Origin: an uncultured Chloroflexales bacterium | GTDB taxonomy: Bacteria; Chloroflexota; Chloroflexia; Chloroflexales; Chloroflexaceae | NCBI GenBank assembly: GCA_937918935.1 | Contig: CAKZSI010000028.1 | Location: forward strand, 1-64,000 | Direction: 5' to 3' | Length of the DNA stretch: 64,000 bases | Shown here: positions 1-64,000 of the stretch, piece after piece | How positions within the stretch are numbered: the stretch's first letter is position 1 | Layout of the letters: each line of letters opens with the position of its first letter | Program-made: the position numbers and the translations under genes | Notes under the pieces: model-generated | Database searches by the model: none | Told to the model about the DNA's origin: nothing | The model's input: only the letters and a program-made list of their open reading frames with translations

Positions 1-18
1 CTCCAAAGGCGCTTGATC

Positions 19-182
19 GCCGGGGTGACCGGCGCCCCGACAGCGGTTGGTAGGGTGGGGCAACCAGGTTGCCCCACGCCCCGGCCCGCGGGGGTGACAG
101 GCGCCCGGACACAGGTTGGTAGGGTGGGGCAACCAGGTTGCCCCATGCCCCGGCCCGCGGGGGTGACAGGCGCCCCGAAACC
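19..182. repeat. 69-bp tandem repeat, about 2.4 copies, with palindromic cores
   Basis: The start of GGTTGGTAGGGTGGGG recurs at 45 and 114, and the segment GGGGTGAC-GGCGCC recurs three times, giving a period of 69 bp. Each full unit contains a palindrome (55-77 and 124-145) of the form GTGGGGCAACC-A-GGTTGCCCC, a variant of the dispersed core seen through the rest of the window. No reading frame here looks coding. Confidence 0.8.
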
Positions 183-257
183 CGGGCTCCTCTGTGTGCC
201 CTGCGGTACTCCTGAACACGAACACGCCCCCCGGCCGGCGCTTTGCTGGAAGCGATG

Positions 258-629
258 TTAAGCGCCAGAATCCTCCGAACCCGGGCGCTCCTTCTCATCG
301 CGCTGCTCGCGGCGCTGGCGTTCCGTCTCCAGCAACTCGCGGGCCTCGCGCACCTGTGGGGCCATCTCGCCCCCCCGGTAGGCGGCCAGCAGCGCCAGTA
401 CCGACACCAGCACCAGCATCAGGCCCGGGCCAGTCAATGTCAGCGTCACCCACGGAATGCTGATCCCCAGGAAGGGGAGCAGGTTGGCGATGGTAAACAG
501 TGTAAACGCCAGCGCGCCGGCGGCAAAGGCCAGCCGTCGGCGCGTGCCCCGGCCCGTCCGTGCCGCCTGTTGCGCCAGCAGCGCCGCCAACACCGCCGTC
601 ACGATGATCCGCAGGATCTCGGACTGCAT
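258..629 (-). CDS. small membrane protein, function unknown
   Basis: A 123-residue protein I do not recognise. It has a hydrophobic N-terminal segment (about residues 4-20), two further membrane segments (about 36-55 and 62-84) and a highly charged C-terminal tail rich in Glu, Arg and Gln that could form a helix in the cytoplasm. I chose the ATG at 629 because it is preceded on the minus strand by GGGGAAG; an in-frame GTG at 647 would add six residues. It is divergent from the amidohydrolase gene at 899. A possible -10 (TACAAT, read on the minus strand at 671-676) lies upstream, without a convincing -35. The good membrane topology and the absence of a competing gene make it plausibly real, but no family is assigned. 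Confidence 0.6.
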   Translation of the reverse strand: MQSEILRIIVTAVLAALLAQQAARTGRGTRRRLAFAAGALAFTLFTIANLLPFLGISIPWVTLTLTGPGLMLVLVSVLALLAAYRGGEMAPQVREARELLETERQRREQRDEKERPGSEDSGA

Positions 630-764
630 ACTTCCCCGCTCAGGCACTATCCCCTTGCGCGTCTGCCGCTATTGTACCATCATACAAATAGGCCCCGAAT
701 GCGGCGCAGTCCTTTTTCCGCAGGGATGCGCCAAATCAGGTTTCCCTGCCCCCCGCCGTTACGG

Positions 765-793
765 TTGCCTCCAAGGTGGCTTTGCCTTACAAT
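765..793 (+). promoter_or_regulatory. sigma70-type promoter for the amidohydrolase gene
   Basis: TTGCCT at 765-770 and TACAAT at 788-793 are separated by 17 bp. The predicted start is near 800, leaving a leader of about 100 nt before the ATG at 899. Confidence 0.5.
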
Positions 794-898
794 AGCGCCT
801 TCAAGACCTGGGTCCGCTGCGAAGGGGAGGGGACTCAGGAAGCCGAAGCCGTCCCCGCAACCATCACCACCAGGGTTCAAGCCACAAGTAGAGAACGC

Positions 899-2230
899 AT
901 GTATGACATCATCGTCCGCGATGCGGACGTACTCCAGTTCGATGGCGATGCGCCGGTGCTGCTTCCCCGCCACAGCATTGCCGTAAGCAACGGACGCATT
1001 GTACGTATCGCTCCCCGGGTCATCGATGAACCAGCGCGGGAGAGCATCCCCGCCCGTGGCATGCTGGCGATCCCCGGTCTGATCAACTGCCACGCTCACA
1101 CGGCGATGAGCCTGTTTCGCGGCGTGGTCGAGGATGTTCCGATTGAGGCGTGGTTCAACGACTACATCTGGCCCATGGAAACCAACCTCACCCCCGAGGA
1201 TGTGTACTGGGGTGCCATGCTCGGCATCGCCGAGATGATTGAAGCCGGCGTCACCTGTGTGGCAGAGCACTATTTTTCGATTCATGCCATCGCCCGCGCC
1301 GTCGAGGAGAGCGGCATTCGCGCCAACCTGGCCCCGACCATCTTCAGCGGGCCGGACGAGGCGAAACATCTGGCAGAGGCGGTTGATTTTGTGAACCGAT
1401 GGAACGGCGCAGCCAATGGGCGTATCAGCGCCTGGCTTGGCCCGCATTCCCCTTACACCTGCACACCCGACCTTCTCGCTTGTGTCGCCAGCGAAGCTCG
1501 TCGTCTCAGGGTGGGCATTCACATTCATCTCTCGGAGACGGCCGCCCAGGTGGCAGAGAGTCGCGCCCGCTACGGCAAGACACCTGTGGCCGTGGTCCGT
1601 GACGCCGGTCTCTTCGAGTCACCGGCCCTCGCAGCGCACATGGCTCATCCCGACCTCCACGACGTGGCCATTCTCGCCGCCCACAACGTCAGCGTAGCCT
1701 CTACACCCAAAACCGAGATGAAGCTGGGAATTGGTGTCGCGCCGGTCACCGCGTTGCGGGCCGCGGGGGTGACAGTGGGCCTGGGGAGCGACGGCGCGGC
1801 GAGTAACAATGACTACGACATCCTGGAGGCCGCTCGCCTCCTCTCCCTCCTCGAGAAGCACCGCCATAGCGATGCCCGGGTCATGCCCCTCGGCGTGGCC
1901 CTGCGTCTCGCCACCAGCGACGGCGCGCGGGCCATTGGTCTCGGCAGCGTGACCGGCGAGTTGCGCGAGGGGCTGGCCGCCGATATCGTGCTGCTCCGCC
2001 GCAAGGCGCCGCACGCGCTGCCCGTCCACGACGCGGCGGCCACTCTGCTCTACAGCGCCCGCGCCGATGACGTGGACACCGTGATCGTCGCCGGGCGCGT
2101 GCTGATGCGCCAGCGCCGCCTGCTTACCATCGATCGGCGCCGGGTGCTGCGCGAGGCCAGCCGCCGCGCCATCCGTCTGACCCGTCGCTCCGAGGCGCGT
2201 GTGGCCCTCTACCCGACCCATCAGGGGTAA
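899..2230 (+). CDS. amidohydrolase, MtaD/SsnA/TrzN-like deaminase family
   Basis: A 443-residue metal-dependent hydrolase of the ATZ/TRZ branch of the amidohydrolase superfamily. These enzymes deaminate or dechlorinate nitrogen heterocycles such as S-adenosylhomocysteine, methylthioadenosine or guanine. The metal site is complete: HAH at residues 65-67 in GLINCHAH, HIH at 208-210, a His at 262 in AAHN, and Asp 298 in GSDGAASN. The SHC-type stretch GPHSPYTCTP near 181-190 is typical of SAH/MTA deaminases. The frame is open further upstream, but the ATG at 899 starts exactly at the small beta domain expected at the N-terminus (YDIIVRDADVL) and follows a promoter at 765-793. The true substrate cannot be told from the sequence; SAH/MTA deaminase is the best guess. 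It stands alone. Confidence 0.85.
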   Translation: MYDIIVRDADVLQFDGDAPVLLPRHSIAVSNGRIVRIAPRVIDEPARESIPARGMLAIPGLINCHAHTAMSLFRGVVEDVPIEAWFNDYIWPMETNLTPEDVYWGAMLGIAEMIEAGVTCVAEHYFSIHAIARAVEESGIRANLAPTIFSGPDEAKHLAEAVDFVNRWNGAANGRISAWLGPHSPYTCTPDLLACVASEARRLRVGIHIHLSETAAQVAESRARYGKTPVAVVRDAGLFESPALAAHMAHPDLHDVAILAAHNVSVASTPKTEMKLGIGVAPVTALRAAGVTVGLGSDGAASNNDYDILEAARLLSLLEKHRHSDARVMPLGVALRLATSDGARAIGLGSVTGELREGLAADIVLLRRKAPHALPVHDAAATLLYSARADDVDTVIVAGRVLMRQRRLLTIDRRRVLREASRRAIRLTRRSEARVALYPTHQG

Positions 2231-2560
2231 GGCACTACACCGCGGGGATCCATCGCCATACCCTGCGGCCAGAAGCATCTGCCCCACCACACGCCTCACC
2301 GCCGGACGACAGCGGCCCAACCGGTCTACACTGGCGCCCACGGCGGGGACCAGTATCAAGTGGCTGATCCACGCCGCCAGCACCGCAGGGCCGCTGGCTT
2401 CGCTGATCCTCAGCCTCACCCGGCTGCTCAACGAAGCGCAGATACTCGCTTTCCATATTCGCCCGCGACGGCGCCTGCGGAAGAACGTCACATGATGCAT
2501 AGGAACTTCGTCGCCCTCGTCGAATGAGGGCCCCCGACTCGTATCTGAGAGGAGGAGAGC
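2231..2560. other. intergenic region without a recognisable gene
   Basis: 330 bp between the amidohydrolase and the channel gene. Open frames on both strands have no family resemblance. I see no strong promoter or hairpin. The end holds the strong ribosome binding site GGAGGAG (2551-2557) of the next gene. Confidence 0.6.
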
Positions 2561-3331
2561 GTGGCGATGGACCCCGATCGCCGCGCGGAAATGTTTCGCC
2601 GCGTCGAACGGCTGACCGAAGCCCCGATGCTGGTCCTCGCCGTCGCATTTGTGGCGCTCGTTTTTCTGCCAGAAGTGGTGGAGTTGTCCGAGCGCGGACA
2701 CGAAGCCGTCGAGGGGTTGCTGTGGCTTGTGTGGGGCGTCTTTGCCATCGAGCTTGGCGTCAAGACCTATCTGGCGCCGGACCGCCGCCGCTTCCTGCTC
2801 ACGCATTGGCCCAACGTGCTTACCGTCGCCTTTCCCTTTCTTCGGCCGTTGCGCCTGCTCCGGGTCTTTATCGTGCTCGCCAGAGCCTGGCGGCAAACCC
2901 GCAGCGTGCTGCGCCAGCGAACGCTCAGCCTGGTGGGTATCACCAGCCTGCTCACCGTTCTCGGGGCTGCGGGTCTGCTGTACGCGGTCGAGCGGCACAC
3001 AGACGGGCCGATTAAAACCTTTCCCGATGCGCTCTGGTGGGCCGTCACAACGATTACAACAGTCGGGTACGGTGATATGTATCCAACCACCGCCCCGGGG
3101 CGGGGTGTGGCGGTCTTTCTGATGGTCACGGGAATCACGCTCTTCGGTCTGTTGACGGCGAGCGTCGCGGCGTTCTTTGTTGAGAGCGATGCCGAAAAGA
3201 CCGAGAATGCCGTGCTGGAGGAGATTCGGCTGCGTCTGGCCAGGCTGGAGCAGCAGTTAGAAGCGGGCGGCGCCCGCCGGCGGCCACGTCTACGCACCTA
3301 CCGGCGACGATCACAGGAGCCGCGGGTATGA
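2561..3331 (+). CDS. voltage-gated-type potassium channel (Ion_trans family)
   Basis: A 256-residue, six-helix cation channel of the inner membrane. Predicted segments are S1 (about 22-41), S2 (50-70), S3 (82-95), an Arg-containing S4-like helix (95-118, with RPLRLLR), S5 (122-144), a pore helix and S6 (182-207). The selectivity filter TTVGYGD (166-172) is the canonical potassium filter. The S4 has few regularly spaced arginines, so voltage sensing is uncertain. After S6 comes a charged helix (about 208-240) that could form a coiled-coil assembly domain, and a basic tail. The GTG at 2561 is placed 5 nt after the GGAGG core; an ATG two codons later is the alternative. No RCK/TrkA_N regulatory domain is present. 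It appears monocistronic. Confidence 0.85.
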   Translation: MAMDPDRRAEMFRRVERLTEAPMLVLAVAFVALVFLPEVVELSERGHEAVEGLLWLVWGVFAIELGVKTYLAPDRRRFLLTHWPNVLTVAFPFLRPLRLLRVFIVLARAWRQTRSVLRQRTLSLVGITSLLTVLGAAGLLYAVERHTDGPIKTFPDALWWAVTTITTVGYGDMYPTTAPGRGVAVFLMVTGITLFGLLTASVAAFFVESDAEKTENAVLEEIRLRLARLEQQLEAGGARRRPRLRTYRRRSQEPRV

Positions 3332-3363
3332 ACACAGGCCGCGCCTTCCACGCAAGCAGGGAT

Positions 3364-3387
3364 GTGGGGAAACCAGCTTTCCCCCAC
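3364..3387. repeat. dispersed palindrome (GGGGAAACC-type core)
   Basis: A GTGGGG...CCCCCAC inverted repeat around the core AAACCAGCTTT, followed by CTCCAACC. It is one copy of the intergenic palindrome family found throughout the window. Confidence 0.7.
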
Positions 3388-3542
3388 CTCCTCCAACCAG
3401 TGGCTGCTCGCTGCTTCACCCCGTCAAGGCGATCAACGGCGACTGATGGCTTCGCTTCGTCTTCGCGCAAAAGGGCGAAGCGTCAGGCGTAAACCAGAAC
3501 ACAGGAGAAGCTGGCCTCCCCGCGCTCCCCGGGAAGATCAGG

Positions 3543-3548
3543 TATAAT
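3543..3548 (+). promoter_or_regulatory. candidate -10 element of carB
   Basis: A perfect TATAAT at 68 bp before the carB ATG. No good -35 is visible 16-18 bp upstream, so an activator or an alternative promoter class would be needed. Confidence 0.4.
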
Positions 3549-3574
3549 CCTCTGCGGTGACGGGTAAGCGGAGC

Positions 3575-3602
3575 GGAGGAACCCACGCTCCTCCTGGAGG
3601 AG
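3575..3602 (+). promoter_or_regulatory. mutually exclusive leader hairpins masking the carB Shine-Dalgarno
   Basis: CTCCTCC at 3588-3594 can pair either with GGAGGA at 3575-3580 (8-nt loop) or with the downstream GGAGGAG at 3596-3602, which is the likely carB ribosome binding site. The two pairings cannot coexist. This is a visible structural possibility, not a demonstrated switch. Confidence 0.35.
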
Positions 3603-3615
3603 TTGCATTCGAGCG

Positions 3616-6879
<3,264 letters not shown>

Positions 6880-6899
6880 CCGAACGAATGAGTGGTCTG

Positions 6900-7031
6900 T
6901 AAACACAGTCTTTCCCTACACCTCCGCCCCCTCCCCAACCCGCCCCTGCTGGAGGAGGGAGGCCAGCGCCTCCCCCCCCGGGGTGAGGCTGGGAGGGGGG
7001 CGGAAATGCCACGAAACGTACTTTGCAGACT
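6900..7031. repeat. composite intergenic repeat (type C), copy 1
   Basis: About 130 bp matching the segment at 15350-15470: CTCCGCCCCCTCCCCAA..., a GGAGG-rich middle, GGCTGGGAGG, then GAAATGC-A-GAAACG-ACTT--CAGAC. The copies differ by many substitutions but keep the order of blocks. There is no open frame or transposase, so it may be a miniature mobile or structural element. Confidence 0.6.
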
Positions 7032-7035
7032 AATC

Positions 7036-7066
7036 AGGGGTAGGGAAACCTGGTTTCCCTACCCCT
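7036..7066. repeat. dispersed palindrome (GGGGAAACC-type core)
   Basis: Near-perfect inverted repeat AGGGGTAGGGAAACC-T-GGTTTCCCTACCCCT, between carB and the convergent FAH-family gene, where it could serve as a bidirectional terminator. Confidence 0.8.
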
Positions 7067-7103
7067 CCGCCCGCTGGAGGAAACCCGCGGCCCCCGCAAC
7101 CGG

Positions 7104-7964
7104 TCACCACACTTCGTTCCGCAGCACCCCGATACGTTCGATCTCGCACTCCATCACATCGCCGGCTTGCAGCCAACGAGGGGGGGTCATGCCCATGGCC
7201 ACGCCGCTGGGCGTGCCCGTGGCGAATACATCGCCCGGCTCGAGGGTGATGCCGCGACTGAAGGTGGCGATGCAGGCCGGGATATCGAAGATCATGTCAC
7301 CGGTGTTCGAATCCTGCATCGTCTCCCCGTTGAGGCGCAGACGCAGACGCAGGTTGTGCGGGTCGGGGATCTCGTCAGCGGTCACGATCCAGGGACCCAT
7401 GGGGGCCGAACCATCAAGGCTCTTGCTGTAAAAAAATTGCTGGTGGCGCGTTTGCAGGTCACGGGCCGAAACATCGTTCAGAATGGTGTAGCCAAAGACA
7501 TGGCTCAGGGCCCGTTCTCTGGGAATGTTCTTGCCGCCAACGCCGATCACCACCGCCAGTTCCACCTCCCAGTCGCGCTGGGCAGAGACGTCAGGCATCA
7601 GTGGCACCACAGCCCCGGGGTGGTTGACCGCCGTGAGCGCCTTGGAGAAGAAGACCGGGTACTCAGGCAGTTTCTCGGGGAGACCTCTGGCCCGCAGCGA
7701 CTCGATCGCATGAGCGGCATAGTTCATCCCCAGGCAGATGATGTTCTTGCGGGGCCTGGGAATAGGCGCCAGTAACGAGACCGCCTCGAGCGGCACGGCG
7801 GCTTCGGCGCTGGCGGTGATTGCCCGGGCGCGGGCCAGCAATGCGGGCCCCCCGGCGATCAATTCCAGCATTGATGGCGCAACCTCGCTGAGATCGACGA
7901 TCGCCTCGTCGCGCACGGCGCCAATCCGCTCCACTCCCTCGTGGCGGTAGGTCACCAGTTTCAT
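7104..7964 (-). CDS. fumarylacetoacetate hydrolase family protein
   Basis: A 286-residue enzyme of the FAH superfamily, which includes fumarylpyruvate hydrolases, oxaloacetate decarboxylases and 2-hydroxyhepta-2,4-diene-1,7-dioate isomerases acting on small dioxo acids in the cytosol. The N-terminal 65 residues form the small accessory domain. The catalytic domain has IICLGMNYAAHA (75-86), FFSKALTAVNHPG (105-117), the metal-binding WEVELAVVIG (132-141; Glu 133 and Glu 135) and NDVSARD (163-169), followed by KSLDGSAPMGPW and ATGTPSGVAMG near the C-terminus. All metal ligands appear present. The ATG at 7964 follows GAGG within GGAAGCGAGGGT. The exact substrate is not deducible. It is separated from the upstream site-2 protease gene by an 18-bp perfect hairpin. 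Confidence 0.9.
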   Translation of the reverse strand: MKLVTYRHEGVERIGAVRDEAIVDLSEVAPSMLELIAGGPALLARARAITASAEAAVPLEAVSLLAPIPRPRKNIICLGMNYAAHAIESLRARGLPEKLPEYPVFFSKALTAVNHPGAVVPLMPDVSAQRDWEVELAVVIGVGGKNIPRERALSHVFGYTILNDVSARDLQTRHQQFFYSKSLDGSAPMGPWIVTADEIPDPHNLRLRLRLNGETMQDSNTGDMIFDIPACIATFSRGITLEPGDVFATGTPSGVAMGMTPPRWLQAGDVMECEIERIGVLRNEVW

Positions 7965-8016
7965 ACCCTCGCTTCCTTTCTCCAGGACGGCTCATCCAGC
8001 GATGCGGCGTATGGTA

Positions 8017-8053
8017 GCACATTCTGGCGGCGCGCCGCGCCGCCAGAATGTGC
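8017..8053. terminator. perfect 18-bp inverted repeat between the M50 protease and FAH genes
   Basis: The left arm 8017-8034 and right arm 8036-8053 are exact reverse complements with one base (8035) between them. It begins GCACATTCTGGCGGCGCG. It lies downstream of the M50 gene stop on the minus strand. There is no T-tract on either side, so a Rho-independent role is not proven. Confidence 0.5.
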
Positions 8054-8198
8054 ATCGCGCACCAGAAAAACGTGGGAGGGCCAGGCAATCCCAGACCCTC
8101 CCACGGGTGCAGTGCGGTCCCCCATCCCACCCGTTTCATGGCAGGTAGAGCGAGAGAGGGTCGGGGGAGGGTGAGGACCAACCCTCCGCGCAGCTCGA

Positions 8199-9335
8199 TC
8201 ACATTCCCGTGGTCTCCATAATCGGCCGGGGCGTAAAGACGAGGACGAATACCACCAGGCCCAGGATGGCCAGGAGGCGCCGGGGACCGCGCAGGGGCGA
8301 AACCTCGTTGAGCAGGGGGCTGCGCTGCTGGCCCAGCAGGGCGACGATCACCGCCCAGATGAACCAGCCGCTCCAGAGAAAGCCCATAGCGAGCAGGGCC
8401 ACCGCGACGACCATGCTCATCATCCGCGCCATCCGCGGCCCAAACAGGGCAAAGAAAATGTGCCCCCCGTCGAGCTGGCCGGCCGGCAGCAGGTTCAGCC
8501 CGGTGACCAGCAGGCCGGCCCAGCCCGCCAGGGCCACCGGATGCAGGTAGACATCCTCACCGTTGCCGGGTAGAAAACGCCCGAACACGAGGATCTTGAT
8601 CGCCGCGTAGAGCAGGCTGTTGCCCTCGGTAAAACTGCCGGGCACAGGCACGATCGGGCGCACCTCGGAGATGTTCAGCCCGATGAAGAGCACTGGAATG
8701 GCCACGACCAGCCCCGCCAGCGGGCCAGCGATGGCGATCGCCAGCAGGGCGCGCCGGTTCGGTACCGGTTCCTTGATCGAAATAAAGGCGCCCATTGTAC
8801 CCAACAGAAAGATCGGCGCGGGAATGAAGAACGGATAACTGACCGCCACGCCTTCGCGCCGCGCCACCACATAATGGCCCAGTTCGTGGGCGAGGAGGAT
8901 GCCCAGCAGCGCCGCGCTGAACCCCAACCCCTGCGCCAGGTTAAAGCCCTCGGCGGAAAACCCGCCCACAAAGACTGTCGAGGCCACCGTGAGGGCGAAG
9001 AGCAGCAGCGCCAGCCACAGCCGCGAAGGCGCTGGTTTGGGCAATGCCGGCGCCGCCAGCAGCGCCACCTGGCCGCCGGCCTCCTGCAACAGCGGTGTAT
9101 AGCCCATCGCCCGCAGCCGCGGCGCCACCAGATCGTAGGCGCTCTGCGCCTCCATGCGCAGCCGGCCCACAAAGCGCGTCGCCATCTGGCCTTCCCGGGT
9201 GATTTGTAAACGCTCTACCGTCTCAATCGCCATCACCTCCGCCACTGTGGCGTAGAGCGCATCCACCGGCTCGGCTACATAGAAATCCATAATCCTGCCA
9301 ATCGCTTGTTTGCTGGCTGGCACACTGTCGGCCAT
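8199..9335 (-). CDS. site-2 protease family membrane metalloprotease (M50, EGY-like)
   Basis: A 378-residue polytopic zinc protease that would cut substrates within the membrane. An N-terminal soluble domain (1-100) precedes about seven membrane helices. The zinc motif HELGH is at 150-154 in GILLAHELGHYVVARR, and the third ligand sits in NLLPAGQLDGGH (281-292). Spacing between the two motifs matches the group that includes plant EGY proteins and cyanobacterial homologues rather than RseP; no PDZ domain is visible between them. The start at 9335 lies 12 bp from a perfect palindrome (9347-9360). No anti-sigma factor or other obvious substrate gene is next to it, so the regulated pathway is unknown. 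Confidence 0.9.
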   Translation of the reverse strand: MADSVPASKQAIGRIMDFYVAEPVDALYATVAEVMAIETVERLQITREGQMATRFVGRLRMEAQSAYDLVAPRLRAMGYTPLLQEAGGQVALLAAPALPKPAPSRLWLALLLFALTVASTVFVGGFSAEGFNLAQGLGFSAALLGILLAHELGHYVVARREGVAVSYPFFIPAPIFLLGTMGAFISIKEPVPNRRALLAIAIAGPLAGLVVAIPVLFIGLNISEVRPIVPVPGSFTEGNSLLYAAIKILVFGRFLPGNGEDVYLHPVALAGWAGLLVTGLNLLPAGQLDGGHIFFALFGPRMARMMSMVVAVALLAMGFLWSGWFIWAVIVALLGQQRSPLLNEVSPLRGPRRLLAILGLVVFVLVFTPRPIMETTGM

Positions 9336-9743
9336 CCTATGCCATCATGATGATCATCATACCACGATGGACTTCCCCCTGGCCGGGCTTAATGCTATAC
9401 TTACCCATGCCTGAGAAAGATAGAGCACTACAATGCACTACAAACGCTCGTAACATCCGATGGCGTCGCGCATGCTTCGATTGTCATTTCCCCTCCGCGG
9501 ATGGTTCGGGTACTTGTGCAAGCGTGCCACGGGGCACGCAGAGAAGCGCGGAGGATGGGTATGTTGAAACGCGCCGCGCCCCTTCGCGCCCTCTACGTTG
9601 AGGACGTGTTCGGTAGATGCGAACGCTATCTGTTTCAAACCGGCTTGACAATCCGGCGTGCACCTCCACACCTCCACACCTCTACGGACCGGTGAGGAGG
9701 GCTCGTGGAGCAACTGTCAAGCCGGAACGTCCAGGTCTGAAAC
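9336..9743. other. intergenic region with palindromes, no recognised gene
   Basis: 408 bp between the divergent M50 protease and cyclase genes. It contains the perfect palindrome at 9347-9360, a small hairpin GCGTGCC-ACGG-GGCACGC near 9523-9540, and the split inverted repeat at 9631-9744. Short open frames on both strands show no family resemblance. A TTGACA at 9645-9650 has no matching -10. Confidence 0.6.
9347..9360. promoter_or_regulatory. perfect 14-bp palindrome upstream of the M50 protease gene
   Basis: ATGATGATCATCAT reads the same on both strands and ends 11 bp before the start codon of the protease (minus strand). Its position over the ribosome binding region would suit an operator, but no cognate regulator is known. 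Confidence 0.3.
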
Positions 9744-9744
9744 A
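9631..9744. repeat. interrupted inverted repeat in the cyclase gene leader
   Basis: TGTTTCA (9631-9637) and CCGGCTTGACA (9640-9650) are mirrored by TGTCAAGCCGG (9715-9725) and TGAAACA (9738-9744). The final arm touches the first possible start codon at 9744. The transcript could fold into a long stem enclosing 64 nt. Confidence 0.45.
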
Positions 9745-12728
9745 TGCCTTATTCCCCGTCTTCAACCCAGCGCATGACCGAGCCGGCGCACATTCTGGTC
9801 GTTGAGGATGACCCGATCATCCAGCGCGTCTACCACGATGTGCTTGTTGCTGATGGCTACCGTGTTTCATTGACCACCAGCGGCGAGGAGGCGCTGGCCT
9901 ACCTGCACCTCATTACCCCGGATATTATTTTGCTCGACCTGGCCCTGCCCGGCATTGGCGGCCTCGAAGTTACCCGGCGCATCAAGGCCGACCGCTCCAA
10001 ACTCTTCATCCCCGTGATGATCATCTCCGCGACGGCTGACCTCAACACCAGCGTCGCCAGCCTCGACGCTGGCGCCGATGACTTTCTGGTCAAGCCCATC
10101 GCCATTGACGAACTGCTGGCGCGCGTTCGGGCGATGTTGCGGCTGCAGCGCGCCCAGCGCGGGCTGGAACGCGCCCAGCGAAAAACCGAACTGCTGCTCC
10201 ACCTGACCCGCGACCTGGGTTCCAGCATCGATCTCGACGCCCTGCTCACGGGCTTCCTCGACCACCTCGCCGATGCGGTGGGGGCCGCGCGCGCCAGTAT
10301 TATTCTGACCGATGTAGACACCGAGCACGTGCTCTGCTACTCCAGCAGTCGCAACCCGGCCAGCGTCACCCTCCAGTATATTCTGCAGCAGGGTGTGGCC
10401 GGCTGGGTATTGCGTGAACGCCGCCCCTTGACCATCGCCGATACCCGCGACGATCGGCGCTGGTTCACCGCCAATCAACTCCACAGCAACGTGCGTTCCG
10501 TGGCGGCAATGCCGATCGTGCGCGAGGGCCGTGTTCTCGGGGTGATCACCCTGGTGCACCATACGCCCGGCTACTTCACCGAGGAACATCTCGAATTGCT
10601 CACCTCGGTGGCGGCCCAGAGCGCCGTGGCCATCGAAAGCGCCCAACTCTTCCGCCTGACACGGGGCCAGAAGGAGTTGCTCGCCCGCCGGGCCGAAGAA
10701 CTGCGCAAGGTCAACGAGATCAATACCTACCTTGCCGAACTGATGGCGCCCGATCAGTTGATGCGCCTGATGGTCTATATGCTCCAGCAGCAGTTCGGTT
10801 ATCCCCGTGTCAGCCTGTTGCTGCTTCAGGGTGAACACCTCGTGCTCCAGGCAGATGCGGGCGCCATTGGCGCCCCGACCACGCCGCCGGTGAGGGTGTG
10901 CGCCGAACGGGGCCTCAGCGGTTGGGCCATTGCCCAGCGGCAGACGGTGCGCGTGGCCGATGTTTCCCATGACTCGCGCTTCGAACTCATCCTGCCCGGC
11001 GACGAGCAGGTGCGCGCCTTGCTGGTGATGCCGGTGATGCTGCGGCGCGAGATGCTGGGCACGCTTGAACTGCGCAGCCCGGATGGAGGCGCCTTTGGCC
11101 CCAATGATGAGGCTGTGCTCAATGCGATTGTCAATCAGTTCAGCATCGCCCTGGGCAATGCCCGCCTCCTCGAACAAGAACAACGGCGCATTTCCCAACT
11201 CAACCAGGTCAATCGTCTCTCGGTCGCGATAACGGCCCAGATCGATGCACCGCAGAACTTGCAACTCGCCGCCGATGCCGTGGCGGCCATCTTTGGCGTG
11301 CCCCAGGCCGGCCTGGTGCTGTTCAACGACCTTGAGCGACAAGAGCGACCGTTGATCGCCCTCCACGGTGGTCCAACTCTCCATGATGCTGAGCTGGAAC
11401 GCCTGCTCACCGCCCATCCCGACGCGCGGCAGATGCTCCTGAACGCCCGCGAGCCGGTGCTCGTCCGCGGCCTTCGCGCCGATCCGCGCTTTGCTGTCTT
11501 ACACAACCTGTTCGAGGCCCGTGGAATTGACGATATGCTCTTCGTCCCGCTTCTGGCTGGCCAGCGCACTCTTGGCGTCCTCTGTATTGACGCCACCGGT
11601 CGCCAGGCGGGTTTCGGACGCGCCGATATGGAACTGGCCACGACCGTGGCCAGTCTGATCGTCCAGGTTATGGAAAATGCCCGGCTCTACCGCGTGGTTG
11701 CTGAGGAACGCTCTACCCTGAACGCGGTGCTGCGCGGCGCTACCGACCCCATCCTGCTGGTTGGCCCCCAATGTGAAGTGCTGCTGGCCAATCGCGCCGC
11801 CGAAGAACGCCTGGGCCTGAACCTGCGCCTCGCACGCGGCCAGACCCTCGACGCCCTCCTGTCGGGCAGCAACCCCGCCATCGGTCAACTGGCGCCGTTG
11901 ATCAAGCAGGCCAACGGCGTCGGCGCCGCCGCCGAGATCGTCCTTCCCGACGATGTGACCTTCAGCGTCAGCGTCGCGCCCGTGCGCGGAGCCGATGAAA
12001 CTCCCCTTGGCCACGTGACCGTGCTGCGCGATATTAGCCCGATCAAGCGCCTCGAGCGCCAGGAACGGGAACGGCTCCGCAGTGTCTTCCGGCGCTATGT
12101 GTCGCCCCAGGTGGCCGAACAGTTGCTCGACGCTGGGGCCGAGTTCGGCCATCCTACCGAACGCGATGTCGCTGTGGTCTTCGCCGATATGCGCGGTTTT
12201 ACCACTATTACTGAACGCACCCCCCCGGGGGTGTTGATTGAGCAGATCCTCAATCGCTACTTTACCGCTATGACCGAGGTGCTCTACGCCTTCGGCGGCG
12301 CCATTGACAAGTTCCTTGGCGATGGCATCATTGGCGTCTTCGGCTCCCCGATAGCCTATCCCGATGATCCCCAGCGCGCCCTCGTCGCCTCGGTCGAAAT
12401 GCAACGGGCCTTCGCTCGCCTCGCCCGCCAGTGGCGCACCGAACTCGGTGTCGATATCGGGATGGGCATCGGCCTCAGCTATGGCCGCGCCGTCGTCGGC
12501 AACATCGGTTCCGAACAACGCCAGGATTACACCCTGATTGGCGATGTGGTGAATACTGCCTCGCGCCTCTCTGGCCTCGCCCGGGCCGGGCAGGTGATCG
12601 TCTCGTATCACCTGGTCGAGGCACTCCCCACTACCTGGCAGGCGCCATGGACCCTCACTCCCCTGGGTAGCGTGGACCTTAAGGGAAAACTTGAACCCCA
12701 TCGGGTCTATCAGGTGGAAATCTCCTGA
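9744..12728 (+). CDS. response regulator - triple GAF - PAS - class III adenylate cyclase
   Basis: A 994-residue multi-domain signalling protein expected to make cAMP in response to phosphorylation and small ligands. A receiver domain (13-130) has phospho-acceptor Asp 65 and Lys 117. Three GAF-like domains follow (about 155-305, 325-480, 490-645), then a PAS domain (about 655-765) and a class III cyclase domain (about 790-994). The catalytic set is intact: metal Asp 815 in FADMRGFT, Lys 856 and Asp 860 in DKFLGDG, Asp 928 in DYTLIGD, Asn 937 and Arg 941 in NTASR. Lys 856 with Asp 928 is the ATP-selective pair, so adenylate rather than guanylate cyclase is inferred. The start may be the ATG at 9744 or the one at 9774, which better fits the receiver fold. 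There is no cognate kinase adjacent. Confidence 0.9.
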   Translation: MPYSPSSTQRMTEPAHILVVEDDPIIQRVYHDVLVADGYRVSLTTSGEEALAYLHLITPDIILLDLALPGIGGLEVTRRIKADRSKLFIPVMIISATADLNTSVASLDAGADDFLVKPIAIDELLARVRAMLRLQRAQRGLERAQRKTELLLHLTRDLGSSIDLDALLTGFLDHLADAVGAARASIILTDVDTEHVLCYSSSRNPASVTLQYILQQGVAGWVLRERRPLTIADTRDDRRWFTANQLHSNVRSVAAMPIVREGRVLGVITLVHHTPGYFTEEHLELLTSVAAQSAVAIESAQLFRLTRGQKELLARRAEELRKVNEINTYLAELMAPDQLMRLMVYMLQQQFGYPRVSLLLLQGEHLVLQADAGAIGAPTTPPVRVCAERGLSGWAIAQRQTVRVADVSHDSRFELILPGDEQVRALLVMPVMLRREMLGTLELRSPDGGAFGPNDEAVLNAIVNQFSIALGNARLLEQEQRRISQLNQVNRLSVAITAQIDAPQNLQLAADAVAAIFGVPQAGLVLFNDLERQERPLIALHGGPTLHDAELERLLTAHPDARQMLLNAREPVLVRGLRADPRFAVLHNLFEARGIDDMLFVPLLAGQRTLGVLCIDATGRQAGFGRADMELATTVASLIVQVMENARLYRVVAEERSTLNAVLRGATDPILLVGPQCEVLLANRAAEERLGLNLRLARGQTLDALLSGSNPAIGQLAPLIKQANGVGAAAEIVLPDDVTFSVSVAPVRGADETPLGHVTVLRDISPIKRLERQERERLRSVFRRYVSPQVAEQLLDAGAEFGHPTERDVAVVFADMRGFTTITERTPPGVLIEQILNRYFTAMTEVLYAFGGAIDKFLGDGIIGVFGSPIAYPDDPQRALVASVEMQRAFARLARQWRTELGVDIGMGIGLSYGRAVVGNIGSEQRQDYTLIGDVVNTASRLSGLARAGQVIVSYHLVEALPTTWQAPWTLTPLGSVDLKGKLEPHRVYQVEIS

Positions 12729-12764
12729 CACTCCCTCCAATAGGTTCCCTGTCTATAAGCTGTC

Positions 12765-12793
12765 TTGACAATATCCTGTAAAAACTTTATTAT
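12765..12793 (+). promoter_or_regulatory. strong sigma70-type promoter for the GHL lipoprotein gene
   Basis: A perfect TTGACA (12765-12770) is followed after 17 bp by TATTAT (12788-12793). The AT-rich context stands out from its surroundings. The start codon lies about 225 nt downstream, so the transcript has a long leader with no obvious open frame. Confidence 0.7.
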
Positions 12794-13015
12794 ACGCATA
12801 ACCTTTCGGCAAGTGGCTCGTATTGGCTAGTGGTGTGACGCCCCGGTTGTGATGGGTGATTTCTCGTACAGAGGGGTTGCCCTTCCACGCCTCCTCCCGC
12901 CGCAGCCATCAAAATCATCGTGGCAGCCCACTAAAGCATACCCGTGCTCTCCACGATCCTCCCATTGAACGAGGGTGGAAAACCACGTCGCCCCCTGCCT
13001 GAGCCTCATCGTTGC

Positions 13016-13021
13016 GAGGAG
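13016..13021 (+). promoter_or_regulatory. ribosome binding site that selects a TTG start
   Basis: GAGGAG lies 5 nt before the TTG at 13027. The first ATG in the frame (13042) would be 20 nt away, too far for this site. Confidence 0.6.
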
Positions 13022-13026
13022 TATCC

Positions 13027-15126
13027 TTGAGTAGCGCCGCTATGAACCTGCGTTTACCGGCCCGCCCAATGGCCCTCTTGAGCGTCCTGCTCCTGGCCGC
13101 AATCATTGCCGGTTGCGGACGCCCGGCCGTGGTGCTCACCGGCACGATCACCGACGCCTACACCGGCCAACCCGTGCCCGAGGCCCGGGTCACCATCGGC
13201 AATACCAGCGTGACAACCGATGCCAACGGTATGTTCAGCACCTCGCGCTGGAGGCGGGGCGATGTGCTCGCCGTGTCCGCGCCCAGTTATGAGCCGCTGC
13301 GCCTCCCCCTCGCAGAGCGCCCCGAATTGGCCGCCTCTGATGCCCTCACCCTCACCCTTAACACCGCCCTGCGTCCCAATACGCTGAGCGGCACGATTAC
13401 CGACGCCTATACCGGCCAACCCCTCGCTAATGCCCAGGTGACCGCGACCTTCAACGTCACCAGTACCCTCAGCGTTGCTACTGGCGCCGATGGTCGCTAC
13501 ACCCTTGCCGATCTGCCCGAGCAATTTACGCTCAGCGTGGCCGCGCCCGACTACGCCCCCGCTGAACGGACCTTGAGCCGCACCACCAGCCTCGATCTCG
13601 CCCTGCGACCCGCCGTGCTGACGGGTATGATCACCGACCGCTACAGCGGCCAGGCCGTCGCCGGTGCAACCATCACCGCCGGCACTGCCCGCGCCACCTC
13701 CGGCCCCGATGGTCGCTATCGCCTCGAGGGCATCCCGGCCACGGCGACCAGTGTCGAGATCAGCGCCGATGGGTATGCCCCCCTCTCCCAGGAACTGGCC
13801 CGCGCGACCGTGCTCGACGCCGTACTGCGCCCCGATACCCTCAAGGGACGCCTGATTGATAAGGGTACTGGCAAACCTCTGGCCAACGCGGCCATCCTCG
13901 TCACGACTACCTACCCCGGTGTCGCCGTGGCTTTTGAACGCATCGCCGGCAGCAGCGACGGCGCCTTTACCCTCACCGGTGTGCCCGAACAGGGCTATCT
14001 CCAGGTGCTCGCCCCGGGCTACCGCACCGTGGTGCTGCCCATCAAGCCCGGCGAGGTCCCCGCCGAAATCGCCCTGGAACGCTTCCGCGTGAAGGCCCTC
14101 TATGTCACTGCCGCGGTCGCCAGCGCCCCCGCCCTGCTCGAAGAATACATCCAGTTGATCGACCGCACCGAACTCAACGCGATTGTCATCGATCTGAAGA
14201 GCGATCTACGGGACGATCTTGGCCTTGTGTATTACGACTCCCAGGTGCCGCTGGCGCGCGAACTTGGCCTGTCACGACCCTATATTGATATGCCGGCCCT
14301 CGTGCAGCGCCTCAAGGATATGGGCATCTACACCATCGCCCGCATCCAGCTCTTCTCCCACGACAATGTCCTCTCGGATGCGCGCCCCGAGTGGTCCATT
14401 CGCTTGAAAGAGACCGGCGAGGTCTATGCCGATTATCCCGGCCCCGGCATCCGCTACGCCTACCTCGACCCGACTAACCGCAATGTCTGGGATTACAATA
14501 TCCAGCTCGGGGTCGAGGCGGCGCTGATGGGCTTCGACGAGATTAACTACGACTACATCCGTTTCCCCGATTGGTTCGGCAAGCGTGCCGAGTTTCGCGA
14601 TCAGTTGCTCTTTGCTGAACCCATGGACCCCGTTGATAACCCCGAGCGTATGTTTGAGGTGCTCACCGATTTCATGGACGCTGCCCATCGCCAGGTCAAT
14701 GGCGCCGGTGCGAAGATGTCAATTGACATTTTTGGGCGGGTCGTCCTTGGGGGTTCGCTTACCATTGCCCAGGATATGCGACGTATGGGCGACCACGCAG
14801 ACTATATTTGCCCTATGCCCTACCCATCGCTGTGGTGGCCGGGGGCCTTCGACATCCCCGCGCCGGTAGATGAACCCTACAGGGTGCTCGACGCCGCCAA
14901 TGCCGAGGCGCTGCGACAGATCGAGGGCGAGTATGCCCGCCTCCGCCCGTGGCTCCAGGATCATACCGACCCCTGGGCCTACAAGGTGGTGCGCTACGGC
15001 CCTGCCGAGGTGCGCGCCCAGATCGATGCGACCGAGAAGTATCCGGAAATTGATGGCTGGATGCTCTATGACTCTGCCAACTCATACAAGGGGGCCTTCG
15101 GCGGGGCTGTGAAGCCTGAGCGATAA
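13027..15126 (+). CDS. lipoprotein with four carboxypeptidase-regulatory-like repeats and a glycoside-hydrolase-like domain (DUF4015)
   Basis: A 699-residue exported protein. After a short basic stretch and a hydrophobic segment comes the lipobox AGC (in AAIIAGCGRP), so it should be anchored to the outer face of the membrane. Four beta-sandwich repeats follow, each opening with a G-T/M/R-I/L-T/D-D-x-Y/G-T/S-G-Q/K motif (LTGTITDAYTGQP, LSGTITDAYTGQP, LTGMITDRYSGQA, LKGRLIDKGTGKP), each about 80 residues long. The C-terminal part (about 355-690) resembles the putative glycoside hydrolase family DUF4015: AIVIDLKSD, IYTIARIQLFSHD, AYLDPTNRNVWDYN, EINYDYIRFPDW and MPYPSLWWPG. A polysaccharide substrate in the envelope or matrix is inferred. 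TTG at 13027 is chosen from its ribosome binding site; ATG at 13042 is the alternative. Confidence 0.85.
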   Translation: MSSAAMNLRLPARPMALLSVLLLAAIIAGCGRPAVVLTGTITDAYTGQPVPEARVTIGNTSVTTDANGMFSTSRWRRGDVLAVSAPSYEPLRLPLAERPELAASDALTLTLNTALRPNTLSGTITDAYTGQPLANAQVTATFNVTSTLSVATGADGRYTLADLPEQFTLSVAAPDYAPAERTLSRTTSLDLALRPAVLTGMITDRYSGQAVAGATITAGTARATSGPDGRYRLEGIPATATSVEISADGYAPLSQELARATVLDAVLRPDTLKGRLIDKGTGKPLANAAILVTTTYPGVAVAFERIAGSSDGAFTLTGVPEQGYLQVLAPGYRTVVLPIKPGEVPAEIALERFRVKALYVTAAVASAPALLEEYIQLIDRTELNAIVIDLKSDLRDDLGLVYYDSQVPLARELGLSRPYIDMPALVQRLKDMGIYTIARIQLFSHDNVLSDARPEWSIRLKETGEVYADYPGPGIRYAYLDPTNRNVWDYNIQLGVEAALMGFDEINYDYIRFPDWFGKRAEFRDQLLFAEPMDPVDNPERMFEVLTDFMDAAHRQVNGAGAKMSIDIFGRVVLGGSLTIAQDMRRMGDHADYICPMPYPSLWWPGAFDIPAPVDEPYRVLDAANAEALRQIEGEYARLRPWLQDHTDPWAYKVVRYGPAEVRAQIDATEKYPEIDGWMLYDSANSYKGAFGGAVKPER

Positions 15127-15625
15127 TCCTGCGCAGAAGGAGGAATCGTAGAGGCGCTCCCAGGAACACCCTCGCCTGGCGACGGGATGGGGAAACTGCG
15201 TTGCTCCACCTTGCCCCTCTTTCACCGCCGGTAAGGGCAGTTCCCGAACTGCCCTACCTCTGGCTTATGTGAGGGTGAGACGTCCGTACATCGGCAAAAG
15301 GCAAGGTTTTCGTTTACAGGCCCCTGATTGGTCGGTGAACTGAGTTGTTCAATAAACACCCGCCCCCTCCCCAATCCTTCCCCGTCGGGAGTGCGCCCTG
15401 CGCCTCCTCCTCACGGTGGAGAGCCTGGGAGGAGGGGAGAAATGCAAGGAAACGCACTTCACAGACCGCGATAAGCAACTAACCCTGTTTGACGGGGATC
15501 TAGTGCGCGCCGCGGCGATCACTGCGGCCTCCTGCTGGACGATGGGCTGAGCGTGGCGGTGGCTGCGTCCAGTCAATCCGGCGGGCCAGGGCCTTCCGTT
15601 CCAGCAGCGCGCAAGGCGGAAACGT
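15127..15625. other. repeat-filled intergenic region
   Basis: About 500 bp without a credible gene. It contains a degenerate palindrome near 15186-15210 (GATGGGGAAACTGCG), the type C composite repeat at 15350-15470 and the ribosome binding region of the amidase gene (AAGGCGGA at 15613-15620). Confidence 0.6.
15350..15470. repeat. composite intergenic repeat (type C), copy 2
   Basis: Shares the block order and many exact words with 6900-7031: AAACAC, CCGCCCCCTCCCCAA, a GGAGG-rich centre, CTGGGAGGAGGGGAGAAATGC, GGAAACGCACTT and CAGACC. Confidence 0.6.
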
Positions 15626-18076
15626 ATGCGACGGATGTCGGCTCTGTTTGCACCCCGGGCGCGCCACGTCGCCTGCGTCCTTCTGGTCGCGCTGGCTGTT
15701 ATGCTTGCGCCGCTCGCCCCCACGCCCGCTCGCGCTCAACAGCAAGGACCGCAGGCCCGTGTCGGTAAACTCACCCTCTCGTCCGTCGCCGATTGGGAGG
15801 CAGGCAGCGTCAGCGGGCTCCTGGTCACCAACAATGCCGGCGGCGAACTTCGCCTTGCCGATGATCAGACGTTTGGCAGCTTCGTCTCGCCCGCGCTCAA
15901 GACGAATTTCCCCATTAACGCGGCCGGCGCTCAATGGCGCGCAGATGTGCTCGACGGCACCCAATTGCTGATCGAGGCGCGCGCCCGCGCCACGCCCCCC
16001 GAAGGCGATCCCGAGAGCGGCTGGGGACCCTGGCAACCGCTTGTCGCCGGCGATGCACGCTCTGCCGCCACCGGGAGCGAGGGCGCCTTCGCTACTCCCA
16101 ATGTGCTTGCCCTGCCCGCCGACACCCAGTATCTGCAACTGCGCGTCACCCTCGGCAGCCAGATTGCCCGCGCCTCACCCACTCTCGAAGAAGTCACCCT
16201 CAGCTATCTGAATACTACGGCCGCGAAGCCGATCTTCGCCGCGGGCCTGCCCCGCCGCCCCATCCTCTTCGGCCCATCCACGCTGACCCGGCGCCCCACC
16301 CTGATTAGCCGGGCTGACTGGAGTGGCAGCCTGCGGCCCGCACAGCCCGTTCGTGGCGATCCGCTTGGCGTGATTATCCACCAGATTGACGCCAGTCCAA
16401 CGCCCACCGCCACCCTCGATTTCGTGCGCGCCCTCACGGTGTACCAGACCGAGGCGCTCGGCTGGGAGGATCTCAGCTACCACTACCTGGTTGACGCCGA
16501 GGGGAACCTCTTCGAGGGCCGTCTCGGGGGGCCAACCTCGCGTGTGCCGCGGCTGGCCGGGGGCGGTACCGCAGTCCATGTCGCGCTGATCGCCCCTCGC
16601 GATGCGACGGCGACCCCCGCTGCCAGCGGGACGCTCGTGAGCCTGCTGGCCTGGCTCGGTGAAGCCTATACCATCAACCCTACCGGCGACCACGTGGTGG
16701 CGCTCGACGGGCAACGCCGCACGCGGCCCAATATCGCCGGGCACAACGATGTCGCCCCCGAGGCCCCCGATCCCTTCCCCCCCTTGCGTGGCCAACTCAA
16801 CCAGATCCGTGCCCAGGTCGACGGATCAACCGTGCGCGCCCGCTGGTACTTCGCCGAGGGCAATGTGACCGATTACAGCCAGCGATTCGCCTTCTTCAAC
16901 CCCACCGACGCCCAGGCCGACGCCCGGGTCAACCTCATCCGCGTCGGTGGCGCGCCGATTACCCGCATCGTCACCGTGCCCCCCAATGGCCGCGCCGACC
17001 TGGTGGTCAACGATCTGGTGCAGGACGCCCCGGCCCTGCCGGCAATCGTCGAGTCCAGTGCGCCCATTCTGGCCGAGCGCGCCATGGGCCTTACGACCGA
17101 CATTGATGGTGGCCCGGGCATCACCAGCCTGTCGCGGGTCTGGTACTTTGCCGAGGGCTCAACCGAAGGCAACGCCCGAACCTACCTGATCCTCTTCAAC
17201 CCCGGCGCGGCGCCTGTCCAGGCAACCGTCAACTACCTCCGCCGCGATGGCCTCACCTTCGAGCAGCCGGTGACCGTGGGCGCCCAATCACGCCTGGTGA
17301 TTTCCGTACACGACATTACGCTGCCCGATGGCACCCGCCCCCTGCTAGGGGCGAACTTCGGCGGACAGGTGATTGCCAGCCAGCCCATCGCGGTGGAACG
17401 CACTCTACGCTTCGGGCCAGAGCAGGCCGGCCTGCACACCGGGCACGCTATTACCACCCTGTCGCGGCGCTGGCACTTCGCCGAGGGCACCACCGAGGGC
17501 GACTTCCGCATGCGCCTCCTGGTCCTGAACCCCAACACTCAGCCCGCGCGTACCGTTGTCACTTTTATGGGACCCGATGGCCGCGCCGTGACGCGCCGTT
17601 ACGCCGTGCCGCCACGCTCACAACTCAGCATCAATGCCAATGAAATCGTGCCCAACCTGGGGTTCAGTTCGCTGGTCGAGGCCGACCGGCCCATCGCTGT
17701 CGAGCGCGCGCTGATCTTCAACGGCGGCGCTGCGGGCGCCGTCAGCGCCGGCGCGCCCGAACCGGCCTTGCGCTGGGCCTTCGTTGATGGGCGCACCCGC
17801 GACACGAGTTACATCCTCTGTGTCAGCAACCCCGGCCGCCTCACCGCCCGCGTCACGGTGGACTTCAACTTCTCAGGCGGCGCCACTGGCCAGCAGAGCT
17901 TCGAGGTGCCCGCCGGGGCCCGCTACACCATGTCCGTCCATGAAATCTATCCCAACGAGGATGCTGTCTCAGCCATTGTGCGGAGTACCCGGCCCATCGT
18001 TGCCGAACGCTCCCTCTTCCCCGGCGGCGGTGCGCGGGGTGGAGCTACCGCTCTGGGTATTCCCTCTGGGGAGTGA
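15626..18076 (+). CDS. secreted N-acetylmuramoyl-L-alanine amidase (PGRP-type) with four WYFAEG repeats
   Basis: An 816-residue exported protein that likely cleaves the amide between muramic acid and the stem peptide of peptidoglycan. A signal peptide (1-37, ending ARA) is followed by a beta-rich region (45-195). The amidase/PGRP domain (about 223-395) starts with RPTLISRADW; candidate zinc ligands are His 252 in IIHQID, His 373 in AGHNDVAPEAPDPF and Asp 382, and Tyr 285 lies in the SYHYLVD stretch. Four C-terminal repeats of about 100 residues start with WYFAEG (407), WYFAEG (506), WHFAEG (616) and WAFVDG (717). Each ends in a phrase such as APILAERAM or PIAVER. These resemble adhesion-type beta domains found in multicellular Chloroflexota. 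The ATG follows AAGGCGGA. It converges with the next gene, stops 9 bp apart. Confidence 0.9.
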   Translation: MRRMSALFAPRARHVACVLLVALAVMLAPLAPTPARAQQQGPQARVGKLTLSSVADWEAGSVSGLLVTNNAGGELRLADDQTFGSFVSPALKTNFPINAAGAQWRADVLDGTQLLIEARARATPPEGDPESGWGPWQPLVAGDARSAATGSEGAFATPNVLALPADTQYLQLRVTLGSQIARASPTLEEVTLSYLNTTAAKPIFAAGLPRRPILFGPSTLTRRPTLISRADWSGSLRPAQPVRGDPLGVIIHQIDASPTPTATLDFVRALTVYQTEALGWEDLSYHYLVDAEGNLFEGRLGGPTSRVPRLAGGGTAVHVALIAPRDATATPAASGTLVSLLAWLGEAYTINPTGDHVVALDGQRRTRPNIAGHNDVAPEAPDPFPPLRGQLNQIRAQVDGSTVRARWYFAEGNVTDYSQRFAFFNPTDAQADARVNLIRVGGAPITRIVTVPPNGRADLVVNDLVQDAPALPAIVESSAPILAERAMGLTTDIDGGPGITSLSRVWYFAEGSTEGNARTYLILFNPGAAPVQATVNYLRRDGLTFEQPVTVGAQSRLVISVHDITLPDGTRPLLGANFGGQVIASQPIAVERTLRFGPEQAGLHTGHAITTLSRRWHFAEGTTEGDFRMRLLVLNPNTQPARTVVTFMGPDGRAVTRRYAVPPRSQLSINANEIVPNLGFSSLVEADRPIAVERALIFNGGAAGAVSAGAPEPALRWAFVDGRTRDTSYILCVSNPGRLTARVTVDFNFSGGATGQQSFEVPAGARYTMSVHEIYPNEDAVSAIVRSTRPIVAERSLFPGGGARGGATALGIPSGE

Positions 18077-18085
18077 CCCCCCGGT

Positions 18086-18691
18086 CTAGCCGCGGCAGCG
18101 CAGGCGCAGCAGCAGGCCCACAAGGGCCGCCCCCAGGCCCGCCCACAACGCGCCCTGGATCCACGGTGAAGGCAGCAGAGCCGCCAGCGTCGCGGGGGCT
18201 TCATAGCGCTCTACCAGTTCAGCCGGCGGCTCGACGCCCAGCACGCTCGCTAGCCGCGCAAAGGTCGGCTTGATGACGGATATCTCGCGGCCTGCAAGCT
18301 CGCGGTGGAGCAGGCTGAAGGGGAAGATCCCCGGCAGGGCGTAGGGCAGCACGACGCCATTCTCGATCCGCGTGCCGCCAGCTTCCGGCGCCAGACTGAA
18401 CATCCAGATCTGCGCCACCCCGGGCGCGAAGGTGAACCCCACCCGCCAGGCGATCCGGTAGGGCGGCTCCCAGATCACCACCCGGTTCGCCGTCACATAC
18501 GACAGCCCGCGCATGTACTGTTGCGACTCGAACACCACACCCGGCCCCATCCTCCCGCCTGGCACCGTCACCGCCTGAACCTCGCCGCTTCCGGCAATCT
18601 CCGGGTGCCGGGTCGGGTCGGCTGCCAGGTCCCACACCGACTCGACCGGCGCGCGCAAAACGCCGCTCACCGAGGCGCCGACGTATCGCAT
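18086..18691 (-). CDS. SRPBCC (START-like) family protein with a C-terminal membrane anchor
   Basis: A 201-residue protein. Residues 1-145 match the helix-grip SRPBCC fold: VSGVLRAPVESVWDLAADPTRHPEI, then a beta sheet with GVVFESQQY, RIAWRVGFTF and GGTRIENGVVLPY. This fold binds hydrophobic ligands, but the ligand cannot be predicted. The C-terminus has a hydrophobic segment (about 176-195, IQGALWAGLGAALVGLLL) followed by basic residues, suggesting a cytoplasmic domain tethered to the membrane. The ATG is at 18691. It lies in the same direction as, and downstream of, NAD kinase, 219 bp away. Confidence 0.75.
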   Translation of the reverse strand: MRYVGASVSGVLRAPVESVWDLAADPTRHPEIAGSGEVQAVTVPGGRMGPGVVFESQQYMRGLSYVTANRVVIWEPPYRIAWRVGFTFAPGVAQIWMFSLAPEAGGTRIENGVVLPYALPGIFPFSLLHRELAGREISVIKPTFARLASVLGVEPPAELVERYEAPATLAALLPSPWIQGALWAGLGAALVGLLLRLRCRG

Positions 18692-18910
18692 AGGTTTTCC
18701 TCGCTTTCGGGTTGCACGACGTTGATGGATCGTATAGCCCCGTGTACCCTCCGCTCACGCGCCGCGCACGGCGGCTGCATGCTCTGAGGTCTCTGCTGGC
18801 CCCATTCGATGCTGGAAACGATCCCCATCCCTCCCATCGGGCCGGGGCGAGGGGAACGCCGGTTTCCCCACCTACCTCCAACCGTCTGCCGATCGCTGTG
18901 AGCTGGTCTC

Positions 18911-19744
18911 TTACTCATCCCGCCGGAGGCGCGCAACTAGCTGGGAGTAGAACTGGCTGCTTGGCCGCAGGCGCACAAAAGTGCAGACCCGCGGGCTGCG
19001 CCGCACCACCACCTCGTCACCCTCCTGCAACGACAGGTTCTCGCGCCCATCAATGGCCAGATTGGCGTGGTGGCGACTGCGGAGTTGCAGGGTCACCACC
19101 GCGTCCTCGTGCAGCACCATCGAGGGCACCCGTGAGAGATGCGGCGCAATGCCCACCAGCAACAGCGCCCGTGAACGCGGATCAACAATCGGCCCGCCCG
19201 CCGCCAGGGCGTAGGCGGTCGAACCGGTTGCCGTCGCCACCAGCACCCCGTCAGCATGGTAGGTCGTCAATGGCGAACTATCCACACTCACCTGCACGTT
19301 CACGATACGACTGATCTCGCTGCGCGAGAGCACGATCTCATTGAGCGCCGTGAAGTCGGCGATGCGTATGTCCTGGCGATACAGACTGGCGCGGATCAAC
19401 GCCCGTTCGTCGTACCAGCCGCCCCCCTGATCCACCAGTTCGATCGCCTGTTCAATCTCATCGGGCTGCACCTCGGCCATGAAGCTCAGATGCCCCAGCG
19501 CCACCGCCAGCACGGGAATGTCGAGCGGAAAGCACAGGCGCGCTGCCCGCAACACCGTACCATCCCCGCCCATCGCGACCATCAGGTCGGCGTCGTTCAG
19601 CACCCCTGGCGTATCGCGTGCTTCCTGCGACACCCCACGCCATACGGCTATGTCGCGCGATCGCAACCACTCGGCCAGTTTTGCCGAACGCTCGATAGAG
19701 ACGGAGGAGAACGGATTGTAGAGAATGGCTACCCGCCTGAGCAT
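18911..19744 (-). CDS. nadK: NAD kinase
   Basis: A 277-residue NAD kinase, which phosphorylates NAD to NADP in the cytosol. The diphosphate-binding GGDG is at 59-62 in VAMGGDGTVLRAARL. The ALNEIVLSR motif (Asn 135, Glu 136) and the conserved GVLVATATGSTAYALAAGGPIV stretch complete the family signature. Length is normal for the bacterial enzyme. The usual G-x-L-G-F-L segment reads GHLSFM here, a small variation. The start ATG at 19744 follows GAGGAGCCCT. A plausible promoter lies at 19796-19824 on the minus strand, in the divergent spacer shared with the first WXG100 gene. Confidence 0.95.
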   Translation of the reverse strand: MLRRVAILYNPFSSVSIERSAKLAEWLRSRDIAVWRGVSQEARDTPGVLNDADLMVAMGGDGTVLRAARLCFPLDIPVLAVALGHLSFMAEVQPDEIEQAIELVDQGGGWYDERALIRASLYRQDIRIADFTALNEIVLSRSEISRIVNVQVSVDSSPLTTYHADGVLVATATGSTAYALAAGGPIVDPRSRALLLVGIAPHLSRVPSMVLHEDAVVTLQLRSRHHANLAIDGRENLSLQEGDEVVVRRSPRVCTFVRLRPSSQFYSQLVARLRRDE

Positions 19745-19795
19745 CGTGAGGGCTCCTCGATCAGCAAGGTATGGCGTCCGCGGGACAGTGCCACA

Positions 19796-19824
19796 AGCAT
19801 ACCATGGAACGATGGTCTCAACAA
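19796..19824 (-). promoter_or_regulatory. candidate nadK promoter
   Basis: Read on the minus strand, TTGTTG (19819-19824) and TATGCT (19796-19801) are 17 bp apart. The match is moderate. Confidence 0.35.
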
Positions 19825-19925
19825 AGGCCAGCTACCGTATGCCTCGGAGCCGCCCGTATCCTCCTGGCCCACGCAGCGGTACATACAGCGAAGTATCCGC
19901 GTTTCTAGCAGAGGAGTCTCCACCC

Positions 19926-20207
19926 ATGAGCGACCGCGTTCTCTCCACCGCCATCGCCCGCGAGGCTATCAACGCCTTCCAGCGCATCGTTACCGGCCCG
20001 CTGCTCCAGCAGATCAGCGAGTTGAACACCCAGGGCCAGATCCTCAGTGAACCGAGCAACTGGGATGGGCGCCTGGCCGCCGAGTTCCGCGCCCAATGGA
20101 CCGACACCCACCAGAAGCTGATCAGCACCCAGCAGGCCCTCGAGGAACTGCGCCGCCAGATCCAGCAGATCAACCAGAACATCATGCAGGCCGGCGGCAA
20201 CATGTAG
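19926..20207 (+). CDS. WXG100-family protein (EsxA-like), first copy
   Basis: A 93-residue all-helical protein with the hallmark Trp-x-Gly turn (W46-D-G48, in PSNWDG) halfway between two amphipathic helices (about 8-40 and 50-85). Length, the absent signal peptide and the central W-x-G fit the WXG100 family of type VII secretion substrates, which leave the cell as folded helical-hairpin dimers. The C-terminus is Gln/Asn-rich; the usual Y-x-x-x-D/E signal is not evident. The ATG at 19926 is the natural start, since upstream residues in the open frame are not helical. It heads the cluster that encodes the EccC/EssC ATPase at 22.8 kb. Confidence 0.8.
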   Translation: MSDRVLSTAIAREAINAFQRIVTGPLLQQISELNTQGQILSEPSNWDGRLAAEFRAQWTDTHQKLISTQQALEELRRQIQQINQNIMQAGGNM

Positions 20208-20418
20208 CTCGCGCAACTGTCCGCGCGGGTCTCACCGCAGGCACGTTCGCCGGCGTTGGACCCGCGCGGCCCAATTCCGCCCTTGATTGTGAGCATAGCC
20301 TACCAGGCACGGCGAAGCATCGCCCCACCCTCACACGATCGGCGAGCCCTTCGCTCAGGGTGACCCGCATCCCCGAACCGCTGACGATGCCCTCGCCCGT
20401 GCCACGAGGAGCCTGGCC

Positions 20419-22011
20419 ATGAACATCAGTTCGGCGCGCCCCGCGGCGCTCACACGCTACGCCCGCGCCACCGACGCCTCCGCCACGGGGCTTGAAGGCG
20501 AGGCCAGTCGCCTCGCCCGCATTCTGTCCCACTTCGCCGCGCGTTGCACCGAGTATCGCGTACCCGAAACCGACGCACTGGCCGGCCGTCTATCGGTTGC
20601 GGCCCGTGATCAGGCCGCCCTGGCCGCGTGGACGGCTCAGGTGGCTCAGTCCTTCAGCGCTGCCGACACACGCGCTGCAGCCGCGGCAGCCCTCCGCGCC
20701 CAGGTCATCCGCTGGATGAGCGACCACCGCATCCGTATGTCGCTACCAGCCGGGGTTAGACAATTGATCGAACTGGTTCGCAGTCGCCCCGAACTGGCTG
20801 GCGAGGTCTGGAACGGCATTGCCACGATGCTCGACTACCATCTCGCCGAAATCGAGCGTGTCATAAAGATGTACGGGCCTGCCTGGCCCTCGCAGATCCC
20901 CTTCCTGATGGCGAAAATGGGTCCCTCCCTGGCGCTGCTGGGCATGCTTGCCGGGGGCACGGTAGTTGCCAGTGACTGGTCGCGCTGGATGGCTCAACCG
21001 ATAACCTCTCCTGAGGACTTCTTGAGTCTCGTCCATTCCAGCGTCTGGGGCCTGATGTACCGCCCTGTTGATGAGCAGCGCATGCGTTCAATTACCGCGC
21101 GGCTTGACCGCATCCACCTGGCAGTCTGCGGCACGCTAGGTACATGCTCGCACCCGCGGCCGTCGGCGTTTGCCGAACCGCTCCGCGACCCCGTGCGGGG
21201 CATTCTTGATGTCCCGGTGGAGGCGATGTACGACCCTGGCACGGTGCGCCATCGAGGCGCGGATGGCCGGCTCTACCTGAGCCCCCAGGCGCTGATGTAT
21301 GGCGAACACAGCCTCATCGGCTCCTACTCCGGCGAGCAGGTGCGCCTGGCGCGGGTGGGCGCCAATGAGTACGCCTTTGGCATCTCCGGGTTGGACGTTG
21401 CCAATGCCCAGGGACCGAACACCTATTATGCCGTTGCGCTCACCTCGCAGGGTGACGCGGGGAGCGAAAACAAATACTTTGCCTACGTCAAAGAGCAACT
21501 CCTTGGCCACCTCGAGCGTCTGCCAGAGGGCAGCACCATTCACCTGGCCGGTCACAGCATGGGCGGCGGCATAGTCATGCTCGCGCTCAACGATCCTGAG
21601 GTGCAGCAGCGCCTGCAGAGCGGCAACTTCACCGTCGGTTCGGTAACCACCTTTGGCGCGGTGCGCCCCAACCGCCCGCGGGTCAACGGCGTGCCGCCGG
21701 AAACGCCGAGCGCGCTCGCCGGGCCGCTGTTTGCCAATACGGTTGTGCATCACTACGTGGACGCCGACGACGCGCTGGCGCTCAACGTCGGCGCAGGCCA
21801 CGATCCGAGGCGTTTCGCCAACGTTCATCTCCTCGACGACGGCGATATCACCGACCCGCGGGTCGCCCATCTCTCATATGATACCAGCAGCTATCGCGGG
21901 CTGCCGGCGGCGGCGCAGGTGCTGCCCTTCGCCATCGACCCCGCTTATCACGAGGTGTACGCGCCAATCCCGCCCGCCACACCTCCAGCGCCCTCACCCT
22001 GCGGAAACTGA
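20419..22011 (+). CDS. putative type VII secretion-linked lipase/esterase with helical N-terminus
   Basis: A 530-residue protein. Residues 1-100 are predicted helical and Ala/Arg-rich, with Trp 71, and resemble the WXG/LXG-like targeting domains of type VII effectors. Residues 110-230 are also largely helical, with one hydrophobic stretch (about 168-186). The C-terminal domain (about 290-515) has the alpha/beta-hydrolase nucleophile elbow GHSMGGG (Ser 380), Asp candidates at 448-450 (HHYVDADDALALN) and His candidates at 484 and 511. The neighbourhood of Ser 380 (AYVKEQLLGHL ... STIHLAGHSMGG) matches the class 3 lipase type. There is no signal peptide. The ATG at 20419 follows GAGGAG. An antibacterial or surface-acting effector exported by the adjacent machinery is inferred. 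No immunity gene is apparent beside it. Confidence 0.75.
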   Translation: MNISSARPAALTRYARATDASATGLEGEASRLARILSHFAARCTEYRVPETDALAGRLSVAARDQAALAAWTAQVAQSFSAADTRAAAAAALRAQVIRWMSDHRIRMSLPAGVRQLIELVRSRPELAGEVWNGIATMLDYHLAEIERVIKMYGPAWPSQIPFLMAKMGPSLALLGMLAGGTVVASDWSRWMAQPITSPEDFLSLVHSSVWGLMYRPVDEQRMRSITARLDRIHLAVCGTLGTCSHPRPSAFAEPLRDPVRGILDVPVEAMYDPGTVRHRGADGRLYLSPQALMYGEHSLIGSYSGEQVRLARVGANEYAFGISGLDVANAQGPNTYYAVALTSQGDAGSENKYFAYVKEQLLGHLERLPEGSTIHLAGHSMGGGIVMLALNDPEVQQRLQSGNFTVGSVTTFGAVRPNRPRVNGVPPETPSALAGPLFANTVVHHYVDADDALALNVGAGHDPRRFANVHLLDDGDITDPRVAHLSYDTSSYRGLPAAAQVLPFAIDPAYHEVYAPIPPATPPAPSPCGN

Positions 22012-22036
22012 CTCGAAAAGAGGGGGCTCAGGGTTT

Positions 22037-22140
22037 CACATACCCCTGCCTGCAGGGAGGGTCTGACTGCGCTGATCGGCGTCAGCACAGTGGCCCTCAC
22101 ATACCCCTGCCTGCAGGGAGAGTCTGGGAGGGCCGGTCCC
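22037..22140. repeat. pair of direct repeats within the secretion cluster
   Basis: CACATACCCCTGCCTGCAGGG followed by AG-GTCTG occurs near 22038 and again near 22097, about 60 bp apart, in the 278-bp gap between the lipase gene and the second WXG gene. It belongs to the family of CCTGCC-type intergenic modules. Confidence 0.6.
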
Positions 22141-22289
22141 TCTCAGAAACCCTCGTTCCTCGCTCGGTTGGGGGAGGGGAAATCCCCCGCCCTCTCTTGC
22201 CGACGAGGATGGGCCAGGAGAGCAGAGCCTTCCCAGGGACCCTCTTCGCTAACCATTCGTGTCAGAGGACTCAAACCAGGAGAGCATGA

Positions 22290-22661
22290 ATGTCACACGA
22301 TATCTGGCAAGATGTGCGCTGGGACCACGGTGCGGCCGCCGAAGCCGTAGCGGCGCTGCAACGCGCCGCTGGCGAGATCGACCGCTCGCTCGCCGAGATC
22401 GGGCAGACCAGCCGCGAAGCCACGACCGACTGGCTCGGCCCGCACCGCGAGCATTTCGATAGCTGGCGCGGTCGCGTGCACACCGAGTTAAGCTCCATCG
22501 CCGCGGCGTGTCGTCGAGCCGCCTCCGCCGTGCAGCAAGCCAGCGCCCGCGCCCACGAAGAGCAGGCCCGGCGCCTGCGCGAGCGCGAGGAACACTATCG
22601 CCGCGAGCGTGAGGAACGTGAGCGGCGGCAACGCGAGCGCAGCGGTCCTCGCGCTGTATAA
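22290..22661 (+). CDS. WXG100-like protein with a charged C-terminal tail, second copy
   Basis: A 123-residue helical protein. The first 90 residues form a WXG100-type hairpin with W48-L-G50 in TTDWLGPHREHF, between helices at about 14-45 and 52-88. Residues 89-123 are an extremely charged tail (repeated E, R, Q) predicted to be a continuous helix, unusual for WXG100 proteins. The ATG at 22290 follows AGGAG (in CCAGGAGAGC) at proper spacing. It lies 98 bp before the ATPase gene and may be co-transcribed with it. A heterodimer with the protein at 19926 is a reasonable inference. Confidence 0.75.
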   Translation: MSHDIWQDVRWDHGAAAEAVAALQRAAGEIDRSLAEIGQTSREATTDWLGPHREHFDSWRGRVHTELSSIAAACRRAASAVQQASARAHEEQARRLREREEHYRREREERERRQRERSGPRAV

Positions 22662-22748
22662 GATGTGCGGTTCCCGGCGCTATGTGCGGGGTCAGCGCGA
22701 TGCCAAACCCAGATGTGCCGCATCCGACCCTGAATCTACAATCGCCCT

Positions 22749-22755
22749 GAGGAGG
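22749..22755 (+). promoter_or_regulatory. ribosome binding site fixing the GTG start of the ATPase
   Basis: GAGGAGG ends 4 nt before the GTG at 22760, which fixes the start despite the non-ATG codon. Confidence 0.7.
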
Positions 22756-22759
22756 CCAG

Positions 22760-25700
22760 GTGCGCGATCACACCTTCAACCGGCCGCCACGCATGCGCCC
22801 GCGCTGGGCCACCGAGCGCGTGGATCTACCCGAACCACCGGCGCCCCCCGAGCCAGCGCCCACCGACTGGGCGCAACTGGTGCTGCCCCTGGCGGGCGCG
22901 GGCATCTTCGCCAGTGCCGCCAGCCTCGGCGGCGGCAACCCGCTGCTGGTCGGGTTGCCCAGCGGCGCCCTGGCGCTTATGGGGATCGGCGCGGCGCTTG
23001 CCAACCGCCGCGCCGCCGCGCGCCGCGCCGCCGCACAGTACGCCGAACGGCGCGCCTACTTCGAGGATCGCCTGGAGAGCCAGCGCGCCCGGCTGCGGCG
23101 CCTCTACGACCAGGAGCGTGGTGCGCGGCTCTACCTCTGGCCCGATCCAGGAGAGTTGCTGCTGATCGCCGGCGTCACCGGCGGCAGCGCCCCCGAGCCG
23201 CGCCTCTGGGAACGCCGCCCGGACGACGATGACTTCCTCGACCTGCGGGTGGGCAGCGGCAATCTCCCTGCCGCAAGCCAGGCGCACGTGCCGCCCCCCA
23301 CTCCGACTGGCCCCGTGGACCAGCGGCTGCTCCGCATTGCCGCCGAACACGCCATGTTGCGCCAGACGCCCATCAGCGTGCCCCTCGCCACGCTTGGCTC
23401 CCTCGGCCTCGCCGGGCCGCGCCCGGCGGTCCTGGCCCTGGCCCGCGCCCTGCTCTGGCAGGCAGCCGTGCTCCATGCCCCCGGCGATCTGCGCCTGGCC
23501 GCCCTCTACCCGCCCGCGAGCGCCGCCGAGTGGGAGTGGCTCCGCTGGCTGCCGCACACAACGCCGCTCAACAATGACCCTTCGCCGGGTCTGCGCATGC
23601 TCGCTGGTCACCCCGAAGTCGCCGAGCGCCTCACCAGCGACCTGCTCGACCAGCTCAGCCGGCGCAGGGAGCGGGCCGCGCGCCCCGATGCCGCCCCGCC
23701 CACCCCGCGCATCCTGGTGCTGGTTGACGGCGACGATCTTCCACGAACCTACACCGCCATCACCGAATTGCTGCGCCACGGCGGGCCGCTGGGCATCGCC
23801 ACGCTGCTGCTGGTTCCCGCCTGGTCGTTGCTCCCCGAGTCCTGCGCGGCGATGCTCGAACTGGAAGCCCATGGCGCCCGCTGGACCCGCGCCGGTGATC
23901 AGTGGCCCCGCGAGCGCTTTTCGCCCGACCAGGCCGATCTCGGGGCCAGCGATCAACTCGCGCGCCACCTGGCCGGCGTGCGGCTCGTGGAAAGTGGCGG
24001 CGCGCAGGACGTGCCCCGCTCGGTCCGGCTCTTCGACCTGCTCGGGGTGAGCACAGCCGGGGATCTGACGCCGCCGCACTGGTGGAACGAACTGCCCGTT
24101 ACTGCCTGGCGCGCCGATGTGCCCGTCGGGGCCGGGGCCGATGGGCAACCCATCTGCCTCGACCTGAACGAGAGCCGCCATGGCCCCCACGGGATCATCG
24201 CCGGAGCGACCGGCGCGGGCAAGAGCGTGCTGCTGCAGAGCATCATCGCCGCCCTGGCCACGACCCATCCCCCTGAGCGTCTGCAACTGCTGCTGATTGA
24301 CTTCAAGGGAGGCGCCGCCCTTATGCCCTTCGCTGCTCTGCCCCACTGCGCGGGGCTGGTCACCGACCTGGAAGGGCGCCTCGCCGAGCGGGCTATGACG
24401 GCGATCAAGAGCGAATTGCGCCGGCGCAAGGAAGTGCTTAAGAGTGTGGCAACCGCCCACGGCGCCCGCGTCGAGAACATCGGCGACTATCGCACCCTGG
24501 CTGCCCGTGCCGGGCTGCCGCCGCTGCCCAATCTGCTGATCGTCGTGGACGAGTTTGACGAACTGGCCCGCACCTACCCCGGCTTTGTGGCCGAGTTGAT
24601 CCGTGTCGTGAAGCAAGGCCGGTCTCTGGGGGTGCATCTGCTCCTGGCAACCCAGCAACCCGCGCGGGCCGTCTCCGACGAAATCCGCAGCCAGCTCACC
24701 TTCTTCATCGCCCTGCGTCTCGGCAGCGCCGAAGACAGCCGCGAGATGCTGCTCAAACCCGACGCCGCTTTCCTCCCCACCGATCTGCCGGGGCGGGCCT
24801 TCTTCCGCGTCGGCGCCGAGACACGGCTGATGCAGGTGGCCCAGGTCACCACGCCGCACCGCGCCGCTGGCGCTGCTCGGGCCGCGGGGCCGCGGGTGAG
24901 CTTCCTGCGCGACGGGCGCGAGCAGCCCGTTACCGTCGCTCACGATCCGCTTCGCGACCGGCACGAGACCGATCTCGACGTCCTGGTGCGCGCCCTGCGT
25001 GAGGCCGCCGAGGCTCGCGTCCCCACTCTGGCCGGCTGGCAGCCGCCCCGGATCTGGCAGCCGCCACTCCCCGCGCGGCTGCCCCTCGCGGCCCTTGGTG
25101 AGCGCGTGGCCGAGGGGTGGAGCAAACCTCCCGCCGGGCCGGCCTGGCTCCGCCAGGCCATCGGCCTGCTCGATCTGCCCCAGGAGAGCCGGCGCGAGGC
25201 CTTCACCGTCAGTCTGGCCGATGGTCACCTGGCGGTGATTGGCGCCCCCGGCAGCGGCAAGACCACCCTGCTACGTGCCCTGGTGTTCGGCCTGGCTCTG
25301 TCGCACGCGCCCGACGACCTCTGGTGCTACTTGATTGACGCCGGCGGGCAGGGCCTCGGTCCCCTGGCCGGCCTGCCGCACGTCGGGGCACACATCCAGG
25401 CCCGCGAACGCGAACGGGTGCGCCGCCTGATGCGTATGCTTGACGCGACCATTCGCGAACGGCAAGAGGCGCTACGGGCCGCCGACGCCGCCGATCTGCC
25501 GGCCCTGCGCGCTGGCGGCGGGCGCCTTCCGGCCATTCTGGTGGTGATTGATAAAATCGCTGTGCTGCGGGAAGAGTTTCGCGATGGTCACAGCGGCGAC
25601 GAGATCATTGACGACCTGATCCGTGTCGCGCGCCTGGGCCGGCCCTTTGGTGTGCATCTTGCGCTCAGCGCCGACCGCGCGCCCGATCTCACCTACCGGC

Positions 25701-26896
25701 TGCTTTCGCTGATGGAGACCCGTATTGCCCTGCGCCTGCCGGAGTTGCACGACTACGCCGATCTACTCGGCGCACGGGTGAGCGCGCCGATCCCGCAGCA
25801 ACTGCCGGGGCGCGCCCTCGTGGCGCACCCTGACTATGGCCCGCTCGACCTGCACATCGCCCTGCCGGGCCTCGAGAGTGAGGGCGCCGCGAGCGATACG
25901 GGCGAGGAACGTCCCGGCGCGTTGGATGCCGAACTGGCTGTCGAACTGCGCCAGCAGGCAGCGCGGTTGAGCGCCGTCTGGTGGGAACGTCGCGCCAACA
26001 CCGGCGCAGGGCCGACGCCAATCGAACTGCTGCCCGAAAGTCTGAGCCTCGCGTCGCTGACGGACGCAGCAGCGGCCCCTGCGTCTGGCGACTCGCTGAC
26101 TGCACCAATCGGGCGCGAGAGCCTGACCCTGGGACCGGCCTGGCTGCGCCTGAGCCAGGAAACGCCCCACGCGCTGATCATCGGACCGCGCCGCAGCGGC
26201 AAGACGGGCGCCCTGCTCTGCGCGGCGCGCGCCCTCATCAACCGCTACGGCCCCGGGGAACTGCGCCTGTTCGTGCTCGACGGGCCGCGCGGGGGGCTAC
26301 GGCCACTGCACGCGCTGCCCCACACGCTGCTCTACGCCGACGACGAGCCTGGCGCCGCCGCGCTCCGTGCCAGCCTCCTGGCCGCCCGTGCCGGCGCGCC
26401 CACCCTCCGCCGGGTCGTGCTGATCGATGACTACACCCTCTGCCGTGAGCGCATGCGCGCCCAGTTGACCCAGAGCTTCGGCAGCGAGCCCAATCTGCAC
26501 GAACTGCTCTGCGAGATTGCTCAGGTCGGCGGTCAGCATGGCGAGCATCTGCTGGTCGCCGCTGGCGTCACCTACGCCGACGACAACCTGCTGCGCGCCC
26601 TCGACGCTGGCCGCGCCGGTCTGTTGCTCTGGCCCGGACGCTACGATCCCGGCACGCGCCTGCTGGGGATCGCCCTGCCCCTGGCCGACCAGCGCGACAG
26701 CGACCAGCCGCCCGGTCGAGCACTATTGGTGCGCGACGAAGAGCACGAGTTGGTGCAACTCGCCCAGACCGATGCCGCGTGGCCCTCCTCCTGGGAGGGC
26801 ACAGCCCTCCCGGAGCCTCACGGGCAGGAGGAGGCGGAATCCGGGGTTCCGCCTTCCTCTCCAACCGTTCATGCCTGCAACGAACCTTCTCTCTGA
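22760..26896 (+). CDS. essC: type VII secretion ATPase, EccC/EssC-like, FtsK/SpoIIIE family
   Basis: A 1378-residue membrane ATPase that would drive export of WXG100 proteins. After a Pro-rich N-terminus there are two membrane helices (about 38-54 and 60-82), a helical DUF-like domain (to about 450) and three FtsK-type modules. Module 1 is complete: Walker A GATGAGKS (482-489), LLIDFKGG (511-518) and Walker B VVDEFD (595-600). Module 2 keeps GAPGSGKT (828-835), but its Walker B reads VVIDK (Lys 932 replaces the catalytic acid). Module 3 has GPRRSGKT (1142-1149) and VLIDDY. Active first and degenerate later modules are the known pattern in EccC. N-terminal FHA domains, typical of Firmicutes EssC, are absent. 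The start is GTG at 22760. The symbol is by family resemblance. Confidence 0.9.
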   Translation: MRDHTFNRPPRMRPRWATERVDLPEPPAPPEPAPTDWAQLVLPLAGAGIFASAASLGGGNPLLVGLPSGALALMGIGAALANRRAAARRAAAQYAERRAYFEDRLESQRARLRRLYDQERGARLYLWPDPGELLLIAGVTGGSAPEPRLWERRPDDDDFLDLRVGSGNLPAASQAHVPPPTPTGPVDQRLLRIAAEHAMLRQTPISVPLATLGSLGLAGPRPAVLALARALLWQAAVLHAPGDLRLAALYPPASAAEWEWLRWLPHTTPLNNDPSPGLRMLAGHPEVAERLTSDLLDQLSRRRERAARPDAAPPTPRILVLVDGDDLPRTYTAITELLRHGGPLGIATLLLVPAWSLLPESCAAMLELEAHGARWTRAGDQWPRERFSPDQADLGASDQLARHLAGVRLVESGGAQDVPRSVRLFDLLGVSTAGDLTPPHWWNELPVTAWRADVPVGAGADGQPICLDLNESRHGPHGIIAGATGAGKSVLLQSIIAALATTHPPERLQLLLIDFKGGAALMPFAALPHCAGLVTDLEGRLAERAMTAIKSELRRRKEVLKSVATAHGARVENIGDYRTLAARAGLPPLPNLLIVVDEFDELARTYPGFVAELIRVVKQGRSLGVHLLLATQQPARAVSDEIRSQLTFFIALRLGSAEDSREMLLKPDAAFLPTDLPGRAFFRVGAETRLMQVAQVTTPHRAAGAARAAGPRVSFLRDGREQPVTVAHDPLRDRHETDLDVLVRALREAAEARVPTLAGWQPPRIWQPPLPARLPLAALGERVAEGWSKPPAGPAWLRQAIGLLDLPQESRREAFTVSLADGHLAVIGAPGSGKTTLLRALVFGLALSHAPDDLWCYLIDAGGQGLGPLAGLPHVGAHIQARERERVRRLMRMLDATIRERQEALRAADAADLPALRAGGGRLPAILVVIDKIAVLREEFRDGHSGDEIIDDLIRVARLGRPFGVHLALSADRAPDLTYRLLSLMETRIALRLPELHDYADLLGARVSAPIPQQLPGRALVAHPDYGPLDLHIALPGLESEGAASDTGEERPGALDAELAVELRQQAARLSAVWWERRANTGAGPTPIELLPESLSLASLTDAAAAPASGDSLTAPIGRESLTLGPAWLRLSQETPHALIIGPRRSGKTGALLCAARALINRYGPGELRLFVLDGPRGGLRPLHALPHTLLYADDEPGAAALRASLLAARAGAPTLRRVVLIDDYTLCRERMRAQLTQSFGSEPNLHELLCEIAQVGGQHGEHLLVAAGVTYADDNLLRALDAGRAGLLLWPGRYDPGTRLLGIALPLADQRDSDQPPGRALLVRDEEHELVQLAQTDAAWPSSWEGTALPEPHGQEEAESGVPPSSPTVHACNEPSL

Positions 26897-27140
26897 AGGG
26901 GAGGCTCGTAGGTGCTGCGGCCCTCGCACCCTCGCCGAGACAAAGCCTCCCTGGAGGGGTAAGGGGAGGCGCAGTCTCCCCGTACCTCCCGTTCCGCCCG
27001 CGGCGGTCGCGCCCCCGATCCAAACGCGAATATAGTTGCCGCCGCGGGCGGCCCAGGAGGGATCGCGAAGGGCGCAGCCCTTCGCACCTCCCCCAGTATA
27101 AAGAGCCGCGCAGCGAAACCAGGGCTAAGGTGACGAAACT
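26897..27140. other. intergenic region with hairpin repeats inside the secretion cluster
   Basis: 244 bp between the ATPase and the YukD-FHA gene. It holds GGGGAGGCTC..., a GGAGG-rich stretch and GCGAAGGGCGCAGCCCTTCGC near 27063-27083 (an 8-bp inverted repeat). There is no gene and no clear promoter, so read-through from the ATPase gene is possible. Confidence 0.55.
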
Positions 27141-27794
27141 ATGACCCGACAACAACAGGAGATGCTGACCGTAACCCTGCACTGGCTCATCGGTGACAGG
27201 GAGCAAACCACAACCATCGTCTGCGAGGACAGCCCTCCCGAAACGCTGCTCCCGCTCCTGATTGACGGTTGCGGCCTGCCGGTTCGGAACGAGCGGGGCG
27301 ATCCGATCGCCTACACTCTGCGGCTGGCTTCACCGGCGGGCCGGTTCCTGCGCCCGGCTGAAAGCGCCAGTGCGCAGGGCGTGCGGTCAGGCAGCCATCT
27401 ATGGTTGACGGAGCGCAGCCTTGCTACGCCACGCCGCTGCCTGCTCGGGCTTCCCGACGGTAGCGAAGTGGCCCTCCCTCCACGTGGCGTCACACTGAGC
27501 CGGGCCTGGCTGCTGCAGGCCCTGGCACTGCTCAACCCCGACACGTACCATCGCGAACTGGCCCTGCTGGAACAGCGCCGCTCCACCTATCGCTACGTGT
27601 CCAATCGCTCCCACTGCCTCATCGCTGCCACCGAGACTGGCCCATGGAGCGTCTCGACCGAGCGCATCGACGTGGCAACACTGCTCAACGCAATGCGCAT
27701 TGCCCCCGGCGCACCCGAACCCCTGCGTGACGGCGACATCCTGACGCTCGGCGAGGAGGGGTTGAGCCTGTCCATCACCCTGATCGGCGACTGA
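27141..27794 (+). CDS. YukD/EsaB ubiquitin-like domain fused to an FHA domain
   Basis: A 217-residue cytosolic protein. Residues 8-90 resemble the ubiquitin-like YukD/EsaB fold of type VII systems: LTVTLHWLIGDREQTTTIVCEDSP, a helix PETLLPLLIDGCGLP, then AYTLRL and SGSHLWLTE. Residues 98-217 have the order of a forkhead-associated domain: LLGLPDGSEVALPPRGVTLSR, then VSNRSHC (153-159), a W-x-V strand, ATLLNAMRI near 179-187 and the LRDGDILTLG stretch (195-204). FHA domains bind phosphothreonine peptides. Ser, Arg and His of the binding loop are present, and Asn 183 is at the expected place. I know YukD/EsaB as a separate protein of about 80 residues, with FHA modules located at the N-terminus of EssC, so this fusion looks like a rearranged layout. 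Its ATG follows AAGGTG. Confidence 0.75.
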   Translation: MTRQQQEMLTVTLHWLIGDREQTTTIVCEDSPPETLLPLLIDGCGLPVRNERGDPIAYTLRLASPAGRFLRPAESASAQGVRSGSHLWLTERSLATPRRCLLGLPDGSEVALPPRGVTLSRAWLLQALALLNPDTYHRELALLEQRRSTYRYVSNRSHCLIAATETGPWSVSTERIDVATLLNAMRIAPGAPEPLRDGDILTLGEEGLSLSITLIGD

Positions 27795-27814
27795 AATCCA
27801 ACATCGCATTATCC

Positions 27815-28936
27815 CTACCGCGCCCGGAATACCACGGCGGCGCGCTGATCCGGCGCGCCGTTCAGGTACACGGTGGTGGTTGCGCCGGCAACATTGCCTG
27901 TCCGGGGCGTCCAGAAGAGCACGACGCTCCAGGTTGAGGCCCCCAGGCCGCAGCGCCCGGCATAACCGCTGGCATCGGTCTGGTTCTGGTAACTGTGGTC
28001 GCCGTTGTTGATGCCCAGGACCGCCCCGGCGATTGGTCCGCCAGGGCCAAGGACCTGAACGTCAATGCACGAGGCGAACTGACCACTATTACCAGTGCCG
28101 TCGAAGCTTTTACGTTGCGCAACGCCGAAGGTGGCGCCGGCAGATCGCGCCGGGGGACGGGGGGCCACGGTTGGACGTTGCGAGGGGAGGGCCGCCGGCG
28201 TGGCGGGCGCGGTGGTAGCGATCGGCGGGTTCAGCTTGCTTGCCAGGCGCTCCACACAAGACTGTGCCGCGTCACTCGCCTGAAGCGCCATCGCCCGCTC
28301 GCAGAACTGATGCGCTTCCTGCCAACTCGCCGGGTCGCGGGCGCTATCGCCAGCCTGCTCGAACACGCCCGCCGCGGCGAGCAAGCCGGTCGCCGCGATC
28401 CGCTCCGCACCGGGCAGGTGGGGCTCAGTGGCGGCGGCCACGCTGGCCCGCCCGGCCAGGGCGCGGGCCATGTCGAGCGCGGAGGGGTCTTCGGCGACTA
28501 TCTGGCGGGCCAGAAGGGCCAGTCGCAGATCCTCGACGGCCAGGAGAGTAACGAGCGCGCGCTCCAGACCAAGCAACTCGTCTCGCAGCGCCGGCTCGTT
28601 CGGGTGGAGCGCCAGAGCCAGGCCCACCTGGTCGAGGGCCGTGCGGAGCGCCCGCGCCTCACCAGGGGCAGCGACGATGGCCTCGCGGGCCAGACCCATC
28701 CGCGCGCGCGCCAGCATCTCCACCCGCGCCGGATCCACCGGAGCGCCGAGCAACTCCACGGCGGCGGCGTGGTCGCCGCGCTCCAGGGCGACCCGGGCAT
28801 CGCTGAGCGCGGCGGCCTCTACCGGCGTAGCCGGATCGTTCGAGGAAGGAGTGACAACCGGCGCCGCCGGCCCTGCGCAGGCTGCCAATGCGACGGCCAG
28901 CAGAACCGAGGCGATCAGCTTGCATACGCGTAGCAT
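27815..28936 (-). CDS. TPR-like lipoprotein with a C-terminal beta domain
   Basis: A 373-residue lipoprotein: signal segment LIASVLLAVALAAC with the modified Cys at 20, so it would sit on the outer face of the membrane. Residues 40-235 are helical repeats of TPR character (ALSDARVALERGDHAAAVELLG, then LALALHPNEPALRDELLGLERAL). A Pro-rich linker (about 240-265) leads to a beta domain (about 275-373) with CIDVQVLGPGGPIAGAVLGI and CGLGASTWSVVLFW, resembling a carboxypeptidase-regulatory-like sandwich. I chose ATG 28936 because the signal begins there and AAGGA lies 8 nt upstream. It ends 20 bp from the stop of the convergent YukD-FHA gene and follows the VWA-FHA gene in direction. An assembly role for the secretion system is inferred from position only. 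Confidence 0.75.
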   Translation of the reverse strand: MLRVCKLIASVLLAVALAACAGPAAPVVTPSSNDPATPVEAAALSDARVALERGDHAAAVELLGAPVDPARVEMLARARMGLAREAIVAAPGEARALRTALDQVGLALALHPNEPALRDELLGLERALVTLLAVEDLRLALLARQIVAEDPSALDMARALAGRASVAAATEPHLPGAERIAATGLLAAAGVFEQAGDSARDPASWQEAHQFCERAMALQASDAAQSCVERLASKLNPPIATTAPATPAALPSQRPTVAPRPPARSAGATFGVAQRKSFDGTGNSGQFASCIDVQVLGPGGPIAGAVLGINNGDHSYQNQTDASGYAGRCGLGASTWSVVLFWTPRTGNVAGATTTVYLNGAPDQRAAVVFRAR

Positions 28937-28954
28937 CGGGAGATCCTTGCGTAG

Positions 28955-28999
28955 CTGGCAGGGGTGTAGGGAAACCTGGTTTCCCCGCACCCCTGCCAG
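28955..28999. repeat. dispersed palindrome with 10-bp outer arms
   Basis: CTGGCAGGGGTG ... CACCCCTGCCAG encloses TAGGGAAACCTGGTTTCCCCG. It forms a long stem in the leader of the lipoprotein gene, 19 bp upstream of its start codon, so transcription or translation of that gene may be affected. Confidence 0.8.
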
Positions 29000-29064
29000 T
29001 TACACTATTATCACGGTAGGATCTGCGGCGAAGCCGCACAACAACAGGATGGAAAAGACTTATC

Positions 29065-29087
29065 CTGGGAGGGCCGCGCCCTCCCAG
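29065..29087 (-). terminator. terminator after the VWA-FHA gene (GGGAGGGC hairpin type)
   Basis: CTGGGAGGGC-CGC-GCCCTCCCAG is a perfect 10-bp stem. On the minus strand it follows the stop at 29121 and is followed by GATAAGTCTTTTCC, a T-rich tail. The same hairpin recurs at 37009 and 40602. Confidence 0.6.
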
Positions 29088-29120
29088 ACTCTCGCCTGCT
29101 AGAACTCTTTTCGAAACGGG

Positions 29121-30527
29121 TCACGCGGCGGCATCGTCATCCGCCGGGGTCGCGATTTGCACGCAGAAGCGTACCTGGGGGCCGACGCGCACAATCTCCC
29201 CCGGTTCGAGCGGCTCGGGCGCGCCCGGCGTCAATCGCCGTCCTGGATCGCCAACCAGGGTGCCATTGGTGCTCTCCATGTCGGTGATCTCCACCTGATC
29301 GCCGATCAGCGAGAGGCGCGCGTGCAGGCCCGAAACCCAGCTACTGGCAATGCAGACATCGCAGCCTGGATCGCGCCCCACGGTGATCTGGCGGCTTCGC
29401 ACCGGCCATACCCGGCGCTCACGGCCATCCCAGACCACTACCTCCAGAGCCGGCAGGGCGCCGCCGGTCACGCGCCGCGCGGTCGTCACCGCGCCCGGGG
29501 CGCGGTAGCGTCTGGTGCTGTCTGCTGAGCGTTCAGGAGCGCCGAAGTGCGACCGGCGCCGCCGGATTACCACCATTCCCCCCACGACCAGCGGCAGGGC
29601 GCCCAGGCCCATCCACCATACGGGGAAGGGTTGGTCGGAGGTCGGGAGGTCAAACGTAGCCGTGGCGGGCGCGCCGCAGCCGGTCAGGGTGAGTTCGTGT
29701 TCGCCAGGGGCCAGGCGCTCCAGGTCCACCCGCACCTGGAGGGGCGCGGTCGCCTCCAACCAGCCGGCGAGGCGCTGGTCAACGGCCATGCTCCGCGCGG
29801 GGAGCGCTGCGCTATCGGCGGCCGCGTAGCTCAGGTAGAGCGCGTCCAGGTTGGCTGCCAGGGGCGCGAGGGGGCCACGCACCTCCACGTCGCTGGCGCC
29901 CAGGTCCACGACGGCCAGCGCCGGGTCGGCTGGCAGCAGTGTCGCGGCAGCATCGGGAGCGCTGGCGGCAAACAACGCCAGGGCTCGCGGCCCCGCCGGG
30001 GCGTCTGCCAGCGCCTCGGCGGCCAGGCGTAGCGCCTGGCCCAGGACGGGCGGCTGTTCAGCGAGGGGACGGGGCGCGGCAACGAGCGCGCCGAGGGCCC
30101 GCCGCACGGCCACTTCATCGCTGGTCAGCGGCAACACCAGCCGCGCGGTCGCATCGAAGGCCACCAGACCGGCCAGCGAACCGGGCGGTAGCCGGTCGAG
30201 CAGCGCGTTTGCTCGTGTGAGCGCATCGTGCAGGCGGGTGCTGTGGGGCGTGCCGGTTTCGTCCATCACCGGCGTCGTTTCGACCACCACGACCAGGGCC
30301 AGCGGAACCGTGGAACGGGACGGTGCGCTTACGGGGTAGGTGACGCCGTCAATCGTCGCGGTCAGCGTGGGTATGGTCTCGCCAGGACAGGCGAGTTCGG
30401 CGAGGAGACTGGCGGGGGTGACTTCAGTGACACGGAGGATGGGCGGCGCTTCCTGGGCAAAGGCTGCGGCGGGAACAACGCTCAGCAGCAGGAGCGCAAC
30501 CAGAGCAAGGCGGAAACACAGGCGCAT
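29121..30527 (-). CDS. VWA-like domain protein with one membrane span and a cytoplasmic FHA domain
   Basis: A 468-residue protein: signal peptide (1-25, ending AFAQ), an extracytoplasmic von Willebrand A-like domain (about 70-235), a beta-rich stalk (to 297), a membrane helix (302-323, followed by RRRR) and a cytoplasmic FHA domain (about 380-460). The FHA has VGRDPGCDV (383-391), VSGLHARL (398-405; Gly replaces the usual Arg) and ESTNGTLV (418-425). The VWA metal site is altered: the expected D-x-S-x-S reads ETTPV (83-87), so metal binding is doubtful. It is the second FHA protein of the locus and could receive phospho-threonine signals across the membrane. The ATG at 30527 follows GGAGGTG at 30534-30540 (minus strand). 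The upstream frame is ignored for that reason. Confidence 0.8.
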   Translation of the reverse strand: MRLCFRLALVALLLLSVVPAAAFAQEAPPILRVTEVTPASLLAELACPGETIPTLTATIDGVTYPVSAPSRSTVPLALVVVVETTPVMDETGTPHSTRLHDALTRANALLDRLPPGSLAGLVAFDATARLVLPLTSDEVAVRRALGALVAAPRPLAEQPPVLGQALRLAAEALADAPAGPRALALFAASAPDAAATLLPADPALAVVDLGASDVEVRGPLAPLAANLDALYLSYAAADSAALPARSMAVDQRLAGWLEATAPLQVRVDLERLAPGEHELTLTGCGAPATATFDLPTSDQPFPVWWMGLGALPLVVGGMVVIRRRRSHFGAPERSADSTRRYRAPGAVTTARRVTGGALPALEVVVWDGRERRVWPVRSRQITVGRDPGCDVCIASSWVSGLHARLSLIGDQVEITDMESTNGTLVGDPGRRLTPGAPEPLEPGEIVRVGPQVRFCVQIATPADDDAAA

Positions 30528-30613
30528 AGGGTTCACCTCCGGGAAGTGAGCGTGATCCACCCTATGTACCGCTCCCGATCGCTGCATGATGCGCCGCAGG
30601 GCGCGGGGTTATT

Positions 30614-30645
30614 GGAGCGCGGGAGCGCGGCCCGGCCCGCGCTCC
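30614..30645. terminator. hairpin between the oxidase cluster and the VWA-FHA gene
   Basis: GGAGCGCGGG (30614-30623) and CCCGCGCTCC (30636-30645) form a perfect 10-bp stem with a 12-nt loop. It lies after the stop of oxidase subunit I on the minus strand. The T-tract is weak on that strand. Confidence 0.45.
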
Positions 30646-30657
30646 GCGTTTCTAAAA

Positions 30658-30692
30658 AGGGGTATGGGGAAACCAGGTGTCCCCATACCCCT
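30658..30692. repeat. dispersed palindrome (GGGGAAACC-type core)
   Basis: AGGGGTATGGGGAAACC ... GTCCCCATACCCCT is a long inverted repeat next to the hairpin at 30614, followed by CCAACCGG. Confidence 0.8.
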
Positions 30693-30723
30693 CCAACCGG
30701 CCATCATCACGGACGAGCGAGCA

Positions 30724-32406
30724 TCACCAGGGTGACAGCCCCGGAATATTGAAGCGCCCGGTGGTGGCGAGGAAGTACAGCGTCGGACCATAGTTGATCG
30801 CCACCAGCACAATCGCGCTGAGCACCCAGGGCGTCAGGCGGTCGAGGAACAGCGGCACATCCTCGGGCCCCGAGAGCGCCCGGGCGAAGGTCACCGGCCC
30901 GGGTTCCACACGCTTGCCAGTCGTGAGCGTCATCAGCATATTCACCAGGAAGCAGAGGGCGCTGGCAAACATCAGCAGCCCGCCAACCATGGTGAAGGGA
31001 AGCAAACCCTCCCACGCGGGCAATACGTAGGGGGCGGAGCCGATCATCGTGCGCCGGGGCATGCCTGCCAGACCCAGCATGTGCATAAAGTGCGAGAAGA
31101 GGATCATGCCGATGATCCAGAGCCAGGCCTGCGCCAGACCCAGGCCCCTGCTCCACAGCGTCCGGCCGGACAGGTAGGGCAGAAGCCAGTAGGTCAACCC
31201 CATAAAGGTCAGGGCCACGGCCGAACCGACGGTCAGATGGAAGTGGCCGGAGATCCAGGCGGTGTTGTGCACCACCAGGTTCAGATTGTAGCTGGCATTG
31301 ATCACTCCGCTGGCCCCGCCGAAGGCAAAGAGCATCATCGCGAAGACCTGGGTGACGAAGGCCGGCTCGTTCCAGGGCAGGGCGAAGATCCAGGCCAGCC
31401 AGCCCTTGCCGCCCCGGCTGCGTCCGGCGTGCTCCAGCGAGGCGACCACGTTGAAGAAGGTCAGCAGGCTGGGGAAAAAAACGCCAACGGTGAAAATAAA
31501 GTGCACCAGTTTCCAGATCTGGGAAATGCCGGGGTCGGTGTACTGGTGGTGCAGGCCGATCGGCACCGAGAGCACCAGGAAGAGCAGGAACGACACGCGG
31601 GCCATCGGCTCGCTGAAGAGCTTGCCGCCCGCCAGTTTTGGAACGATGGTGTACCAGGAGATGTATGCGGGCAGGAGCCAGAAGTACACAATCGGATGGC
31701 CAGTGAACCAGAACAGGGTGCGCGCCAGCAGCGGATCGGTGCCCGGGGCCAGGCCGAAGGCCCACGGCAGCAGCAGTACCAGCATCTCGACCGCAATGCC
31801 GAAGGTGGCAATCACCCACATCGTCATCGTGACGATGGACATAAACGCGGCCAGGGGGATCTTCGCGCCCGGATTGTCCCGGCGCCAGGCCCGCAGGGTC
31901 AGCACCTGGTTCGCCAGGAGAAAGTACGTCCCCACTACCACAATCGTCAGGCCGAGATAGAAGAAGCCACTGGCCTTCAGTGGCGGGTAGAACGTGAACA
32001 TCACCGTGGCCTGGTTCAGCAGGATCGGCACGGCTGCGATGAGCAGGCCCGCGGTCATGAAGTAGAAGGTGAACCAGGCCAACCCCGGGTTGACCAGGGG
32101 ACGGTCGAAGGATCGCGCCGTCACAAAGGTCAGAAACCCGATGATATAGAACGTGGTAAACACCAGCACATTGAGCACGCCGTGGAGGGTCAGGCCCTGG
32201 TAGTAGCCGCCGGGGAGGATCGCCTTAATCGGTTTGTACAGATCAATGCTATTGTACTGCAACACCTGCAGCACGCCCATCAGCCCTCCCAGGCCCAGGG
32301 CCAGAAAGGCCACCAGAATGTTGAGGCCCGCAACGCGGTTCTCGGTGGCAAATCGATCGGCGACATCTGCACGCGCTGCGGCGCGTGGTCGAGCAATCAC
32401 AGCCAT
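30724..32406 (-). CDS. cytochrome c oxidase subunit I, ba3-type (heme-copper oxidase family B)
   Basis: A 560-residue integral membrane catalytic subunit with about 13 helices that reduces oxygen to water and pumps protons. The binuclear centre is recognisable: WFTGHPIVYFWLLP with the His-Tyr cross-link pair, HHQYTDP with the two copper-B histidines, and ISGHFHLTVG with the heme ligands. The N-terminal heme a/b His lies in LTLHGVLNVLVF. The arrangement and the absence of the D-channel motif of family A place it with Thermus-like ba3 oxidases of high oxygen affinity. Subunits II and IIa precede it, with 48 bp to subunit II. The ATG at 32406 begins a short polar N-terminus. Confidence 0.93.
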   Translation of the reverse strand: MAVIARPRAAARADVADRFATENRVAGLNILVAFLALGLGGLMGVLQVLQYNSIDLYKPIKAILPGGYYQGLTLHGVLNVLVFTTFYIIGFLTFVTARSFDRPLVNPGLAWFTFYFMTAGLLIAAVPILLNQATVMFTFYPPLKASGFFYLGLTIVVVGTYFLLANQVLTLRAWRRDNPGAKIPLAAFMSIVTMTMWVIATFGIAVEMLVLLLPWAFGLAPGTDPLLARTLFWFTGHPIVYFWLLPAYISWYTIVPKLAGGKLFSEPMARVSFLLFLVLSVPIGLHHQYTDPGISQIWKLVHFIFTVGVFFPSLLTFFNVVASLEHAGRSRGGKGWLAWIFALPWNEPAFVTQVFAMMLFAFGGASGVINASYNLNLVVHNTAWISGHFHLTVGSAVALTFMGLTYWLLPYLSGRTLWSRGLGLAQAWLWIIGMILFSHFMHMLGLAGMPRRTMIGSAPYVLPAWEGLLPFTMVGGLLMFASALCFLVNMLMTLTTGKRVEPGPVTFARALSGPEDVPLFLDRLTPWVLSAIVLVAINYGPTLYFLATTGRFNIPGLSPW

Positions 32407-32454
32407 GATGAAACCTCTTGCTCAGGGTTCGTTGGGGCGCCGCTGACGCCTCAG

Positions 32455-32946
32455 CTAACGCACTATCACCTTGCCTGACATTACATGATGGCCACTGCCG
32501 CAGTACTCGTGACAGACAATGAGGTACTCTCCGGGCCGGTCGAAGCGCACGGTCAGTTTGGAGATCTGGCCAGGTACGACCATCATGTTGACCGATGTGC
32601 CGACGATCTTGAACCCGTGAATGACATCGCGGCTGGTAAGCATGAAGGTCACCTCGGAGCCGGCGGGCACTTCGATCTCGTTCGGCGTAAAAAGGAAGAC
32701 CTGGGCGATCATCGCTGCCTGGTACTTGCCCGGGGCCAGTTCACGCAGCCCGGGTTCATCAAAGGGCTCGGTGACGGCGATGGCCTTTGGTTCGATGCGC
32801 CCGGCGACATCGGGCACGCGCAAGCCGACGGCGAACGCCGTTAGAACCACGGCGGTAATCACCGCGACGGGAATGGCGATGCTCGGCAAGATCCAGGCCA
32901 CCTCGAACAGGTAGCCCATGAACTTCTCGGGGTTCTTCAGTATCAT
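32455..32946 (-). CDS. cytochrome c oxidase subunit II (CuA-binding), ba3-type
   Basis: A 163-residue protein with a single N-terminal membrane helix (about 18-41) and an extracytoplasmic cupredoxin domain that takes electrons from a periplasmic donor. The CuA ligands are all present: His 110, Cys 145, Cys 149, His 153 and Met 156 in CHEYCGSGHHVM, with Glu 147. A single helix instead of two is typical of the ba3 type. The start at 32946 overlaps the stop of the preceding small subunit by ATGA, so the two are probably translationally coupled. A longer upstream frame exists, but it overlaps that gene and is rejected. Confidence 0.92.
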   Translation of the reverse strand: MILKNPEKFMGYLFEVAWILPSIAIPVAVITAVVLTAFAVGLRVPDVAGRIEPKAIAVTEPFDEPGLRELAPGKYQAAMIAQVFLFTPNEIEVPAGSEVTFMLTSRDVIHGFKIVGTSVNMMVVPGQISKLTVRFDRPGEYLIVCHEYCGSGHHVMSGKVIVR

Positions 32947-33137
32947 GGCTGGATGATCCCCCCATTGCTCAACAGTTGCAGATACACCTGCAACCACAGG
33001 CTGACGATTAGCACCAGATAGCCACAGATGATCAGCAGCGCGCCCCTGGGCGGTTCGTGGCTCTCGTCGTCTTCCTCTTCAGCGGCGGGCCGCGTCCGGG
33101 CCCAACGTTCGCGATCAGGCGTATTCTGGGTTGCCAT
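32943..33137 (-). CDS. small single-span oxidase subunit (IIa-like)
   Basis: A 64-residue protein with a charged, acidic N-terminal half (PAAEEEDDESHEPP) and one membrane helix (about 33-56, LLIICGYLVLIVSLWLQVYLQLL). Its position immediately before subunit II, with a 4-nt ATGA overlap, and its single helix match the CoxIIa subunit that completes ba3 oxidases. Subunit II of ba3 enzymes lacks the second helix that this chain supplies. Identification is by context and topology, since such small chains are poorly conserved. Confidence 0.7.
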   Translation of the reverse strand: MATQNTPDRERWARTRPAAEEEDDESHEPPRGALLIICGYLVLIVSLWLQVYLQLLSNGGIIQP

Positions 33138-33338
33138 GGATGTCGGTGCGCTCCTCTCTAGTTCACCATACCCTTTGCAGATAGTGGAAGGGTGCAGCCC
33201 TTCCAGGAACGCTCGCTCCTCGGGCGTTTGGGGAAGCGTAGGGAGACCGGTTTTCCCCTCCCCCTGCCTGCGAGAAGGTCCGGGAGGGCGAAGCCCTCAC
33301 AGAACGCAATCGGATATCCCGGGTATCCGGACAGGCTG

Positions 33339-34070
33339 TTAATCGGGATAGCACAGGAACAGGTGCGAGGCTTCGTACACCTGGCGCATCAGGCCGCTGC
33401 TGCCCAGTTCCTGGCGCACCAGGTTAATGTCGCGCAGAAAGGTCCGCACGTGCAGCCGCTCGGCGGCGTACCTGGCCCGGATCATGCCGTTGCTGTCCAC
33501 CAGGATCACCCGTTGATCGTGCTTGATCATCCCATTTGTATCGGGCTGGCCGTAGTAGAAGCCCAGTTCGCCGCCGATCAGCACCTTCAACTCGGGGGGA
33601 TCGCCAGTGGCGAAGCGCCAGGAGCGCCGGTCGGCGGCCAGTTGGGCCGCGTAGGTCTGGAGCGCCTCGCGGGTGTCGCGCTCGGGATCAAAGCTGATCG
33701 TCAGCAAGAGCACTTCGCTTCCCAGGCTGCCCTCGGCGCGCAGATGCTCGCGCAGGGCCACAAGCTGCTCGCGCTGCGCGGCGCAGTCCTCACCGCAACG
33801 GGTGTAGGTAAAGTTGATGAACACTGTCCGTCCCAGCAGGTCATTCGAATTGATGGGCAAACCGTACTGGTCCTCCAGGGTGAAGGCGGGCAACGGGGCA
33901 ATGCGCGGCAGCACTTTCACCGGTCGCGCCACGGCGAACCAGAACGTGAGGATGAGCAGTGCAAGGCCCAGCGCCGCAAGGCTGTACATCGTGATCCGGG
34001 TGCTGTGGCTCAGGCGCGGAGCACTGTGGGGGATCCGCTCGGGGGCCAGGACCAGCTTCAGGGGGCGCAT
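33339..34070 (-). CDS. SCO1/SenC/PrrC family copper chaperone
   Basis: A 243-residue membrane-anchored thioredoxin-fold protein that helps load copper into the CuA site of oxidase subunit II. It has a membrane anchor (about 28-49), then the fold with FTLEDQYGLPINSNDLLGRTVFINFTYTRC. The copper-binding residues are Cys 92 and Cys 96 (CGEDC) and His 184 (MIKHDQRV). It lies directly upstream of the ba3 oxidase genes in the same direction, with a 201-bp repeat-bearing spacer. This fits a dedicated assembly factor. Confidence 0.9.
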   Translation of the reverse strand: MRPLKLVLAPERIPHSAPRLSHSTRITMYSLAALGLALLILTFWFAVARPVKVLPRIAPLPAFTLEDQYGLPINSNDLLGRTVFINFTYTRCGEDCAAQREQLVALREHLRAEGSLGSEVLLLTISFDPERDTREALQTYAAQLAADRRSWRFATGDPPELKVLIGGELGFYYGQPDTNGMIKHDQRVILVDSNGMIRARYAAERLHVRTFLRDINLVRQELGSSGLMRQVYEASHLFLCYPD

Positions 34071-34420
34071 AGAATTGCTTGTGCTCGAAGGAACAAGTTA
34101 CAGGCCAGAGTATATTTCCAGAGCGAAAGTAATACGGTAAAGCCCTGGCAACTGATGATGGTGATGCGTTAACTTCCTATCAGGAAACGGGTCAAATGGG
34201 GTAGTATGCATGGCCTTGTGCGTTACCGTTCGGGGGCGTTGTGGAGGGCGCAGCCCTGCGGGATGCTTTTTGTGCCGCCTGCGGCGGGTACGCGCCCTGG
34301 CGAAGCCACGACGAGTCCGCCGCCGCAGGAGGGACCGGGGTGACATGCGAAGAGGCGTAGCCTCCCCGCGCCCCTCCAAACGCTAACGTAGGTGGGAACC
34401 ATATCTAACTGGCATGAAGC

Positions 34421-34442
34421 CGGGGAAACTGGTTTCCCCATG
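34421..34442. repeat. dispersed palindrome (GGGGAAACC-type core)
   Basis: CGGGGAAACTGGTTTCCCCATG, followed by CCCCTGCC, a copy of the common intergenic family. Confidence 0.65.
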
Positions 34443-34467
34443 CCCCTGCCACCGGGCGCGGGTGTCG

Positions 34468-34486
34468 CGCAACCTGGAAGGTTGCG
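34468..34486. promoter_or_regulatory. 8-bp inverted repeat just upstream of the IclR promoter
   Basis: CGCAACCT-GGA-AGGTTGCG, seven bases before the -35 box at 34493. A second smaller palindrome, CCCAC-CT-GTGGG, lies between the -35 and -10 boxes. Both could be operators for the IclR protein itself. Confidence 0.45.
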
Positions 34487-34492
34487 TATTTG

Positions 34493-34522
34493 TTGACATC
34501 TGCCCCACCTGTGGGCTATAGT
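34493..34522 (+). promoter_or_regulatory. sigma70-type promoter of the IclR gene
   Basis: A perfect TTGACA (34493-34498) and TATAGT (34517-34522) are separated by 18 bp. The start codon at 34563 follows within about 35 nt of the predicted transcription start. Confidence 0.75.
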
Positions 34523-34562
34523 GCAGCTATTGTGGTAAATCCCCGCTGTCTACGAAAACGTT

Positions 34563-35348
34563 ATGGTCCAGTCGCTTGATCGTGCCTTTGATGTGCTTGA
34601 GGCGTTAGCCGAGGCTGAGGACGATATCAGTCTCTCGCAGCTAACCGAGCGCGTCGGTTTGCCCCTGGGCACGGTGCATCGCCTGCTGGGAAGCCTGGTG
34701 GCGCGTGGCTATGCCGCCCAGGATCGTGATACACGCCTCTACGGTCCCGGGCCACGCTTGCTGCAGGTAGCGGCTCGCGCCGCCAGTAATCGCCGCTTTC
34801 ACCTGAGCCGCATCGCTCGCCCGATACTCCAGCGCCTCACCGAGCTCACCGAAGAGACCAGCAATCTGGTCATGCTGCAGCATCACGAGGGGGTCTATAG
34901 CGAGCAGGTCTCCAGCCCGCGCATGGTGCGCATGTTCACCGAGGTCGGGCAACGCGCTCCGCTGTACTGCACCGGGAGTGGCAAGGCGATCCTTTCGACC
35001 TTCTCCTCCGAACAACTCGACACCTACCTGGAGCAGACCCAGCTCCAGGGCTTTACCCCCCGCACGTTCACCGACGCTGAGCGCCTGCGCGAGGAGCTGG
35101 AAGCCGCCCGCGCCCAGGGCTTCGCCCTCGACGACGAGGAGCGCGAACTGGGAGTATGCTGTGTTGCCGCGCCGATTTTCGACCGCTTCGGGCGCTGCGT
35201 CGCCGCGATCAGCATCTCCGGTCCTACGGCGCGTCTGTCGCTCGAACGGGCGCGCGCCCTCGGCCCGCTGGTCCGCCAGGCCGCCGATGAGTGCAGCGCC
35301 CGCCTGGGGTACTGCCCTCCGGTTCAGGTTGAAACGACCGAAGAGTGA
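34563..35348 (+). CDS. IclR-family transcriptional regulator
   Basis: A 261-residue DNA-binding regulator. The N-terminal winged helix (about 1-65) contains SLSQLTERVGLPLGTVHRLLGSLVARGY, and the C-terminal ligand-binding domain (about 75-250) has the family signature around HHEGVYSEQVSS, APLYCTGSGKAILS and GFALDDEERELGVCCVAAPIFDR. IclR proteins sense small organic acids and often control neighbouring catabolic genes; here the glycerate 2-kinase gene starts 135 bp downstream. The ATG at 34563 has no clear Shine-Dalgarno. The ligand is unknown, but glyoxylate, glycerate or hydroxypyruvate would fit. Confidence 0.92.
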   Translation: MVQSLDRAFDVLEALAEAEDDISLSQLTERVGLPLGTVHRLLGSLVARGYAAQDRDTRLYGPGPRLLQVAARAASNRRFHLSRIARPILQRLTELTEETSNLVMLQHHEGVYSEQVSSPRMVRMFTEVGQRAPLYCTGSGKAILSTFSSEQLDTYLEQTQLQGFTPRTFTDAERLREELEAARAQGFALDDEERELGVCCVAAPIFDRFGRCVAAISISGPTARLSLERARALGPLVRQAADECSARLGYCPPVQVETTEE

Positions 35349-35360
35349 TGCGCATATGCG

Positions 35361-35403
35361 GGCAGAAATGCGGCGAAACCTGGTTTCGCCACTTCTCTGC
35401 CCA
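35361..35403. repeat. dispersed palindrome between the IclR and glycerate kinase genes
   Basis: GGGCAGAAATGCGGCGAAACC-T-GGTTTCGCCACTTCTCTGCCC: the inner 9-bp arms are perfect and the outer arms carry a few mismatches. Compensating changes (GGCG...CGCC instead of GGGG...CCCC) suggest the stem, not the sequence, is maintained. Confidence 0.75.
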
Positions 35404-35483
35404 CAGGGAAAGGTTGTAGCGCCACCCTCCGGATTGCGATACAAGGCGGCACCGACGTTCCTCATCCGAAAGCAAACGCACCT

Positions 35484-36848
35484 ATGGACCCGCAACGTCT
35501 CTGGACGGCATCGCTGCGCGCCGCGCCCTGCGGCGCGGCCATCACCTCGGTCATGGCCGCGGCCCTTGCCGCCGTCGAGCCTGGTGCTGCCGTGCGCCGC
35601 TGCCTGCGCCGCGATGGCGATACCCTCGTCGCGGGTGAGCGGGTCTTCGATCTGCGAACGATCGACCGGGTCTTCGTGATTGGCGCAGGGAAGGCCGGCG
35701 CGCCCATGGCCCGCGCCGCCGCTGCCGTGCTTGGCCCGCACCTGACCGAGGGTCTGGTAGTGGTGAAGGACGGCCACCTCGACGGTGCGCCACCGCCCCG
35801 CGTGGCCGTGGTTGAGGCGGGGCACCCCGTGCCCGATGAACGTGGCGTCGCCGCCGCCCGTCGCATGGCCAGCATGCTCCGCGACCTTGGCCTGCGCGAC
35901 CTGGTGGTCGCCCTTATTTCTGGCGGTGGCTCGGCCCTGCTGACCCTGCCCGCTCCGGGGGTCGCTCTCACCGATCTGCAGGCTCTCACTGCCGATCTGC
36001 TCGCCTCGGGCGCGAGCATCGGCGAGATCAACGCCCTGCGCAAGCACCTCGACCTGGTGAAGGGCGGCGGCCTGGCGCGTATGGTCCACCCGGCCTCACT
36101 GGTAACGCTCGTGCTCTCCGATGTGGTCGGCAACCCCCTTGATGTGATCGCCTCTGGTCCGACCGTGGCCGATAGCAGCACCTTTGCCGATGCCTGGGCC
36201 GTTCTGGAGCGTTACGGGTTGATCGAGCGCGTGTCTACGGCCATTGCCGCGTATCTGCGCGCCGGGATGGCCGGAGCCGTTCCCGAGACGCCCGGGCCCG
36301 GCGATCCGGCGCTGGCTGAGACCAGCACGATCCTGGTGGGCAGCAACCCTATCGCCGCCGATGCCGCTCTCGCCGCTGCACAGGCCGCCGGTTTCCACGC
36401 GCTGCTGCTTACCACGTTTCTTGAGGGTGAAGCGCGCGAAGCCGGGCGCTTCCTGGCCGCCGTGCTGCGCGAACTCGCCGCCAGCGGCAGGCCGCTGCCC
36501 CGTCCGGCATGCCTGGTGGCCGGCGGCGAAACAACGGTGACTCTTCGCGGCAACGGACGGGGCGGGCGCAACCAGGAACTGGCCCTCGCCGCCGCCCTGG
36601 CCCTCGCCGGCACACCCGATGTGGCCCTGGTCGCCCTGGCCACCGATGGCGGCGATGGCCCCACCGATGCGGCCGGCGCCGTTGCCAGCGGCGACACGGT
36701 GCGCCGCGCCCGTGCCCTGGGTCTCGACCCCGCCGCCCACCTGGCGCGCAATGATGCCTATCCCTTCTTCGAGGCCATAGATGATTTGCTGCGCCCTGGC
36801 CCGACGACAACCAATGTGAATGATCTGGCGTTCTTGTTCGCATGGTGA
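35484..36848 (+). CDS. glycerate 2-kinase (MOFRL/DUF4147 family)
   Basis: A 454-residue enzyme of the glycerate kinase type that converts D-glycerate to 2-phosphoglycerate, feeding glyoxylate or serine-cycle carbon into glycolysis. The N-terminal DUF4147 domain contains VIGAGKAGAPMA, the phosphate-binding ALISGGGSALL and LRKHLDLVKGGGLA. The C-terminal MOFRL domain has LVAGGETTVTLRGNGRGGRNQELAL, ALATDGGDGPTDAAGA and the closing GPTTTNVNDL. Length is normal. The preceding IclR gene is probably its regulator. The ATG at 35484 lacks a strong Shine-Dalgarno. Confidence 0.92.
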   Translation: MDPQRLWTASLRAAPCGAAITSVMAAALAAVEPGAAVRRCLRRDGDTLVAGERVFDLRTIDRVFVIGAGKAGAPMARAAAAVLGPHLTEGLVVVKDGHLDGAPPPRVAVVEAGHPVPDERGVAAARRMASMLRDLGLRDLVVALISGGGSALLTLPAPGVALTDLQALTADLLASGASIGEINALRKHLDLVKGGGLARMVHPASLVTLVLSDVVGNPLDVIASGPTVADSSTFADAWAVLERYGLIERVSTAIAAYLRAGMAGAVPETPGPGDPALAETSTILVGSNPIAADAALAAAQAAGFHALLLTTFLEGEAREAGRFLAAVLRELAASGRPLPRPACLVAGGETTVTLRGNGRGGRNQELALAAALALAGTPDVALVALATDGGDGPTDAAGAVASGDTVRRARALGLDPAAHLARNDAYPFFEAIDDLLRPGPTTTNVNDLAFLFAW

Positions 36849-36889
36849 GGCAGGGGCGCGGGGAAACCAGGTTTCCCCGCGCCCCTGCC
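36849..36889. repeat. dispersed palindrome, perfect core, directly after the glycerate kinase stop
   Basis: GGCAGGGGCGCGGGGAAACC-A-GGTTTCCCCGCGCCCCTGCC is a perfect inverted repeat of 20 bp per arm starting at the base after the stop codon. It is the best-preserved copy in the window. Confidence 0.9.
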
Positions 36890-36901
36890 CGTGCGATGGT
36901 T

Positions 36902-36943
36902 GTGAGGGAGATTGGGGAAACCTGGTTTCCCCATACCCTCTCA
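36902..36943. repeat. second adjacent copy of the palindrome
   Basis: TGAGGGAGATTGGGGAAACC-T-GGTTTCCCCATACCCTCTCA, with perfect inner arms and a few mismatches in the outer arms. It is only 12 bp from the previous copy. Confidence 0.85.
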
Positions 36944-37008
36944 CCGGCCAGGTCACATCAGGCCGCACACGGCTTCGCCGCACAACGCCGGAACGAAAAA
37001 GGACTTTC

Positions 37009-37031
37009 CTGGGAGGGCGAAGCCCTCCCAG
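37009..37031 (-). terminator. terminator of the FlgD-Ig lipoprotein gene (GGGAGGGC hairpin type)
   Basis: CTGGGAGGGC-GAA-GCCCTCCCAG is a perfect 10-bp stem. On the minus strand it is followed by GAAAGTCCTTTTTCG. It lies 30 bp after the stop at 37061. Confidence 0.65.
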
Positions 37032-37060
37032 ACCCTCCCATTCCCTGGCCTGTTTTCACA

Positions 37061-38275
37061 TCAGAATCCCACCTCAACGATAGTGCGCCCGGTGCGATCC
37101 TGGAAGAAGCCCACTCCGTCCTGGATCAGGCCGACGTAGAAGCCCATTTTCGTTTCGCGTTGCAGGACGCGCACCCGCCCGACGATAGTGATCTCTTCGC
37201 CGGGCATGAAGAAATCCTCGACCCCGGGCGCGCTCCACTGCTCGGGGGGCCTGGCGCTGAGCGCCCAGCGGAAGGGGTAGCGTTTGGCCCCGCCGCCACT
37301 GTTGGCGTCCCAGTCCATGCCCAGGCGCCAGAAGCCGCCGGCCTGGGCAGCGTAGCGCCCGCCTTCAATCGAGGAGAAGACCTCATCGGTGGTGTACTCA
37401 AAGCCGCTGGGCGGTCCATAGGTGCGGATGGGCACGGTGCCGGTGTTCCGCACGCGCACGGTGACGGTGATTACCTCGCCGAGCATGACGCGCTGCGGAG
37501 CGATGTAGGCCGAGACGATCCGCGCCTCGGGCTGGCCCACGTTCGCCAGTTCGATGGATCCCTGGCGTTGCGCCAGGTTGCCGAAGCGGTCCTCGGCGCG
37601 CACCGTGTAGGTGTAGACCCCCGCTGGCAGCAGTGCGCCATTAGGACGTTTACCGTTCCAGACGTGGTGCTGCTCATAAGGGCCTTCGTCTTCGCGCGTC
37701 ACCACAGGGATGATCGCGCCGTCGGGGGCGATCACCTCGATGTCCACCGTGGCGCTCACGGGCAGCCGGTAGGTGAACTCGGCAACGTCGTCGATCGCGT
37801 CGGCATTGGGTGAGATAATCGCCGGCATGACGGTAAGGTTCTCGATGTCGGGCAGCGGCGCTTCGTCCCCGGTAATGGTGAGAGCCAGACGGCGCTCCTC
37901 GCGCTGACCGGCGTTGGTCTGAGCGGCCACGACAATGGTGTAGGCGCCGGGGGGCAGCAGGCGGCGCACCAGCACCGGGTCGCCGGTGGGCGCAGTTCCA
38001 TCGAAGCGCAGCACGTAGGGGGTACGGCTGGCCACGCGCGGCTGGGCGCGCCGCAGATCGTAGCGCGCGCCGCTGGCATCGAGCACGTAGATGTCCACCG
38101 TGGCGTCGTGGCTCACGGTATAGGCGATGGTCAGCGGCGCGTTCGCTTCCGTGGGGGCAAAGGTGTCGGCGCTGAGCGTCACGTCCCCGAGCAGAGGGCC
38201 GCCGCCGCAGCCGATGAGCAGCAGTGCTGTGGCCACAAGGGTAATCAGTATCCATGCAGTTCGAGTCATAGCCAT
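37061..38275 (-). CDS. lipoprotein with FlgD-type immunoglobulin-like domains
   Basis: A 404-residue lipoprotein: hydrophobic signal (8-22) and lipobox LIGC (in LLLIGCGGG). The mature part is all beta. A first FlgD-like Ig domain (about 40-145) contains VDIYVLDASGARYDLR and PPGAYTIVVAAQTNAG. A second (about 150-250) starts with AIISPNADAIDDVAEFTYRL, the usual SPN-x-D opening, and ends PAGVYTYTVRAEDRFGN. A third beta domain (about 255-404) has VITVTVRVRNTGTVPIRTYGP, resembling CARDB-type folds. The ATG at 38275 is picked because the signal begins there and GGAGGG lies upstream; a second ATG follows two codons later. A surface structural or adhesive role is inferred. Confidence 0.8.
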   Translation of the reverse strand: MAMTRTAWILITLVATALLLIGCGGGPLLGDVTLSADTFAPTEANAPLTIAYTVSHDATVDIYVLDASGARYDLRRAQPRVASRTPYVLRFDGTAPTGDPVLVRRLLPPGAYTIVVAAQTNAGQREERRLALTITGDEAPLPDIENLTVMPAIISPNADAIDDVAEFTYRLPVSATVDIEVIAPDGAIIPVVTREDEGPYEQHHVWNGKRPNGALLPAGVYTYTVRAEDRFGNLAQRQGSIELANVGQPEARIVSAYIAPQRVMLGEVITVTVRVRNTGTVPIRTYGPPSGFEYTTDEVFSSIEGGRYAAQAGGFWRLGMDWDANSGGGAKRYPFRWALSARPPEQWSAPGVEDFFMPGEEITIVGRVRVLQRETKMGFYVGLIQDGVGFFQDRTGRTIVEVGF

Positions 38276-38451
38276 TATGTAGCGTAACCCTCCGCTTACG
38301 TGCTGTGTCGCCTTTTGGAGGGTGAGGGGTAAGGCGGAGTCATCCGTATATCCTTGCGGTGCAACTTCATGAAAGTCTACCACACAACCGTCTCCTCTCT
38401 GCGAGGCGCAGAATGAGGAACAGGTGAAGCCGCCCTGGCGCCGGGCGCGCC

Positions 38452-38460
38452 TGGTATAAT
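38452..38460 (+). promoter_or_regulatory. extended -10 promoter upstream of sppA
   Basis: TGGTATAAT is a perfect extended -10 without a clear -35. The following bases, GCCTGTAATGC, nearly repeat those after the -10 at 61885. Confidence 0.45.
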
Positions 38461-38705
38461 GCCTGTAATGCACACAGACCCCGCATAAGAGGACGGATCT
38501 CTCCCAGGAAACTTGCGCCGTAGGGGAGGGCCTGGAAGAGCTCCGCCCTCCCAGAGACGTTCTTTTTTTCCACCCCGGTGGTGCGCACGCCGCGATTGGT
38601 CTGTAGCGTTTCTCGAAAGGGTTGACCCGGAACGATGGCAGCCCGAGCACAGCGAACCATACGGCGCAGTGTCATCAGTGCATCAAGCATTCCGGTCAGT
38701 GCTCT

Positions 38706-40433
38706 ATGGCAACACTCATGTATCTGCTGACCGCTCTCTGGCGGGGAAGCGTGAACTTCTGGCGCCGGCTGCGCCGCCGCCGCATCGACTGGGTGCGCAT
38801 GGAGGTGAGCGGCGCCTTGCCCGAACTGGCCGAGCCGCTGGTCTGGTGGCAGAGCCGCTTCGGCGGCGTCGCCACCCCCGTGAGCCTGCAGATCCTCCGG
38901 CGGCGCTTCGAGCGCCTGGCCGATGACCCGCACATTCGCGGTGTGGTGCTGGTCATTCGCGATCTCGCTGCGGGCTGGGCCGGCATTCAGGGTCTCCACG
39001 AGATCCTCCACATCTACCGCGATGCAGGCAAGCGCGTGGTGGCCTATCTGCCCTCTGCCGATACGCGCGCCTACTTCGCCGCCTGTGGCGCCGACCGGGT
39101 GGTGATGCCGCCAACGGCCTATCTGAATCTGACCGGCCTGCGGGTCGAGGTGACCCTCTTCGGCGACGCCCTGCGCCTGGCCGGGCTGGAGGCCGAGGTC
39201 ATCGCCGTGTCGCCCTACAAGAGTGCTGGCGACCAGTTGGCCCGCGCCTCGCTCTCGCCCGAGGCCCGCGAGCAACTCGAACGGCTCATTGACGACCGCT
39301 TTACGATGCTCGTCGAGACCATCTCCGCCGCGCGCGGTCTCGGCAACGAACAGGTTCGGGCGTTGATCGATCGCGCCCCCTTCCGCGCTGGCGCCGCCTG
39401 CAAGGCCGGCCTGCTCGACGCCGCGCTCTACGAGGACGAACTGGAGGCGTACCTGCGGCGTCTCGACGAGACAGCCACTCCAGAGACCACGACGCCCGGC
39501 AAAGGCGGCGACGGGCTGGCGCTGATTGACTGGCTGCAGGCCGACCGCTGGCTGCCCCTGCCCCCTGCCCGCCGCGAGCACCGTTTTGTGGGTGTCATTC
39601 CCGTCGTCGGCGCCATCGCCACTGGAACGAGCCGGCGCTCGCCGCTGCCGCTGCCCATTCTTGGCGGCAACCTCGCCGGCAGCGACACCATCGCCCAGGC
39701 TCTGCGCCGTGCCGAGCGCGACAACCGCGTGGCCGCCGTCGTGATGCACATCGACTCCTCCGGCGGCGACTCGTTTGCCTCCGACCTGATCTGGCGCGAG
39801 GCGCTACGCCTCAGCCGGCGCAAGCCGCTGGTGGTCAGTATGGGTGATGTGGCGGCTTCGGGAGGCTACTATATCGCTACTCCGGCGCGGGTGATTGTGG
39901 CTCGCCCGGCTACCCTCACCGGCAGTATTGGCGTCCTCGCTGTGCGACCGAATGGCGCCACCTTGCTTGAACGGGCGCGCATTGGTGTGGGGGTGATCAG
40001 CCGGGGGGCCAACAGCGGTCTCTTTTCGCCCCTGCGCCCGCTTGAGGCAAACGAACGCGACGCCCTCACCCGCACGGTGTTCGAGACCTACGCCATCTTC
40101 AAGGATCGGGTCCGCGAGGGACGGGGCATCGAGGAGGAGCAACTTGAGCCTATCGCCGGCGGGCGCGTCTGGACGGGGCGCGAGGCGGCCCTGTTCGGCC
40201 TGGTGGACGACCTGGGGGGCCTGCCCGCTGCAGTGGCCCGCGCCCGCGAACTGGCCAGCCTGCCTCCCGATCCACGCCCTCCGCTGCTGATGGTGCGGGG
40301 CGGGGGCCGGCGTGATCTCCTGCCGCGCCCCTTTCCGCCCGCCGAACCGCCGAGTTTCCTCTCCGCCTTGCTGGAGGAGGCCCTGCGCACCCGCGTACTC
40401 GCCGCGCTGCCCTTCGTCTTCCGCGAAGCCTGA
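38706..40433 (+). CDS. sppA: signal peptide peptidase SppA, 67K-type (peptidase S49)
   Basis: A 575-residue protein with two tandem S49 domains, like the long SppA of proteobacteria. It degrades cleaved signal peptides in the membrane. The N-terminal half has the general-base Lys 172 (VSPYKSAGDQ) and the C-terminal half has the nucleophile Ser 385 (GDVAASGGYYIA), which together form the split catalytic dyad. HIDSSGGDSFASD (348-360) and TLTGSIGVLA are also typical. The N-terminal helix is amphipathic and weakly hydrophobic (about 5-20), so membrane association is likely but not a classic anchor. ATG at 38706 or 38718 are both possible, and neither has a good ribosome binding site. Just after the stop begins a palindromic repeat. 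Confidence 0.9.
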   Translation: MATLMYLLTALWRGSVNFWRRLRRRRIDWVRMEVSGALPELAEPLVWWQSRFGGVATPVSLQILRRRFERLADDPHIRGVVLVIRDLAAGWAGIQGLHEILHIYRDAGKRVVAYLPSADTRAYFAACGADRVVMPPTAYLNLTGLRVEVTLFGDALRLAGLEAEVIAVSPYKSAGDQLARASLSPEAREQLERLIDDRFTMLVETISAARGLGNEQVRALIDRAPFRAGAACKAGLLDAALYEDELEAYLRRLDETATPETTTPGKGGDGLALIDWLQADRWLPLPPARREHRFVGVIPVVGAIATGTSRRSPLPLPILGGNLAGSDTIAQALRRAERDNRVAAVVMHIDSSGGDSFASDLIWREALRLSRRKPLVVSMGDVAASGGYYIATPARVIVARPATLTGSIGVLAVRPNGATLLERARIGVGVISRGANSGLFSPLRPLEANERDALTRTVFETYAIFKDRVREGRGIEEEQLEPIAGGRVWTGREAALFGLVDDLGGLPAAVARARELASLPPDPRPPLLMVRGGGRRDLLPRPFPPAEPPSFLSALLEEALRTRVLAALPFVFREA

Positions 40434-40434
40434 T

Positions 40435-40461
40435 GAGCGGGGAAACCCGGTTTCCCCGCTC
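40435..40461. repeat. dispersed palindrome immediately after sppA
   Basis: GAGCGGGGAAACC-C-GGTTTCCCCGCTC, a perfect 13-bp inverted repeat that begins at the second base after the stop codon and may act as a terminator. Confidence 0.85.
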
Positions 40462-40529
40462 CCCTGTCCACCTGGCCGGGTGGATCTGAGGGGGCGAAGC
40501 CCTGCCAGGAATCCTCGTTCCTCACCGTG

Positions 40530-40862
40530 CGAGTAGCTGACCGCCGGTTGGAGAAGGGAGGGGAAATCAGGTTTCCCCAGCCCCCTCCCTGATGGGACGG
40601 CCTGGGAGGGCCTTGCCCTCCCAGAAGGTTATGGATAGCCTGGGGGCAGGCCCAGCGGCCCCGCGCCCCGCTGACCGCCGGTTGGAGGAAGGCGGGTAAC
40701 CCGGGTTTCCCCACGTCCCTGCCGGCAGGGAGGGCGATGTCGTCGCAGAACGTGATGGATAGCCCGGGGGCCGGCGCGGCGGCCCTGCGCCCCGCTGATC
40801 GCCGGTTGGAGGAAGGCGGGGAAACCGGGTTTCCCCACGCCCCTGCCGGCAGGGAGGGCCTG
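40530..40862. repeat. tandem array of about 124-bp units bearing palindromic cores
   Basis: GATAGCC-GGGGGC recurs at 40634 and 40758 (124-bp period), and each unit carries CTGA-CGCCGGTTGGAGGAAGGCGGG, then AACC-GGGTTTCCCCACG, then CCCTGCCGGCAGGGAGGGC. A third diverged copy of the second half starts near 40537. The array fills most of the 438-bp gap between sppA and the convergent MFS gene. The hairpin CTGGGAGGGC-CTT-GCCCTCCCAG at 40602-40624 is embedded in it. Confidence 0.8.
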
Positions 40863-40871
40863 ATCATTACT

Positions 40872-42302
40872 CTAATCCGCCTGGGCCGGGAGCGCCTGGC
40901 GCGTCAGGGCCTGCCCGCCCGCCAGGGAGGGCACGAGCGCCAGCAGCACCAGGCCCGCCGCCACCCGCATCGCCAGGTCGAAGCCGGCGGCCAGGGTGGC
41001 GGGTGGCGCGGCAGTTATCGGGGAGATCGGGCCGCCGTGGAGGGCGAACACGTGCGAGGCCCAGACCGCCCCGGCGATGGCCACCCCCGCCGTCTGGCCC
41101 AGGTTGCGCATCACTGCAAGCAGGCCACTGGCCACCCCCAGGGCCTCGGGCGGCGCGTTGCCCAGCACGGTGCTGTTGTTAGGGCTCTGGAACAGGCCCA
41201 CACCGACGCCAAGAACGAGCAGGCAGCCGATCAGGTACGTCAAGGGCGTGTCTACTCTGGCAAAACTCAGCCCGATCAAACTGGCCGCCGTGATCAGCAG
41301 GCCAGCCAGAGTGAGCGCCCGCGGCCCGATGCGGTCCGAGAGCCGCCCGCTGATCGGTGCGCTCAACGAGAGCGCCAGCGGTAGGCCCATCAGTGCCAGT
41401 CCCGTGGTTTGCAGGTCGAGTTTGAGCACGAATTGTAGAAAGAGGGGGGTCAGAATCAGATTGAAGGCCAGCCCGAGAAAGAGCAAAAAGCTTGCCAGCA
41501 GGTTGAGGGAAAAGGCTGGCACACGAAACATGCGCAGCCTGATCATCGGATGGGGGAAGCGCCACTCCCAGGCCAGAAAGGCGACCCCCGCCGCGCCGAA
41601 CAGTGCGAACAGCCCGGCGATGCGCGGATCGTCCCACCCCCAGATCGGCCCCTCGGTGAGCGCCAGCAGCAAGCCCAGCAGGGCGGCCATCAGCAGCAGG
41701 GCGCCCACCACGTCGAAGACCTGCCCGACCGCCGGCGCCCGATCGGGGGCGATGCTGCGCAGAGAGAGCCAGATCCCCGCCATACCCACCGGGACGTTGA
41801 CAAAGAAGATCGCTTCCCAACCGACGTAGCGCAGCAGCACGCCGCCGAGGGCCGGGCCGATCAGAATCCCCGCGGCCACGAACGAGCCGATCGCGCCCAG
41901 CGCCGTGCCACGCTCGCGTGGTGGAAACGCCGTAACGAGCAGCGCCGGCCCCACCGCCTGGATCATCGCCGCGCCCACCGCCTGCAACACCCGAAAGCCG
42001 ATCAACGCGCCAATGGTGGGCGCCAGCCCGCACAGCGCCGATGCCAGGGTAAAAACCCCAAAACCTGCAAGGTACATCCGGCGTTTGCCGAACATGTCCC
42101 CCAGCCGGCCCATCAGCAGCAGCAAACAGGAGATGGTCAGCAGGTACGCCAGCATCACCCACTCGACCACGTTGAGGTTACTGTTGAACGCCGCAACGAG
42201 TGTGCCCAGAGCAATGTTGACGATTGAACCGTCTATCGTTGACAGCAGCACGCCGCTGCCCACCGCCGCCAGCGCCCACCATTTGCGCGAATAGTCGTTC
42301 AC
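40872..42302 (-). CDS. MFS transporter, DHA2 (14-helix) drug exporter family
   Basis: A 476-residue major facilitator of the EmrB/QacA type, a proton-driven exporter of toxic compounds across the inner membrane. Helix 1 carries STIDGSIVNIALGTL, the DHA2 signature around D-x-x-I/V-V-N-V/I-A-L-P. The loop between helices 2 and 3 has the MFS motif GRLGDMFGKRRM. GFRVLQAVGAAMIQAVGPALL and the later GRLSDRIGPRAL are also seen, and about 14 helices are predicted. The GTG at 42302 is chosen because AAGGA lies 8 nt upstream and residue 1 then opens the normal short N-terminus; the upstream frame is not coding-like. Substrate unknown. Confidence 0.9.
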   Translation of the reverse strand: MNDYSRKWWALAAVGSGVLLSTIDGSIVNIALGTLVAAFNSNLNVVEWVMLAYLLTISCLLLLMGRLGDMFGKRRMYLAGFGVFTLASALCGLAPTIGALIGFRVLQAVGAAMIQAVGPALLVTAFPPRERGTALGAIGSFVAAGILIGPALGGVLLRYVGWEAIFFVNVPVGMAGIWLSLRSIAPDRAPAVGQVFDVVGALLLMAALLGLLLALTEGPIWGWDDPRIAGLFALFGAAGVAFLAWEWRFPHPMIRLRMFRVPAFSLNLLASFLLFLGLAFNLILTPLFLQFVLKLDLQTTGLALMGLPLALSLSAPISGRLSDRIGPRALTLAGLLITAASLIGLSFARVDTPLTYLIGCLLVLGVGVGLFQSPNNSTVLGNAPPEALGVASGLLAVMRNLGQTAGVAIAGAVWASHVFALHGGPISPITAAPPATLAAGFDLAMRVAAGLVLLALVPSLAGGQALTRQALPAQAD

Positions 42303-42463
42303 CGGAGATCCTTCGTCACGGTCGGGCCAGGTTGCCGTATTGTAGCACCGGTTGGAAGGACGCCGGGAGGTCCGGGTGCGGCGAAACGTTTTGCATAATC
42401 CCCACCGTCTCGCCACCCTGTCTGGAGCAACGCCTGCACGAGCCGATCGCGCCCCAACGCAAA

Positions 42464-42490
42464 GCGCCCCGCCGACATTCGGCAGGGCGC
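42464..42490 (-). terminator. intrinsic terminator of the Flp pilin gene
   Basis: On the minus strand GCGCCCTGCCGA-ATG-UCGGCGGGGCGC forms a 12-bp stem with one G-U pair and a 3-nt loop, followed by CTTTGCGTT. It lies 26 bp after the pilin stop. Confidence 0.6.
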
Positions 42491-42515
42491 TTCGAGATGA
42501 ACCGATGTGAAGGGG

Positions 42516-42674
42516 CTAGCGTCTCAGACCGCTGTCGATCTGCGAGAAGACCTCCGACACGCGGTTGCCGAGCAGCGTCAGGATACCGATAACAACAATA
42601 GCGATCAGCACGAGAATGAGCGCGTACTCGACCAGGCCCTGGCCCTCTTCCCTGGCGAAGAAGCTGCGAAGCAT
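42516..42674 (-). CDS. flp: Flp/Fap-type prepilin
   Basis: A 52-residue protein too short for most gene finders. It starts MLRSFFAREEGQGLVEYALIL: a short positive leader, then Gly-x-x-x-V-E-Y, the exact prepilin peptidase signature of Flp (TadA-system) pilins. Cleavage after Gly 13 would free a subunit starting with Leu; Glu 16 and Tyr 17 are the conserved pair. The hydrophobic helix (about 18-35) then forms the filament core. It has a perfect ribosome binding site (GGAGGTG, 42680-42686) with 5-nt spacing, its own promoter and a terminator, so it is a highly expressed monocistronic gene. No tad assembly genes are in the window, so they must be elsewhere. Confidence 0.9.
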   Translation of the reverse strand: MLRSFFAREEGQGLVEYALILVLIAIVVIGILTLLGNRVSEVFSQIDSGLRR

Positions 42675-42732
42675 TGTTTCACCTCCCTTCCGATACGAGT
42701 GTTGTTGGTAGAGGTTTTGCTCTACGCCCTGG

Positions 42733-42761
42733 TAGTATAGGTCGTACGACGCAAGACGACA
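42733..42761 (-). promoter_or_regulatory. promoter of the Flp pilin gene with an operator-like palindrome
   Basis: On the minus strand TTGTCG (42756-42761) and TATACT (42733-42738) are 17 bp apart. The spacer contains the perfect palindrome GTCGTACGAC (42740-42749), well placed for a repressor or activator site. Confidence 0.5.
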
Positions 42762-43067
42762 ATAGTCAGAAGGTACTGTGCATATGTGAGTACTGAATCT
42801 GGCGATTCTGATGCTGTAAAAGGACTTTTGGGGCGGATACGGCCGTCAATAGTACCAGGGTCCTGATATCAACATTGCCGGTTGGAGGGGCGTGGGTCAA
42901 CCCGGTTGCCCACATTCCTGCCCGCGGGCGGAAGGCGGCAACCCAACCCTCCGGGTTGCGCCCGGGGCAATCCGGCAGCCTCACGCCCCTGCCCGCCGGG
43001 AGGGTTTGGGAGGGTCTGGCCCTTCTCAGGGTTGGGTGGTGAGACCGCGCAGGCGCCTTGCCCGCGG
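42762..43067. other. repeat-filled intergenic region upstream of the pilin
   Basis: About 300 bp with no gene. It contains a diverged palindrome near 42885-42915 (GGCGTGGGTCAACCCGGTTGCCCACATTCC), a GGGTTGCCGCC/GGCGGCAACCC-type inverted arrangement and CCCGCCGGGAGGG modules. Confidence 0.55.
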
Positions 43068-43430
43068 TCATCTATGCAGGGTTAACATATCGATCACATT
43101 CAACACGGCAGTGATGATTGCCCCGAACGCCAGGGTAAGACCGAAGCTCCAGAGCAGCACACGGGCAGCGTAGGGGTTACGGCGGCGGGCGAACCACCAC
43201 CCGACGATCTGTGCCAGGGGCGCCAGCAGGCTGAAGAACAGCGGCGCGCCCAGTTGCAACCAGAACGGCGCACCCCCCGTGGCGGCCAGGATGCCGAACA
43301 GCCCGAAAGCGTTCACCATCACCAGCAAACTCAGCCCGGCCACGGCGCAGCCCAGCGGCCAGGCTGCGTAGGTTCGCGGCGGCTGCAGTGGCGTGTCGGG
43401 TTTGCCCGCGGGGAACTGTTCCTCGGCCAT
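43068..43430 (-). CDS. small membrane protein, function unknown
   Basis: A 120-residue protein with three predicted membrane helices (about 24-47, 54-78 and 90-112) and a proline-rich cytoplasmic N-terminus. The start codon at 43430 is the first ATG. The hydrophobicity pattern is regular, and the end is LTLHR. I do not recognise a family. It is not obviously linked to its neighbours: the methyltransferase gene upstream in the same direction is 106 bp away across a GGGAGGGC-type hairpin (about 43494-43513). Confidence 0.65.
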   Translation of the reverse strand: MAEEQFPAGKPDTPLQPPRTYAAWPLGCAVAGLSLLVMVNAFGLFGILAATGGAPFWLQLGAPLFFSLLAPLAQIVGWWFARRRNPYAARVLLWSFGLTLAFGAIITAVLNVIDMLTLHR

Positions 43431-43536
43431 GGTTCACCGTAAAACAGGCGCAAACGGCATGCTCCGCCATCCCTCGCCACGGGGGCGGGTCCGGGAGGGC
43501 TAAGCCCTTCCAGGACAATTGCTGTCCCGGTGGTGT

Positions 43537-44391
43537 TTATCGCCCCCGCGGCACATACCGAAAGATCAGAATGAACTGATGCACCTGATTGGCCACAAAA
43601 GCAAAAGGATAGCCAAACGGGTACAGATTGAGGCTCTGGTCGTGCCAGATGCGATACCCGCGGAACTCCAATCCTGGCGTCTGGCTCAGGGAGGCCACAA
43701 TGTCGGCGTGCAGCATGTTGTGATGCTCGGCGGTCGGTTGCAGGTCCTTGGTGAAGAGCACCAGATGGCCCCCGGGCTTGAGCAGCGGAAGCGCGCCTTC
43801 GAGGACCCGGCGCAGTTCGCGCAGGAACTCCCAGTAGTCAAGGTTGCCCAGATCGGCGGGGGAGGTGGTGAAAGGTGTTGGTGCGCTCGCACCGCGCTTC
43901 TTGCGCTCGCCGGTCTTCTCGCGGGCCTGCATCGCCGCATAGGGCGGGTCGGTGAGGATGAGGTCGAAGGGGCGCTCACGCACCTCTTCGAGGCGTGTCA
44001 GTTCCCGCGCATCGGCCACCAGGTAGGGCTGGGGTGCGATCCCGATGCGCGCACAGACAGCATGGTAGATGCCGGCGTACTCCGGCGACAGGTCCACCCC
44101 CACGGCGGTGCGGCCCTCCAGCGAGCAGGCGATCAACGTGCCACCGACCCCGGCGAAGGGGTCGAGCACGTGACCGCCGCGGCGGGTGAAGAAGCGCACC
44201 AGTTCAGCCAGCAGTTGCGGAGGCTTGGGGGAGGGATGGGCGCGCCGCAACTCATGGGCGTAACTCTCGGGCCCTCTGGTTGGATAGCGCGTGCTGATCA
44301 CCGAGCGCAGCGCGTAGATCCACTCGCGACCGGTCAGGTCGTTGAGACGGTTGCGCGGGTCCACGCCGGAGGTGTCGGTGGGGTCGTCCAT
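43537..44391 (-). CDS. DNA methyltransferase, N6-adenine/N4-cytosine type (orphan)
   Basis: A 284-residue SAM-dependent methylase. The SAM-binding motif I, DPFAGVGGT (77-85), is followed by the catalytic DPPY (148-151, in LILTDPPYAAM) and a C-terminal Rossmann part, LKPGGHLVLFTKDLQP. The stretch HPSPKPPQLLAELVRFF before motif I is typical of amino-methyltransferases acting on DNA. Motif I precedes DPPY, the reverse of the common beta-class order. No restriction enzyme or specificity subunit is adjacent, so it looks like an orphan methylase; an RNA guanine methylase of related fold is the main alternative. The ATG at 44391 is 13 bp after the carA stop, so the two are probably co-transcribed. 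Confidence 0.75.
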   Translation of the reverse strand: MDDPTDTSGVDPRNRLNDLTGREWIYALRSVISTRYPTRGPESYAHELRRAHPSPKPPQLLAELVRFFTRRGGHVLDPFAGVGGTLIACSLEGRTAVGVDLSPEYAGIYHAVCARIGIAPQPYLVADARELTRLEEVRERPFDLILTDPPYAAMQAREKTGERKKRGASAPTPFTTSPADLGNLDYWEFLRELRRVLEGALPLLKPGGHLVLFTKDLQPTAEHHNMLHADIVASLSQTPGLEFRGYRIWHDQSLNLYPFGYPFAFVANQVHQFILIFRYVPRGR

Positions 44392-44404
44392 GCGAAACCG
44401 CGTC

Positions 44405-45523
44405 TTACCGCCAGGAAGCCATGAGCGCCGTGAATTCGCGGAACAGGTAGGTCGCGTCGTGGGGGCCAGGGCCGGCTTCGGGATGGTACTGCACGCTGAA
44501 GCAGCCAAGGCCGGTGTGGCGCAGGCCCTCCACTGTCTGGTCATTCAGATTGATATGGGTTATCTCCACCTCGGGGGGCAGAGTCTCCGGGTCCACGGCG
44601 AAGCCGTGGTTCTGCGAGGTAATCTCCACCCGGCCCGTCGGGAGGTGGCGCACGGGGTGGTTGGCGCCGTGGTGGCCGAAGGGCAGTTTGTAGGTGCGCG
44701 CCCCCAGGGCCAGGCCCATCAACTGGTGGCCCAGACAGATGCCAAATACCGGCACGCGCCCCAGCAGGTCGCGCAGGGTCTCGAAGGCGTAGGTTGCGGC
44801 GGCGGGGTCGCCCGGGCCGTTGGAGTAGAAGATGCCATCGGGCCGCAGCCCCAGGGCCTCGCTCGCCGGGGTGCTGGCCGGCACCACCGTCACCCGGCAG
44901 CCGTGGTCAACCAGGCGGCGCAGGATGGTGCGCTTGAGACCGAAGTCGTAGGCGACGACGTGGTAGGTCAGGGGTGGTGTGCCGCCGGGGTATACCGGCC
45001 CGAACGGAGCCGAGCCTTCGGCCCAGTGGTACGGTTCTTCGCAGGTAACCACGCGGGTCAGGTCGAGACCTTCCATTGGCGGGGCCTGGCGAGCCTTCGC
45101 CAACAGCGTCTCAACCGGCTCGCCGGTGGTCGAGATAATGCCACGCATGGCCCCGGCGGTGCGAATGTGCCGGGTAAGCGCCCGCGTGTCTACCTCGCTG
45201 ATGGCGACGATACGGTGCTCGCGCAACAACTGGGCCAGACTGCCACGGGCGCGCCAGGAACTGAAGTTCTCGCTGTAGGCGCGCACGATGAAGCCGGCTA
45301 CCTGGGGGCGGAGCGACTCGGGATCGAAATCGTTGACCCCCGTATTGCCGATGTGCGGCGCAGTCATGGTGACCAGTTGGCCGCAGTACGAGGGATCGGT
45401 CAGGATCTCCTGGTACCCGGTCATTCCGGTATGGAAGACCACCTCGCCGATGCACTGGCCCGGCGCACCGAACGAACGCCCCGGAAAGACCCTTCCATCT
45501 TCGAGTACGAGTACTGCGTCCAT
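44405..45523 (-). CDS. carA: carbamoyl-phosphate synthase small subunit (glutaminase)
   Basis: A 372-residue CarA, which hydrolyses glutamine and channels ammonia to CarB. The N-terminal domain (1-150) has [28 protein letters not shown] and VNDFDPES. The class I glutaminase domain (about 187-370) has the nucleophile Cys 263 in [17 protein letters not shown] (234-240), SQNHGFAVD and the His-Glu pair in [14 protein letters not shown]. Length is normal. The ATG at 45523 matches the usual [10 protein letters not shown] start; a further ATG lies seven codons upstream. The leader contains a strong hairpin with a short T-run (45602-45641). carB is about 38 kb away on the other strand, an unusual split. 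Confidence 0.96.
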
Positions 45524-45601
45524 TCCTCTGTGTGCCTCTAACATTCCAGCGAGACTTCGTCTCGGCGGGAGTTGCGGGGGCCGCGGCCTATCGCAAAACG
45601 T

Positions 45602-45641
45602 CCCTTTCCGGTGTGGCGCGGCTTTGCCGCGCCGGAAAGGG
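45602..45641 (-). terminator. hairpin in the carA leader, candidate attenuator
   Basis: On the minus strand CCCTTTCC...GGAAAGGG closes an inner GGCGCGGC-loop-GCCGCGCC stem, with a 5-nt bulge, and is followed by ACGTTTTGCG. It is 78 bp upstream of the carA ATG and downstream of a possible -10 at 45711-45716. Confidence 0.5.
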
Positions 45642-45710
45642 CAACAAACCGGGCTGCAACTCTCCAGAATGTGGCGACAACTGATTGCCCGGTCGTCTGC
45701 GCTGTTACTC

Positions 45711-45716
45711 ATTGTA
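45711..45716 (-). promoter_or_regulatory. candidate -10 of carA
   Basis: TACAAT on the minus strand, without a good -35. It faces the TATAAT of the divergent glycosyltransferase gene only 15 bp away, so the two promoters would overlap. Confidence 0.35.
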
Positions 45717-45731
45717 TCACGCCGTGGCGGG

Positions 45732-45737
45732 TATAAT
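45732..45737 (+). promoter_or_regulatory. candidate -10 of the glycosyltransferase gene
   Basis: A perfect TATAAT followed by GC. The -35 match is poor (TCATTG, 17 bp upstream). Confidence 0.4.
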
Positions 45738-45814
45738 GCAGTTCCCGGCGACCTGTTCGACCACCGGCGCGCAGCCGGGCCTATCCAGATCTGCCAGGCT
45801 TAATCCAAAATCCG

Positions 45815-46951
45815 ATGCGTCTGCTCTTGCTCTACAAAGACTATCCCCCCGTCATCGGCGGCATCGAGAACCACCTGCGCCTTCTCGCCGAGGGCCTGGC
45901 AGCGCGGGGATACAGCGTCACGGTGCTGGTGAGCGGCGCCACGCGCCGTACCCAGGTGGCGGAGGAGGGAGACGTGCGCGTGATCCGCGCCGGTCGCCTG
46001 GCCACCCTGGCCTCGACACCCCTCAGCCCGGCCCTGCCGCTGCTCCTGGCCCGCGCGCGGCCCGACCTGATTCACCTGCACCACCCCTTTCCGCCCGGCG
46101 ATCTGGCGACGCTGATCGCCGCGCCCGGCGTGCCGCTGGTGGTCACCTACCACAGCGACATCGTGCGCCAGCGCCGTCTGGCACGAACCCTGGCCCCGCT
46201 GTTTCGGCGGACCCTGCGGCGGGCGGCGCGCATCGTCGCCAGTAGCCCGGCATATATTCGCACCTCGCCGTTGCTGGCGCCGCTGGCCTCCCGTTGCCGG
46301 GTGGTGCCCTTCGGGATGCCGCTGGAACGCTTCGCCATGGCCGATCCAGAACGAGTAGCGGCGCTGCGGGCGCGCTTTCCGGGGCCGCTGGTGCTCTTCG
46401 TCGGACGGCTGCGCTACTACAAGGGCGCCGACCGGCTGGTACGGGCGATGGCCCACGTGCCTGGGCGGGCCGTCTTTGTCGGCGGGAATGCCACGATGCG
46501 CCGCGCCGACCTGGAGGCTCTCGCCGCCGCTCTGGGCCTTACGGGGCGCGTCCACTTCGTCGGTGAGCAATCTGAGGATGACTTGCGCGCCTGGTACCAG
46601 GCTGCCGATGTCTTCGCCCTGCCCGCGGTGGAGCGGAGCGAAGCCTTCGGCATCGCCCAGGTTGAGGCCCAGGCCGCCGGGTTGCCGGTGGTAACCACCG
46701 AGGTCGGTAGCGGCACCAGCTACGTGACACTCCACGGGCGCACCGGCTTCGTAGTGCCGCCCGACGATGTGCCCGCGCTGGCGCGCGCCCTGCGCGTACT
46801 CATCGCCAATCCCGCGCTGGCGCGCGCCCTCGGCGCCGCGGGCCGCACGCGCGCGGAACGCGAGTTCAGCCTGGAGCGTATGCTCGACCGCATGGAGGCT
46901 GTGTACGCCGAGGCCATGGAGGATCCGGCGCGCCAGTACTATGTTGGATAG
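45815..46951 (+). CDS. glycosyltransferase, GT4 family (GT-B fold)
   Basis: A 378-residue glycosyltransferase transferring a sugar from a nucleotide donor to an envelope or exopolysaccharide acceptor. The N-terminal Rossmann domain starts with LLLLYKDYPPVIGGIENHLRLLAEGLAARGY, a typical GT4 acceptor-loop opening. The C-terminal donor domain has VLFVGRLRYYKGADRLVRAM, FVGEQSEDDLRAWYQAADVF and the E-x7-E motif in ERSEAFGIAQVEAQAAGLPVV. The start ATG at 45815 gives the standard N-terminal strand. It is divergent from carA. Substrates unknown. Confidence 0.92.
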   Translation: MRLLLLYKDYPPVIGGIENHLRLLAEGLAARGYSVTVLVSGATRRTQVAEEGDVRVIRAGRLATLASTPLSPALPLLLARARPDLIHLHHPFPPGDLATLIAAPGVPLVVTYHSDIVRQRRLARTLAPLFRRTLRRAARIVASSPAYIRTSPLLAPLASRCRVVPFGMPLERFAMADPERVAALRARFPGPLVLFVGRLRYYKGADRLVRAMAHVPGRAVFVGGNATMRRADLEALAAALGLTGRVHFVGEQSEDDLRAWYQAADVFALPAVERSEAFGIAQVEAQAAGLPVVTTEVGSGTSYVTLHGRTGFVVPPDDVPALARALRVLIANPALARALGAAGRTRAEREFSLERMLDRMEAVYAEAMEDPARQYYVG

Positions 46952-47489
46952 TAGATTGTAGCCTGCTGCATATGACCTCCCGATGAGATCCGGCATGGCT
47001 TTTGGAGGAACTGAGCCCCTCCAGACCTCTCCTACAGGGAAAAGTCTCATTGCAGCACTATGCAACAGGAATGGCGCGCCAGGTATTCACCCTGCTTCTG
47101 GGAAGGCGGGCGGGCCGGGAGCGCGGGCGTCTCGCATGCACACGTCCGGCCCATAGCGTACCAGGCTTCGAGGTCCGGCACGTGCGGCTTCAACCTCTTC
47201 GAACGAATGCAGCCGTCTCCTCAAGCAGGCGGCTGCATCTTGCGACTCCCCTCATCCGGGTCTGAACAGTTACAATCGTACACGGGTTCATCCAGGAGGG
47301 TCTTGAGGGAACCGACCCTTCACAGGAGAGATGCTTCGTTACCCCTTTGTTAGCGAGCCACTGGCCGGATATGCTCCAGGCGGGTAATATCTGACGGGTA
47401 CTATGCTCTGGAGGTGGACACATTGTCCGCTGACCGCGCCGCCCAACCCTGTGAGGCGTGTCCTGGCAGCCAGATGCTGAAACCTACGT
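46952..47489. other. intergenic region with no recognised gene
   Basis: 538 bp of lower repeat content than most spacers. It contains CTTTTGGAGGAACTGAGCCCCTCCAGACCTC and CAGGAGGGTCTTGAGGGAACCGACCCTTCACAGG modules near 46998 and 47291. Small open frames on both strands have no protein-like character. I see no promoter of quality. Confidence 0.5.
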
Positions 47490-48443
47490 ATGTCATTTCG
47501 GCAGCGTCTCATTATCAGTTGTATCATCGGGGTGATCACCGGTCTGGTAGGTGGCTGGTACCAACTGGCATTTGCCAATGGCGGCGCGGGTGATATAACC
47601 ATGCCGCTCTGTATGGGGGAGGCGTTATGGCGGGGCGATGATCCATACATTGTGTGCCGTGGATTTCAGAGCGACGGCGTGACGCCGAACACCCTCAACC
47701 CGGTCACAACGGCGATCATCACACTGCTCCTGTTGCCGCTGCCCCGCCTCGTCGCAGCCGGCGTCTTTCTCGGCCTGTCGGCAGCCATTCTGGCCTGGGC
47801 GCTTACCCGCAGCGGGGAAGCCTGGCGGCTGTTGACCTTCCTGGCCTTTCCCTTCTGGGCTGCCGTTCAGACAGTACAGTGGGCGCCGCTGTTGCTGGCC
47901 GTCTATTTCTGGCCCGCGTTGCTGGCGCTTACGCTGGCGAAGCCGCACGTCGGGGCGGCAGTGGCGCTAAATGTACCCTGGCGGCGCTGGCCGGTTATGG
48001 TAACCATGCTGCTGGGGTTGCTCAGCCTGCTCTGGATGCCGGCCTGGCCCCTGGCCATGCTCGGCGGTGTCGGGGCGCCAGGCGATTACCGTCCGCCAGT
48101 GTTCAGCCTGCCTGGCGCAATGCTCCTGCTGGCCGCCCTGCGCTGGCGCGCCCGCGAAGCCCGCCTCCTGCTCATCCTGGCACTGGCGCCGCAATGGACG
48201 TTCTACGACCAGTTGCTCGTCTTCGGGGTGGTGCGCACCTGGCGCGAGTTGCTGGTGTTGATCGGTTGTAGCTGGCTATGCTACCTGAGCTGGTTCCTGC
48301 TCCCGCTTCCCGGTATTCCCTGGTTCATCTGGTTGATCTACCTGCCGGCCCTGGTGATCGTTCTCCGGCAAGGTTATCCCCATTCCATTATCCGCGCTCC
48401 TCTGGCGCTCGGATCGAACGCCGATCCTCCTGAAGAGGCGTAA
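47490..48443 (+). CDS. polytopic membrane protein, function unknown
   Basis: A 317-residue protein with about eight hydrophobic segments spread over its length. The segment after helix 1 (GGAGDITMPLCMGEALWRGDDPYIVC) resembles the extracytoplasmic loop with an acidic residue near the start of GT-C glycosyltransferases such as DUF2029/GT87, which would use lipid-linked sugars, but the evidence is thin. The ATG at 47490 is chosen as the first methionine before helix 1. It lies near two glycosyltransferase genes, which gives modest support to an envelope polysaccharide role. Confidence 0.65.
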   Translation: MSFRQRLIISCIIGVITGLVGGWYQLAFANGGAGDITMPLCMGEALWRGDDPYIVCRGFQSDGVTPNTLNPVTTAIITLLLLPLPRLVAAGVFLGLSAAILAWALTRSGEAWRLLTFLAFPFWAAVQTVQWAPLLLAVYFWPALLALTLAKPHVGAAVALNVPWRRWPVMVTMLLGLLSLLWMPAWPLAMLGGVGAPGDYRPPVFSLPGAMLLLAALRWRAREARLLLILALAPQWTFYDQLLVFGVVRTWRELLVLIGCSWLCYLSWFLLPLPGIPWFIWLIYLPALVIVLRQGYPHSIIRAPLALGSNADPPEEA

Positions 48444-48658
48444 TCGTCTTCGGACACATCATTCCTCGGCAGCTTCCTGAACGGCAGGCTCTATCTGAGA
48501 AAGCCTGGCCCTCCACGGTTGCCTTGCCCTCCACAGTTCCCGGATACGCCAGGGGCGTAGTAGAGTACAATACCTTCTGCCAACCCACCCGACTGATACC
48601 TGATGTCATGGTGGATTGCCATGGACCCCAATCCAACATAATGAAAAAGAGTGGCGCC

Positions 48659-50242
48659 ATGACCGACCCTATTGACCGGCTGCGGGCCAATCTGCGCGCT
48701 GCGGCCATTCCCGCCACCGACGACGACCTGACAGGCATTCAGGCCAGGGGCTTTCTGAACCGGCTGGCGGATTTCGAGCGCATCGTCGCCGGTATTCCCG
48801 CCGAGACCGTGCCCGACTATCTGGATGCCGGCAGCCTGCCCGCCTCAACTGAGGTTGCCGCCCTGCCGGCGCCTCGCGCCGCGCCGGTGTCACCGCGTAC
48901 CGATACCCTGCTCGGCGCCGCCGCGGCGATCCGCGCAGGCGCCGCCACCCCCACGGCGCTGCTCGAGGCGGCTCTGGCACAGATTACCGCCCTGGACGGC
49001 CCTCTAAACGTCTTTCAACTCGTCCTGGCCGAGCAAGCCCTGGCCGATGCCCGGCGCGCCGAGGCCGAACTGGCCGCCGGCCAGGATCGTGGCCCGCTCC
49101 ACGGTCTACCCGTGGCGGTGAAGGATCTGCTGGATGTCGCCGGGCTGCCTACCACCGCCGGCTCGACCATCCTGGCCCAATCCATTGCCGCCACCGACGC
49201 CACGGCAGTGGCTCGCCTGCGCGCCGCTGGCGCAATCATCGTTGGCAAAACGCGCCTCTCCGAATTCGCCTACTCGCCCGGTTCAAACAATGCCCACTAC
49301 GGCGCCACTGCCAACCCTTTCGACCGCTCGCGCGACTCCGGCGGCTCCAGCAGCGGCTCGGCGGTGGCAGTGGCCACAGGCATGGCTCTGGCCGCCCTGG
49401 GTACCGACACGGGCTGCTCGATTCGCGTCCCCGCGGCCTTCTGCGGGCTGGTGGGTCTGAAACCCACCTGGGGCCGCACCAGTCTGGCCGGCGTGGTTCC
49501 CCTCTCCTGGTCGCTTGACCATCTCGGCCCACTTACGCGCAGCGTCGCCGATGCCGCCGCGCTCCTGGCGATCCTCGCCGGACCTGATCCGCGCGATGGG
49601 CGGACGCTACGCCCGGCGCCGCCCTTTGCCTACGAAGACGGTGAGGCGGAGGCGCGCGGGCTGCGGGTGGGCCTGGTCCGAGAAGATGGTTCGGGAAAGC
49701 CTCCCGCGGGGGAGGAGCAGCGCGCGGCGGCCCGGCGCGGCGCCGAGATGCTCGCCGCGGCGGGGGCCGAGGTGGTCGAACTCGACGTGCCCGAACTCGA
49801 CCGGCTGCGCGTGCTCGGCACGGCCCTGCTGGGGATGGAAGCGTCGGCCTTGCACCTGCCCTGGCTGCGAACGCGCCTCGACGCCTACGGCGAGTTTCCG
49901 CGCCAGCGGCTGCTGGCCAATTTCGCCTATGCGCCCGGGGACTTCATCAGGGCGCAGCAGGCTCGGGCCGTCTTGCGCCGGGCGATCAGCGAACGGCTGG
50001 CCGGCCTGGACCTGCTGGTGCTGCCCATCCATCCGGGATCCATACCGGCCCGCGGCGTACCGGCCAACAATGGTCTGGCCATTCCCTTCAACTGCCTGGG
50101 GTGGCCGGCCCTGAGCTTGCCCGCCGGCCGCGGCAGCGACGGGTTGCCCCTCGCCGTGCAACTGGTGGCGCGCCCCTGGCAAGAAGCCACTCTGCTCCGC
50201 GCCGCCACGGTGATTGAACGGGAACTCGCGGCTTCCCCGTGA
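48659..50242 (+). CDS. amidase signature family hydrolase with an N-terminal helical extension
   Basis: A 527-residue amide hydrolase. The Ser-cisSer-Lys triad is complete: Lys 155 (PVAVKDLLDV), Ser 230 in DSGGSSSGSA and the nucleophile Ser 254 (DTGCSIRVPA), with the family spacing of 24 residues between the two serines. Residues 1-58 form an extra helical region (RLRANLRAAAIPATDDDLTGI ... GIPAETVPDYLD) that resembles the small AtzG/DUF4089 partner of biuret and carboxybiuret amidases; here it seems fused. Substrate unknown. GatA function is unlikely because no gatB or gatC is near. ATG 48659 is preferred to the in-frame ATG at 48641, as the polar stretch between them is not typical. Confidence 0.88.
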   Translation: MTDPIDRLRANLRAAAIPATDDDLTGIQARGFLNRLADFERIVAGIPAETVPDYLDAGSLPASTEVAALPAPRAAPVSPRTDTLLGAAAAIRAGAATPTALLEAALAQITALDGPLNVFQLVLAEQALADARRAEAELAAGQDRGPLHGLPVAVKDLLDVAGLPTTAGSTILAQSIAATDATAVARLRAAGAIIVGKTRLSEFAYSPGSNNAHYGATANPFDRSRDSGGSSSGSAVAVATGMALAALGTDTGCSIRVPAAFCGLVGLKPTWGRTSLAGVVPLSWSLDHLGPLTRSVADAAALLAILAGPDPRDGRTLRPAPPFAYEDGEAEARGLRVGLVREDGSGKPPAGEEQRAAARRGAEMLAAAGAEVVELDVPELDRLRVLGTALLGMEASALHLPWLRTRLDAYGEFPRQRLLANFAYAPGDFIRAQQARAVLRRAISERLAGLDLLVLPIHPGSIPARGVPANNGLAIPFNCLGWPALSLPAGRGSDGLPLAVQLVARPWQEATLLRAATVIERELAASP

Positions 50243-50264
50243 CCTGCCCGCGTTGCCGTCTTGT

Positions 50265-50324
50265 GCCGACCCGCCCCCTCCCTGACCCCTCTCAGGTGCA
50301 GGGGCAGGGAGGGGGCGGGTCGGC
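50265..50324. terminator. perfect 20-bp inverted repeat, bidirectional terminator overlapping a coding end
   Basis: Arms 50265-50284 and 50305-50324 are exact reverse complements (GCCGACCCGCCCCCTCCCTG and its complement) around a 20-nt loop that itself can fold. It sits between two convergent genes. Its right arm encodes the last residues (ADPPPPCPC) of the minus-strand protein, whose stop is at 50292-50294 within the loop. Confidence 0.7.
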
Positions 50325-51296
50325 AACCATGTCCGGACGCAGCACATAGACCCACCAGTTATTGAGTACGCCATCGGTCTCGCCAGCGGCGCGGGGGAGG
50401 TGCGCCAGCCACCAGAGGTGATGCAGGCGCATATCGCCCCCGCCCCACTCGCTGGCGTCCATCATCCGGGGTGGGGCGCTCAGGTCGGGGAAGCTGTACC
50501 AGGCATCGGCGTGGCACAGCACCGGGCGCGGATTGCCCCAATCGTAGTCGGCGAGACTGTTGGGCGCAAAGTGGACGTTGCCGCACTCGGCGCGGCCGGG
50601 GTGGGTCAGGTCGTAGCGGGTGAAGCGTTCCCACAGGTTGCGTTCGCCGCGTCGCCCGCGGTAGATGTGGGCCATGATCGACTCGACGCGGTGACCGAAG
50701 TTCTCCAGCATACAGCCAGCGTCACGTTCGTAGTTAAAGCCCATCACCACGAACCGCCGCGGGCAGTGTTCGCTGCCGTCCAGGGGCGGTGAATTGCACC
50801 AGAAGGCCCCCGCGCCGGCCATGTGGCTCTCATAGTAGCCGGCGTAGGGAAAGGCGAAGAGCCAGACCTCGTCAATCTCGCCTGCCAGCACCTTCTGGGG
50901 GATGGCGAAGTCGTCGAGCAGACGATGGTAATCTGCCGCATCGGGATGGTGAAAGCCGCCCCGGTGGGCCCAGCAGGCCAGGTAGTGCTCGTCGTCGTAG
51001 GCGAAGCCGTCAACCTTTACCGGGTAGCCGTCCACCAGATGGTGTTCGACAATGGTGTAGCTCGCGATGCCGCCGGAGCAGGCGTGCAGGTCGGCGATGT
51101 ACTGCCGGGCCAGGGCTTCGGGGTCGTGCCAGCCAAAATGCGCGTGCAGCCGCCGACCGCCGCGGCTTTCCAGCACCGGGTCGTGAACGATCATCGCCAC
51201 GCGCAGGTCGATCGGCGCGACGCTGGCCGGGCGCTCCCAGACGGAAGGCGCCGTAGGAGGGGACGGGCGACGTTTACCGAAGAGCCAGTCAAACAT
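50292..51296 (-). CDS. conserved-looking protein of unknown function
   Basis: A 334-residue protein with no signal peptide or membrane helix. I do not recognise the family with certainty. It is rich in His, Trp, Tyr and Asp, and has well-formed blocks: AMIVHDPVLESRGGRRLHAHFGWHDPEAL, DEVWLFAFPYAGYYESHMAG, GAFWCNSPP, RRFVVMGFNYERDAGCMLENFGHRVESIMAH and GNVHFAPNS. The many conserved-type His, Asp and Glu residues suggest a metal-binding or catalytic cytosolic (or otherwise folded) domain. The C-terminus PPPPCPCT is encoded by an inverted repeat and is probably not functional. It follows a glycosyltransferase gene in the same direction, 126 bp apart. The start ATG is at 51296, near FDWLFGKRR. Confidence 0.75.
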   Translation of the reverse strand: MFDWLFGKRRPSPPTAPSVWERPASVAPIDLRVAMIVHDPVLESRGGRRLHAHFGWHDPEALARQYIADLHACSGGIASYTIVEHHLVDGYPVKVDGFAYDDEHYLACWAHRGGFHHPDAADYHRLLDDFAIPQKVLAGEIDEVWLFAFPYAGYYESHMAGAGAFWCNSPPLDGSEHCPRRFVVMGFNYERDAGCMLENFGHRVESIMAHIYRGRRGERNLWERFTRYDLTHPGRAECGNVHFAPNSLADYDWGNPRPVLCHADAWYSFPDLSAPPRMMDASEWGGGDMRLHHLWWLAHLPRAAGETDGVLNNWWVYVLRPDMVADPPPPCPCT

Positions 51297-51422
51297 ATGT
51301 TACGGGGGGTCTGGGAGGGCTTCACGCTCCCAGGCGAACAGGTTTGCGTAACCGTTCGGAGGAGGCACAGCTACCCCGCGCCCCTCCACCCGTCAATATA
51401 GGTGTGAGTTCCGTATCTGTCT

Positions 51423-52580
51423 TCACCTCATTGCAACAGTATACGCCCGCTCCGCCACGGTTGCCAGGTTCTCCCAGGCATAGTGCGCCGCTGCCTGGCG
51501 CGCCCCGGCGGCGAGGCGCGCGCGCAGGGCCGGGTCGTCGAGCAGGCGCAGGGCGGCGGCGGCAAGGGCGCCCGGGTTGCCGGGGGGGGCCAGCAGGCCG
51601 CTGCGTTCGTGCTCGATGAATGTGCGTGCTTCGCCCACATCGCTTGCCACCACCGCCAGCCCGGTGCCGAGCAGTTCGAGCAGTTTGGCCGAGCAACGGG
51701 CGCGGTTGATCAGGGTGTCGCGGGCAGGGGCCAGGGCGATGCCGGCCTCGGCCAGTGTCGCCGGGATTTGTGCCGGGTCGAGCCACCCCCGTTCGTCGAG
51801 CATTGCGGCGAAACCGGCGCGTTCGGCGCGGGCGCGCAGTTCCCGCTCCTCGCCCCGTTCGCCCCTTCCCACCACGATCAGCCGGGCGTCGGGGCGCCGC
51901 AGGTGAATGGCCGCCAGCGCCGCGGCCAGTTCCGCAATGTCCAACTCCCAGAAGCGGGTGTAGAGGACCAGGGCCGGCGACGCTGCGTCGTCCATATCGC
52001 GCGCGAGCGGTGCCTGAGGTGTGGCCAGACCGTTGGGCAGGTAGAAGACCCGCGCTGGCGCGACGCCCATGGCCCAGACCAGGCTTTCGAGCGTGCGGCT
52101 GGCGACCGTCACCGCGGCGGCGTGGCGCGGCAGATCGCGTTCCTGCCAGGCGAAGAGTTGTCTGGCGTAGGCCGGGTAGGGCAGCAGGTCATTCCAGCCG
52201 CCCCACCCCTCCCAATCATCAGCGTCCACAACGAGGGGCAGAGTGGGCCGCAGTGCGCGGGCGAAGAGCGCCGCCAGGCCGCCAAAGCCCCGCGGCTTGA
52301 AGAGGTGCAGCAGGTCGGGCTGCTCGGCCAGGGCCTGGCGCAGCATCGCGCCGGGCTGCCGCAGCGCCCCGGCGAGACCGGGGCCAAGGGGCAGCGTGTG
52401 GACGACCGGCACGCCGTCGTGCACCACGCGCGTGCCGGCATCCTCCGGGTTATGCACCGGGGGTGCCACGATGCTTACCGTGTAACCGCGACGGACGAGG
52501 GCGCGGGCCAGCGGCAACATACGCGCCAGCAGCGTCCCCCTGGGACGAATGCCGAACGGCGCCAGCATGACGATGCGCAT
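51423..52580 (-). CDS. glycosyltransferase, GT4 family
   Basis: A 385-residue GT-B glycosyltransferase. The N-terminal half begins MRIVMLAPFGIRPRGTLLARMLPLARALVRRGY and has DLLHLFKPRGFGGLAAL and LVVDADDWEG. The C-terminal half has VLYTRFWELDIAELAAAL, RGWLDPAQIPATLAEAGIALAP and the donor-binding KLLELLGTGLAVVASDVGEARTFI. The usual E-x7-E is replaced by D-T-L-I-N-R-A-R-C-S-A-K-L-L-E, as seen in related members. Acceptor and donor are unknown. The ATG at 52580 gives the standard first strand. Together with the 45.8-kb glycosyltransferase it suggests envelope polysaccharide or glycolipid synthesis in this area. Confidence 0.9.
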   Translation of the reverse strand: MRIVMLAPFGIRPRGTLLARMLPLARALVRRGYTVSIVAPPVHNPEDAGTRVVHDGVPVVHTLPLGPGLAGALRQPGAMLRQALAEQPDLLHLFKPRGFGGLAALFARALRPTLPLVVDADDWEGWGGWNDLLPYPAYARQLFAWQERDLPRHAAAVTVASRTLESLVWAMGVAPARVFYLPNGLATPQAPLARDMDDAASPALVLYTRFWELDIAELAAALAAIHLRRPDARLIVVGRGERGEERELRARAERAGFAAMLDERGWLDPAQIPATLAEAGIALAPARDTLINRARCSAKLLELLGTGLAVVASDVGEARTFIEHERSGLLAPPGNPGALAAAALRLLDDPALRARLAAGARQAAAHYAWENLATVAERAYTVAMR

Positions 52581-52771
52581 CGTGGGGATGAAGGCAGTAA
52601 GGAGACCTCACGGCTCTTTAAGCTAGTGTTCACATCTACCGAACAGATTGATACCGCAGAGGGCGTGGAGAGGCGCAAAGGGCTTCAAAAAGCTCATCCT
52701 CTCCGTTCCTCTGCGTGCTCTGCGGTAAATCTGAACATGGACGTCTTAAAGATCCATAAGGTCTCGCCCGC

Positions 52772-54166
52772 TTATCTCTTCCGCCCGGCGTGAATAATAT
52801 CCATCATCTCGTCCACCCGCGTGACCTTCACGCGCGGGCGACCCTGGGCTGCGCCCTGGCTGGTCTCGTGGGTATCGAGCGTCTTCCAATCGGCGTAGCT
52901 CACGAAATCCACGCCGCGCTCGCGCAGCAGGCTCTCGATGTCGCCATCGCCGGGCGCCGGAGTCAGGTGCGGCGCATCTTCCAGCATGAGGGCGACCGTG
53001 GCGGCGGCATCGGGCTTGTTGGTGCCGATCACCCCCGAGGGGCCGCGCTTGGCCCAACCGACCACGTACTCGCCGGGCGCCGGTTCACCGGTGGCGGGAT
53101 CGATCACGCGCCCGCCACGATTGGGGATGGTGCCGGTGGCCTGATCGTAGGGCACCCCGGGGAGGGGCACGCCCTTGTAGCCCACCGAGCGGAGAATCAT
53201 GCCGCACTCGATCGTCTCGTACACGCCGGTGCCTCTGGGGCGCAGGCTCCCATCGGACGCCTGAAACAACTGGTTGCGCTCGATGCGTACCGCAGCGACC
53301 CGGCCGTCCTTGCCGATCACCTCTACCGGCGAAACCAGGAAGCGCATCACGATCCGCCGCGGCGCACCGGTGTTCCCCCGGGCGGCGTAGGCGCGCAGCA
53401 TCTCGACATTCTTCGCCGCGGTCTTGTCTTCGGCGAGGCTGGCCTCGCTTAGCGGATCAAGTTCGAGATCGGCGGGATCAACAATCACGTCCACACCGGG
53501 CAGTTCGCCGAACTCTTTCAACTCGGGATTGGTAAAGGCCGCCTGCGCCGGCCCACGGCGGCCCAGCATCACCACCTCGCGCACCTTGCTCGCCCGCAGC
53601 ACCTCCAGGGCGTGATCGGCAATATCGGTTTTCGCCAGTTCTTCAGGGTCGCTCACCAGAATGCGCGTAACATCCATCGCCACATTGCCATTCCCGACCA
53701 CCAGCACCCGCTCACAGGAGAGATCGATCGGCAGGTCGCGGTAATCGGGATGGCCGTTGTACCAGCCAACGAAGATCGTCGCCGGCATGCTCCCCTGCAG
53801 ATCCTCTCCGGGAATGCCCATCTTGCGATCCGACTGGGCGCCCACGGCATAGATGATCTGATCGTAGTGCCGTCGGAGATCCTCGTGCAGCACATCCCTG
53901 CCGAAGGTCACGTTCCCGAAGTAGCGCACGTTCGACGCGGCGGCGAGTTTATCATACACCCGCGTCACCGACTTGATGGACTGGTGATCGGGCGCGACGC
54001 CCTCGCGCACCAGCCCATACGGGGTAGGCAGCCGGTTGAAGAAGTCTATCCGACAAGCGAGATCTTTCTGCTTGAGCAGGGCCTCGGCGGCATAAAACCC
54101 GGCAGGTCCTGCGCCGACAATTGCAACCCGCAACGGACGCTCAGGGGTTCCCAATCGCTCGCTCAC
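52772..54166 (-). CDS. fprA: ferredoxin--NADP reductase, FprA/adrenodoxin-reductase type
   Basis: A 464-residue flavoprotein that passes electrons between NADPH and ferredoxin. The FAD-binding GAGPAG (18-23, in RVAIVGAGPAGFYAAEALL) and the segment PTPYGLVREGVAPDHQSIKSV are diagnostic of the adrenodoxin-reductase family. NADP binding is at VLVVGNGNVAMDVTRIL (154-170), and GYKGVPLPGVPYD and VVGWAKRGPSGVIGTNKPDA complete the fold. The start is GTG at 54166, supported by AAGGAGAG (54171-54178, minus strand) at 6-nt spacing; the open frame upstream is ignored. It is transcribed in the same direction as the cda genes but is separated from them by 193 bp. Confidence 0.92.
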   Translation of the reverse strand: MSERLGTPERPLRVAIVGAGPAGFYAAEALLKQKDLACRIDFFNRLPTPYGLVREGVAPDHQSIKSVTRVYDKLAAASNVRYFGNVTFGRDVLHEDLRRHYDQIIYAVGAQSDRKMGIPGEDLQGSMPATIFVGWYNGHPDYRDLPIDLSCERVLVVGNGNVAMDVTRILVSDPEELAKTDIADHALEVLRASKVREVVMLGRRGPAQAAFTNPELKEFGELPGVDVIVDPADLELDPLSEASLAEDKTAAKNVEMLRAYAARGNTGAPRRIVMRFLVSPVEVIGKDGRVAAVRIERNQLFQASDGSLRPRGTGVYETIECGMILRSVGYKGVPLPGVPYDQATGTIPNRGGRVIDPATGEPAPGEYVVGWAKRGPSGVIGTNKPDAAATVALMLEDAPHLTPAPGDGDIESLLRERGVDFVSYADWKTLDTHETSQGAAQGRPRVKVTRVDEMMDIIHAGRKR

Positions 54167-54359
54167 GGCTCTCTCCTTCACGTGCTGTACATCTCGATTC
54201 TGCTTACCCTGACTAACCAACCCATGCCGGTTGATGCCGCGCCTGGCTGCGCGGACCGGCGCCTGCACTGTGTGAGAAATATCGCAGATACGTGCGACTC
54301 TAACACGGCCCCGGGAGGGTGTCAAACCGCTGGCATTGGTAGCGCCGGGCGCCCCGACC

Positions 54360-55730
54360 CTACGGCGTCGGCGTCACCTCAGGCGTGGCGGCGGGCTCCG
54401 GGGTGGCGCCCGGCGTGGGCGTGGCGGCGGGCTCCGGAGTGGGCGTCGCTTCAGGGCCGCCAGGCTCGGGCGTCGTTGTGGGCGCAAGAGGCAACAGGAG
54501 CGTGACCTGTACCTCTGGCGGCGTCTCGCTCAAGCTGACGCCTGGCGGCAAATCTACGCGAACCGGCAACCGGTAGCTGCCGGGGCCAAGACCGCTCACA
54601 TTAACGACCGCCCGCAGCGGCGCCTGGCTCAACGTTGCCAGGGCCTGGCTCGTGCCCGCCAGGGTCAACTCAAGCGCCAGCGGATTCACACTGGCCTGCA
54701 ACCCTGGCGCAACACCCGCCAGCGTCACCGGCGCCGGCAACTGGATCTGCAGGGGGAGGGTAATGGGCGCCACTTGCACCGTGACCCGCACCTGATCTGG
54801 TTCGCCTTCGCGGGCCGAGGTGCCCTCGGGGAAGATGATCGGCACCGTTTGCTCCACCAATGCGCGGGCGCCGCTGACATTGATCGGCTCGGTACGGAGC
54901 ACGTCCACCAGATCGAGGGGCCCGGAACTACCGGCTACAGCGATCAGCGGCGGGTTGACGCTTACTCCGGCAATCACGTAGCCAGGCGCCGGCAGACCAA
55001 CCACTGTGGGCTGTACCGGCACCAGTTTCAGCCCCACCACCGGATTAATCGGGATCTCCACGGTAACCGTCGCCGGGGTGAGTTGCACCCCCTCCACCGC
55101 CTGCCCGCGCACATCAATTGCCGTAAGGGCCAGGGGCGCCAGATACGTGGCCCGCAACTGCTCGATATTCGCCGTGGCCACCGCGGCGATCACCCGCTCC
55201 ACCCGGCTCAATGGCCCCCGTACCTCGACCAGTTCGATTGGCTGGCCGGTGTAGGTGATCTTCGGCTCACCGCGCTCGAAGCTGAAGGGCGGGTTGCCCT
55301 GCACCTGGAGATTAATCGGCGCCTGGCGAACACTGATTTGTTCCAGACGGATGGGCACCGACGACGGATCGACGAGGCGAGGAGTAAAGGAGATATTGTT
55401 GCGGGTTGGTCGCACATTGACCGGCACGATATGATCGCCCGGCCCCAGATTGCTCAGATCGATCACCGCGCGCACGTCCACTGGCCGCAACTGTGCCAGT
55501 TGGCGACGGTCGGTCACGAGGGTGATATCCACCTGCGGCAACGCCTGGGTTGGCACGCCATTCGTGTCAACAATAACCAGACCTTCTTCCAGGCCGGTGG
55601 CCTCCAGTGGCAAATCAGGAAAGGTCACACTCTCTTCAGGGTTCTGGCTGAACGAGACGAAGGCCCAGAGGGAAAAACTGAGGCCGACCGACAGCGCGAC
55701 CCGCAAGAGCATGGCGCGAAAGCTAGACAT
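54360..55730 (-). CDS. cdaR: YbbR-domain protein, CdaR-like regulator of diadenylate cyclase
   Basis: A 456-residue protein with an N-terminal membrane anchor (about 9-27) and several extracytoplasmic YbbR-like beta repeats: region 1 (about 35-115), region 2 (150-230), region 3 (235-315) and region 4 (325-410), each with a P-x-x-V-x-V or L-x-x-V-x-V strand pattern such as PLSRVERVIAAVATANI. The C-terminus is a Pro/Thr-rich tail (TPEPGGPEATPTPEPAATPTPG). CdaR activates or modulates CdaA in Gram-positive bacteria, and here the gene lies directly downstream of cdaA in the same orientation with a 164-bp gap, the same pairing. It ends near fprA. Confidence 0.85.
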   Translation of the reverse strand: MSSFRAMLLRVALSVGLSFSLWAFVSFSQNPEESVTFPDLPLEATGLEEGLVIVDTNGVPTQALPQVDITLVTDRRQLAQLRPVDVRAVIDLSNLGPGDHIVPVNVRPTRNNISFTPRLVDPSSVPIRLEQISVRQAPINLQVQGNPPFSFERGEPKITYTGQPIELVEVRGPLSRVERVIAAVATANIEQLRATYLAPLALTAIDVRGQAVEGVQLTPATVTVEIPINPVVGLKLVPVQPTVVGLPAPGYVIAGVSVNPPLIAVAGSSGPLDLVDVLRTEPINVSGARALVEQTVPIIFPEGTSAREGEPDQVRVTVQVAPITLPLQIQLPAPVTLAGVAPGLQASVNPLALELTLAGTSQALATLSQAPLRAVVNVSGLGPGSYRLPVRVDLPPGVSLSETPPEVQVTLLLPLAPTTTPEPGGPEATPTPEPAATPTPGATPEPAATPEVTPTP

Positions 55731-55894
55731 CCCGCCTCATACCCATGGTGAGCAGGTTTCGATGTTACGCTCGCTCGGCCGGGCTTTTGGAGGGGCGCAC
55801 CTGCCGAGCCGCTCCTGCCTCATCAGCGCGCCGCACGCACCTGCATCCAGAGCTTTTAGAGAGGCTGCGTCCCCTCCAGACTCCGCTATAAAAG

Positions 55895-56713
55895 TCACTT
55901 CCCCTCGGCTTCGAGCGGCACGCTCAGCAATCCGGCGAGCATAGTGCGGAGGCGCGCTTCGGTCAGATAGCTGGCCATGCGTCCGTCCTGCACCAGCGAG
56001 ATCGCCCCCGTCTCCTCCGAGACGACCACGGCCAGTGCATCGGTCTGCTCACTGATCCCCTTGGCGGCCCGGTGGCGCGTCCCGTAGCGTCGTGGTCCGA
56101 TCACATCTTCACTGAGCGGCAGTACCACGTTCGCGGCGAGAATGCGATTGCCGCGCACGATCACTGCCATATCGTGCAAGGGCGCGTTGGGGTAAAAAAT
56201 GTTCAGCAACAGGGCCGTAGAGATCCGCGAGTCAAGGATGACCCCCCGTTCGGCGTACTCCTGCAACCGTGAACTGCGCTCGATCACGATCAGCGCGCCG
56301 ACCCCTTGCTGCGAGAGTTGGATGGCCGCCCGGCTGATGCTGTTGATCGTTTCGAGCAGTTCGGAACGGTTGGCCCCGGAGAGTGGCCGGCTGAGCAGTT
56401 CGCTGGAGCGCCCCAGCGACTCCAGGGCGCGCCGCAGTTCCGGCTGGAACAGCACCGGCACGCCGACGATCAAGGCCGGCGTGACAATCGTGCTGAGCAG
56501 CCACGAGAGCGTCTGAAGTTGATCGCGCGCAACCGTGCCCACGAAGATAGTCAATGCCAGCACAATGCCGATGCCGCGCAGCAGTTGCACCGCCCGGGTG
56601 CCGCGCACGATGCCGAGCAGCCAGTAGACGAGCAGCGCAACCACCAGAATGTCGATCAACGCAAAGGGCGAGGTCAGGGGATTGAGCCGCGCCCAGAGAC
56701 GTGAAAGATCCAT
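55895..56713 (-). CDS. cdaA: diadenylate cyclase CdaA (c-di-AMP synthase)
   Basis: A 272-residue membrane enzyme that makes cyclic di-AMP from two ATP. Three N-terminal helices (about 18-36, 43-63, 70-88) precede the DAC domain (about 95-262), with GALIVIERSS (139-148), the RHR motif (213-215, in YGTRHRAAKGISEQTDALAVVVSEETGAIS) and the substrate motif at 178-183. That last motif reads PLHDMA instead of the usual PLHDGA: Met replaces the small Gly next to the catalytic Asp. Everything else looks intact. c-di-AMP controls potassium and osmotic balance, and a potassium channel gene occurs in the same window at 2.6 kb. ATG at 56713. Confidence 0.92.
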   Translation of the reverse strand: MDLSRLWARLNPLTSPFALIDILVVALLVYWLLGIVRGTRAVQLLRGIGIVLALTIFVGTVARDQLQTLSWLLSTIVTPALIVGVPVLFQPELRRALESLGRSSELLSRPLSGANRSELLETINSISRAAIQLSQQGVGALIVIERSSRLQEYAERGVILDSRISTALLLNIFYPNAPLHDMAVIVRGNRILAANVVLPLSEDVIGPRRYGTRHRAAKGISEQTDALAVVVSEETGAISLVQDGRMASYLTEARLRTMLAGLLSVPLEAEGK

Positions 56714-56944
56714 AATCAGCCAGAGTCCAGCATAGCCCGTTCAACCTGCGTGCAGGGGCAACCACTCGCGTGCCCCTACAGGGTAGCGTTGGGCGGTGGC
56801 TCTGTCAACTTTTCTCACCGAATTGAAAGGTTGGGAACAGGTTCTGAGATGGAGGAGGGCGCGCCTGGTTTAGCTGGGCGGGCCGTTGCGTACCCGCTCG
56901 TGGGATCTGGGGCTTGCCCCGAAGATATGGGGAGACCGTGCGCT
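56714..56944. other. intergenic region with no recognised gene
   Basis: 231 bp. Nothing clear beyond an inverted arrangement GTGCAGGGGCAACCACTCGCGTGCCCCTACAGGG near 56750 and an AT-richer stretch at 56800-56850. Confidence 0.4.
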
Positions 56945-58711
56945 CTACCCCTCAATTTCCTTACGTAGCCGTCCAAGCCCGGTATCAATCTCGGCGAACT
57001 TCTGTTGCAACTCGCTCAGTTGGCCCTGCTGGGCGCGCACGAACCGCGTGAACGGAGCGTTGCGCTCGCGGATCTGGCCGACCGAGCGGTCCACCTCGCG
57101 CTCGAACTGCCGCTCCACACTTGTGCGCAACTGCCCGCGCATGCCCTCGACGCGCTCGCGCAGGGACCTTTTGGCCTGCCGCTTCTTGGCCGGCAAGAGC
57201 GCGAAGCCCCCCAGGGCCACTGCCGTCGCGGCCAGAATGCCGGTAAAATCAAGCCAGACGGCGTGGGCCAGGGCCACGACAATCGCACCCAGGCCCACAG
57301 CGCCCACTTCGGTGATCGCCGTCGCCGCAATCGAAGAGCGCACCTCGTCGGCCAGTTCGGACGAGGCGGCCTGCTTATCGTAGCTCGCCACCACCTCGGT
57401 AGCCGCCCGGCCCACTGTATCCAGCAAGGCGCGCCGGTTGTACTCAAAGCTCCCGCCTACGCTGCCAATCAACTTCTCGCTGTGCTGGCCGGCCCGGCGC
57501 TTGATGTACTCGTCTACGCTCTGTTGCAGGCGCAGGTTCTTCTCGACCATCCAGTCCACAATCGTGTTGACTTTCTGATCAATCTGCTGATCGAGGTCTC
57601 CGAGCACCTCTTGCTCGAACATGGCCCGCAGGCGCTCACTGTTCATCAGAACGGGCAACTGGCTCAGGCGGATATGCTCGTCGAAGAAGGCCTCGCCGCG
57701 TTGGACCAGATCTTCGAAAATCTGGTCAATTTCGCCGAGGTAGTACTTCAGGTCGTGCCGCAGATCGTCTTTGAACAGCCCAAGTTGCTGTTCGACATTA
57801 TCGAGGGTGGCCAGGTCCTCGCGGAGAGTGGCCAGGCGGTTCTCGGTGACCCCCAGGTAGGCCGCGGTCAGCTTCTGGGCCACGCCGAGGGGCGAGAGCA
57901 GCTTGAGGCGGACGCGGGTCTCTTCATCGAGCGTGTTGATGATGTAATGCTCAACCTCGCCAAAGCGGCTGGCGGCCCACAGCCGCTCGCGTTCCTCGCC
58001 ATCCTGCTGGCGCGCGCGCGTGGCCTGGCGCGCCGAGACGGGAAAGATCTCCGGCGTCAGACCGAGGAGCGCGCGGCTGTTCGTACTGATGAAGCCGAGC
58101 ACCTGCTCGAGTTCCTCCGGGCTGAGGATATCAATCTTGTTCAGCACAATGACAATTTTCTTGCCCCACTCCTTGATCAACTCCAGGAAGCCGCGCTCAC
58201 TCTCGGTGAAAGGGCGGTCGGCCGAGGTGGTAAACAGGACCAGATCGGCCCGCGGGATAAACTGGCGCGTCAACTGTTCATGGTGGCGGATGACCGCATT
58301 GGTTCCTGGCGTATCCACGATGCTGAGCTGGCGTAGCACCTCAGCAGGGTAGGCAGTGACGCGCAGACCGCTGGAGCGGAGCGCGCTGCTCACCTCTTCG
58401 CCGTACTGGAGCAGAGTGATCGTATCGGTCGTCGGCGTCACCCCTTCGGGAAGGATCTGCTCGCCAAGGAGGGCATTGAGAAAACTCGACTTGCCGGAGT
58501 TGAACTCCCCGGCGATCACGATCAGAAAGAGCTCCTCGAGGTGATCGATCGTCTCACGCAAGGCCCGCCGGTCACCGGGGTCAACATCCGCGCCGAAGCG
58601 CTCAAAGGCCGTGTCGAGATTCTCGAGCAGGCCGCGTAGTTCAGCCAGGAGTTCGTCCTGGCGCGCGGTGGTCAACCGCCTGCGCTGGAGCAGGCCGTCC
58701 ATGAAGGGCAT
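56945..58711 (-). CDS. bacterial dynamin-like GTPase
   Basis: A 588-residue dynamin-family protein. The GTPase domain carries G1 GEFNSGKS (68-75), G2 around TPTTDT (92-97), G3 DTPG (133-136) and G4 NKID (191-194). A long helical region follows (about 270-465; e.g. RLATLREDLATLDNVEQQLGLFKDDLRHDLKYYLGEI). A hydrophobic hairpin (about 480-525; VGLGAIVVALAHAVWLDFTGILAATAVALGGFALL) is the likely membrane paddle, and a basic helix and coiled coil end the protein. Bacterial dynamins remodel or stabilise membranes in cell division, stress or vesiculation. Here a single gene, not a tandem pair, is present. The ATG at 58711 opens a helical N-terminus. The function in this organism is open. Confidence 0.92.
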   Translation of the reverse strand: MPFMDGLLQRRRLTTARQDELLAELRGLLENLDTAFERFGADVDPGDRRALRETIDHLEELFLIVIAGEFNSGKSSFLNALLGEQILPEGVTPTTDTITLLQYGEEVSSALRSSGLRVTAYPAEVLRQLSIVDTPGTNAVIRHHEQLTRQFIPRADLVLFTTSADRPFTESERGFLELIKEWGKKIVIVLNKIDILSPEELEQVLGFISTNSRALLGLTPEIFPVSARQATRARQQDGEERERLWAASRFGEVEHYIINTLDEETRVRLKLLSPLGVAQKLTAAYLGVTENRLATLREDLATLDNVEQQLGLFKDDLRHDLKYYLGEIDQIFEDLVQRGEAFFDEHIRLSQLPVLMNSERLRAMFEQEVLGDLDQQIDQKVNTIVDWMVEKNLRLQQSVDEYIKRRAGQHSEKLIGSVGGSFEYNRRALLDTVGRAATEVVASYDKQAASSELADEVRSSIAATAITEVGAVGLGAIVVALAHAVWLDFTGILAATAVALGGFALLPAKKRQAKRSLRERVEGMRGQLRTSVERQFEREVDRSVGQIRERNAPFTRFVRAQQGQLSELQQKFAEIDTGLGRLRKEIEG

Positions 58712-59068
58712 TTGATTAAGCCTCGTTGCAAAAGATTAAGCCAGAGTTATGAAATTTGTAATCTGGAACACACCACGGCGTAACAAAACGTGGTATACTC
58801 TTCACATCTCCTTCTCCTCTCTCCACAGGGGTGACGCCTCACGGCGCCACCCCTGTGGATTCCTTCTCGGTTCGTCTACCCCATATCCCCATACCCCTGC
58901 CCGGGTGAGGGGTTGGGAGGGGGCAAAGGGCGTATTTGAAACGTATTGGCTACCAGATACCTGTACAATAGCCTGCCTGTGGAACATCGCCAGCTCTCGA
59001 TTAAGATACCACAGACGGCAATCTAGCATCCCAAATCTACAATCTCAAATCTACAATCTCACATCGCA
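58712..59068. other. spacer with a long hairpin and a possible promoter
   Basis: 357 bp. It holds CGTGGTATACTC near 58788 (a possible plus-strand -10), the hairpin at 58823-58858, and AT-rich direct repeats TCAAATCTACAATCTCA near 59030-59060. There is no gene on either strand. It lies between the dynamin start and the stop of the small membrane protein gene. Confidence 0.5.
58823..58858. repeat. perfect 11-bp hairpin in a gene-free spacer
   Basis: CCACAGGGGTG ... CACCCCTGTGG, with an inner CGCC-TCA-CGGCG extension, gives a stable stem. A possible plus-strand -10 TATACT is 32 bp upstream and the 3' side is T- and C-rich, so a short RNA could be made here. Confidence 0.45.
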
Positions 59069-59413
59069 TTAGAGCGCCCGCGCCGCCACTGCGAGCGCAG
59101 CGAGGACAAGGACCAGCCCCCCGATGCCGTAGATCAGGATCGGCGCAATCGCGCTCCAGGTCTCCGGGCGAACGCGGCGGGGAGGCCCGTGCATTTCAAT
59201 GCGCTGGCCGCGCCAGTAGGTGACGCGGCGGCCGTTATTGCCACCCCGGCCACTGGCATCCTCCCAGGCGCGCCAGGCCAGCATAAGTAGATAGCCGCCG
59301 GGCGCACCCAGGGCCAGGGCGATGACGAACCAGGGAAGGGATCGGGCATTCGCCAGGATAGCGATCAGGCCGATGAGCACCAGCCAGCGCCAGTCAAAAC
59401 GGAATCCACGCAT
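59069..59413 (-). CDS. small membrane protein, function unknown
   Basis: A 114-residue protein. One or two helices at the N-terminus (about 9-45: WRWLVLIGLIAILANARSLPWFVIALALGAPGGYLLMLAW) precede a polar Arg/Gly-rich middle (RGGNNGRRVTYWRGQRIEMHGPPRRVRP) and a C-terminal helix (about 90-110). I chose the ATG at 59413 because AGAGG lies 7-11 nt upstream; the frame extends eight codons further. No family recognised. Confidence 0.65.
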   Translation of the reverse strand: MRGFRFDWRWLVLIGLIAILANARSLPWFVIALALGAPGGYLLMLAWRAWEDASGRGGNNGRRVTYWRGQRIEMHGPPRRVRPETWSAIAPILIYGIGGLVLVLAALAVAARAL

Positions 59414-59502
59414 AATAGCCTCTTCGACGCCCTGCACCCATCATACCACAGAGCGGTGCGTATGGGCGCGAAGCGGCTACCTTCCAGGGCTTGCACAGAT
59501 CG

Positions 59503-59575
59503 AAACCTGTCAGGTGCGGCAATGCGGCAAGCTGGTTAGCAGGCGCTGACCTGAAAGGACACACCTGACAGGTTT
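59503..59575. repeat. 14-bp inverted repeat, each arm itself palindromic
   Basis: AAACCTGTCAGGTG (59503-59516) and its exact reverse complement (59562-59575) are 45 bp apart. Each arm contains the near-palindrome ACCTG-T/A-CAGGT. This looks like a small mobile or regulatory palindrome pair. The segment lies between the response regulator and the small membrane protein genes. Confidence 0.6.
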
Positions 59576-59598
59576 GTACGACGTTGCATGAGCCCGGG

Positions 59599-60039
59599 TT
59601 ATTTTCCGTGGACGAGACCAGCGCTGATGGTGGCGAGGGAGGGGCCGGAGGAAAGGCGAGGCGGGAGCGATGCCAGGGCGCTGGTCACCACCGGCAAGAG
59701 GTCGTGCAGATCAATCGGTTTTGCGACATACTTATCCACGCCGAGGTCGCGCATTTTGGCACGCAGCCCGGGCGTATCGTAGGCGGTGAGCACCAGTACG
59801 GGAATGGACGGGCGAAAGGTGCGTACCGCCCGTACCAGTGAGATGACCCCACTCAGATAGGGGCTTGGGTCGACGATCAACAGATCCACCCGACCATCGG
59901 CACAGGCCAGCCAGGCCGCATCTGGGGAGGGGGCCACCGTGATGGTGAATTGCTCACCCAGCAACGTTTGCAACCCGCGCTGGGTGATCAGCGCGGCAAT
60001 CGGATCGTCATCAACAATGTAGATCTGCCTCGGTGGCAT
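59599..60039 (-). CDS. stand-alone response regulator receiver protein
   Basis: A 146-residue receiver domain with no output domain. IYIVDDDP (6-13) provides the acidic pair; the phospho-acceptor Asp 57 lies in LLIVDPSPYLSG, Thr/Ser near 85 in LVLTAYD, and Lys 107 in YVAKPID. CheY-like single-domain proteins act in phosphorelays or directly on targets. The C-terminal 25 residues are Ser/Pro-rich. ATG 60039 is preferred because GGAGGAG lies upstream; a TTG eight codons earlier is the alternative. A histidine kinase gene lies upstream in the same direction, 331 bp away, and could be a partner. Confidence 0.85.
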   Translation of the reverse strand: MPPRQIYIVDDDPIAALITQRGLQTLLGEQFTITVAPSPDAAWLACADGRVDLLIVDPSPYLSGVISLVRAVRTFRPSIPVLVLTAYDTPGLRAKMRDLGVDKYVAKPIDLHDLLPVVTSALASLPPRLSSGPSLATISAGLVHGK

Positions 60040-60370
60040 GGTGCGATCACTCCTCCGGCGCAAAGGATCAGAGCTACAACTCTCGCCGGTCGATCGCTCC
60101 TATCGTAGCAGTCTCACCGCTACCTGTGATGGGACGAGGTGACAACTACTAGTGGCGAAGCAACAACTTGTGATGCATTACACGAGAACTTGTCTCTACA
60201 GCGCCCAGATGCGAAATAACGGCGCATGTCAACTACCAGAAATGTGGGGGAATCCAGGTTCTTCAGGCCCTGGCGCCTCTGCGCGCCGGGGTGCGTGCAT
60301 GCCAAAAACGCCCGGCCGGGGCCCCCATACGGGGCGCCCCGCCGCGCCCTGGCCCGAACCGCGATCGCCA
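60040..60370. other. intergenic region with no recognised gene
   Basis: 331 bp. CCCGGCCGGGGCCCCCATACGGGGCGCCCCG near 60310 contains imperfect inverted repeats. A lower-GC stretch (60125-60235) precedes the receiver gene on the minus strand, where a promoter could lie, but no clear boxes are seen. Confidence 0.45.
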
Positions 60371-61798
60371 TCAGGTCGAAGGTGGTTCCCGGGGATCGCC
60401 GTTGACGGGGAGGAGGATGGTGAAGGTGGTGCCCTTGCCCACTTCGCTTTCGACGGTGATGCGCCCGCCGTGCTGGGTGACGATGTGGGCGCTGATGGCC
60501 AGTCCGAGGCCGGTGCCCTGAGGCTTGGTGGTGTAGAACGGCTCGAAAAGGTGTGGGCGATGCTCAGGAGCGATGCCAACGCCGGTGTCGCTGATGATCA
60601 CCCCGATGGTATCGGGCGCATCCTGGCGCGCCTTGATCAACTGGGTGGTCACCCGCAACTCGCCGCCGCGCGGCATAGCGTCACAGGCGTTGAGGATAAT
60701 GTTGAGGAACACCTGGCGTAACTGATCGGCGTGGGCTACGCTCAGGGGCAGATCGGGGTCGAAGCTGGTGGTGGTGGTGATCCGGCCATGGCGCAGGTGC
60801 GTCTGCACCAGTTCGAGCGTTTCGCGGAGGATGCTGTTGATGTTGGTGCTGGCAAGTTCGGAGCGCGAGGGCCGGTAGAAATCGCGCATGCGGGTGATAA
60901 TGCGGGCAATGCGCCCCAGTTCTTGCTGGGCGATCGCGAGGTAGCCGCGCTGTGGCGCATCGGGCGGCAGATCCTGCTCGATCAGGTAGAGGCTGTTACG
61001 GGCGGCGTAGAGCGGGTTGTTGATCTCATGGGCGACGGAGGCGGAGAGTTCGCCGACCGCGGCCAGTTTGGCGCTCTGGAGCAACTGGGCCTGCGCGGTG
61101 TTGAGGCGGGCCTGCGCCTCGGCATGGAGCGATTGGGTGATGGCCAGGTCACGCTGGAGCGCGGCGGCCCGCGCGCGCTGGGTGACTTCGTCGATCGCAA
61201 TGGCGGTCAGGTCCCCGAGGGCCTGCACGAAGGGCAGGTCGCGCGGATGGTACAGGTGAGCATTGACCCCGCCGTAGAGCACCAGTGCCCCCAGGCGCTG
61301 CGTTTCCAGCCGCACGGGCGTGATCAGGGCGCTCGAGGGCGGCCAGTGCGGCAGCGATGCCCGCAGGGCCTCGCGGTCGGCGTCGCTCAACTGATCAAGG
61401 GCGAACTCCAGTTCCGGACCCGCCAGTAACATTGCGCGGGGCGAGAGCACCGCCAGACTGGCCAGGCCAACGATCTGGTCACAGGCATGCGCGTTGCCGC
61501 CAGCGCGAAGTGTCAGGCGTTCAGTGTCGCCATCCATCAGGTAGAGGTGGGCCGCGCTGGTGCCCGGGAACAGATTTACTGCCTCGTTGACCACCAGGTG
61601 GACAATCGCGTCAACATCGCGGCTCAGCAACAATGCCGCAGAGATCGAGAGGATGGCGCTCAGCCGCGCCTGCAGGTGAACGGCCCGATTGTGCTGTAAC
61701 TCGGCCTCGCACGCCAGTTGCTCGGCGCGGGCCTCGGCTTCCTGCAACTGCGCCTGCAACTGTACCACACGGGCCCGCAGCGTCTCCAACTCACCCAT
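60371..61798 (-). CDS. GAF-domain sensor histidine kinase
   Basis: A 475-residue soluble kinase with no membrane helix. An N-terminal coiled coil (1-47), a GAF-like sensor domain (about 50-205), a second helix, the HisKA dimerisation domain with phospho-acceptor His 257 in ASVAHEINNP, and an ATPase domain: N-box LNIILNACDAMP, G1 SDTGVGIA, F-box LFEPFYTTK and G2 GTGLGLAIS. All are intact. The paired gene may be the response regulator at 61947 (divergent) or the receiver at 59599 (same direction). The start ATG at 61798 follows GGAGATAATGGT. Confidence 0.92.
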   Translation of the reverse strand: MGELETLRARVVQLQAQLQEAEARAEQLACEAELQHNRAVHLQARLSAILSISAALLLSRDVDAIVHLVVNEAVNLFPGTSAAHLYLMDGDTERLTLRAGGNAHACDQIVGLASLAVLSPRAMLLAGPELEFALDQLSDADREALRASLPHWPPSSALITPVRLETQRLGALVLYGGVNAHLYHPRDLPFVQALGDLTAIAIDEVTQRARAAALQRDLAITQSLHAEAQARLNTAQAQLLQSAKLAAVGELSASVAHEINNPLYAARNSLYLIEQDLPPDAPQRGYLAIAQQELGRIARIITRMRDFYRPSRSELASTNINSILRETLELVQTHLRHGRITTTTSFDPDLPLSVAHADQLRQVFLNIILNACDAMPRGGELRVTTQLIKARQDAPDTIGVIISDTGVGIAPEHRPHLFEPFYTTKPQGTGLGLAISAHIVTQHGGRITVESEVGKGTTFTILLPVNGDPREPPST

Positions 61799-61860
61799 AC
61801 CATTATCTCCGCATCGCTTAAGGGGGGTAGACAGCGCTGGAATGCCGGAAGCGCCTTACG

Positions 61861-61890
61861 TTGACACTCTGAAGATCAGCGCGCTATAAT
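61861..61890 (+). promoter_or_regulatory. consensus sigma70 promoter of the response regulator-sufE operon
   Basis: A perfect TTGACA (61861-61866) and a perfect TATAAT (61885-61890) are 18 bp apart, the best promoter in the window. The -10 is followed by GCCTGCAATGCC. The start codon is 57 bp downstream. Confidence 0.85.
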
Positions 61891-61946
61891 GCCTGCAATG
61901 CCAGATGTCCCAACTATAGTGCTTTTCGGCACGGAGCGCAAACAGC

Positions 61947-62795
61947 ATGAGTCAGCCTGCCCAGGTCCTTGTCGTTGATGACGAACAGAATATCCGCCTG
62001 ACCTTGAGCGCCCTGTTGAGTCGCGCGGGCTACGTGGTAACCGCCGCGGCCACCGGCGAAGAGGCAGTCGCGCTGTTCGACCGCCAGCGCTTCGATCTCA
62101 TGCTGGTTGATTTGCAGATGCCCGGGATCAACGGTATTCAGGTGGTCGAGGCCCTCCGCCAGCGTAACCTGGATACCATGGTGATCGTGCTGACCGGGCA
62201 CGGTTCGCTCGAGACGGCGATCGAAGGGATGCACCAGGGCATCTTCGACTACATGTTGAAGACCAGTGATCCGGAACAGATCCTCGAGCGGGTCGCGGCA
62301 GGTCTGGCCGAGCGGGCCAGGCGCCTGCGCCAGTCCGCACTGATCTCGGCGATCAGCGCGGCGGCCCAGGCGCTCACCGGTGGCGGCCCGGTGCCAGAGC
62401 CGCTCGATCAACTGGTTGGTGGCGCGCAGCCCGGTCCCGCGCCGGCAACTCCGCCGGCTACGGCTTCCAGCACCCCGAATAGCGATCGCCAGTTGACCAT
62501 TGGTCAGTTGCAACTCGACACCTGGCACCAGACGGCCACCCTCGGCGGTCGCTCGCTCAACCTTACCCCGACGGAGTTCCGCCTCCTGCTGTGTCTGGCC
62601 GAGCACGCCGGTCAGATGCTCTCGTACACCCAACTGGTCCGTTGCGCCCAGGGTTACGAGGCCAGCGATATGGAAGCGGGCGAGTTGATCAAGCCCCATA
62701 TCCATCACCTGCGCCAGAAAATCGAGCCTGATCCGAGCACGCCCCGCTATCTGCTCAACGTGCGCGGCAAGGGTTACATTCTGCAGATTGACTGA
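61947..62795 (+). CDS. OmpR/PhoB-family response regulator
   Basis: A 282-residue transcriptional regulator. Receiver domain (7-125): VVDDEQN, phospho-acceptor Asp 55 in LMLVDLQMPG, Thr 83 and Lys 105. The usual Lys-Pro after the fifth strand reads Lys-Thr (YMLKTSDP). A Pro/Ala/Ser-rich linker of about 45 residues (about 140-180) leads to a winged-helix domain (185-282) with LTPTEFRLLLCLAEHAGQMLSYTQLV and PHIHHLRQKIEPDP, typical of PhoB. A histidine kinase is divergent. It is co-transcribed with sufE, 3 nt downstream. Targets unknown. Confidence 0.93.
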   Translation: MSQPAQVLVVDDEQNIRLTLSALLSRAGYVVTAAATGEEAVALFDRQRFDLMLVDLQMPGINGIQVVEALRQRNLDTMVIVLTGHGSLETAIEGMHQGIFDYMLKTSDPEQILERVAAGLAERARRLRQSALISAISAAAQALTGGGPVPEPLDQLVGGAQPGPAPATPPATASSTPNSDRQLTIGQLQLDTWHQTATLGGRSLNLTPTEFRLLLCLAEHAGQMLSYTQLVRCAQGYEASDMEAGELIKPHIHHLRQKIEPDPSTPRYLLNVRGKGYILQID

Positions 62796-62798
62796 GCT

Positions 62799-63230
62799 AT
62801 GAGCGACACCAGTGCCATTCCGCCGCGTCTCCAGGCGATTATCGAAGAGTTCAAGGGCTGCGACCGGAACGAGAAGCTCGAGTTGATGCTCGAGTATGCC
62901 GACCGGCTGCCGCCGCTGCCCGAGCACTTACGCGGGCGGGCGGGCATGGAGCAGGTCGATGAGTGCGCCAGTCCCGTGTTCCTCCACACTGAACGCCAGG
63001 GTGAAGGGTTGGTGTTTCACTTCGATGTGCCCCCCGAGGCCCCCACGACCCGCGGCTATGCCTCCCTGCTCGCCGAAGGGCTGCGCGGCGCCACCCCCGC
63101 CGAGGTGCTGGCCGTGCCGGCCAATTTTTTCGTCGAGATGGGCCTGCACCAGATCCTCAGTCCCCAGCGACTCAACGGCATCAGCGCCATCCTGGCCTAC
63201 ATGAAGCGTCAGGCCCTGGCGTTCATGTAG
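62799..63230 (+). CDS. sufE: SufE family cysteine-desulfuration protein
   Basis: A 143-residue protein that accepts sulfur from a cysteine desulfurase such as SufS and boosts its activity in iron-sulfur cluster assembly. The fold matches: an N-terminal helix PPRLQAIIEEFKGCDRNEKLELMLEYADRLPPLP, then VDECASPVFL, in which Cys 56 is the active-site thiol (QV-x-x-C-x-S), and the C-terminal PANFFVEMGLHQILSPQRLNGISAIL. Length is normal. The stop of the response regulator gene is 3 nt away, which suggests translational coupling, an unusual pairing. No sufS or sufBCD is in the window. Confidence 0.9.
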   Translation: MSDTSAIPPRLQAIIEEFKGCDRNEKLELMLEYADRLPPLPEHLRGRAGMEQVDECASPVFLHTERQGEGLVFHFDVPPEAPTTRGYASLLAEGLRGATPAEVLAVPANFFVEMGLHQILSPQRLNGISAILAYMKRQALAFM

Positions 63231-63251
63231 GAACGTCGGGGCGGGTTGGAA

Positions 63252-63270
63252 AGGGTCATGCCCTGACCCT
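63252..63270 (+). terminator. candidate terminator after sufE
   Basis: A 7-bp perfect stem with a 5-nt loop, without a T-tract. Confidence 0.35.
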
Positions 63271-63661
63271 GCGTTCCCTCCCACAGGCTCGCCGCGCCCT
63301 CCGTCCGAGCTTCGTTGTCGGGTTGCGCTCGTTGTTGGGCCGAGGCATTGGCAGCGCCAGTGCTTCGGCCTTACCGGGCGAGCGCCGACCCCATCCCATG
63401 CGCCCGGACGGGTTACGTGGCTCTGTAGCCGTTCCTTACCGCGGCGTTGCGGGTTGTTTTCTCGCCGCACCCCCTTCGCCTGCTACAAAGAGATGGGTCT
63501 TGCGCGCCCGGCGCCCCTTAATAGCCTGTCTGGACGCCTCCTTCGGGAGGGGCCGGGCGGGCGAGGAGCTCCCAGAATGCCATCGGCTGCCCCGGGTTAT
63601 CTGGATGGGCGCTCAGGATATTGTGCAATATAATGCACAGCAAATGCGCAGAAACTACTGC

Positions 63662-63690
63662 TTGACGCAGCGCGGCATAGCCGCTATGAT
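63662..63690 (+). promoter_or_regulatory. strong sigma70-type promoter near the right edge
   Basis: TTGACG (63662-63667) and TATGAT (63685-63690) are exactly 17 bp apart, each one base from consensus. Transcription would start near 63697, about 32 nt upstream of the ATG at 63729. Confidence 0.65.
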
Positions 63691-63728
63691 GGCTTTGTGA
63701 GAGAAGACACGAGCATAGCGAGCGACCT

Positions 63729-63920
63729 ATGATCGTTCACCTTTTCCCTGAACCTGCCCCACACCGCCACCCCTGCCGGCGCCTCTGTTCGTTCGCCCCC
63801 GCCTCGCTGCATGTCTACCGGCGCGCGCTCATTCGCCGCATCGGGTTGCCAGCGGCCAACCGGCCTGCCGCCGTGCTCGACGCCGTCGCGCGCGCGTTGC
63901 TGCAGGCCCGCGTGTCGTAA
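63729..63920 (+). CDS. possible small protein, function unknown
   Basis: A 63-residue frame beginning MIVHLFPEPAPHRHPCRRLC. It is Arg/Ala-rich with two Cys near the N-terminus and no membrane helix. The reason to consider it real is the strong promoter 32 nt upstream and the lack of any other gene after it. There is no obvious Shine-Dalgarno, and the composition is that of random GC-rich frames, so it may not be translated. Confidence 0.3.
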   Translation: MIVHLFPEPAPHRHPCRRLCSFAPASLHVYRRALIRRIGLPAANRPAAVLDAVARALLQARVS

Positions 63921-63954
63921 CGCCACCCGGTTGCCGAGTCTGTGCTCCTGGAGG

Positions 63955-63998
63955 CAGGAGTAGGGGTGAAACCCGGTTTCCCCGTATTTCGAGGTCAG
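63955..63998. repeat. dispersed palindrome at the right edge
   Basis: GGAGTAGGGGTGAAACC-C-GGTTTCCCCGTATTTC, a partly degraded copy of the common intergenic palindrome; its full extent may lie beyond the window. Confidence 0.55.
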
Positions 63999-64000
63999 GG

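What the first reader, a model, noticed from the sequence alone, without database searches (positions are those of the whole stretch)
19926..30527. Compact type VII (WXG100) secretion-like locus outside the classical phyla
Seen: two W-x-G helical proteins, a helical-N-terminus lipase, an EccC/EssC-type ATPase with three P-loops and a YukD-FHA fusion on one strand. Convergent to them are a TPR-like lipoprotein and a VWA-TM-FHA protein. Known: ESX/T7SS machines need membrane partners such as EccB/D/E or EsaA/EssA/EssB, and none is recognisable here. Inference: either a minimal ATPase-WXG system with lineage-specific membrane parts (the lipoprotein and VWA-FHA proteins being candidates), or the rest of the machine is elsewhere in the genome. 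It is the best candidate for an undescribed system in the window.
Basis: partly seen in the sequence, partly recalled or inferred. Interest (0 to 1): 0.82.

Follow-up and report, generated by a model that had tools for sequence, protein, structure and literature searches.

The report
Chloroflexota type VII secretion locus
This green-non-sulfur bacterium (Chloroflexota) carries genes for a type VII protein-export machine of a layout not described for its phylum: the usual motor and small WXG export proteins are present, but the known membrane partners are replaced by sensor-like and phospho-signalling proteins.

Summary
Window 19926-30527 encodes two WXG100 proteins, a secreted-lipase candidate with an N-terminal helical hairpin, a full-length EccC/EssC-type ATPase, a YukD-FHA protein and, convergent to them, a TPR-fold lipoprotein and a VWA-TM-FHA protein. 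The order is conserved across Chloroflexales genera. The two convergent genes do belong: elsewhere they form a cassette VWA/FHA - Ser/Thr kinase - PP2C phosphatase - TPR lipoprotein beside the same ATPase, once in a ten-gene co-directional run. A second, complete copy lies elsewhere in the same genome; the window copy has lost kinase, phosphatase and the EspG chaperone found in relatives. EssB, EccB, EccD and EsaA were not detected in this genome, with positive controls. The nearest published layout is T7SSc of Bacillota, but FHA fusions, the membrane-spanning VWA and the lipoprotein differ, and no T7SSc ATPase was available for a tree. I call it a new, T7SSc-like variant of type VII secretion. 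Chloroflexus-like genomes keep only five genes near the ATPase and lack the VWA and TPR proteins genome-wide, so those are probably regulatory rather than the channel. Secretion itself is untested.

The parts
19926..20207 (+). WXG1: WXG100 (EsxA-like) protein, 93 aa, W46-D-G48
   Evidence: Pfam WXG100 over cut-off; aligned in ten loci
20419..22011 (+). Candidate effector: N-terminal helical hairpin (residues 8-42 and 52-102) plus C-terminal alpha/beta-hydrolase (class 3 lipase-like, GHSMGG, S380)
   Evidence: Abhydrolase_6 E 4e-5, just below cut-off; AF2 model; VIA-align Z 9.9 to triglyceride lipase 4tgl, 168 aligned, 3.5 A; hairpin domain found in exactly two genes of this genome
22290..22661 (+). 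WXG2: second WXG100-like protein with charged C-terminal tail, 123 aa
   Evidence: weak Pfam (18 bits); invariant W-x-G in alignment; conserved place just before the ATPase
22760..26896 (+). EccC/EssC-type ATPase, 1378 aa, two N-terminal TM helices, no FHA, Walker A at 482, 828, 1142; GTG start after TGAGGAGG
   Evidence: tree
27141..27794 (+). YukD (ubiquitin-like) domain fused to a degenerate FHA-like domain (start may be 27162)
   Evidence: YukD E 1.4e-4, FHA E 0.013; alignment of 11
27815..28936 (-). Lipoprotein (lipobox ending LAAC) with TPR-like helices 36-235 and conserved C-terminal beta domain
29121..30527 (-). VWA-TM-FHA protein: signal peptide, VWA outside, TM near residue 303, FHA inside with G-R, S, H, N-G retained; VWA metal site degenerate (ETTPV)
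   Evidence: Pfam VWA_2 36.7 and FHA 52.7 bits; alignment; topology

Best explanation
It is a type VII secretion system of a Chloroflexota layout. The EccC/EssC-type ATPase sits in the membrane by its two N-terminal helices and drives export of the WXG1 and WXG2 proteins (probably as a pair) and of the lipase, whose N-terminal helical hairpin is its export domain. YukD-FHA docks on the ATPase, as the ubiquitin-like part of EccD does in ESX. VWA-TM-FHA and the TPR lipoprotein form an outside-to-inside sensor: VWA and TPR outside, phosphothreonine-reading FHA inside, ancestrally written and erased by a membrane kinase and a PP2C phosphatase encoded with them. In this copy kinase, phosphatase and EspG chaperone are lost; the kinase of the second locus or another kinase may serve. 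Shown: gene content, homology, synteny, linkage, active-site residues, and failure to detect four classical partners. Inferred: export, docking, sensing and phospho-control.
For: EccC/EssC homology over nearly the whole length; WXG100 homology; conserved order in named Chloroflexales loci; EspG over Pfam cut-off in a relative between WXG1 and effector; one co-directional run in L060: WXG1-EspG-effector-WXG2-ATPase-YukD/FHA-VWA/TM/FHA-kinase-PP2C-TPR; same cassette in C26 of this genome and in G094, G070, G274, G012; VWA-FHA hits (E<=1e-30): 12 of 17 on the same contig and within about 16 kb of a T7SS ATPase, none in the Chloroflexia genomes tested that lack the ATPase; kinase Lys, HxD and Asn kept; ATPase clade separate from T7SSa and T7SSb; EssB 0/57, EccB 0/57, EccD and EsaA absent in own genome, with positive controls.
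Against: No secretion data. Chloroflexus-like and Chloroploca-like genomes keep the ATPase locus without VWA and TPR genes, so these are not obligate. WXG1 has no YxxxD signal at its C-terminus. YukD, FHA and WXG2 are below curated cut-offs singly. The hairpin domain has no Pfam family and no profile similarity to the WXG proteins.
Confidence: 0.85

Rival explanations
1. It is a true member of T7SSc (Garrett et al. 2024) that reached Chloroflexota by descent or transfer, and only the FHA fusions and the lipoprotein are local additions.
For: Near-identical inventory in relatives and in the second locus: FHA-less EccC, WXG100, YukD, membrane kinase, PPM phosphatase, vWA, EspG.
Against: In the window locus kinase, phosphatase and EspG are missing; TscE is predicted cytoplasmic whereas this VWA has signal peptide, TM and FHA; no TscC sequence could be fetched, so common descent is untested.
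Confidence: 0.35
2. The five genes kept in Chloroflexus-like genomes (WXG1, EspG, lipase, WXG2, ATPase) are the whole machine; the ATPase is its only membrane part, and YukD-FHA, VWA-FHA and lipoprotein are optional regulators.
For: In L061 and L062 these five adjacent genes are the conserved block around the ATPase, with no YukD nearby; no TPR or VWA-FHA family hit in any of the seven genomes of that genus.
Against: Membrane parts could lie elsewhere in those genomes or be too divergent; YukD was not sought genome-wide there with its own profile.
Confidence: 0.3
3. The ATPase is an FtsK/HerA-type DNA pump and the small proteins are unrelated helical proteins.
For: Shared FtsK_SpoIIIE domains.
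Against: EccC/EssC models score about ten times the FtsK model; best solved relative is T. curvata 4nh0, aligned over 1000 residues; WXG proteins match ESAT-6.
Confidence: 0.02

Closest known systems
T7SSc (Paenibacillus, Brevibacillus; Garrett, Higginson and Palmer 2024, PMC11217815)
   Same: EccC-like ATPase without FHA, WXG100, YukD-like protein, and in relatives or the second locus Ser/Thr kinase with TM, PPM/PP2C phosphatase, vWA protein, EspG-like protein
   Different: YukD fused to FHA-like domain; VWA is extracytoplasmic and fused through a TM to FHA; extra TPR lipoprotein; second WXG protein; window copy lacks kinase, phosphatase, EspG; phylum not covered by that survey
T7SSa / ESX of Actinomycetota
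   Same: FHA-less EccC, paired WXG100 proteins, EspG in relatives
   Different: no EccB or EccD in this genome; ATPase clade separate
T7SSb of Bacillota
   Same: separate YukD-like protein, lipase substrates, kinase-fold partner in relatives
   Different: no EssB or EsaA; no FHA on the ATPase; kinase keeps catalytic residues while EssB is a pseudokinase
T7SSj / T7SSe (PMC11217815)
   Same: kinase, phosphatase, separate FHA protein; TsjD carries a TPR domain
   Different: those ATPases carry N-terminal FHA domains; here the TPR part is a separate lipoprotein

Membership tests
Type VII secretion system (general) | EccC/EssC-type membrane ATPase with several FtsK domains | tested here: met
Type VII secretion system (general) | WXG100 protein encoded alongside | tested here: met
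Type VII secretion system (general) | ATPase-dependent export of WXG100 proteins | not testable with these tools
   needs secretome
T7SSa (ESX) | EccB | tested here: not met
   0 of 57 genomes; Streptomyces control rings
T7SSa (ESX) | EccD | tested here: not met
   none in own genome; rings over cut-off in G215 and G231
T7SSa (ESX) | EccE and mycosin MycP | not tested
T7SSb | EssB/YukC pseudokinase | tested here: not met
   0 of 57, B. subtilis control rings
T7SSb | EsaA | tested here: not met
   absent in 16 Chloroflexia genomes, two Bacillota plasmid controls ring
T7SSb | N-terminal FHA domains on EssC | tested here: not met
   protein begins as EccC5, query residue 6 aligned to residue 5; no FHA among the 25 Pfam families shown for the ATPase
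T7SSc | FHA-less EccC-like ATPase, WXG100 and YukD-like protein | tested here: met
T7SSc | Ser/Thr kinase with TM and PPM phosphatase in the cluster | tested here: not met
   absent from the window cluster; present in the second locus C26 and in relatives
T7SSc | EspG-like protein | tested here: not met
   no hit in this genome or genus; present in most relatives
T7SSc | cytoplasmic vWA protein TscE | tested here: not met
   vWA present but with signal peptide, TM and FHA
T7SSc | ATPase groups with TscC | not testable with these tools
   no TscC sequence reachable

The most novel reading that the evidence does not exclude
The conserved minimum of this family, as in Chloroflexus-like genomes, is a five-gene type VII machine whose EccC-type ATPase is its only membrane protein and itself forms the export path, with VWA-FHA, YukD-FHA, kinase, phosphatase and TPR lipoprotein added as a contact- or envelope-sensing switch.
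Probability: 0.15. Interest if true: 0.82.

Novelty: new variant of a known kind. Interest (0 to 1): 0.58.

Why it matters
Type VII secretion has been studied almost only in Bacillota and Actinomycetota. A conserved system in phototrophic Chloroflexota with FHA, kinase and phosphatase partners shows that phospho-regulated, FHA-less EccC systems are not confined to those phyla. The comparison also separates a near-invariant five-gene core from a regulatory cassette, which makes the open question of what the minimal type VII channel is directly testable.

Tried and rejected
Plain DNA translocase: rejected by HMM scores and full-length EccC alignment. Chance neighbourhood: rejected by synteny. 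Kinase in the window locus: none. EspG elsewhere in the genome: none found. Getting a T7SSc ATPase: the phylum search cannot be centred on a plasmid record, and no T7SSc cluster was recognised among the plasmid hits. Profile link between the effector hairpin and WXG100: none; the PE25 match (Z 7.2, 2.1 A, 73 aligned) is below what is telling for helices. EspG and hairpin profiles against solved structures: nothing useful. TPR lipoprotein fold search: generic TPR and BamD-like matches only. Supplementary data of PMC11217815 could not be read. Papers: no description of a Chloroflexota cluster found, but the held library is open-access only.

Full report
What is there. The window is bases 1-64000 of contig 28 of a 4.6 Mb, 85-contig, 99.99% complete genome. 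Its named relatives are Chloroflexales: Oscillochloris, Viridilinea, Chloroploca and unnamed Chloroflexi MAGs. On the + strand lie WXG1 (19926-20207), a lipase-like protein (20419-22011), WXG2 (22290-22661), the ATPase (22760-26896) and YukD-FHA (27141-27794); 20 bases further, on the - strand, end the TPR lipoprotein (27815-28936) and then the VWA-TM-FHA gene (29121-30527).

The motor. The ATPase scores 578 bits with the EssC model and 504 and 331 bits with the EccCa and EccCb models, against 54 bits for FtsK. It aligns from its first residues with EccC5 and over 1000 residues with EccC of T. curvata, so it has no N-terminal FHA domains. Two N-terminal TM helices are predicted by hydropathy. 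Walker A sites are at 482, 828 and 1142; only the first ATPase domain has the DE Walker B end, the second has DK and the third DD. A separate FtsK-like protein exists at C67. In a maximum-likelihood tree of the N-terminal half, the Chloroflexales ATPases form one clade (bootstrap 99 including L063) apart from T7SSa (100) and T7SSb (100); one other Chloroflexota genome, G215, groups with T7SSa.

The small proteins. WXG1 is 47-87% identical across loci; W and G are invariant across WXG1 and WXG2; a profile of both finds ESAT-6 at E 8e-6 and S. aureus EsxA at 1e-4. The effector hairpin (SSA..P..L..YA... C.EY ... F..AD) matches no Pfam family and occurs in exactly two genes of this genome, one at each ATPase locus, with different C-terminal parts: lipase here, a 1000-aa protein at C26. 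AlphaFold2 gives a two-helix hairpin (8-42, 52-102) at modest confidence, then helices and an alpha/beta-hydrolase resembling class 3 lipases. Ser380, Asp448, Asp451, His461 and His484 are invariant, so the enzyme is probably active.

The partners. VWA-FHA and TPR lipoprotein are not bystanders. In L060 all genes run in one direction: WXG1, EspG, effector, WXG2, ATPase, YukD-FHA, VWA-TM-FHA, kinase-TM, PP2C-TM, TPR lipoprotein. The cassette VWA/FHA-kinase-PP2C-TPR recurs in C26 of this genome and in G094, G070, G274 and G012. L063 has the FHA-TM and VWA-TM parts as separate genes, with a kinase and a PP2C-PASTA protein. VWA-FHA hits at E<=1e-30 lie within about 16 kb of a T7SS ATPase in 12 of 17 cases; of the rest, G024 has the cassette (without PP2C) on a 4.2 kb contig and G070 has it on a contig apart from the ATPase. 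Chloroflexia genomes without the ATPase have none. The kinases keep Lys, His-x-Asp (Tyr-x-Asp in one) and Asn; among those checked the DFG Asp is lost only in L008, a near relative. The window locus has neither kinase nor phosphatase, yet its FHA keeps the G-R, S, H and N-G positions used for phosphothreonine.

What is missing. YukC/EssB: 0 of 57 ATPase-bearing Chloroflexota genomes, control B. subtilis positive. EccB: 0 of 57, Streptomyces plasmid control positive. EccD: absent in the own genome, full-length only in G215 and G231. EsaA: absent in 16 Chloroflexia genomes, two plasmid controls positive. EspG passes the Pfam cut-off in a relative and is found in 18 of 24 genomes but not in this genus. 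EccE, mycosin and EssA were not searched.

Core and periphery. Two genomes of the genus g3 share WXG1, EspG, lipase, WXG2 and ATPase as the conserved block around the ATPase, beside housekeeping genes in another orientation, and no g3 genome has VWA-FHA or TPR hits. The invariant membrane part is therefore the ATPase itself, and VWA-FHA and TPR are better read as regulatory.

Spread. A match at E <= 1e-60 was found in 57 of 301 Chloroflexota genomes drawn across the phylum (46 of 217 of good quality), with most of the family and order of the window positive.

Comparison with the known. WXG100 proteins in Chloroflexi are mentioned in PMC3935865 and PMC10765036, and T7SS in chloroflexi in a table of PMC3482391, without a description of the cluster. 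Garrett et al. 2024 (PMC11217815) describe T7SSc-T7SSj only in Bacillota and Actinomycetota. T7SSc has the same kinds of parts as the full Chloroflexales cassette. The window copy fails several of its features (kinase, phosphatase, EspG, cytoplasmic vWA), and the ATPase tree test could not be made, so I file it as T7SSc-like and not as a member.

Function. Most likely it exports WXG proteins and a lipase or phospholipase to the envelope or to neighbours. The lipase is of one type across several genera and has no obvious immunity gene beside it in the window, which argues for an envelope or general secreted enzyme rather than a polymorphic toxin; the C26-type effectors differ in length between genomes. 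All of this paragraph is inference.

Noticed in passing
G000:C26 about 77-93 kb (L103, L006): A second, complete T7SS locus in the same genome, with kinase, PP2C, a 1000-aa effector with W-rich repeats, and an FGE-sulfatase-like protein inside the locus plus a similar one just beyond the TPR gene.
   Followed up: partly
L073 3509-11851; also G012:C65, G061:C73, G238:C109: ORFs of about 2900-2970 aa holding successive EccC ATPase modules, some beside the VWA/kinase/PP2C/TPR cassette and EspG: a giant-motor type VII system.
   Followed up: partly
L074 (G215) and G231: Some Chloroflexota carry full-length EccD; the G215 ATPase groups with T7SSa (bootstrap 100). No EccB was found in them.
   Followed up: partly
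L008 16222-17118: The kinase of the near relative L008 has lost the DFG aspartate (ALG), possibly a step towards the loss seen in the window genus.
   Followed up: no
G078, G102, G110, G274: Several EspG-like genes away from the main locus in one genus, function unclear.
   Followed up: no
window 22012-22289: Intergenic stretch between lipase and WXG2 holds two copies of CACATACCCCTGCCTGCAGGGAG and other GC-rich repeat-like elements.
   Followed up: no
L021 10001-13921, L019 5132-9085: ATPase frame broken in these two assemblies; sequencing error or decay not resolved.
   Followed up: no
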